Of a stretch of DNA of 36,233 bases, positions 1-36,233 are shown in pieces. Made by a program: the position numbers and the translations under genes. The stretch lies in the NCBI GenBank assembly GCA_028290695.1, contig JAQGJJ010000060.1:1-36233 (forward strand), in the 5' to 3' direction. Source of the DNA: Enterovirga sp. (GTDB taxonomy: Bacteria > Pseudomonadota > Alphaproteobacteria > Rhizobiales > Beijerinckiaceae). Each line of letters begins with the position of its first letter. Position 1 is the first letter of the stretch. The notes under the pieces are model-generated. The model worked only from the letters and a program-made list of their open reading frames with translations. It was not told the origin of the DNA and did no database searches.

Positions 1-586
1 TGAAGATCTTCGTTCCGGTGATCCGGTAGGTGCCGTCGCCGGCCGGCAGGGCGCGGGCCCGGAGCGCCGCAAGGTCGGACCCGGCCTGCGGCTCGGTCAG
101 GTTCATCGTGCCGGTCCACTCGCCCGACACGAGCTTGGCGAGGTAACGCTCCTTCAGCTCGGACGAACCGTGCTTGTCGAGCGCTTCCACCGCCCCGACC
201 GTCAGCAGGGGCCCGAGCCCGAACGCCATGGCGGCCGAGTTCCACATCTCGGAGCAGGCCGCCGCCACCAGCGTCGGCAGCCCCTGCCCGCCATATTCCA
301 CCGGCCCCGGCAGCGCGTTCCAGCCCGCGTCGGTCCAGGCCTTGTAGGCCTCCTTCCAGCCCGGCGGGGTCGTGACCGCACCGTCCGCCAGCGGCGTGCC
401 GTGCCGGTCGCCGACGGCGTTCAGCGGTGCGATGACGTCGTTGGCGAAGCGACCGGCCTCCTCCAGCACGCTTTCGACGAGCTCGGCCGAAAGGTCGCCG
501 TACAGGCCGTCCGCGATGGCCGCGTCCATTCCGGCGACATGCCGCATGACGAACGCCATCTCGGCGACGGGCGCGCGATAGGTCAT
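1..586 (-). CDS. Acyl-CoA dehydrogenase, N-terminal part (C-terminus beyond window edge)
   Basis: Reverse-strand translation from ATG at 586 reads MTYRAPVAEMAFVMRHVAGMD...EYGGQGLPTLVAAACSEMWNSAAMAFGLGPLLTVGAVEALDKHGSSELKERYLAKLVSGEWTGTMNLTEPQAGSDLAALR, typical of acyl-CoA dehydrogenases; open at window edge so absent from the ORF track. Confidence 0.9.
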   Translation of the reverse strand, partial: MTYRAPVAEMAFVMRHVAGMDAAIADGLYGDLSAELVESVLEEAGRFANDVIAPLNAVGDRHGTPLADGAVTTPPGWKEAYKAWTDAGWNALPGPVEYGGQGLPTLVAAACSEMWNSAAMAFGLGPLLTVGAVEALDKHGSSELKERYLAKLVSGEWTGTMNLTEPQAGSDLAALRARALPAGDGTYRITGTKIF

Positions 587-662
587 GGCAGATCTCCGGT
601 GGTTCTTGACGGGCGGGACGCCCTCCCCTAGCGCCCCGGAATGACGCGCCGAGTGATGTGAC

Positions 663-1667
663 GTGGGCGAGGCCGCGTCAATTCCCGATGAGCCGCTCCC
701 GCGTGCGACGCAGCGGCTCGGCTCCGACCCGGACTCCGTCCGGAGGGCGGCCGGGATCCTGGCCGGAGGCGGCCTCGTCGCGTTCCCGACGGAAACGGTC
801 TACGGGCTCGGCGCGGACGGGCGGGACGCGGCCGCGGTGGCGGCCCTCTACGCAGCCAAGGGCCGCCCGCGCTTCAACCCGCTGATCGCCCATCTGCCGA
901 CGCTCGACGCTGCGCGCGGGGAAGCGGTGTTCGGGCCGGACGCCCTGGCCCTGGCGGAGGCGTTCTGGCCCGGCCCCCTGACGCTCGTCCTGCCGGCGCC
1001 GCCGGGATGCTCGGTGTGCGACCTCGCGCGCGCCGGATTGGCCAGCGTCGCCATCCGGGTTCCGTCCCATCCTCTCGCGCGGGCGATCCTCGAGGCGGCG
1101 GCGACGCCGGTCGTCGCGCCATCCGCCAACCGGAGCGGCCGCGTCAGTCCGACGGAGGCCGGCCATGTTTTGGCCGATCTCGACGGCCGGATCGACGCGG
1201 TCCTGGACGGAGGCACGACCCGGGTCGGCGTCGAATCGACGATCGTCGGATGTCTGGGCGGCGACCCGGTCCTGCTGCGGCCGGGCGGGGTGCCGCGCGA
1301 GGCGCTCGAGCGCGTGCTCGGCCGCCCGCTCGCGGCCGATAGCCCCGACGGGGTGGTGCCGATCGCGCCGGGCCGACTTGCCTCGCATTATGCGCCGAAG
1401 GCCGCCGTGCGGCTGAATGCGACCGACATCCGGCCCGGCGAGGCCGCGCTTCTGTTCGGAGGCGCCCTGCCGGGCGCGGGAAACGCCGAAGCCGCGCTGG
1501 ACCTCAGCCCGGCCCGCAGCCTCGCGGAGGCGGCCGCGAACCTGTTCGGCTACCTGCGGCGGCTCGATGCCGGGGGCGCGGCGGTGATCGCCGTCGCCCC
1601 GATTCCCGAGGCCGGTCTCGGCGAGGCGATCAACGATCGCCTGCGCCGGGCGGCGGCGGATCGCTAG
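663..1667 (+). CDS. L-threonylcarbamoyladenylate synthase (Sua5/YwlC/YrdC family)
   Basis: [25 protein letters not shown]...[14 protein letters not shown]...[18 protein letters not shown]; Sua5 C-terminal domain with [11 protein letters not shown]. Confidence 0.95.
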
Positions 1668-2263
1668 CGGGCGAGCTTGGCCGCGATCTCGGCGACGTGC
1701 TTGCCCTGGAAGCGCGCCCCGTCGAGCTCGTTCGCGGAGGGCTGGCGGCTGCCGTCGCCCGCGGACAGCGTGGAGGCGCCGTACGGTGAGCCGCCCGTGA
1801 TCTCGTCCATCCGCATCTGGCCCTGGAAGGCGTAGGGCAGACCGACCACCACCATGCCGTGGTGGAGAAGCACGGTGTGGAAGCTCGTGATCGTGGTCTC
1901 CTGCCCGCCGTGCTGGGTCGCGGTCGAGGCGAACACCGAGCCCACCTTTCCGACGAGCTTGCCCTGCGCCCAGAGCGCGCCGGTCTGGTCGAGGAACTGC
2001 TTCATCTGGGCCGCCATCATCCCGTATCGCGTGGGGGTGCCGAAGATGATCGCGTCGTAGCCCGGCAGCTCGTCGACCGTCGCGACCGGCGCAGGCTGGT
2101 CGACCTTGTAATGGGCCGCCGCGGCGACCTCGGCCGGCACGAGCTCCGGCACCCGCTTCACGACGACCTCGGCACCCGCCGCCTTTGCGCCCTCGGCCGC
2201 GGCATAGGCCATCTGTTCGACGTGGCCCCAGGACGAGTAATAGAGCACCAGAACCTTGGCCAT
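1664..2263 (-). CDS. wrbA: NAD(P)H:quinone oxidoreductase, WrbA family flavoprotein
   Basis: [19 protein letters not shown]...[25 protein letters not shown]...[12 protein letters not shown]...[11 protein letters not shown]. Confidence 0.95.
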
Positions 2264-2387
2264 GACGATACAGCTCCTGAGACCGGGCCGATTGGAGCGC
2301 CCGATCCTTCCCCAGAGGAGCTAGCCTTTCTGCCGCGCAACTTCACTGCTACCGTTGCAGACTACCGATTGCGCGGCTGCAAGGGCG

Positions 2388-3290
2388 ATGGCTGACCGTT
2401 TCTCCTGGGAGGATCTCAGGCTTGTGCTCGCGATCGCCGAGACGCGGAAGCTCGGCCCCGCGGCCGAACGGCTGGGGCTGGACGGATCGACGGTGTTCCG
2501 GCGGCTCGGTCAGCTCGAGAGCCGGCTCGCCCAGAAGCTCTTCGAGCGTCACCGGACCGGCTATGTTCCCACGGCGTCTGGCGCCGACATGGCGGCGCTC
2601 GCGCGGCGGATGGAGGAGGAGGTCGACGCCCTCTCGCGCCGCTTGGCCGGGGGCGCGCCCGCGCCCGCGGGCCAGATCCGCATCACCACCAACGACACCC
2701 TGCTCGTGCATGTGCTGACGCCGATCCTGGCGAAGTTCCGCCGGCTGCATCCGCTCATCACGCTCGACCTCGTTCTGTCGAACGACTCGCTGAACCTGTC
2801 GCGGCGCGATGCCGACGTGGCTTTGCGGGCCACCAACAAGCCGCCGGAAACGCTGATCGGACGTCGCGTCGCCACCATGGCCTGGGCGCTCTATGGCCGT
2901 GCCGACGGCGAATATCCGGCCGAGATGGACGAGGCCGCGCTCAGGGCCGCCGACTGGGTCGTGCTCGGCGACGATTTCTCGGGCGTGGAGGCCGCGCGCT
3001 ATGCCCGGCGCTACGCCTTGGAATCCCGCATCGTCTGCAAGGTGAACACCGTGCTAGCGCTCGTCGAGATGGTGCAGGCCGGCATCGGCATCTCGCCCCT
3101 TCCCTGCTTCACGGCGCATAGCCGCCCGGACCTGCGCCGGCTCGCGCCTCCCGACCCCTCGTTCTCGACGTCGCTGTGGCTGCTCGCCCACCCGGACCTG
3201 CGCGACGCGCCCCGCATCCGCGCCCTGCTGGACTTCCTGGCGGCCGAGATGAGCGTGAGGCGGCCGCTCTTCGCCGGCGAGGAAACCTGA
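2388..3290 (+). CDS. LysR-family transcriptional regulator
   Basis: MADRFSWEDLRLVLAIAETRKLGPAAERLGLDGSTVFRRLGQLESRLAQKLFERHRTGY wHTH followed by LysR substrate-binding domain; ATG at 2388 preferred over upstream 2355. Confidence 0.9.
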   Translation: MADRFSWEDLRLVLAIAETRKLGPAAERLGLDGSTVFRRLGQLESRLAQKLFERHRTGYVPTASGADMAALARRMEEEVDALSRRLAGGAPAPAGQIRITTNDTLLVHVLTPILAKFRRLHPLITLDLVLSNDSLNLSRRDADVALRATNKPPETLIGRRVATMAWALYGRADGEYPAEMDEAALRAADWVVLGDDFSGVEAARYARRYALESRIVCKVNTVLALVEMVQAGIGISPLPCFTAHSRPDLRRLAPPDPSFSTSLWLLAHPDLRDAPRIRALLDFLAAEMSVRRPLFAGEET

Positions 3291-3314
3291 CGGACGGCCA
3301 GGGCTGGGCGGCCG

Positions 3315-4304
3315 TCAGCCGATCTCGACCACCATCCGGCCCCGGATGCGCCCGTCCAGGATGTCGCGTCCGGCATCGATCACGCCGGCGAGCGGGATCG
3401 TGCTCGTCATGGCGGCGAGCTTCGAACGGTCGAGGTCGCGCGCGAGGCGCCGCCATGCCTCGATCCGCAGCGACTTCGGGGCCATCACGGAATCGATGCC
3501 GAGCAGCGACACCCCGCGCAGGATAAACGGCGCAACGGAGGCCGGCAGGTCCATCCCGCCGGCCAGACCGCAGGCCGCGACCGCGCCCCCGTAGCGCGTC
3601 ATGGACAGCATGTTGGCGAGCGTCGCCGATCCGACCGCGTCGATTCCCGCCGCCCAGCGCTCCTTGCCGAGCGGACGTCCCTTCCCGGCGAGTTCCTGGC
3701 GGTCGATGATCTCGGCCGCACCGAGGCTCTTGAGGTAATCCGCTTCGGCGGGCCGGCCCGTGGAGGCGACGACGTGCCATCCGGCCTGGGCCAGCAGCGC
3801 GATCGCGACCGAACCGACCCCGCCGCTCGCCCCGCTCACGACGGCAGGACCGCGATCGGGCGCTAGGCCGTGGCGCTCCAGCGCCAGAACGCAGAGCATG
3901 GCCGTGTAACCGGCCGTGCCGATCGCCATGGCCTCGGCGGCGGACAGCCCCGCGGGGAGCGGGACGAGCCACTCGCCCCGGACCCGCGACCGCTCGGCAT
4001 AGGCGCCGAGATGGGTTTCCCCGGTTCCCCAGCCGTTCAGCACCACCGCGTCCCCGGGCTTGAAGTCCGGATGGGAGGAGACCTCGACCGTTCCGGCGAA
4101 ATCGATGCCGGGAATCATGGGGAAGCGCCGGATCACGGGCGCGGTGCCGGTCAGGGCGAGGCCGTCCTTGTAGTTCACGGTCGAGTGGGTCACCCGGACG
4201 GTGACGTCGCCGTCCATCAGGTCGGACTCGGAGAACTGGCGGATCGCCGGGGCGGCCTGTCCGCCATCGGTCTTCTCGATCACGACTGCCTTGAACGACG
4301 CCAT
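3315..4304 (-). CDS. Acrylyl-CoA reductase AcuI/YhdH-type MDR oxidoreductase
   Basis: [53 protein letters not shown]...[21 protein letters not shown]. Confidence 0.92.
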
Positions 4305-4356
4305 CCTGCCCTCCCTCGGCTTCTGCCCGCGCAGGAGGGCGCGCGCCCCAAACCTG

Positions 4357-4752
4357 TCAACCCCACGCCAGTCCGGCGAGCACGAGTACGATGCCCAGGA
4401 GAGAGACCGCCCACACGAGCGAGCGGAGGAACGGCACGCCGGCCGCGTAGAGAGGCAGGTAGACCAGGCGGCCCCAGAAATAGAGCTGCGCGCCCCACCA
4501 CGTGTAGGCGTTGCTCCGACCTGCGACCGCCGCGACCAGGATCGCCGCGGCCGCGAACGGGAAGGTTTCCATCAGGTTTCTGAAGGCCCGTTCGAAGCGT
4601 CCGCCCAGCGCCGACAGGGGTTTGGGAGGCGTGTCGCGCGGGCTCATCCCGTACGACAATCCATTCGCTGCAGTGAACAACTGCGCGACGATCAGGAGCT
4701 GGACGATTCCGAGCACCGCCGTCCACGCCAGCATTGTGAGTTCGCGCGACAT
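4357..4752 (-). CDS. MAPEG family membrane protein
   Basis: 131 aa, hydrophobic; [63 protein letters not shown] pattern of MAPEG proteins. Confidence 0.85.
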
Positions 4753-4814
4753 CGTCGCCTCCCGGAGGGGACGCGATGCCCCCAGGTGCAGACTAGCCGA
4801 ATAAGCGGGGAGCG

Positions 4815-4961
4815 GAACCGAGGCGGAGACTTCGGTTCGATCCGAACCGCCGCGTCATGCCGGAGCGCTGCTCAGCGCTCGGAGGTTATGAGTTCGACCC
4901 TCATCTGAACGGCTGGGCCGACGATCCTGGCGGTTGCACAGCCTCCCGGGTCCGGGGAGGC
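4815..4961. other. Candidate structured region: cluster of perfect inverted repeats between two minus-strand genes
   Basis: gaaccga/tcggttc (4815-4821/4832-4838), cggttcg/cgaaccg (4833-4839/4843-4849), gagcgct/agcgctc (4863-4869/4874-4880), atgag/ctcat (4888-4892/4900-4904), gcctccc/gggaggc (4941-4947/4955-4961). Confidence 0.4.
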
Positions 4962-4963
4962 GG

Positions 4964-5182
4964 CTACATCTTCAGGCGGAACGTCCGCACGAATGCCTGG
5001 AAGGAGCGCTGCGCCGACCCGAGGCCTTCCGCGACCATGCCGCTTCCCGCCGACGAGTAGTCGTAGGCGCAGAACAACCCGAACAGTACGACCACGATGG
5101 CCAGCACCGCCTTTGCGCCCATCGCCGATTTCGGTTGCGGCCTGTTGGCCTCGAACCGGCTTGCGTTGAGTGTGAAAGCCAT
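4964..5182 (-). CDS. Small single-TM hypothetical protein (72 aa)
   Basis: ATG at 5182; MAFTLNASRFEANRPQPKSAMGAKAVLAIVVVLFGLFCAYDYSSAGSG..., one hydrophobic segment; balanced composition unlike the Arg/Pro-rich shadow ORFs. Confidence 0.65.
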   Translation of the reverse strand: MAFTLNASRFEANRPQPKSAMGAKAVLAIVVVLFGLFCAYDYSSAGSGMVAEGLGSAQRSFQAFVRTFRLKM

Positions 5183-5273
5183 GGCTTCAGCTCAAATTGG
5201 GTGGAACTTTGAGCCTAGTTTGCGCCTTCCCCCTGAAAGAAGGCTTAAGCACACCGTCTAACCTTCGGAGAAG

Positions 5274-5291
5274 CCGCGTGTTTCCACGCGG
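5274..5291 (-). terminator. Possible stem-loop terminator 3' of the solA-like gene
   Basis: Perfect 7-bp hairpin ccgcgtg-tttc-cacgcgg beginning a few nt upstream of/after the stop at 5297 on the minus strand; no U-tract. Confidence 0.3.
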
Positions 5292-5296
5292 ACGCC

Positions 5297-6472
5297 TCAG
5301 GCGGCGGCGGCCCAACGCGCGAGGCCGAAGGGCGACAGGTCCAGGGCCGCCCGGCCCTCCGTGGCCCAGCCGGCCAGCGCCTCCCCGATTGCGGCCGAGT
5401 GCTTGAAGCCATGGCCCGAACAGGCCGAGACCAGCATCACGCGCTCGGACTCGGGGTGGTGATCGATCACGAAGGCGCCGTCCGGCGCTTGCGTGTAGAA
5501 ACACGTCTTCGCCGCCAGGCAGCGGGAGCTGACGCCGCGAAGCAGTCCGGCCACCTGCTGCCCGTAGATCGTCGCGATCTCCGCGTCCGTGACCGTGCGG
5601 TCGATCTCGGCGGGCGAGCCCAGCCGGTGCTCGTAGAGCTCGGTCGCGACCTTCAGGCCGCGCGTTCCGGGCGGAATGGGGAAGCCGTAGGAATGCTCCC
5701 CGACCCTGCCGTGCAGCCAGATGAACACCGGAAAGCGTCCCGGCTCGAAATCCGCCGGACTGTCAGGCTCGAACCAGGTCAGCACCTGCCGGTGGAGGGC
5801 CATGCGGTCGAGCGGCCCGCCCGCGAGGCCCGGGCTCCACGCGCCCGCGGACAGGATCACGCGCTCGGCCTCGTAGGAGCCCTTGTCGGTTTCGACCCGA
5901 ACCCCCGAGGCGCGAGGCACGATCCCGGTCACGATCTCCCCTGTCCGGATGGTTGCCCCGTGCCGGGACGCGAGATCGAGCTGGGCCGCGATGCAGCGCT
6001 CCGGGTAGACGTAGCCGGCACCCGGCTCGAAATAGCCGGTCTCGTCGCCGTCCAGAACGAATTGCGGGAAGCGGTGGGCGATCTCGTCGGCATTCAGCAC
6101 CTCGTGCTCGATGCCGTAGCGCTCCGCCGCCGCGATGGTCTGCTGCACGAAGGCCGCCTTCTTGGGGTGTACCCCGGTGCGTCCGGCCAGCACGAGCCCG
6201 CCGCACTGGTCGAGGAGCCTCTGGCCCGTCTCGCCCTCGATCTCGCGCCAGATCTCGTGGGCCCGGAGCACGATCGGCACATAGGACTCGCCCTCCCCGA
6301 TCGCCTGGCGCGTGATGCGCGTGTCGCCATGGGAGGAGCCGTGCTCGTGCGGCGGCGAGAAGCGATCGATCCCGAGCGCGCGCACACCCCGCTTGGCGAG
6401 CTGGTACAGGGCGGCGCTGCCCATCGCGCCGAGCCCCACCACGATCGCATCCGCGCCCGCCATCCCCGTCAT
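5297..6472 (-). CDS. solA: N-methyl-L-tryptophan oxidase / monomeric sarcosine oxidase family FAD enzyme
   Basis: DAIVVGLGAMGSAALYQLAKRGVRALGIDRFSPPHEHGSSHGDTRITRQAIGEGESYVPI...CFYTQAPDGAFVIDHHP...GHGFKHSAAIGEALA. Confidence 0.9.
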   Translation of the reverse strand: MTGMAGADAIVVGLGAMGSAALYQLAKRGVRALGIDRFSPPHEHGSSHGDTRITRQAIGEGESYVPIVLRAHEIWREIEGETGQRLLDQCGGLVLAGRTGVHPKKAAFVQQTIAAAERYGIEHEVLNADEIAHRFPQFVLDGDETGYFEPGAGYVYPERCIAAQLDLASRHGATIRTGEIVTGIVPRASGVRVETDKGSYEAERVILSAGAWSPGLAGGPLDRMALHRQVLTWFEPDSPADFEPGRFPVFIWLHGRVGEHSYGFPIPPGTRGLKVATELYEHRLGSPAEIDRTVTDAEIATIYGQQVAGLLRGVSSRCLAAKTCFYTQAPDGAFVIDHHPESERVMLVSACSGHGFKHSAAIGEALAGWATEGRAALDLSPFGLARWAAAA

Positions 6473-6478
6473 CCCCGC

Positions 6479-7198
6479 CTAAGCTTCCAAGACGGGCGAA
6501 TATGCCGATTGCGACCGCCCGGCGCGAGCCCCCGCCTCCGCGGCGCATTTCGCGACATGCGCATCCCGGTTGATCACCTGCAGGTTCGGCGCTCCCCAAT
6601 AGGCCAGGATCGCCGGCCAGCGATGCTCGCCCCGCTCGCGCCACACGCGAAAGAGCGGAACCCGGTGGTCCACCTCCGAGCTCTTCAGGAGCCGCCGGCC
6701 GGACTGGGCGCAGCGCCGGGCCTGACGCTTCTTCAGCGCCTGCACCTGCTGGCTCGGGTCGTTCCAGAACCGCCACGCCGCGACGCAGGCCGAATGCCAC
6801 CCCGCATTGCGGTTCGGCTTCCCGTCCCCCCACAGATCCCGGTGCCATCCGAGTCGGAACACCGGCTGCCCGCAGACGCAGCAATGACCCGGGCCGAGAG
6901 CGTAGGCCTTTTCCCGAAACGGCGCGGGCGGCGCTCGGAAGCTGGTGGAGCGGCCTTCCGGGCCAAGCCGCCACTCCCAGCCGTCGGGGGCCTGGCCGAG
7001 CCCGGCGAGCGCGCGCGCGAGCTGGTCCGCCCGTAGCGGATGGGCGCGCCAGTAGCTCTCGATGGCGCGGCGCGGCGTGGCAGGCACGAGGGGCCGGGAC
7101 AGGGCATGCGCGAGAACGGGTGCCGGGAAGATGGCCGGCAGGGCGCGCCTGAGTCGCGCGAGCGTCGCCCGGTTCCGTTCATCCCGCCACGTGCTCAT
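6479..7198 (-). CDS. HNH-nuclease-like protein with Cys-rich motifs, function unknown
   Basis: CCVCGQPVFRLGWHRDLWGDGKPNRNAGWHSACVAAWRFW...RRCAQSGRRLLKSSEVDHRVPLFRVWRE...WGAPNLQVINRDAHVAKCAAEA: CxxC pair, DHRVPL and N-x(8)-H spacing consistent with an HNH fold. Confidence 0.7.
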   Translation of the reverse strand: MSTWRDERNRATLARLRRALPAIFPAPVLAHALSRPLVPATPRRAIESYWRAHPLRADQLARALAGLGQAPDGWEWRLGPEGRSTSFRAPPAPFREKAYALGPGHCCVCGQPVFRLGWHRDLWGDGKPNRNAGWHSACVAAWRFWNDPSQQVQALKKRQARRCAQSGRRLLKSSEVDHRVPLFRVWRERGEHRWPAILAYWGAPNLQVINRDAHVAKCAAEAGARAGRSQSAYSPVLEA

Positions 7199-7252
7199 CC
7201 TGCCTCCGAATCGCGCCGGACGACCTTCGGACGGAGCCCGTATCCGAAGCGT

Positions 7253-8185
7253 TTAGGCCAGGACCGGCTCGGCCGGCCGAAATCGCACCAACACGACGGC
7301 CGAGGCTCCGACGATCAGCACGAGCCCGGACCAGTCGGCGGCGGTCGGCCGCTCGCCGAGGATCAGCGTCGCTCCGATCACCCCGACCGCCGGGACGAGC
7401 AGGGACGCGATCGAGGCGATCCCGGCCGGGAGCTTGTCCAGGATCTGGATCCAGATCGCGTTGGCGAGGGCCTGCGCGAAGATCACATGGTAGATCAGCG
7501 CCAGCGTCGTCCGTGCCTGCAGGGGGTGGATCTCCGGCACGCCCTCCACCCACAGCATGCCGAACACCGTTGTCGCGGCTCCGAGCGCCAGCTGCCATGC
7601 GGCCACGGTGATCGGCCCGGCATCGGTCGGATAGCGCTTCATGAGAACCGCGCCCGCCGCCCAGCTCAGGCCCGATCCGACCGCGAACAGAAGCCCCCAG
7701 GACAGCTGCCCCTCGGCGGCGATCGGCCATCCGAGGGCCGCGAGCCCGGCGGCCCCGAGGGCGAGCCCGACCATGCGGCGACCGTCCAGGCGCTCGCCCA
7801 CGATGAGCCGGGCGAACAGCACGGTCCAGAGCGGCATCGTATAGGAGAGAACCGCGGTTCGGGTCGTCGAGGCGGTCAGCTGGGCCAGCGCGCTCAGGAT
7901 GTTGTAGCCCGTCACCGCCAGGAGCCCGGTTCCGAACACCCGCAGCCAGTGCCGCCGCGGCACGGACAAGGGTTCGCCCCGCAGGCGAAGCAGCCCGAAC
8001 AGGAGCAGCGCGGCCAACGTGAAGCCGAGCGTCCGCAGGGTCCAGGGCTTGATCTCGTCGAGGCAGATCCGCACCGCCGGCCAGTTCAAGCCCCAGAACA
8101 GGCCGAGCACCGGAATGAGGGCGACCGTGGGATTGAGCCCGCGAACGTCCGCGCGGCGCCGGCCCGCTAGTCCTTCCACAGCCAT
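7253..8185 (-). CDS. EamA/DMT-family transporter
   Basis: Ten-TM pattern; ALIPVLGLFWGLNWPAVRICLDEIKPWTLRTLGF...TTRTAVLSYTMPLWTVLFARLIVGERLDGRRMVGLALG. In-frame ATG at 8185 overlaps the end of the ROK gene; the track ORF to 8602 is overlong. Confidence 0.9.
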   Translation of the reverse strand: MAVEGLAGRRRADVRGLNPTVALIPVLGLFWGLNWPAVRICLDEIKPWTLRTLGFTLAALLLFGLLRLRGEPLSVPRRHWLRVFGTGLLAVTGYNILSALAQLTASTTRTAVLSYTMPLWTVLFARLIVGERLDGRRMVGLALGAAGLAALGWPIAAEGQLSWGLLFAVGSGLSWAAGAVLMKRYPTDAGPITVAAWQLALGAATTVFGMLWVEGVPEIHPLQARTTLALIYHVIFAQALANAIWIQILDKLPAGIASIASLLVPAVGVIGATLILGERPTAADWSGLVLIVGASAVVLVRFRPAEPVLA

Positions 8186-9063
8186 GCGGCACCTCGCACT
8201 CCGGAGGAATCGCCGTGGCGATGCTTGAGCACGGGCGTCGTGAAGACGTCGGAGAAGATGTGCGGCTTCATCCGGGACGGCAGATCCCGGTAGAGCTCGT
8301 CCACGTTGGACATGCCGCCCCCGAGCACGATCGCGTCCGGGTCGAGCACGTTGACGATCGCAGCCAGGCTGCGGGCGAGGCGATCCACGTAGCGACCGTA
8401 GGTGGCGAGCGCGGCCGGATCCCCGGCCCGCATGGCGGACACGATGGCCGGGCCCGCGGCGGCCTCGCCCGTGGCGAGGGCATGATCGCGCTCGAACCCG
8501 GTGCCGGACACGAAGGTCTCGACGCAGCCATGGCGACCGCAAAAGCAGCGCGGGCCTGGCCGCTCCTCGTCGCGGGGCGCGGGCAGCGGGATGTGACCCC
8601 ATTCGCCGGCGATGCGGTTGCGGCCGCCGAGGGCGCGGCCGTCGATGGCGATCCCGGAGCCGGCGCCCGTTCCGATGATGACGCCCCAGAGCACGGACGC
8701 GCCCGCTCCCGCGCCGTCCGCGGCCTCCGACACGGCAAAGCAGTTGGCGTCGTTCTCGACCCGGACCTCACGCCCCAGCGCGGCGGCGAGGTCGCGATCG
8801 AGCGGCCGGCCGATGTTCCAGGTGGAGTTGGCGTTCATCACGAGGCCCGTCCGGGGCGAGATCGCGCCGGGGATCCCGATCCCGACTGTGCCCCTCGATC
8901 CGGTTGTGCGCTCGAGATCCTCGACCAGGCTCCGGATGGCCGCGATGCAGCCGGCGTAATCGCCCTTCGGGGTCGGGGCCCGCACCCGGGCCAGCGTCTC
9001 CCCCTCGGGGGAGAGCGCGATCGCCTCGATCTTGGTGCCGCCCCAATCGACCCCGATCAGCAT
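8167..9063 (-). CDS. ROK-family sugar kinase (fructokinase-like)
   Basis: MLIGVDWGGTKIEAIALSPEG...GIGIPGAI...VENDANCFAVSEAADGAG...GTGAGSGIAIDG...CFCGRHGCVETFVSGTG (ROK zinc motif); ATG at 9063. Confidence 0.92.
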   Translation of the reverse strand: MLIGVDWGGTKIEAIALSPEGETLARVRAPTPKGDYAGCIAAIRSLVEDLERTTGSRGTVGIGIPGAISPRTGLVMNANSTWNIGRPLDRDLAAALGREVRVENDANCFAVSEAADGAGAGASVLWGVIIGTGAGSGIAIDGRALGGRNRIAGEWGHIPLPAPRDEERPGPRCFCGRHGCVETFVSGTGFERDHALATGEAAAGPAIVSAMRAGDPAALATYGRYVDRLARSLAAIVNVLDPDAIVLGGGMSNVDELYRDLPSRMKPHIFSDVFTTPVLKHRHGDSSGVRGAAWLWKD

Positions 9064-9067
9064 GGGA

Positions 9068-9661
9068 TCAGGCGGCGAGCTTGAGCGCCTGCTCGACCTC
9101 ACGGGCGCGCCCGAGATCGGTCATGACCTGCGCCAGCCGGGGTTTGGCGGCGATCTGACGACCATGCAGGCGGCTCACCGCCTCGCTCAGCGTCCCGCCC
9201 CGCCCCAGCATCTCGTCGGCGAAGCCGATCATGCGCAGGTTCGGCCAGGCCTGCGGGCGGATCTGCGTCAGACGGTCGATGATCGCGGTCGCGCTCTCGT
9301 TCTCGTAGGCCTGGGCCAGCAGCATCGCCATGGCGGCGGTGGAGCGCGAGATGCCCATGTGGCAGTGGATAAGGAGATGGCCTTCGTCGCGTTCCTTGGC
9401 GTCCTGTTCCAGGTCGTCCGCGAAGGCGAGGATCTGCCGCACGTGCTCCGGCTCCGGCATGACCTGCCCCGGCCGCGCCTCGATGATGTCGTGGAACCGC
9501 AGCGTCATGCGGTGGTGCTTACGGTCGTAGGAGCCGAACGCTTCGGGATCGGGCCAGTCCGGATCGAGGATGGACAGCACGTGCGTCACGCGGCTGTTGC
9601 CGTGCCCCTCGAGTTCCTCCAGGCCACAGATCGTGAGAAGCGAGATGCGGGAGCGTTCCAT
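9068..9661 (-). CDS. Protein tyrosine phosphatase / dual-specificity phosphatase-like protein
   Basis: HCHMGISRST matches HCxxGxxRS active site; ATG at 9661. Confidence 0.85.
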   Translation of the reverse strand: MERSRISLLTICGLEELEGHGNSRVTHVLSILDPDWPDPEAFGSYDRKHHRMTLRFHDIIEARPGQVMPEPEHVRQILAFADDLEQDAKERDEGHLLIHCHMGISRSTAAMAMLLAQAYENESATAIIDRLTQIRPQAWPNLRMIGFADEMLGRGGTLSEAVSRLHGRQIAAKPRLAQVMTDLGRAREVEQALKLAA

Positions 9662-9708
9662 GTGGGGGCCTTTAGCGGATTCCCGCACAGGAACCTATCC
9701 GGACCGCC

Positions 9709-10212
9709 TCAGCCTTTCGCGCCGGCCGTGATCGGCTCCTGGTAGGCGAGGCCCATGTCCCAGGGGAAGTAGATCCAGGTGTCCTGGCTCACCTCCGTCA
9801 CGAAGGTATCGATGGTGGGCCGGCCCGCCGGCTTCGCGTAGACGGCCGCGAAATGGGCTTTGGGGAGCATCTCGCGCACGATCTTCGCGGTTTTGCCGGT
9901 ATCCGTCAGGTCGTCGACGACCAGCACGCCGGCACCCTCCGGGCCCAGCGCCTTCACGCTTTCGGCGATGTCCTTCAGGACCATCAGCGAGCCCTGGCTC
10001 GTGTAGTCGTGGTAGCTCGCCACGCAGACGGTCTCGATCAGCCTGACATCGAGCTCGCGCGCGACGATCGCGGCCGGAACGAGCCCGCCCCGGGTGATGC
10101 ACACGATCGCCTTGAACGGTCCCGCGGCGGCGAGCCGCCAGGCCAGCGCGCGGGCGTCGCGGTGGAACTGGTCCCAGGAGACCGGAAAAGCCTTTTGCGA
10201 GGGAGCGACCAT
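9709..10212 (-). CDS. gpt: Xanthine(-guanine) phosphoribosyltransferase
   Basis: [64 protein letters not shown]...[46 protein letters not shown] at 10212. Confidence 0.94.
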
Positions 10213-10390
10213 CGAGACCCGAACTTGAGCGTGCCTTGGGCGCTCATATCGGGCATGTCGAAGCTTGTCATGGGCGAGATCGGCCCGGGCGCGGCGGCGG
10301 GCATTGCCCGAACCGCCCGGCATCGTACACGTTGACACGCGCCAAGCCCGGCTCCCTTGGGACTGGTTATCGACCGGAGTTCACGTCCGC

Positions 10391-12199
10391 ATGTGGCTGA
10401 TCCGTCTTTATGTACGGGTGCTCGGGCAGCTCGGGTCGGACCTGAAGGTCGGCGCCGTGCTGTCGCTCGCCAATATCGGCCTCGCGATCGCCGCCTTCGC
10501 CGAACCGATCCTGTTCGGCCGCATCATCGACAGGCTGACGGGTGGCGGCGCGGCGGCGGCCGGACCCGTGACGTTCTCGTCCCTCCTGCCGCTGCTCTTC
10601 GCCTGGATCGGCTTCGGCCTGTTCACGATCGGCGCCGGCGTCCTGGTGGCGCTGCACGCGGACCGGCTCTCCCACCGCCGGCGGCTCGCCACCATGGCGA
10701 ACTATTTCGAGCACGTGCTCGAGCTGCCGCTCGCCTTCCACACCTCCACCCATTCCGGGCGCGTCCTGAAGGTGATGCTGGAGGGCTCGAACGGCATGGC
10801 CTGGCTGTGGCTCGGCTTCTTCCGCGACCACCTGGCCGCCATCGTTGCCCTGACCATCCTGCTACCGCTGACGCTGTTCCTGAACTGGCGCCTCGGCATC
10901 CTGCTCGTCGTTCTGGTCTTCCTCTTCACGATCCTGACCGCGCTCGTCCTGCGCAAGACCGAGACGCTGCAAGGCTATGTCGAGGGATTCCATTCGCGCC
11001 TGGCGGAGCAGGCCTCCGACGCGCTCGGCAACGTCCCGGTCATCCAGTCCTTCACCCGCACGAAGGCGGAAACGGGCCAGCTCCGGTCCACCATCACCCA
11101 GCTCCTCGCGGCCCAGACCCCGGTTCTGTCCTGGTGGGCGATCGCCTCCATCGCGACGCGCGCCTCGGCGACGCTCACCGTCACCTCGATCTTCCTGCTC
11201 GGCACGTGGCTGAACCTGACCGGGCGGGCCACGGTGGGCGACGTCGTGATGTTCATGTCCATCGCCACGATGCTGATCGGGCGCCTGGAACAGGTGGTCG
11301 CCTTCGTGAACCAGCTCTTCATGCAGGCGCCGAAGATGCGAGAGTTCTTCGAGATCCTCGACACCGCTCCGACCGTCAGCGATCGGCCGCACGCGCAGAA
11401 CATCGACCGTTTCAAGGGCGAGGTGGCGTTCGAGAACGTGTCCTTCTCCTATGACGGCAAGCGGACCGCGATCGCGGACGTCTCGTTCTCGGTCGAGGCC
11501 GGGCAGACCATCGCCCTGGTGGGCGCCACCGGGTCCGGCAAATCCACCACGCTCGGCCTGCTGCACCGCGCGTTTGATCCGCAATCGGGCGCGATCCGCA
11601 TCGACGGAGTCGACATCCGCGACATCTGCCTGGCGTCCCTGCGCCGCAACATCGGCGTCGTGTTCCAGGAGCCGATGCTGTTCGCCCGCTCCATCCGAGA
11701 GAACCTCCAGGTCGGCCGCCCGGATGCGACCGAGGCCGAGATGATGGACGCGCTCGAGCGCGCCCAGGCGCTCGAATTCATCCAGCGCCAGTCGGACGGG
11801 CTCGATTCCGTCATCGGAGAGCGTGGCCGGTCCCTGTCCGGCGGCGAGCGCCAGCGGCTGTCCATCGCCCGCGCCCTCCTGAAGAACCCTCCCATCCTCA
11901 TCCTGGACGAGGCGACGAGCGCCCTCGACGCCACCACGGAGAAGCGGCTCCAGGCGGCGCTGATCGAGGTGATGAAGGGCCGCACCACCTTCGTCATCGC
12001 GCACCGTCTGGCGACGATCCGGAATGCAGACCGCATCCTCGTCTTCCATCAGAGTCGCGTGGTGGAATCCGGGACCTTCGAGGAGCTCGTGGCCCTGGAC
12101 GGCCGTTTCGCCGAGCTCGCCCGCGGTCAGTTCATGGCTCCGGACGCGGCGGCGGCCGGGCCGACCGCGCGGCCTTCCCTGGTGGCGGTGGGCGGGTGA
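10391..12199 (+). CDS. ndvA: Glucan ABC transporter ATP-binding/permease (cyclic beta-1,2-glucan exporter NdvA/ChvA type)
   Basis: [51 protein letters not shown]; Walker [11 protein letters not shown]; signature LSGGERQR; Walker [13 protein letters not shown]. Confidence 0.9.
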
Positions 12200-12212
12200 C
12201 CGGCGCCGCGCC

Positions 12213-13367
12213 CTAGCTCGGCGCGCGGGCGAGTTCGTCCTCCAGGAAGGCTCGAACCTCCTCGCGCGCTATGCCCGGGGCGATGAAGCTCCGGCCGATG
12301 CCGCGCGCGAGAATGAAGGTGAGCTGCCCCGCCCTCACCTTCTTGTCCTGCCCCATGGCGGCGATGAGATCGTCGGCCGTGCCGACCCCGCCCGGCACGT
12401 CCGCCAGGAGGGTGGGAAGGCCGACGGAGCGCAGATGGGCGTCGACCCGGTCGCTGTCGGCCCGTGGGCATAGCCCGAGCCGGACGGAGAAGCGGAAGGC
12501 GAGCGCCATTCCGACCGCGACGCCCTCGCCGTGGATCAGCCGCGCCCCGTCATAGGCCACGGCACGTTCGAGTGCGTGCCCGAAGGTGTGGCCGAGATTG
12601 AGGAGCGCGCGGTCGCCTTCCTCGCGCTCGTCGCGGAGAACCACCGCGACCTTGGCGAGGCAGCTCTGCGCCACCGCATGGTCCCGCGCGGATCCACCGG
12701 CGAAGATGTCCGCCCAATGCGCCTCGCACCAGGCGAAGAACCCGGGGTCGTTGATGAGCCCGTACTTGGCCACCTCGGCATAGCCGGCCCGCATGTCGCG
12801 GGGCGCGAGCGTATCGAGGAGGGCCGTGTCGGCCAGGACGAGCGCGGGCTGGTGAAAGGCGCCGACGAGGTTCTTGCCGCGCGCCGTGTTGATGCCGGTC
12901 TTGCCACCGACGGAGGAATCGACCTGAGCCAGAAGGGTCGTCGGCACCTGGATGAAGCGGACCCCGCGCAGGACGATCGCGGCGGCGAAACCGGCGAGAT
13001 CCCCCACCACCCCGCCACCGAGCGCCACGACGAGGTCGCCGCGCTCGAGTCGCGCGGCCAGCATGGCGTCGCAGATCGTCTGGAGCTGGGTGAAGCTCTT
13101 CGAGCTCTCCCCGGCCGGAACCACGACCCGCTCTACCCGCAGCCCGGCGGCGGCAAGCGAGGCTTCGGCGGCCGGGGCGTGCAGCGCGTAAACGGCCTCG
13201 TCGGTCACGAGGCAGACCGCGCGCGCGCCCAGCACGGCTGCGTGGGCGCCGAGTTCGCCCGACACCCCTCGTCCGACGAGGATGTCGTAGGCGCGGCCCT
13301 CCAGCGGGACCCGGATGGTTTCCCGCGCCGGCTCCGCCGGCCGTTCTCCGAGCGCCGCCGAGGTCAC
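12213..13367 (-). CDS. aroB: 3-dehydroquinate synthase
   Basis: VPAGESSKSFTQLQTICDAMLAARLERGDLVVALGGGVVGDLAGFAAAIVLRGVRFIQVPTTLLAQVDSSVGGKTGIN...LLNLGHTFGHALE. Confidence 0.97.
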   Translation of the reverse strand: MTSAALGERPAEPARETIRVPLEGRAYDILVGRGVSGELGAHAAVLGARAVCLVTDEAVYALHAPAAEASLAAAGLRVERVVVPAGESSKSFTQLQTICDAMLAARLERGDLVVALGGGVVGDLAGFAAAIVLRGVRFIQVPTTLLAQVDSSVGGKTGINTARGKNLVGAFHQPALVLADTALLDTLAPRDMRAGYAEVAKYGLINDPGFFAWCEAHWADIFAGGSARDHAVAQSCLAKVAVVLRDEREEGDRALLNLGHTFGHALERAVAYDGARLIHGEGVAVGMALAFRFSVRLGLCPRADSDRVDAHLRSVGLPTLLADVPGGVGTADDLIAAMGQDKKVRAGQLTFILARGIGRSFIAPGIAREEVRAFLEDELARAPS

Positions 13368-13996
13368 GCCGACACCGCCTCGTTCGCCAGCTTCGCGTCG
13401 AGCATCTTCACCACTTCCTCGACCACGCGGTCATGCGCCCAGTCCCCCGATTCAACCAGGACATCCGCCAGCGCATAGACTGGGTGCCGGATCGCCATGA
13501 GCTGACGCATCGTCTCGTCCGGGTCCGGGGTCAGCAGGAGCGGCCGGTTCGACCGGCGCCGGACGCGGCGCATCAGGGTGTGGTGGTCGACCTTCAGCCA
13601 CACCGAGATGGCATGCTGGGCGATCGCGGTTCTCGTTTCCGGATCCATGTAGGCACCACCGCCGGTCGCGAGCACCAGCGGCGGTCCGGCCAGCAGGCGG
13701 GCGATGACGCGACGCTCACCGTCCCGGAAGGAGGGTTCGCCGAACGCCGCGAAGATGTCCGGCACGGTCATGCCGGCCGCGGCCTCGATCTCGGCGTCGG
13801 CATCCCGGAACGGCAATCCGACCCGGGCTGCGAGCCGGCGGCCCACCGTGGTCTTGCCGGCGCCCATGAGCCCGACCAGCACCACGCTGCGACGGCCCAG
13901 CCGGTCGCGCAGCAACGGGCCTGGGCCCGGCTCCGGCAGCGGAGCGGGCGGCATCTCGACGGCTTCCTGCGGGCCCATCTCCGGGTGCCTCTCCAT
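13364..13996 (-). CDS. aroK: Shikimate kinase
   Basis: SVVLVGLMGAGKTTVGRRLAARVGLPFRDADAEIEAAAGMTVPDIFAAFGEPSFRDGERRVIARLL...LATGGGAYMDPETR; GTGA overlap with aroB; start at 13996 likely (14032 also possible). Confidence 0.95.
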   Translation of the reverse strand: MERHPEMGPQEAVEMPPAPLPEPGPGPLLRDRLGRRSVVLVGLMGAGKTTVGRRLAARVGLPFRDADAEIEAAAGMTVPDIFAAFGEPSFRDGERRVIARLLAGPPLVLATGGGAYMDPETRTAIAQHAISVWLKVDHHTLMRRVRRRSNRPLLLTPDPDETMRQLMAIRHPVYALADVLVESGDWAHDRVVEEVVKMLDAKLANEAVSA

Positions 13997-14043
13997 GACC
14001 GAAGCTGTATCATGCGGCTGCGATTTTGCCACAAGCCGAACCC

Positions 14044-15003
14044 ATGAGCCTTGCGCCGCCGCGCCTCGCGAACCTGTTCCTCGACATGCTCGCAGCCGAG
14101 CGGGGAGCGGCGCCCAACACCCTCGCGGCCTACCGGCGCGACCTCGAGGATTACCTGGCCTACCTGGGCGAGATCGGCCTCGCCCCCGGCGAGGTCCGGC
14201 CGGCCACGGTGCGGGCCTTCCTGGCGAGCCTGGCCGAGCGCGGGCTCAAGGCGTCCTCGGCCGCCCGCCGTCTCTCCGCCGTGCGCCAGTTCCACAAGTT
14301 TCTCTATGCCGAGGGCCATGCGGGATCGGACCCGAGCGCCGCCGCTTCTGGGCCGAAGCGCGCCCGGGCCGTTCCAAAGGTGCTCTCGACGGGCGACATC
14401 GACCGCCTGCTCGCGGTCGCCCGCGAGCGCGCGGAGAGCGGCGACGGAGAGGCCGGGTCGGGCAAGGAGGGCGGCGGCGGATCGCTGGCCGGAAAGCGAA
14501 TGCTCTGCTTGCTCGAGCTCCTCTACGCCACGGGGCTTCGCGTGTCCGAGCTCGTGTCCCTCCCCCAGGCGGCCGCCCGTTCGCGCGACCGCTTTCTCGT
14601 TGTGCGCGGAAAGGGCGGAAAGGAGCGGCTCGTGCCGCTCACGGAGGCGGCGCGCCGTGCCGCGGCACTCTACCTTGGGGCCCTGGAGGCGCGGGGCCAG
14701 GCGGGACGCTGGCTGTTTCCATCCGACGGGGCCCAGGGCCACCTGACCCGGCAGGTCTTCGCCCGCGAGCTGAAGGCGGTCGCCGGAGCCGCCGGCCTGA
14801 GGGCCGACAAGATCAGCCCGCACGTCCTGCGCCACGCCTTCGCCAGCCACCTCCTCCAGAACGGTGCGGATCTGCGCGTCGTGCAGGAACTGCTGGGCCA
14901 CTCGGACATCGCGACCACGCAGATCTACACGCACGTTCTCGACGAGCGGCTCAAAGGCATGGTCCGCGACCTTCATCCTCTTTCGGATACCGAGCCGTCC
15001 TGA
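14044..15003 (+). CDS. xerD: Site-specific tyrosine recombinase XerD
   Basis: FLDMLAAERGAAPNTLAAYRRDLEDYLAYL...ELLYATGLRVSELVSLP...HVLRHAFASHLLQNGADLRVVQELLGHSDIATTQIYTHV: catalytic residues intact. Confidence 0.95.
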   Translation: MSLAPPRLANLFLDMLAAERGAAPNTLAAYRRDLEDYLAYLGEIGLAPGEVRPATVRAFLASLAERGLKASSAARRLSAVRQFHKFLYAEGHAGSDPSAAASGPKRARAVPKVLSTGDIDRLLAVARERAESGDGEAGSGKEGGGGSLAGKRMLCLLELLYATGLRVSELVSLPQAAARSRDRFLVVRGKGGKERLVPLTEAARRAAALYLGALEARGQAGRWLFPSDGAQGHLTRQVFARELKAVAGAAGLRADKISPHVLRHAFASHLLQNGADLRVVQELLGHSDIATTQIYTHVLDERLKGMVRDLHPLSDTEPS

Positions 15004-15188
15004 CCCCGTCCGAGGCGGTCGCTGCCGGTTGCCGCCTGCTGCGGGCAAACGAGGGTGTTATCGAGCCGTGGGCGTTTCAGCGTCCCTGCCGAAGCCGTCT
15101 CGGCCGAATGCGACCGCGGCTGATTACCGTTCCTTAACCGCACCGTCAGCCAGCAACGGCGCCTGGCGGGTTTTCAGAGCATCTAAGC

Positions 15189-15235
15189 CTGCCGGCAGCG
15201 TCCGGGATCAACACAGGATCCCCCGAACCGGTTCG
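15189..15235. promoter_or_regulatory. Cluster of three palindromic elements upstream of the TadG-like gene
   Basis: ctgccggcag (15189-15198), gggatc-aacacag-gatccc (15204-15222), cgaaccggttcg (15224-15235). Confidence 0.35.
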
Positions 15236-15245
15236 CGGAGGGTAC

Positions 15246-16325
15246 ATGCTGAGGAGGTTTGCGAACGACCGGAAGGGGGCTCTGAGCATCATCTTCGCGC
15301 TCGCTCTCATCCCGCTCGTCGGAGTGACGGGAGCGGCCGTGGATTACTCCCGCGCCGCCGAGTTCCGGGCCTTTCTGCACCGCGAAGCGGACAACGCGGC
15401 CCTCGCGATCGCGAGTTCGGACGCGCCCAACGCGGCTTCAACGATCGAGAGCCTGAGGTCACGTGCGCTCACCCATTACGGCCCGGCCGGCGGTCGCAAT
15501 CCCGTGCAGTCCGTGGACGTGACCTCCAGCTGGAGCGGCGGATCGCTGTTTACCCTCACGGCCACCTCGGCCTTCGCCAGCACGGTGCTGAAGGCCGTTC
15601 CCGGAATGCCCGGCGCGATCACGGTCGCGGTCACGACGCAGGTCAGTCGCATCGCGGCCCGTTGGCAGTGGAAGCTTCCGGAGGTTCGGGACCTGTCCTT
15701 CGAGGCGGCGGACTACAACCGAATCTCGGTCTATTGCTACAACGAGACTAAGAAGGATCAGCCCAACAAGGGGCGGCGGCTCGAGACGCTGACGGCAATC
15801 GCGGACAACGGCGGTACGAGCTATAGCGGGGCCGTCATGCCGGCCTGCGAGGACGGGGAAACGCTGAGCTACCAGCTCCGAAACGTCCGCGATTCCCGCA
15901 CCAAGCCGCAGAACTGGACGGCGGCGAGCGCCGAGCACTACCTCTACTACACCGATACCAGGGTCGATCCGAACACGCGCGTCCTGACGAACACCATCAC
16001 CGGCGGTCGCGAATGGGCCGACGGCACCATGACGATGACCGACCTGAACCAGGCCCCCCTCCTGGAAACGATCGTCTGCGACACGCAAGCGGCCTGCCGG
16101 TCGAAGGCCGACGGGGGAATCCTGCCCAACAATCACGAAACCGGCCGCACGCCGGCAACGGCCTCAGGCCCCTGCACGGAAGGCAAGTACGTCTATTACG
16201 GCTGGGAGGACAGGCCGCCGGTCAGCCAAGGCGCCAGCGATAAGGATTACGACGACATCCGTCTCGTCGTTTCCTGCCCGGCGCTCGTGAAGATCGCCGA
16301 CAAGGAAGTCCGCATCGTGAGGTGA
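15246..16325 (+). CDS. TadE/TadG-like secreted pilus-associated protein
   Basis: N-terminal MLRRFANDRKGALSIIFALALIPLVGVTGAAVDYSRAAEFR (TadG-like N-terminal TM); distinct C-terminal region ending YYGWEDRPPVSQGASDKDYDDIRLVVSC. Confidence 0.8.
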   Translation: MLRRFANDRKGALSIIFALALIPLVGVTGAAVDYSRAAEFRAFLHREADNAALAIASSDAPNAASTIESLRSRALTHYGPAGGRNPVQSVDVTSSWSGGSLFTLTATSAFASTVLKAVPGMPGAITVAVTTQVSRIAARWQWKLPEVRDLSFEAADYNRISVYCYNETKKDQPNKGRRLETLTAIADNGGTSYSGAVMPACEDGETLSYQLRNVRDSRTKPQNWTAASAEHYLYYTDTRVDPNTRVLTNTITGGREWADGTMTMTDLNQAPLLETIVCDTQAACRSKADGGILPNNHETGRTPATASGPCTEGKYVYYGWEDRPPVSQGASDKDYDDIRLVVSCPALVKIADKEVRIVR

Positions 16326-16330
16326 CCGGG

Positions 16331-16350
16331 CGGGGCCTGTGCCGGCCCCG
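16331..16350 (+). terminator. Possible stem-loop terminator after the first TadG-like gene
   Basis: Perfect 7-bp hairpin cggggcc-tgtgcc-ggccccg starting 5 nt after the stop codon; no U-tract. Confidence 0.3.
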
Positions 16351-16599
16351 CAGGAACGGGCCGAGACCCGGCAGGGGGCTGCCGCGATTGCGGCGCCCGG
16401 GGCCGGCCTAAGCGCGGCGGGTCGCGGGGCGCCTCGGACGAGGGTTTTCGCGGCAAATGTCGGCCGCTCGTGGTTTACCAAAGCAAACGCGCGGCGAATT
16501 TTATCGGCCTGTCGACGTAACGGGCCGGAAAGCCCGCCCCGCTATCGTGTTTCCGCTGACGTTCACCGGAGAGGCCGCAACGCCTGATCGGATCGAGAC

Positions 16600-18261
16600 A
16601 TGCAGAAACTTTTTCGCCGTTTCGCCGACAGGCGGGACGGAAATATCGCCGTCATCGGCGCGCTGGCGATGCTGCCGCTGCTGACCGCGATCGGGGCGGC
16701 CATCGACTATTCCTCGGCAGCGCGCCTCCATTCCGAGCTGCAGGCCGACACCGATGCGGCGGCCCTCATGGCCTGCAAATCCACGCTCACCGCCCAGGCC
16801 GACCTCCAGGCCATCGCCCAGACCGCGCTGAACGCCTACATGCCGAACCGCACGGTCACGATCGACGCCTTCAGGTCCGCCAACAATCCGCGATCGGTGC
16901 AGATAACGAGCCGAGTCAGCTACCCGACCCGGTTCATGAAGGTCGCCAACATCAGCGCGGTCAGCGTTTCCACGACCTCGAATTGTGCAGCCGGCGAGAA
17001 TTTCTACGAGATCGCGCTCGTGCTCGACACCACCGGGTCGATGGACCAGTCGGCCGGGTCGGGCACGAAGATCCAGGCCTTGCGGACGGCAGCGACGAAC
17101 TTCGTCAACACGATGTTCACCAGCTTCGACACCTCCCACCTGAAGATGTCGATCGTGCCGTTCGCCGCATCCGTGAAGGTGAATCCGGATACCTTCGCCG
17201 CGAACAACAGCCCGAGCGCGGCCTGGCTCGATTCCGGCGGCACGTCGGGCATCCACTGGTCGAACCTGCAGAACCCCACCGGGTCGAGCTTCACGAACCG
17301 GTTCGACATCTTCAAGAAGCTGAAGGCGGCGCGCGCGGCCTGGACCTGGGCCGGGTGCCTGGAAGCCCTGCCCTATCCGTACAACACCCAGGACACCACG
17401 CCCTCCGCGGCGACGCCTGACACCCGCTACGTCCCGCTCCTGGCTCCCGACGAGGTCGGCACCAACACGACCTGCTCGATGAGCTTCCGGGGCAGCACCT
17501 TTACCTATGCCTGCCACGACGGCGGCAGCGTCAACAGCTACATGGACGACGGCTCCGCCACGAGCGGCAGCTGCAACAGCCTCGACTCCAGCGACAGCAA
17601 GCGCCTCGGCCAGGCGTGCAAATACGTCTCGCCCCGCAACATCCGGACGAGCGAGGACGGTCCCAATTCGCAATGCACTTCGCGGCCGCTCACCCAGCTC
17701 ACGAACACGAAGGCCACGCTGACCACGGAGATCGGCGCGCTCGACGCCAGTGGGCAGACCAACATCGCCGAGGGGCTGCATTGGGGCTGGCGGACGATCA
17801 CGAACACGGGCGTGTTCACCGAAGCCTCCGCCTACGGCGCGGCGAACACGACCAAGATCATCGTGCTGATGACGGACGGCGTGAACACCTGGAGCAGTTC
17901 CGGTTCGCCGGTCGTGAGGTCACAGTATTCCGCCTACGGCTACTTCACGAATGCGGACGGCACGACGACGACCAATCGTCTCCCGAGCGGCTACAACAAT
18001 CTGCAGACCAGTGACGATGCGCGCGCGGCGATGGACCAGCTCACGCGCGAAACCTGCACGAACATGAAGGCCAAGAATGTGGTGATCTATTCCGTGGCGT
18101 TCTCCACGCCCGGCAACACGATCGACACGAGCGGGCAGCAGCTCATCAAGGATTGCGCCTCGTCGCCGGACAAGTACTTCCTGGCCTCCGACGCCGCGTC
18201 GCTGAACTCGACCTTCACGGCCATCGCGGCGGGCATCGGCACACTGCGCATCACGCGCTAG
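16600..18261 (+). CDS. TadG-like pilus assembly protein with von Willebrand factor A domain
   Basis: N-terminal MQKLFRRFADRRDGNIAVIGALAMLPLLTAIGAAIDYSSAARLHSELQADTDAAAL; VWA MIDAS-type IALVLDTTGSMDQSAG...KIIVLMTDGVNTW. Confidence 0.9.
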   Translation: MQKLFRRFADRRDGNIAVIGALAMLPLLTAIGAAIDYSSAARLHSELQADTDAAALMACKSTLTAQADLQAIAQTALNAYMPNRTVTIDAFRSANNPRSVQITSRVSYPTRFMKVANISAVSVSTTSNCAAGENFYEIALVLDTTGSMDQSAGSGTKIQALRTAATNFVNTMFTSFDTSHLKMSIVPFAASVKVNPDTFAANNSPSAAWLDSGGTSGIHWSNLQNPTGSSFTNRFDIFKKLKAARAAWTWAGCLEALPYPYNTQDTTPSAATPDTRYVPLLAPDEVGTNTTCSMSFRGSTFTYACHDGGSVNSYMDDGSATSGSCNSLDSSDSKRLGQACKYVSPRNIRTSEDGPNSQCTSRPLTQLTNTKATLTTEIGALDASGQTNIAEGLHWGWRTITNTGVFTEASAYGAANTTKIIVLMTDGVNTWSSSGSPVVRSQYSAYGYFTNADGTTTTNRLPSGYNNLQTSDDARAAMDQLTRETCTNMKAKNVVIYSVAFSTPGNTIDTSGQQLIKDCASSPDKYFLASDAASLNSTFTAIAAGIGTLRITR

Positions 18262-18270
18262 GCGCGGGCC

Positions 18271-18969
18271 TCAGCCTCGGCGCAGCAGGAACACGCCCTG
18301 TTCGCCGAAGAGGTTCCAGAACCACCAGGGCATGTGCCAGCGCACCGGCTGACCGCCGGCGTCCAGCGCATGTGCCTCGTCCATTGTGGCGCCGAGCTCG
18401 CGGCAGAGGCCGACGAAGTCCCGGATGGTGCAGAAATGGATGTTCGGCGTGTCGTACCAGCTGTGCGGCATATTTTCGGTGACCGGCATCCGGCCCCGCA
18501 CGCCGAGTTCGAAGCGGACGCGCCAGTGCCCGAAATTGGGAAACGACACGATGGCGTGCCGGCCGATGCGGAGCATGTGCTCCAGCACGGTTCGCGGCTG
18601 CCGGGTGGCCTGCAGCGTCTGTGACAGGATCACGTAGTCGAAGGCGTCGTCCGGATAGTTCTCGAGGTCCGTGTCCGCGTCGCCCTGGATCACGGCGAGC
18701 CCCTTCGCCAGGCAGTCGCTGACCCCGTCACGCGAGAGCTCGATCCCGCGGCTGTCGGCGCCCCTCGTTTCCCGCAGCAGCGCCAGAAGGGAGCCGTCGC
18801 CGCAGCCGACGTCGAGCACGCGCGAGCCGGGCTGCACCATCCGGCACACGAGGAGGTGGTCGCGCCGCGCGCCCGGGGGGGCGGTCGGCAGCTGCCCGGC
18901 CGATGCCTCCGTCCGGGCGAGCCGCGCACCCGCGACCCGCGCCGCCTGGATGTCCGCCGCCGCCGTCAC
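18271..18969 (-). CDS. metW: Methionine biosynthesis protein MetW
   Basis: [92 protein letters not shown] start at 18969. Confidence 0.95.
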
Positions 18970-20147
18970 CGCAGACCCCGAACGGCGGCCGCGGCGTCGA
19001 TGAAGCCGCGCGCCGCGGCGAACAGGGTCGGCTCCTCCAGGAGAAAGGCGTCGTGTCCCTTGTCGCTTTCGATCTCGACGAACCCGACCTGTCCGCCGCC
19101 GGCGTTCAGGGCGTGGACGAGCGCGCGCGATTCAACCGTCGGGAACAGCCAGTCCGAGGTGAACGACATCACGCAGAAGCGGGTCGGGGTTCCCTTGAAG
19201 GCCCGAGCCAGAACGCCGCCATGCTCCTCCGCGAGGTCGAAGTAATCCATCGCCCGCGTGACATAGAGATATGAGTTCGCGTCGAAGCGCTCGACGAAGG
19301 TCATGCCCTGGTAGCGAAGATAGCTCTCGATCTGGAAGTCGGCGTCGAACGAGAAGGTCGGCGCGTGCCGGTCCTGGAAGGTGCGGCCGAACTTTCGGTG
19401 CAGGGCCGGCTCGGACAGGTAGGTGATGTGTGCGCCCATGCGGGCGACCGCGAGCCCTTTCCGGGGCCGCACTCCCTCGTCGAGGTAGCGGCCGCGGCGC
19501 CAGTCCGGATCGGCCATGACGGCCTGGCGTCCGACCTCGTGGAAGGCGATGTTCTGCGCGGAATGGCGCGCCGCGGTCGCGATCGGCATTGCGGCGAAGA
19601 CGCGCTCCGGATAGGTCGCCGCCCATTGCAGCACCTGCATGCCGCCCATCGAGCCCCCGATGACGCAGAACAGGGACTGGATTCCGAGCCGGTCGATGAG
19701 CATCGCCTGCGCACGCACCATGTCGCGGATCGTGACGAGCGGAAAATCGAGCGCATAGGCGCGGCCCGTCGCCGGGTCGCTGGACGCCGGGCCCGTCGTG
19801 CCCATGCATCCGCCGATCACGTTGGCGCAGACAACGAAGAACCGGTTGGTGTCGATCGGGAGTCCCGGACCGACGAGCGACTGCCACCAGCCGGGCTTGC
19901 CCGTCACCGGATTGAGGCTGGCCACGTGCTGGTCGCCCGTGAGCGCATGGCAGACCAGCACCGCGTTGGATCGGTCCGCATTCAGCTCGCCATAGGTCTG
20001 GTAGGCGATCTGCCACGGGGCGAGGTCGACCCCCGCGTCGAGCCGCAGCGGCTCGTCCACGCCGAAGCGCGCCACGGGGCTCGTCGGCTCGTCGGCTTCC
20101 GACCTCCGTCCGGCCACCTTCAGGTCTATGACGTCATGCTCGGTCAT
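18966..20147 (-). CDS. metX: Homoserine O-acetyltransferase
   Basis: [34 protein letters not shown]...[38 protein letters not shown]...[17 protein letters not shown]. Confidence 0.96.
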
Positions 20148-20194
20148 GATCGCGCGACCTCATGTCGTGATCGACGGCGCCAAGTCAACGAAGG

Positions 20195-20256
20195 CCGGCC
20201 GGTTGGCCGGGCGACCGCCCGCCCGTAAAGCGGGGTCGTGACCACGACGGGCGGGC
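20195..20256 (-). promoter_or_regulatory. Highly paired metX leader: 10-bp arm hairpin, nested palindrome and 6-bp hairpin
   Basis: gcccgcccgt (20217-20226) pairs with acgggcgggc (20247-20256); nested gtcgtg-ac-cacgac (20235-20248); ccggcc-ggtt-ggccgg (20195-20210). Confidence 0.4.
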
Positions 20257-20270
20257 CTGGAGAGGGTTTG

Positions 20271-21107
20271 ATGGACGCGAATGCCGGGGCTCCGACCCTC
20301 GCCGATCTCAGGCGCGAGATCGATCGGATCGACGAGGGGATGCACCGCCTCCTGATGGAGCGGGGCGACATCATCGACCGCCTGATCGCCACGAAAGGCA
20401 CGGCCCGATCGGGCGCCGCCTTCCGGCCCGACCGCGAGGCCTCGATGATGCGGGCCCTCGCGGAGCGGCACGCGGGGCTCCTGCCGCTCGACACCGCGGA
20501 GGGGATCTGGCGCGTCATCATCGCCACCTTCACCTACGTCCAGGCACCGTTCTCCGTGCATACCGACGTATCGGGAGGCGACGCGCCGATGCGCGATTCG
20601 GCCCGCTTCCATTTCGGCTTCACGGTGCCCTATCGGCCCCAGCCGGATGCGCGGGCCGTGATCGACGCGGTCGCGGCGTCGCGGGGCGATCTCGGCCTCG
20701 TGCGGCTCGACCAGGGGGCGACCGCGGGAGCCTGGTGGCGGCGTCTCGAGGCGCCCGACGGTCCCAAGGTGATCGCCCGGCTGCCCTTCATCGAGCGCCC
20801 GGGCCATCCGGCCGGCACACCGGTCCTGGTCGTGTCGCGCCCGCTCGAAACCCCCGGCGCCCGCGAGGTGCTGCTGTACTCGGCCCGGCTGGAGCGTTGG
20901 ACGCGCAGCGCCGCCGAGGGGCTGGACGCGATCGGCGGCGAGGCGATCGGCAGCGCCGGGGAGGCGCAAGGCCTGACCGCCCTCGTGGCCGTTCCGGCCG
21001 CGACCGAGCGCGCAGCCCTGGAGGCGGCGCTCGCCCCCGCAGGCCTCGCGCGTTCGGGCCCGGTGGAGGTCGGTGCGCACGCGGCCCGGTTCCGGTTCGC
21101 CGGCTAG
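20271..21107 (+). CDS. Chorismate mutase (AroQ-type domain with C-terminal extension)
   Basis: TLADLRREIDRIDEGMHRLLMERGDIIDRLIATKG...FRPDREASMMRALAERHAGLLPLDTAEGIWRVIIATFTYVQ; ATG at 20271 preferred. Confidence 0.9.
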   Translation: MDANAGAPTLADLRREIDRIDEGMHRLLMERGDIIDRLIATKGTARSGAAFRPDREASMMRALAERHAGLLPLDTAEGIWRVIIATFTYVQAPFSVHTDVSGGDAPMRDSARFHFGFTVPYRPQPDARAVIDAVAASRGDLGLVRLDQGATAGAWWRRLEAPDGPKVIARLPFIERPGHPAGTPVLVVSRPLETPGAREVLLYSARLERWTRSAAEGLDAIGGEAIGSAGEAQGLTALVAVPAATERAALEAALAPAGLARSGPVEVGAHAARFRFAG

Positions 21108-21129
21108 TGCCGCGACGCCGGACCGCTGG

Positions 21130-22377
21130 TCACTCCCCCGCCCGGCGCGCGAGCACGACCATCGCCGCAAGCGCGACGAGGGACGCCGCGATGCCGAGCA
21201 GCATGGCGGTGCCCGAATCGGCGGTCTGCCTGACCCAGGCGAACGCGAAGGGAGACGCTGCGAAGGCCGCATTCTGCGGCGCGCCGAGCCAGCCGGCGAT
21301 CCTCGCATAACGCTGGCGTCCGAAGAGGCGGAGCGGCGAGATCGCGCGCACGATCGAGGTCAGGCCCGCCGCCATTCCGAACACCAGCGAGAACACCAGG
21401 GCACCGGCGAGCGTGCCGCCCCAGACGTAGAGCACCGCGAGCGCGCAGGGGATCATCATCAGGGAGATGACGCCCAGCCTGAGGATGCTGAGACGGCTGC
21501 CGAAGAAGATTTCCACCGCCCGGGCGACGATCTGCGCCGGTCCGAACAGCGCTCCGATCAGCACCGCCTGCTTGGTCGAATGACCGAGGTCCTGGAGCAT
21601 GGCGATCAGCTGGAGCGGTATGCCCCAGGTCGCGAATCCGGCGACGGAGAGCGCGATCGCGGCAAGCGGGAAGGCGCCCCGGATCGGGCGTGGCGGCTCG
21701 TCCCCGGTCTCCAGATCGGCCGCCGGGCCAGGCCCCTCCGTGCTGTCCGGCACGCTCGGCCGCCGGCCCGGCACGATCAGCCAATGGATCGGCGCGCACA
21801 CGAACACGTGGACCGCCGCGAAGATTGTCAGGGTTCCGCGCCAGCCGACGAGGCTCTCGAGCCAGATCATCATCGGCCAGGACACGGTGGAGGCCATCCC
21901 TCCGAACAGCAGCAGGAGGGCGAGCGCCCGCCGGGCCCGGCCCGGAGCGAACTGCACGATCGCCGTGGACGCGGCCTGGCCCATCCCGAACGGGAAGGCG
22001 ATTCCGATGAGGATCCAGGCGGCGAAGAACTGCACGGGTCCGGTCGCCCGCGACAGGACCATGAGCCCGATCCCGATCAGGATCGACCCGAGCACCATCC
22101 AGGACCGCGCCGGGTTTCTGTCGAGGATGCGGCCGGCCACCGGGGCCGCGAGCGCACCGACCAGCAGCATCAGGCTGAGTCCGCCGAACACGGCATCGAC
22201 GGCGAGTCCGGTCGCGGCGGCCATGTCGGCCGCGAGCACCGCCGGCAGATAGAAGGTCGTGCCCCAGGCGAGAAGTTGGGTGGAGGCGAGCGTTCCAATC
22301 ACGCGCGGGAGAGCGTCTCGCTCCCCAGTCGGCCTCGCCACTTGCTCGAGCTCCCCAACGTTGAGCGCCACTCGCAT
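21130..22377 (-). CDS. MFS transporter
   Basis: ~12 hydrophobic segments; [30 protein letters not shown]...[30 protein letters not shown]. Confidence 0.88.
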
Positions 22378-22502
22378 GCGCGGGGGAAGCGATCAAGCGA
22401 GGTCGAGGCGCCGCACTCCCCGGGTGGGCGTGCGCGCTTTGCACGTGCCATCGGCTGCTGCTTCGGATAAGGGCCGGGTCCCGTGCTCGAAGCGTCCCGG
22501 CC

Positions 22503-23624
22503 ATGACCCCACCCCCAGGCAGCCTGCCCACCCCGCGCGCAGGCGTTCTCGACATCTCCGCCTATGTTCCGGGCCGCGACCACGTGGACGGCGTCGAGAA
22601 GGTCTACAAGCTTTCCTCCAACGAGACCCCGCTCGGACCCTCGCCGAAGGCGGTCGCGGCCTTCCGGGCCGCCTCGGCCGCGCTCGAGATCTATCCCGAC
22701 GGCGGCGCGACCGCCCTTCGCCAGGCCATCGCTGCGAAATATGGGCTCGACCCCGACCGGATCGTCTGCGGCACGGGCTCGGACGAGATCCTGTCCCTCC
22801 TGACGCACGCCTATGTCGGACCGGGCGACGAGGGGCTGTTCAGCCGGCACGGCTTCCTGGTTTACAAGATCAACATCACGGCCGCCGGCGGCACGCCGGT
22901 GGTCGCGGACGAGACGGACCTCACGGCGTCTGTCGACGCGATCCTGGCCAAGGTCACGCCGCGGACGAAGATCGTCTTCTTGGCGAACCCGAACAACCCG
23001 ACCGGCACCTACCTCCCGTTCGACGAGGTCCGGCGGCTCCATGCCGGCCTGCCCTCGAGCGTTCTCCTCGTTCTCGACGCGGCGTATGCCGAATACGTCC
23101 GCCGCAACGACTACGCCTCCGGGCTCGAACTCGCGCTCTCGGCGGACAACGTCGTGATGGTCCGGACGTTCTCGAAGATCTACGGGCTCGCGGGGCTCCG
23201 GATCGGCTGGCTCGTCGGTCCGCCCCATGTGGTTGACGCGCTGAACCGCATCCGTGGGCCGTTCAACGTCAACGCGCCCGCCATCGCGGCCGGGGCGGCC
23301 GCAATCGCGGACGATGCCCACGTGGCGGCCGCGCTCGCCCACAACGACGAATGGCTGCCCCGCCTGACGGCCTCCCTCGAAGGCTTGGGCCTGACGGTGA
23401 CGCCGAGCGTCGGCAACTTCCTCCTCATCCATTTCCCGTCGGACCCGGGCAGAACGGCCAAGGAGGCCGATGCCTTTCTGGGGCGGCGCGGGCTGATCCT
23501 GCGCGCGGTGGGCGCCTACGGATTGCCGAACGCCCTGCGCATGACGATCGGACCCGCGGAGGCGAACGAGCTCGTGGTCGCCGCGCTGGCCGAGTTCATG
23601 GGCAGGTCCCCCGCACATGCCTGA
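22503..23624 (+). CDS. hisC: Histidinol-phosphate aminotransferase
   Basis: [25 protein letters not shown]...[18 protein letters not shown]...[22 protein letters not shown]. Confidence 0.95.
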
Positions 23625-24582
23625 CGGAACCGGAGCGGCACTCGGGCCGCCCGTCGCGACGCCGATCGTCGGGCGCCTCGCGCTGGTCGGGCTCGGGCTT
23701 GTCGGCTCATCGATCGCCCGCGCCGCGAAGCTGCGGCGGCTCGCCGGAACCCTGGTCGCCATCGACCGGGACCCCGAGGTCGTGGCGCGCGTCCGCGACC
23801 TCGGCATCGCGGACGAGGCCACGACGGACATGCTGGCCGGCATCCGTGGGGCGGACCTCGTCATCCTGTGCATCCCGGTGGGAGCCTTCGGAGCCGTCGC
23901 GCAGACGATCGCGGGCGCGCTCAAGCCCGGCGCGATCGTGTCCGATACGGGCTCGGTGAAGGGTTCGGTCGTCACCCAGGTCGCGCCCCACCTCCCGGAC
24001 GGCGTCCACCTCGTTCCGGCCCACCCGGTGGCCGGCACCGAATATTCCGGCCCGGACGCCGGCTTCGCGACCCTGTTCCGCGAGCGCTGGTGCATCCTCA
24101 CGCCGCCCGAGGGCACGGACCCGGCGGCGGTCGAGACCGTGTCGGCGCTGTGGACCGCAATGGGCGCCAACGTCGAGATCATGACGCCGGAGCACCACGA
24201 CCTCGTTCTCGCCATCACGAGCCACGTCCCGCACCTGATCGCCTACAACATCGTCGGCACGGCGGCGGACCTGGAAACGGTCACCCAGGGCGAGGTGATC
24301 AAGTTCTCGGCCGGCGGGTTCCGGGATTTCACCCGCATCGCGGCCTCCGACCCGACGATGTGGCGCGACATATTCCTGCACAACAAGCCGGCCGTGCTCG
24401 AGATGCTCGGACGGCTGAACGAGGACATCGCGATCCTGGCCCGCGCCATCCGGTGGGGCGACGGGGACGCGCTCTTCGACCTGTTCACCCGCACCCGCGC
24501 GATCCGACGGGGCATCATCTCGCAGGGCCAGGAGACGGCCGAGCCCGATTTCGGGCGCCGCCGCGAGGATCCGGCGGCCTAG
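23617..24582 (+). CDS. tyrC: Prephenate/arogenate dehydrogenase
   Basis: [35 protein letters not shown]...[10 protein letters not shown]...[35 protein letters not shown]; overlaps hisC by 8 nt. Confidence 0.93.
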
Positions 24583-24683
24583 CCGGACGGCGCGGCCCCC
24601 GCCTTCCACGGACCCGGGCAGGATTCCGGCGGGGACTCGGCCTGATTCACCTCCCGTCAGCGAATGCTTCCTAACGTCGCGGG

Positions 24684-26282
24684 ATGCGCGAACAGCGGCC
24701 CGCCTCCCCTCCCAGCTGGGCTCGTTTCTGGAGTTTCGTCATCCGTAACCGTGTCACCCTGCAGGACCTGTCCTTTGTCGCCTTGGCCGTTCTCGGGGCC
24801 GTCTATGCCTGCCTCGAGGTGGACGTCTTTGTCGGGCTCGGGGGCGCTGCGGCCCGACAGATCGAACACGACGAGCTGCCGCTCATCGGCGCCGTTCTGG
24901 TTGTCGGCCTGCTCATCTTCGCCTGGCAGCGCCTGCGCGAGGTGAAACGGGAGACGCGCCGCCGAACGGCCGCCGAACGGCATGTCCGCAAGCTCGCCTT
25001 CCGGGATCCGCTGACCGACCTTCCCAACCGGCGCCAGTTCAACGACGCGCTCAGGGCCGCACTCGGCGCGCCGCCGCGCCAGAGCGCCGCCCACGCCCTC
25101 CTGATGCTGGACCTGAACGGCTTCAAGCAGGTCAACGACGTGCACGGCCATCCGGCCGGGGACGAATTGCTGGTCGTCGTGGCGCAGCGGCTCCTGGCGG
25201 CCGTGCGGGACGGCGATCTCGTCGTGCGGCTCGGCGGTGACGAGTTCGCGGTCATCGCCGAGCACCTGACCGGGCCCGAAGCCGCCACCGGCCTCGCGCT
25301 GCGGATCATCGACTCGATCTCGAAGCCGGCCACGATCGCCTCCGTGCAGATCGAGGTGAGCACGGGCGTCGGCATCTGCCTGTTTCCGTTCGCCGGAGCG
25401 AGCGCCGAGGAGGTGATGCGGCGCGCCGATGTCGCGCTGTACCGCGCCAAGGCCGACCGGAAGTCGTCGCTGCGCTTCTTCGACGCCGAGATGGACCGGC
25501 ACGTGCGCGAGCGCGAATACCTGGAGCGGGAATTGAAGGCGGCGATCGCGCTGGGCGAGATCACGCCTCATTTCCAGCCGCTGGTGGACCTCCGCACGAA
25601 GGCCATCATCGGCTTCGAGGCGCTCGCCCGCTGGCCGCACCGCGAACTCGGCGACATCTCGCCGGAGCGGTTCATTCCGGTCGCTGAGGATACGGGGCTG
25701 ATCCAGGAGCTCTCCGAATCGCTGCTCGAGGCCGCCTGCCGGGCCGCCCTCGACTGGCCTGCCGCCGTGACGCTCGCCTTCAACATCTCGCCCGCCCAGC
25801 TCCGGGACCCGACGCTCGGCTTGCGCATCCTGTCGATCCTGGGGCGCGTCGGCCTCCAGCCGCAGAGGCTCGAGGTCGAGATCACCGAAAGCGCGCTCGT
25901 GCGCGACATGGAGGCCGCCAGAACGGTGCTGACATCGCTGCGCGCGGCCGGCGTCCGCATTGCCCTCGACGATTTCGGCACGGGCTATTCGAGCCTCTAC
26001 CACCTGCGGAACTTCAAGCTCGACAAGATCAAGATCGACCGGAGTTTCGTGTCGAACATGGGTACCGAGCGCGAGAGCGCCGAGATCGTGAGCGCGCTGG
26101 TGGGGCTCGGGCTCGGCCTCGGGCTGACCATCACGGCCGAGGGCGTGGAGGGCACCGACCAGGAGGACGACCTCATGGCGCGCGGCTGCCAGCAGGGCCA
26201 GGGCTTCCTCTTCAGCGAAGCGCTCCCGGCTGCGGGAGCGGTGGCGCTTCTGCGCGACGAGGCGATTCGCCAGTGCGCCTGA
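24684..26282 (+). CDS. Bifunctional diguanylate cyclase/phosphodiesterase (GGDEF-EAL)
   Basis: RDPLTDLPNRRQFNDAL...RDGDLVVRLGGDEFAVI; EAL motifs FEALARW, NISPAQLRD, EITES, ALDDFGTGYSSL, KIDRSFV. Confidence 0.96.
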   Translation: MREQRPASPPSWARFWSFVIRNRVTLQDLSFVALAVLGAVYACLEVDVFVGLGGAAARQIEHDELPLIGAVLVVGLLIFAWQRLREVKRETRRRTAAERHVRKLAFRDPLTDLPNRRQFNDALRAALGAPPRQSAAHALLMLDLNGFKQVNDVHGHPAGDELLVVVAQRLLAAVRDGDLVVRLGGDEFAVIAEHLTGPEAATGLALRIIDSISKPATIASVQIEVSTGVGICLFPFAGASAEEVMRRADVALYRAKADRKSSLRFFDAEMDRHVREREYLERELKAAIALGEITPHFQPLVDLRTKAIIGFEALARWPHRELGDISPERFIPVAEDTGLIQELSESLLEAACRAALDWPAAVTLAFNISPAQLRDPTLGLRILSILGRVGLQPQRLEVEITESALVRDMEAARTVLTSLRAAGVRIALDDFGTGYSSLYHLRNFKLDKIKIDRSFVSNMGTERESAEIVSALVGLGLGLGLTITAEGVEGTDQEDDLMARGCQQGQGFLFSEALPAAGAVALLRDEAIRQCA

Positions 26283-26284
26283 TC

Positions 26285-27349
26285 TCAGTAGAGCGCCGGT
26301 ATCCGGACGCCCGGAATCGGCAGCGGCCCCAGGAACAGGCGCCCGCCTTCGATGCGCACGGTCGGGAGCGGGCGCAGCGGCGGGCCGCCCGACGACGCCC
26401 CCGCCTGCGGCTGACGTATCTCGGCCGGAGAGGACGCGCCGAGCAGCGCGCCGAGCAGGTTGCCGGCGAGGCCGCCTTTTCCGCCGATCAACCCGCCGAG
26501 AACGCCCTCGAGCCCGACGGCCGCCAGGTCGAGCTGCGCTCGGGGCCGATGCTGCTCGTCGACGGCGAGCGTCCCTTTTCCGGCGATGCGACGGGGTCCC
26601 TTCGCCAGGGACAGGCGCTGGAACGCGACCTGTCCGCCCGCCGCCCGCCAGCGCTCGAGCTCGCCCCAGAGGGGCCGGGCCGGGAGATCGTGGGCTTGCG
26701 ACACCGTCGCCACGAGGTCGATGTCGGTCGGCTCCGTCCCGCCGATCATCCCGTCCAGGCCCGGTACGATCGCGGCCGAGGCCGTCAGCGCGAAGTCGGC
26801 GGTCGTCGGGTCGGACGGATCCGGCCTGAGATGCGTCTCGAGCTGCCCCGCGGAGAGGTCGACCGTGCCGGTCCCGGGCGCGACGATCCGGACCCGGGGC
26901 GCTCGCGCCACGATCGCGGCGCGCCGCGCGCCGGTCGTCACGACGCTTGCCTGGAGAAGCTCCCACTCCCCGGTGACGTCGTCGCCGGCCGCGGTGGTGA
27001 CCTTCAGCGGGCCGGCGGCTTCGGCGATCAGGTGGGACGGGTTGTGGATCTGCGCCACCACGAGCAGGCGGCCGAGTTGGGCCACGACGTCCGGCCGGCG
27101 GAGCGAGAGGCTCGAACAGGCGAGCTCGATCCGGAACGGGTAGCCGCCGACCGTCCGGTCCGGGCACGACCATTGCCGCCCGACCGCGGCCTCCGCCGCG
27201 ACCCACTGGTCGAGGCCGGCCACCACGCGGTCCCGCATGACGAACCAGCCGACCGACCAGGCCACCGCCAGGGCGCCGAGGAGGAGGAAGGGCCCGTAGA
27301 GCCGCAGCCGGCTCGGGCGGCGGGGGAATGTCGAGGCTTGCGCCGGCAA
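26285..27349 (-). CDS. DUF2125 domain-containing protein
   Basis: N-terminal TM then GWFVMRDRVVAGLDQWVAAEAAVGRQWSCPDRTVGGYPFRIELACSSLSLRRPD, characteristic of DUF2125. Confidence 0.85.
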   Translation of the reverse strand: MPAQASTFPRRPSRLRLYGPFLLLGALAVAWSVGWFVMRDRVVAGLDQWVAAEAAVGRQWSCPDRTVGGYPFRIELACSSLSLRRPDVVAQLGRLLVVAQIHNPSHLIAEAAGPLKVTTAAGDDVTGEWELLQASVVTTGARRAAIVARAPRVRIVAPGTGTVDLSAGQLETHLRPDPSDPTTADFALTASAAIVPGLDGMIGGTEPTDIDLVATVSQAHDLPARPLWGELERWRAAGGQVAFQRLSLAKGPRRIAGKGTLAVDEQHRPRAQLDLAAVGLEGVLGGLIGGKGGLAGNLLGALLGASSPAEIRQPQAGASSGGPPLRPLPTVRIEGGRLFLGPLPIPGVRIPALY

Positions 27350-27434
27350 AGGTCGGCTCTCCTGTTGATGCGGAGCGCGGATGTTGCTAGCGCCGCGCCT
27401 CCTGCGGGCCGAAGGCGCGCGATCGGCACCTCCG

Positions 27435-28028
27435 ATGACGGCTGAAAGCGGCGATCTTTGGGTCTTCGGCTACGGCTCGCTGATGTGGCGCCCCGGCTTT
27501 CCCTTCCGCGAGCGCAGCCTTGCGACCCTGCACGGCTACCACCGCTCCCTGTGCATCTTCTCGCACGTGCATCGCGGCACGCCCGAGGCCCCAGGCCTCG
27601 TGCTCGGCCTCGATCGGGGCGGACGCTGCCGCGGTGTCGCCTTCGCGGTGGAGCCGGAGCATGCGGACGGGACGATCGCCTATCTGCGCGAGCGGGAGCA
27701 GGCCACGTCCGTGTATCTGGAGCGGCACGTCCCGATCCGGCTCGCGGATGGACGCGCGGTGAAGGCCGTGACCTACGTGGCGGACCGGAACCACCCCCAA
27801 TATGCCGGGCGGCTGCCGACCGAGGACCTGCTGCACCTCGTCAATCAAGGCGTGGGCATCTCGGGCGCCAATCCGGACTACGTCACCGCCACCCACCAGC
27901 ATCTCGCCGAGATGGGCGTCAGCGACCCGGTGCTGGCCGCCATCGCCGAACGGCTCGCTCAGGCGGCCGATCCGACCAGATCCGCCACCACGGCCAGCCG
28001 TTCGGCCTCGTTGTCCGCCAGGCGGTGA
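27435..28028 (+). CDS. Gamma-glutamylcyclotransferase (ChaC family)
   Basis: DLWVFGYGSLMWRPGFPFRERSLATLHGYHRSLCIFSHVHRGTPEAPGLVLGLDRGGRCRGVAFAV. Confidence 0.93.
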   Translation: MTAESGDLWVFGYGSLMWRPGFPFRERSLATLHGYHRSLCIFSHVHRGTPEAPGLVLGLDRGGRCRGVAFAVEPEHADGTIAYLREREQATSVYLERHVPIRLADGRAVKAVTYVADRNHPQYAGRLPTEDLLHLVNQGVGISGANPDYVTATHQHLAEMGVSDPVLAAIAERLAQAADPTRSATTASRSASLSARR

Positions 28029-28384
28029 ACATGCAGCTCGGTCGCGCCGCCGCCGCGCACCGCGGCGAGCCACGACGAACGGTCGCGCCGCGAGCTACGC
28101 GACCCGGGCGCCGCCGCGCCCACGAGTTCCGCCACCCCGTCCCGGCTGCGCTGCACGGCGAGCACGACCGCCTCCGTCAGGTCCGCCAGGTCCGGCTCCG
28201 AGGCCGCATGGACGCCGACGACATAGCGTCGTCCCGACCGCCCGCGCCATGACGTGAGCGCCGGCGGCTCGCGCAAGCCGGCCGTCGCCCGCAGCCGCTC
28301 TTCGCAGACCAGCGCGCGGCCCAGCCGCTCGGTCCGCTTCTCGCGCATTCCTGCCCAGGACGGGATACGGCAGATGTTCGTCAT
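27959..28384 (-). CDS. Uncharacterised 141-aa protein, predicted SOS-regulated
   Basis: MTNICRIPSWAGMREKRTERLGRALVCEERLRATAGLREPPALTSWRGRSGRRYVVGVHAASEPDLADLTEAVVLAVQRSRDG...ATELHVHRLADNEAERLAVVADL; protein-like composition; two LexA-type boxes upstream. Alternative start 28348. Confidence 0.7.
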   Translation of the reverse strand: MTNICRIPSWAGMREKRTERLGRALVCEERLRATAGLREPPALTSWRGRSGRRYVVGVHAASEPDLADLTEAVVLAVQRSRDGVAELVGAAAPGSRSSRRDRSSWLAAVRGGGATELHVHRLADNEAERLAVVADLVGSAA

Positions 28385-28390
28385 TTGTTC
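28376..28390. promoter_or_regulatory. LexA (SOS) box, alphaproteobacterial type GTTC-N7-GTTC
   Basis: gttc gtcattt gttc. Confidence 0.7.
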
Positions 28391-28424
28391 TCAATGACGA
28401 CATCCAGGTGCGAAGTCAACCGGT

Positions 28425-28439
28425 GTTCCTCAGATGTTC
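28425..28439. promoter_or_regulatory. Second LexA (SOS) box, GTTC-N7-GTTC
   Basis: gttc ctcagat gttc, 49 bp from the first box. Confidence 0.7.
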
Positions 28440-29188
28440 TCGGGGCCGGTGTAGCCGCGCGCACCGGGCCCGGCCCCCGAACCCTCCAACAGAAGCCGCT
28501 CGGAAGCGCTCTCGATGCGGTCCTGCAGCGTCCGCAGGAAGGTCTCGCGGTCGAGCCCGGGCGGGATCGGGTCGAGGAACTCGACCACGATGGTGCCCGG
28601 CTCGAGCACGAACCTCCGGCGTGGCCAGAACAGCCCGGAATTGAGCGCGACCGGGACGCAGGGCACCTTGAGGGTCCGGTAGAGGTGGGCGACGCCCTGC
28701 CGATAGGCCGGCGCGGCCCCCGGCGCCGTGCGGGTGCCCTCCGGATAGATCAGGATCTGCCGTCCGTCCCGCACGGCCTCGACCGCGAGCTTGTTCATAT
28801 CGGAGATCGCGGCTGCGCCCTTGGCACGATCGATCGGGATCATGCGGGCCTTGATGGCGAACCAGCCCCAGAACGGGATCAGCGTCAGTTCGCGCTTCAG
28901 CACGAAGGTCGGGTCGTCGAATTGCGGCAGCAGCGCATGGATGTCGGCGAAGGACTGATGCTTCGAGGCGACGAGGCAGCCGCCCGGCGGGATGCGGTCG
29001 AGGCCGCGATGCTCGACCCGCGTTCCCACGATCACCCGAAGCAGCACCAGGCTGAACCGCGACCAGGCCTGCGCCACCCGCAGGATGGCGATGCGCGGCA
29101 TGAGAAGCGTCGGAATGATCGCGATCAGCCACAGCGTCGTGTTCAGGTAGAACGCGACCTGGAAGACGAGCGAGCGGAACAGAAGCAT
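28430..29188 (-). CDS. plsC: 1-acyl-sn-glycerol-3-phosphate acyltransferase (PlsC family)
   Basis: GCLVASKHQSFADIHALLPQFDDPTFVLKRELTLIPFWGWFAIKARMIPIDR...GRQILIYPEGTRTAPG; NHQSFxD-like and EGTR motifs; ATG at 29188. Confidence 0.92.
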   Translation of the reverse strand: MLLFRSLVFQVAFYLNTTLWLIAIIPTLLMPRIAILRVAQAWSRFSLVLLRVIVGTRVEHRGLDRIPPGGCLVASKHQSFADIHALLPQFDDPTFVLKRELTLIPFWGWFAIKARMIPIDRAKGAAAISDMNKLAVEAVRDGRQILIYPEGTRTAPGAAPAYRQGVAHLYRTLKVPCVPVALNSGLFWPRRRFVLEPGTIVVEFLDPIPPGLDRETFLRTLQDRIESASERLLLEGSGAGPGARGYTGPENI

Positions 29189-29243
29189 CGGGGTGCCGGG
29201 CGCGGCGGACCGCAGGGGACCGGGTCTTAGCGAAGGGGCACCG

Positions 29244-29933
29244 TCATGGCGAGGCCCGCGACACGCGATGGTCGGCCTGTCCCGACCCGGCGGCCGCGCC
29301 AGGAGGAAGCGCATTGCGGACCCGCACCACGAGATACTTGGCGTATTCCTCCAGCAGCAGCCGCGCGGCCGCCGGCTTCCACCACCAGCCGGCGCCATCG
29401 AGTGCCGGCGAGATGACGACGTGGGGCACCTTCTTGGTCCGGGGCAGGACGCGGTCGAGCTCCGCCATGGTGCGGGGCATGTGGTAGTTCGAGGTCACCA
29501 CGATCAGCGAGCCGAAGCCGTTGCGCTCGACCCAGCGGCCCGTCTCGGCGGCGTTCTCGATGGTGTTGCGGGCCCGGTAGTCGAGATCCACGCAGCACTG
29601 AACAAGGCTGCGCTGGCGCGGGCTGAGCCGGGTGATCTCGTCCCGGCTCGTGCGCTCGTTGACTCCCGTGATGAGGAGGCGGCCGCCATAGCCGCGTGCC
29701 AGGAGCTCGATCGCGTCACCCACCCGCTGGGCGCCGCCCGTCAGCGCCACGATGCCGTCGGCGGCGCCGGGAGGATCGCGTTCCGTGAGCTTGAGCGAGG
29801 CCACGAAGAAGCCGAACCCGACGATCCCGCATGCCCCGAGCACGGCGAGCGCGAGCGCGAGCGCCTTGAGCGCCCGGCCCCACGACCGGGGGCGGGCCGC
29901 GTCGCGGGCCATAGGACGAACATCCGCCGTCAT
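29244..29933 (-). CDS. YdcF family (DUF218) membrane protein
   Basis: DGIVALTGGAQRVGDAIELLARGYGGRLLITGVN...NTIENAAETGRWVERNGFGSLIVVTSNYHMPRTMAEL; ATG at 29933. Confidence 0.88.
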   Translation of the reverse strand: MTADVRPMARDAARPRSWGRALKALALALAVLGACGIVGFGFFVASLKLTERDPPGAADGIVALTGGAQRVGDAIELLARGYGGRLLITGVNERTSRDEITRLSPRQRSLVQCCVDLDYRARNTIENAAETGRWVERNGFGSLIVVTSNYHMPRTMAELDRVLPRTKKVPHVVISPALDGAGWWWKPAAARLLLEEYAKYLVVRVRNALPPGAAAGSGQADHRVSRASP

Positions 29934-30010
29934 GGCCCCGGGTGCTTCTCCGATCGGAGACGTCGCGTCATCGTCATGGCGTCGGGCATTCCGGACCGAG
30001 GGCAGGCATC

Positions 30011-30931
30011 TCAGGTTGCGCTGCGCTGGCGAAGAAAGCGTTTCACGCTGCCGGCCGACACGAGTGCCGCGATCACGCCGACCGAAAGGGCGAGAGCGGC
30101 CATCAGCCCGTATCCCCGCCAGCCGATCCTGAACGCGCCGAACAGCATTTCGGTCCCGTCCCCCTCCCCGCCTCCCAGCAGCGCACCCAGCGCCGGGAAC
30201 ACGGCGGCGGCCGCGAGCGCGCCCGTGCCGGCCGACGCGAGGCCGAGGGTGAGGAACCGCATCGCGAACTCCCGCGCCACAAAGCCGTCCTCCGCGCCGA
30301 CGAGGCTCAGCACCTCGACCACGTCCCGGCTGCCGGCCATCACCCCGCGCGTCGCAAACGCCACCGCGAGGGCGCTGGCGGCGAGGGCCAGTCCCACCAG
30401 CGAGGCGGCGATCCCCACCATCGCGTTCGCCAGCGACGACAGCCGGCCGATCCAGGCGCCGTGATCGTCCACGCTCGCGGCCGGGATCTCGGCGGTGACG
30501 CGGGCCCGAAGGCCGGACAGGTCCCGGCCTGCTCCAGGGGCGAGCGTCAGCACCACCAGGCGCGGGATCGGCAGGGAGGCGAGTTCCGCGCCGTTCCCGA
30601 GCCAGGGCTCGAGGAGGCCGTCCGATTCGGCCTTCGACACGACCCGGGCCTCGGCGATTCCGGGCTCCGTCCGGGCCGTCTCGGCCGCGCGTTCGAGGTC
30701 GGCCTCGACATCGCGCCCCGGCCTCGGCCGGATCTGGATGGTGGCCTCCCGCGAGATGGAGGACGTCCATTCGGCCGAGCCGACGGCTACGATCTCGGCC
30801 GCCCCGGCCGCGAGGGCTGCGAGAAACGTCAGGATCACGATCACGCCCGCGAGTGCGCGGGTCGTGGCCTGGTCCGGTCGGACCAGCAGGGCGCGCCGCT
30901 CGCGACGGCCGGGCAGCCGGGACATCACCAT
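30011..30931 (-). CDS. ftsX: Cell division protein FtsX-like permease
   Basis: Multi-TM; directly downstream of ftsE; TIQIRPRPGRDVEADLERAAETARTEPGIAEARVVSKAE...EVLSLVGAEDGFVAREFAMRFLTLGL. Confidence 0.9.
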   Translation of the reverse strand: MVMSRLPGRRERRALLVRPDQATTRALAGVIVILTFLAALAAGAAEIVAVGSAEWTSSISREATIQIRPRPGRDVEADLERAAETARTEPGIAEARVVSKAESDGLLEPWLGNGAELASLPIPRLVVLTLAPGAGRDLSGLRARVTAEIPAASVDDHGAWIGRLSSLANAMVGIAASLVGLALAASALAVAFATRGVMAGSRDVVEVLSLVGAEDGFVAREFAMRFLTLGLASAGTGALAAAAVFPALGALLGGGEGDGTEMLFGAFRIGWRGYGLMAALALSVGVIAALVSAGSVKRFLRQRSAT

Positions 30932-30941
30932 GGACCTCCCG

Positions 30942-31613
30942 CTACGCCGCCTCGAAGAGGTCGCCCTCGGCCAGGAGGAGCCGCCGCGCATCGAGCTGGT
31001 CCATGAGGGCCATGTCGTGGGTCGCGATCACGACGGAGGTGCCGAGGCGGTTCAGCTCCACGAACAGGTGCAGCAGCCGGCGCGCGAGCGGCGGGTCGAC
31101 GTTGCCGGTCGGCTCGTCCGCGAGCACCAGCTCCGGGCGCGCGATCAGCGCCCGGGCGATGGCGGCACGCTGCTTCTCGCCACCGGACAGCACCCTGGGA
31201 GAGGCCTTGATGCGGTCGCCGAGGCCGACCCAGTGCAGAAGCTCGAGCACCTCCGCCCGGTAGCTCGCCTCCTCCCTGTCCTGCACCCGCAGCGGCAGCG
31301 CGACGTTCTCGTAGGTGGAGAGATGGTCGAGCAGGCGGAAATCCTGGAACACGACCCCCATCCGGCGCCGCAGCGCCGTCAGGTCGCGCCCGCGGGCGCC
31401 GGACGCGTCCGCGCCGAACAGCCGGATCAGGCCGCGGCTGGGCCGCAGGGTCATGAGGATCAGCCGCAGAAGCGAGGTCTTGCCCGCCCCGGACGCGCCG
31501 GTCAGAAACTGGAACGAGCCCGGCTCGATCGCGAAGCTCACGTCGTGCAGGATCTCGGGTCCGTCGCCGTAGCGCAGGCCGACATTGTCGAACTCGACCA
31601 CAGGGGGTTCCAA
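30942..31613 (-). CDS. ftsE: Cell division ATP-binding protein FtsE
   Basis: VEFDNVGLRYGDGPEILHDVSFAIEPGSFQFLTGASGAGKTSLLRLI...LSGGEKQRAAIARALIARPELVLADEPTGNVDP. Confidence 0.95.
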   Translation of the reverse strand: MEPPVVEFDNVGLRYGDGPEILHDVSFAIEPGSFQFLTGASGAGKTSLLRLILMTLRPSRGLIRLFGADASGARGRDLTALRRRMGVVFQDFRLLDHLSTYENVALPLRVQDREEASYRAEVLELLHWVGLGDRIKASPRVLSGGEKQRAAIARALIARPELVLADEPTGNVDPPLARRLLHLFVELNRLGTSVVIATHDMALMDQLDARRLLLAEGDLFEAA

Positions 31614-31629
31614 ACCGCACGCCGCTCCG

Positions 31630-31645
31630 TTGACGTTCCGTTAAC
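31630..31645 (+). promoter_or_regulatory. CtrA-like box TTGA-N7-TTAAC between ftsE and the zinc-ribbon gene
   Basis: ttga cgttccg ttaac; one mismatch to TTAA-N7-TTAA. Confidence 0.4.
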
Positions 31646-31700
31646 CACCGCCGCCCAGGGTTCCGGCGCGCCTGGGCCATCCCGCGCCGACCGATTCGCC

Positions 31701-32432
31701 ATGCTCATCGTCTGCCCGTCCTGCGCAAGCGAATACACCATCGACCCCGACCGCATCGGGGCTGCCGGCCGGGCCGTCCGGTGCGCGCAGTGCCGGGAGA
31801 GCTGGTTCGTGGCCGGACCGCAGCCGACATCCGTCGCCGTGACCGACGACCGGGGCGAGCCGGATTCGCCGGCTCCCCAGAGCGGCCGCCTCATCGACGC
31901 GGTGCCGTACGTTCCGTCCCGGCGTGGCCGCGGCGGGGCTCGGCACGGCCCCGCCGTGTCGCGGGCCGCCGGCTCCGGCCGCATTGCCGACCGGCTGGCC
32001 ATCGCCGCCCTGTCGCTTCTGCTTCTCGCGCTGCCGACGGCGCTGGCGGCGAGAACGGCGCTGGTCCGCGCCGTGCCGGAGACGGCCGGGATCTTCGCGG
32101 CGATGGGCCTTCCGGTGAACCTCGTCGGGGTCGCGCTGGAGGACGTCACCTCCGCCCTGACGGATGAGGCGGGCGCCCGCCTTCTTGTGATCGAGGGCAC
32201 CATCCGGTCTGTCGGCGGGGAGGCTGCCCCTCTTCCGCGGCTCGACTATGCCATCGAGGGCGAGGACGGGACCATCCTGTACCGCTGGTCCTCGAAGCCA
32301 CCCGTTGCCGAGATCGCGCCGCGCGAGACGCTGCGTTTCTCCGCGAAGCTCGCGGCGCCGCCGCCTGCCGGCCGGCGCGTCGTCGTGACGTTTCGCACCG
32401 CCCGCGACGGCGACGCTGTTGCATCGCGGTGA
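31701..32432 (+). CDS. MJ0042-type zinc-ribbon domain protein with TM segment
   Basis: MLIVCPSCASEYTIDPDRIGAAGRAVRCAQCRESWFVAG (two CxxC pairs), TM segment, C-terminal extracytoplasmic domain; ATG at 31701. Confidence 0.9.
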   Translation: MLIVCPSCASEYTIDPDRIGAAGRAVRCAQCRESWFVAGPQPTSVAVTDDRGEPDSPAPQSGRLIDAVPYVPSRRGRGGARHGPAVSRAAGSGRIADRLAIAALSLLLLALPTALAARTALVRAVPETAGIFAAMGLPVNLVGVALEDVTSALTDEAGARLLVIEGTIRSVGGEAAPLPRLDYAIEGEDGTILYRWSSKPPVAEIAPRETLRFSAKLAAPPPAGRRVVVTFRTARDGDAVASR

Positions 32433-32454
32433 GCTTCTGGTCACTTTCTCAGGC

Positions 32455-33021
32455 ATGAATGCATCGTCACGGGTCCGCATCCTCTTCGATGAGGAGGCGA
32501 TCGCTCGCCGCAACGAGGAGATGGCGCAGGAGATCGTCCGCACGACATCGCCGGACCTTCTCGTGGTGGCCGTCCTCAAGGGCAGCTTCATGTTCGCGGC
32601 CGACCTCATCCGGGCGCTTCATCGCGCCGGGCAGGAGCCGCAGGTCGAGTTCATCCACCTGTCGAGCTATCGCGCCGGGACGGTGTCGTCCGGCAACGTC
32701 GCCATCCTGCGGGACGTCGAGAGCGCGGTGCGGGGCCGGGACGTTCTGCTGGTCGACGACGTGCTCGAATCCGGACGGACGCTCGTGTTCGCCAAGGATC
32801 TCCTGATGGCGCGCGGCGCCCGCCGGGTCCTCGTCGCCGTTCTGCTCGAGAAGCCGGACAAGCGGGCCGTGGAGGTCCAGCCGGATTTCGTGGGATTCAC
32901 CTGCCCCGACGTGTTCGTGGTCGGCTATGGCATGGACATCGCCCACCATTACCGGCAGTTGCCCTTCGTGGGCGTGGTCGCCCACGGCGATGCCGAGCCC
33001 GACCTGTTCGGAGGCACCTGA
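32455..33021 (+). CDS. hpt: Hypoxanthine phosphoribosyltransferase
   Basis: VRILFDEEAIARRNEEMAQEIVRTTSPDLLVVAVLKGSFMFAADLIRALH...DVLLVDDVLESGRTLVFAKDLL. Confidence 0.94.
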   Translation: MNASSRVRILFDEEAIARRNEEMAQEIVRTTSPDLLVVAVLKGSFMFAADLIRALHRAGQEPQVEFIHLSSYRAGTVSSGNVAILRDVESAVRGRDVLLVDDVLESGRTLVFAKDLLMARGARRVLVAVLLEKPDKRAVEVQPDFVGFTCPDVFVVGYGMDIAHHYRQLPFVGVVAHGDAEPDLFGGT

Positions 33022-33027
33022 GCCGCG

Positions 33028-33408
33028 ATGCCCAAGATTCTGCTGGTGGACGACGAGGAGGGGGTGCGCGGCTTCCTGAAGCGCGGCCTCGAGCTCGACG
33101 GCCATGTCGTGAGAACCGCGAGCGACGGATCCGAGGCGGTCGAGATCCTGGCCGAGACGGGCGGCGCCTTCGACCTCGTCCTGACCGATATCCGCATGCC
33201 GATCATGGACGGGATTGCGCTGGCGCTCGCCGCCAAGCGCGACTTCCCGGACCTGCCGATCCTCCTGATGACCGGCTATGCCGAGCAGCGCGAGCGCGCG
33301 AAGAACCTCGAGGCCATCGTCGAGGACGTGCTGACGAAGCCGTTCTCCCTCGCGGAGGCGCGGGCCGCGGTGGCGCGCGTCCTGAACCGCCCGACGGGCG
33401 CGGACTAG
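33028..33408 (+). CDS. Receiver-only response regulator (CheY-like)
   Basis: MPKILLVDDEEGVRGFLKRGLELDGH...FDLVLTDIRMPIMDGIALAL...ILLMTGYAEQRERAKNLEAIVEDVLTKPF: acidic pair, phospho-Asp, Thr and Lys all present; no output domain. Confidence 0.94.
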   Translation: MPKILLVDDEEGVRGFLKRGLELDGHVVRTASDGSEAVEILAETGGAFDLVLTDIRMPIMDGIALALAAKRDFPDLPILLMTGYAEQRERAKNLEAIVEDVLTKPFSLAEARAAVARVLNRPTGAD

Positions 33409-33415
33409 GCGCAGC

Positions 33416-33922
33416 TCAGCGGTTCAGCACCAGGACGCCGCCATTGAGATAGGCGGCGTACAGCACCCAGCCGAGATAGGGCGCCAGCAGCCAGGCCGCG
33501 ACCCGGTCGACGGGCCGGAACGCCACGATGGTCATGCCGAGCGCGCCCAGGAGCAGGACCATGTTCGCCGCACCCGCGGCCGGACTGCGGGCCGCGAAGA
33601 AGGACCACGACCAGAGCGCGTTCAGCGCCAATTGCACGAAGAACCAGCCGAGCGCCCGTCCGCGGCCCGGCGTCTCGGCCGGAGCGGCGAGAATCCGCCA
33701 GGCCGCATAGGCCATCAGCACGTACAGAACGCTCCAGACAGGCCCGAAGGCTCCGTTCGGCGGCGTGAGCGGCGGCTTCGCCAGGCCCGCATACCAGGTC
33801 GGGATGTTGGGCAGCGTCGCCAACGAGCCGAGGCCTGCCGTCGTGGCGACCGGCAGGGTGGCGAGCAGGAAACGGCCGGCCGGTCCGTTCCGGTGGGCGT
33901 GCGGCGCGGCGGCGGTGTTCAT
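33416..33922 (-). CDS. TspO/MBR family protein
   Basis: NIPTWYAGLAKPPLTPPNGAFGPVWSVLYVLMAYAAWRIL...FFVQLALNALWSWSFFAARSPAAG; ATG at 33922. Confidence 0.94.
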   Translation of the reverse strand: MNTAAAPHAHRNGPAGRFLLATLPVATTAGLGSLATLPNIPTWYAGLAKPPLTPPNGAFGPVWSVLYVLMAYAAWRILAAPAETPGRGRALGWFFVQLALNALWSWSFFAARSPAAGAANMVLLLGALGMTIVAFRPVDRVAAWLLAPYLGWVLYAAYLNGGVLVLNR

Positions 33923-33980
33923 GCTCCGTCCGATCGGATAGGCGTCGCGTAAAGACGCGCCCCTGCCCGAGAGGTTCCGA

Positions 33981-35138
33981 ATGGCCGACGCCGCATCCTG
34001 GTCCAAGAAGAGCCTCGCGGCGCAGGCTCTCGGCCGGATCGACCCGATCACCAAGGCGGTTGTTCCGCCCATCCATCTCGCCACGACCTACATCCGCGAC
34101 CCGGACAACGCCTACAGCTCCGGCTTCGTGTACGGCCGGCCGGACAACGCGACCGTGCGGCAGACCGAGGAGGTGATCGCCATGCTGGAGGAGGCGCCCG
34201 CCGGCGCCCTCCTGTTCTCGTCCGGAATGGCGGCCGCCAATGCCTGCTTCGCGGCGCTCTCGCCCGGCGACCACGTCGTCGTGTCGGCCGTGATGTACTG
34301 GGCGCTGCGCAACTGGCTGCTGACGGAAGCGACCCGCTGGGGATTGCGGGTCGAAACCGTCGAAACGGACGACCTCGACGCGCTGAAGGCCGCGGTCCGG
34401 CCCGGGGAAACGAAGCTCGTCTGGATCGAGACACCCTCGAACCCGCTCTGGACGATCACGGACATCGCCGGCGCGGCCGCCATCGCGCATGCGGCCGGGG
34501 CGCGGCTGGCCGTGGATTCGACGGCCGCCTCGCCCTTCCACACCCGCCCGCTCACGCTGGGCGCGGACATCGTCATGCATGCCGCGACCAAGATCCTGAA
34601 CGGCCATTCCGACGTGGTCGCCGGCGTTCTCGCGGCCCGCGCCGACGATGCCTACTGGGCCCAGGTGAAGAAGGTCCGGGCCGGCGGCGGCGCCATCATC
34701 GGCCCGCTCGAGGCCTATCTGCTCAACCGCGGCCTCAAGACGTTCTACGTGCGGGCGGCCGCCCAGGCGAAAGGCGCGGCCGACCTGGCGGAGCGCCTGT
34801 CGGCGCACCCGCGCGTGACGCGCGTTCTTTATCCCGGCCTGCCCCAGCATCCCGGGCACGACCTTGCTGCCCGGCAGATGGAGAACGGCTTCGGCACCAT
34901 GCTGTCGGTGCAGGTGAGCGGGGGCGAGTCCGCGGCCATCGGCACGGCGGCGGCCGTGCGGCTGTGGAAGCGCGCCACCTCACTCGGCGGCGTCGAGAGC
35001 CTGGTCGAGCACCGCGCCTCCGTCGAAGGCCCGGGCACACCCTGCCCGCCGGACCTGCTGCGCCTCTCGACCGGTATCGAGGATCCCGAGGACCTCTACC
35101 GCGACCTCGACGAGGCCCTGTCCGCCGCGCATCGCTGA
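33981..35138 (+). CDS. Cys/Met metabolism PLP-dependent enzyme (cystathionine beta-lyase-like)
   Basis: PPIHLATTYIRDPDNAYSSGFVYGRPDNATVRQTEEVIAMLE...LVWIETPSNPLWTITDI...HAATKILNGHSDVVAGVL (PLP lysine motif). Confidence 0.92.
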   Translation: MADAASWSKKSLAAQALGRIDPITKAVVPPIHLATTYIRDPDNAYSSGFVYGRPDNATVRQTEEVIAMLEEAPAGALLFSSGMAAANACFAALSPGDHVVVSAVMYWALRNWLLTEATRWGLRVETVETDDLDALKAAVRPGETKLVWIETPSNPLWTITDIAGAAAIAHAAGARLAVDSTAASPFHTRPLTLGADIVMHAATKILNGHSDVVAGVLAARADDAYWAQVKKVRAGGGAIIGPLEAYLLNRGLKTFYVRAAAQAKGAADLAERLSAHPRVTRVLYPGLPQHPGHDLAARQMENGFGTMLSVQVSGGESAAIGTAAAVRLWKRATSLGGVESLVEHRASVEGPGTPCPPDLLRLSTGIEDPEDLYRDLDEALSAAHR

Positions 35139-35149
35139 AATCGTCGCGC

Positions 35150-36233
35150 TCAGGGCAGTTTCAGCCGGGCGAGCCCGAGCATCGCTCCGCCGGCGAGAAG
35201 GCCCCAGAACGCGGCCCCCACTCCGAAGAAGCTGACGCCGGACGCCGCCACCACGAAGGTGACGACGGCCGGCACGCGCTCATCCTCGCGTGCCAGCGCA
35301 GATTGCAGCGCTCCGCCGAGACTGCCGAGCAGCGCAAGGCCGGCCACCGCCTGGATCAGGAGCGGTGGCGAAGCCGCCACAAAGGCCGCCGCGAACCCCG
35401 CACCGAGCCCGAGCAGCACGTAGGCGACCCCGGCCGTCACGCTCGCGATCCAGCGGCGCCCCGGATCGGGATGGGCGTCCGGCCCCGCGCAGAGCGCGGC
35501 CGTGATGGCGGCGAGGTTCACGGTATGGCCGCCGAAAGGTGCGATCACGGCGCTTGCGATCCCGGTGGCGACGAACAGCGGCCCCGCGGCCGGACGGTAA
35601 CCGTTGGCGTTCAGCACCGCGAGCCCGGGAACGTTCTGCGACGCCATGGTGACCACGAAGAGCGGGACCGCGATCCCCACCAGGGCGTCGAGGGAGAACG
35701 CGGGGGCCACCAGGACGGGGTGCGGCGCGATCGCCGACAGGGCGCCCTCGGGCAGCGGCGTTGCGGCCCAGATGATCGCGGCCGCCACCGACACCGCGAT
35801 CGGAACCGCGTAGGGACGCGCGAAGCGCCACGCGAGGAGCCAGGCCGCCACGATCGGCAAGGCCAGTGCCGGCATCGCGGCGGCCGCCCTTACCGGGGCG
35901 AAGCACAGGTCGAGGAGCACGCCGGCCAGCATGGCGCTGGCGAGCCCGGCCGGGACGGAGGCCACGAGGCGCCCGAACGGCCTCCACAGACCGGCGCAGA
36001 CGATCAGCGCCGCCGCCGACAGGAACGCGCCGACAGCGGCCGGGAAGCCCCCGGCCGGGACGCCGGTCGCGACGAGCAGCGCTGCACCCGGCGTAGACCA
36101 GGCCAGACTGATCGGCATGCGGGTGCGCAGCCCGAGGCCGACCGCGAGAACACCCTTGACCGCGAGCAGCGCGAGCAGCCCCGAGGCCGCCTCGGCGCGG
36201 CTCGCGCCGACTGCCGCCAGGCCCTGGAGCACG
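35150..36233 (-). CDS. BenE family benzoate/H+ symporter, N-terminus beyond window edge
   Basis: LQGLAAVGASRAEAASGLLALLAVKGVLAVGLGLRTRMPISLAWSTPGAALL...SQNVPGLAVLNANGYRP...PFGGHTVNLAAITAALCAGPDAHPDP. Confidence 0.9.
   Translation of the reverse strand, partial: VLQGLAAVGASRAEAASGLLALLAVKGVLAVGLGLRTRMPISLAWSTPGAALLVATGVPAGGFPAAVGAFLSAAALIVCAGLWRPFGRLVASVPAGLASAMLAGVLLDLCFAPVRAAAAMPALALPIVAAWLLAWRFARPYAVPIAVSVAAAIIWAATPLPEGALSAIAPHPVLVAPAFSLDALVGIAVPLFVVTMASQNVPGLAVLNANGYRPAAGPLFVATGIASAVIAPFGGHTVNLAAITAALCAGPDAHPDPGRRWIASVTAGVAYVLLGLGAGFAAAFVAASPPLLIQAVAGLALLGSLGGALQSALAREDERVPAVVTFVVAASGVSFFGVGAAFWGLLAGGAMLGLARLKLP

Follow-up and report, generated by a model that had tools for sequence, protein, structure and literature searches.

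A 141-amino-acid gene in a contig of Enterovirga sp. raises the question of whether it belongs to the LexA (SOS) regulon and, if so, what kind of protein it places under DNA-damage control. The gene occupies positions 27959 to 28384 on the minus strand of the window, by which we mean the whole 36,233-nucleotide stretch of DNA that was analysed. An earlier note on this DNA had drawn attention to two copies of GTTC-N7-GTTC in front of the gene and proposed a candidate new SOS-regulated factor. GTTCN7GTTC is the operator of the alphaproteobacterial LexA regulon, as described in Caulobacter (PMC12700426). The upstream neighbour on the same strand is a plsC-like acyltransferase gene (28430 to 29398, minus strand, with the open reading frame taken from the first possible start; Pfam Acyltransferase, E 2e-20). 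The 3' end of the 141-aa gene shares 70 bp (27959-28028) with a convergent ChaC-like gamma-glutamylcyclotransferase gene on the plus strand (27381 to 28028; Pfam ChaC, E 6e-42). Both the gene's coordinates and the plsC stop at 28430 were as the note had given them.

An exact pattern search recovered both sites at the positions reported for them, with box 1 at 28376-28390 (GTTCGTCATTTGTTC; GAACAAATGACGAAC on the gene's strand) and box 2 at 28425-28439 (GTTCCTCAGATGTTC; GAACATCTGAGGAAC on the gene's strand). The window holds four exact GTTC-N7-GTTC sites against 0.86 expected, a count reached in none of 100 shuffles. Along the minus strand, plsC is followed by box 2, ACCGG, TTGACT, 17 bases, CATTGA, box 1 and the gene. 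Box 1 is conserved in all seven congeners with complete sequence, and a promoter alignment reveals that box 2 is absent from congeners. The two sites are thus not equivalent, and the significance that had been drawn from their occurrence as a pair is weakened accordingly.

The source genome, which is 61% complete and comes from the genus of Enterovirga aerilata, contains 84 exact GTTCN7GTTC sites against 20 for the reversed control pattern. Most of these single sites probably occur by chance, so position has to serve as the test. Exact sites are found just upstream of lexA, imuA and ssb, and recA carries GAACAAAACGGGTAC, which has one mismatch to the motif; the genomic LexA motif therefore does not differ from the boxes described in the earlier note. 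Two radical SAM loci, L064 (G000:C103:3449) and L067 (G000:C45:13890), also carry exact LexA boxes directly upstream. Their genes, one of the PA0069 family and one of TIGR03916 (named 'putative DNA modification/repair' radical SAM, an rSAM linked to UDG), are by this arrangement suggested to be SOS genes as well. A weight matrix built from loci of other genera was used to rank all 84 sites, and box 1 took fourth place behind imuA, PA0069 and ssb. The fifth-ranked exact box (L078, G000:C64:7836) lies near an ORF of 88-93 aa that has no Pfam family, and the sixth (L068, G000:C41:17618) has no obvious downstream gene by a mechanical ORF test. Box 2 falls outside the top 22. Given this rank, its lack of conservation in congeners and its overlap with the 3' end and stop of plsC, just upstream of the -35 element, we rejected box 2 as an equal partner of box 1. 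Its function is uncertain, and it may be a chance match or a recent gain. Box 1, judged by conservation and rank, is very probably a true LexA operator.

Homologues of the 141-aa gene are present in 31 of 60 relatives, and a profile search identified them in 181 of 298 sampled Hyphomicrobiales genomes, in nearly all cases as a single copy. A class-wide sample yielded homologues in only 7 of 386 genomes, four of these outside the order, and the family is thus rare in the class beyond Hyphomicrobiales. Scanning up to 400 bp upstream of the conserved region located GTTCN7GTTC at 95 of 121 homologous loci (91 of 116 once duplicates were removed). The same scan found the reversed motif at none, and spacings of 5, 6, 8 and 9 at 2, 0, 3 and 3 loci, respectively. 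Boxed loci span 23 families of the order, as families are labelled by the tool, so the upstream comparison of orthologues proposed in the earlier note bears out box 1. About 25 loci from several families carry no exact box and are concentrated in a few of these (f2, f34, f35 and f12, plus single cases). No convincing degenerate box was found in the box-less clades, where for nearly every locus the best score lies inside the range of shuffled sequence or close to it. The orientation of the box flips between clades, and six loci (L012, L013, L021, L095, L121 and L129) carry a pair of oppositely oriented LexA boxes (GTTC..GTTC, then GAAC..GAAC) at one promoter. In Methylobacterium bullatum (L085, NZ_LR743510.1), a boxed homologue lies in a stretch of the record for which the collection used has no annotated gene.

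The minus-strand TTGACT at 28414-28419 is present as had been noted and constitutes a -35 element whose TTGAC is conserved in all aligned promoters of the genus and its near relatives. The promoter alignment and the spacing together point to CATTGA (28391-28396, minus strand), a weak match, as a -10-like hexamer; it sits 17 bp after the -35 element and directly before box 1, and reads TATATA in homologue L002. A general promoter scan called no consensus promoter in this region of the window because the -10 is weak there. Among homologous loci, 74 of 100 boxes have TTGAC in the 45 bp upstream of them, as against 3 of 100 in the equivalent downstream stretch. The distance between TTGAC and the box has two preferred ranges: 18-20 bp, chiefly with boxes in the GTTC orientation, and 29-31 bp, with the GAAC-oriented boxes that the window's clade carries. 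Judged from these distances, a -10 element set off by a 17-bp spacer would fall within the N7 stretch of the box, whose consensus is TATTTTT, or abut the box on its upstream side. A -10 in or beside the box would be the arrangement expected of a repressor operator.

Box 1 also includes the start codon of the gene (ATG, 28384-28382), in agreement with the overlap reported earlier. This in-box ATG is retained in 8 of 8 congeners. In Enterovirga, L010 and L035 it is followed by a similar peptide (M.N.R.LSW..SMRD.R.ER), and codon-position variation after it is consistent with coding. A downstream start at 28348, which had been suggested since it would place both boxes in the promoter, is not supported by conservation and was rejected, because L003 lacks the internal start and L005 has GTG there, whereas the in-box ATG is conserved. 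Several Methylobacterium-like homologues start downstream instead, at MREERLR behind GGAG. A leaderless message is possible in the window's genus.

The earlier note had recognised no known SOS protein in the 141-aa product, and this part of its view stands: the protein has no Pfam, NCBIfam, PHROGs or PADLOC family. Identity with ImuA, RecA or another known SOS protein was rejected on the same four collections. When the window protein was examined together with 28 family members, none matched a Pfam or NCBIfam model, and neither collection can name the gene because neither has a model for the family. What had been missed is a link to GIY-YIG nucleases. A tblastn search with one family member led to a Bradyrhizobium barranii plasmid gene (L084) annotated 'GIY-YIG nuclease family protein', and the Bradyrhizobium protein used as a query against whole genomes matches the window gene directly (E 5.3e-9, 34% identity). 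A profile of the family compared with five intact GIY-YIG proteins yields E 5.9e-17, and E 5.2e-17 when the Bradyrhizobium sequence is removed. Enterovirga alone gives E 1.3e-7 against this reduced intact set, whereas 30 column-shuffled controls of the profile comparison gave E values of at least 0.12. The five intact proteins have in common the invariant residues Y, Y, G, R, H, G, E and N. Three of them were tested against Pfam GIY-YIG and gave weak matches below the cut-off, and the profile of the intact set matches UvrC GIY-YIG crystal structures (E 6.6e-4), with I-TevI further down. Set directly against Pfam-type GIY-YIG sequences, the family falls short of significance (E 0.05), so the link between them is transitive and runs via these intermediates. 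On this evidence from sequence, the 141-aa product is assigned a shared ancestry with the GIY-YIG superfamily.

The catalytic residues have fared differently from the scaffold. No family member keeps more than two of the five catalytic positions Y/Y/R/E/N, and the window protein has V, G, R, V and a gap at these columns. The GIY...YIG half-motifs with both tyrosines are not found, and the YIG tyrosine is unseen at its column throughout the family. Retained are the scaffold motifs W.G.SG..Y and GA.E.HVH.LAE...R....DL, of which the W.G.SG..Y hairpin, the E.H.H strand and the terminal DL are nearly invariant. These comparisons identify the product, at the level of sequence, as a decayed GIY-YIG relative that has lost its catalytic residues.

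Structure-based searches yield little beyond this. The family profile gave nothing significant against solved structures. AlphaFold models built from two sequences (pLDDT 72 in full and 81 [80.7] for the core) have the order strand-strand-strand-strand-helix-strand-helix, which is compatible with GIY-YIG, and a fold search with them returned no significant PDB or viral match. Among the highest TM-scores listed in that search was 2lwf (E 1.2, TM 0.44), a plant glutaredoxin N-terminal domain that we take to be the GIY-YIG domain of GRXS16. The N-terminal domain of GRXS16 is a GIY-YIG endonuclease (PMC5890173).

Gene neighbourhoods were compared by using clusters of mechanical ORFs, which makes the counts approximate. 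plsC is a recurrent neighbour of the family gene (~52 loci), and the chaC- and DUF2125-side neighbours recur in ~27-35 family loci. Because of these recurrent neighbour sets, the family is seen to hold recognisable positions and to retain its box across differing contexts. A ribonucleotide reductase (barrel domain) gene adjoins the family gene in approximately 27 loci (L027, L055, L089, L112 and others), an adjacency that may connect the family with the supply of nucleotides during damage.

Taken together, LexA control of the 141-aa gene is strongly supported by comparison of promoters and genomes, and the gene probably encodes a new component of the DNA-damage response that extends across the order. 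The proposal of a candidate new SOS-regulated factor thus stands at the level of comparative genomics, with boxed orthologues and the same genomic motif. We consider it likely that the whole reading is correct, in which box 1 is a LexA operator and the product a degenerate, non-catalytic GIY-YIG protein of the SOS response. The operator would lie next to the -10 of a sigma-70-type promoter (TTGACT-17-CATTGA) and to the position where transcription probably starts. DNA damage would then free this promoter through RecA-driven cleavage of LexA; operator and promoter are conserved, and from this we infer binding and induction. The product, which keeps the scaffold motifs and no catalytic set, might attach to DNA that is damaged or branched, or to a repair partner, and so regulate or shield it during the SOS response. 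Such a non-catalytic activity is the most likely single reading of the protein's function, at somewhat below an even chance. Equally tentative is the fuller proposal that the gene encodes an undescribed order-wide SOS effector, in which a dead GIY-YIG domain under LexA acts as a damage-induced regulator that binds DNA or repair complexes.

These proposals must be weighed against other explanations. If the boxes arose by chance or mark the binding of a different regulator, the gene would lie outside the LexA regulon. The large number of probably fortuitous sites in the genome and the clades that lack a box speak for such an explanation. However, the density of the motif in the source genome predicts a box in the scanned stretch at only ~1.3% of loci and 78% have one, the box recurs at fixed distances from TTGAC, and known SOS genes of the same genome carry the same motif, which together make this explanation highly improbable. 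A different objection is that the protein is still an enzyme, with the fold re-used and a new active site built from invariant residues. The candidate residues are the second His of HxH, the Asp of the C-terminal DL and the W/G/SG/Y hairpin. Of the 91 boxed members, 90-91 do retain the second His, the W.G glycine and the DL aspartate, whereas the former catalytic positions have drifted, and R.Hpy188I tolerates Lys in place of the YIG Tyr (PMC2630997). However, the HxH and DL positions may be structural because they are partly shared with intact nucleases, and Pfam, NCBIfam, PHROGs and PADLOC showed no known alternative-enzyme motif. We therefore regard a re-purposed enzyme as unlikely.

The protein could also be an SOS-induced checkpoint on cell division or replication, comparable in function to SidA of Caulobacter or SulA of E. 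coli, with the dead fold supplying a protein-binding surface. A small, mostly single-copy, order-wide and LexA-controlled protein with conserved non-catalytic residues would suit this role. SidA and DidA have a membrane segment, though, and none is evident in this sequence; the recurrent neighbours, moreover, are plsC, chaC or a ribonucleotide reductase gene and not division genes. We regard this explanation as unlikely too, slightly more so than a re-purposed enzyme.

For Hyphomicrobiales, a large order that includes rhizobia, methylobacteria and their relatives, most of what is known about LexA regulons has been transferred from model organisms by analogy. A gene that has stayed under LexA control in 23 families is likely to be important when cells have to survive DNA damage. 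What is new here is the homology of its product to intact GIY-YIG nucleases together with the loss of the catalytic residues. If the preferred reading of a non-catalytic SOS product is true, then a nuclease fold that has lost its active site has stayed under the control of DNA damage, which would make it an unusual instance of a repair-type enzyme converted to another purpose; this can be tested directly.

With respect to known systems, the locus agrees with the alphaproteobacterial LexA regulon in operator motif, spacing and companion genes (lexA, imuA and ssb), and the 141-aa gene is named in no paper that we found. The protein family is homologous over ~96 columns to the GIY-YIG superfamily, as represented by the UvrC N-terminal domain, I-TevI and the small L084 protein. 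It shares the W.G.SG..Y hairpin and the GATE-HIH strand with the small intact members, but has lost the catalytic Tyr, Tyr, Arg, Glu and Asn set. Unlike the 141-aa family, none of the intact GIY-YIG loci found for this subgroup has a LexA box. Cho (YdjQ) of E. coli is an SOS-induced, catalytic, UvrC-like GIY-YIG nuclease. Both Cho and the 141-aa protein are GIY-YIG-related and LexA-controlled, the latter by prediction, whereas Cho is catalytic and UvrC-like and the 141-aa protein belongs to a small, separate lineage without the catalytic residues.
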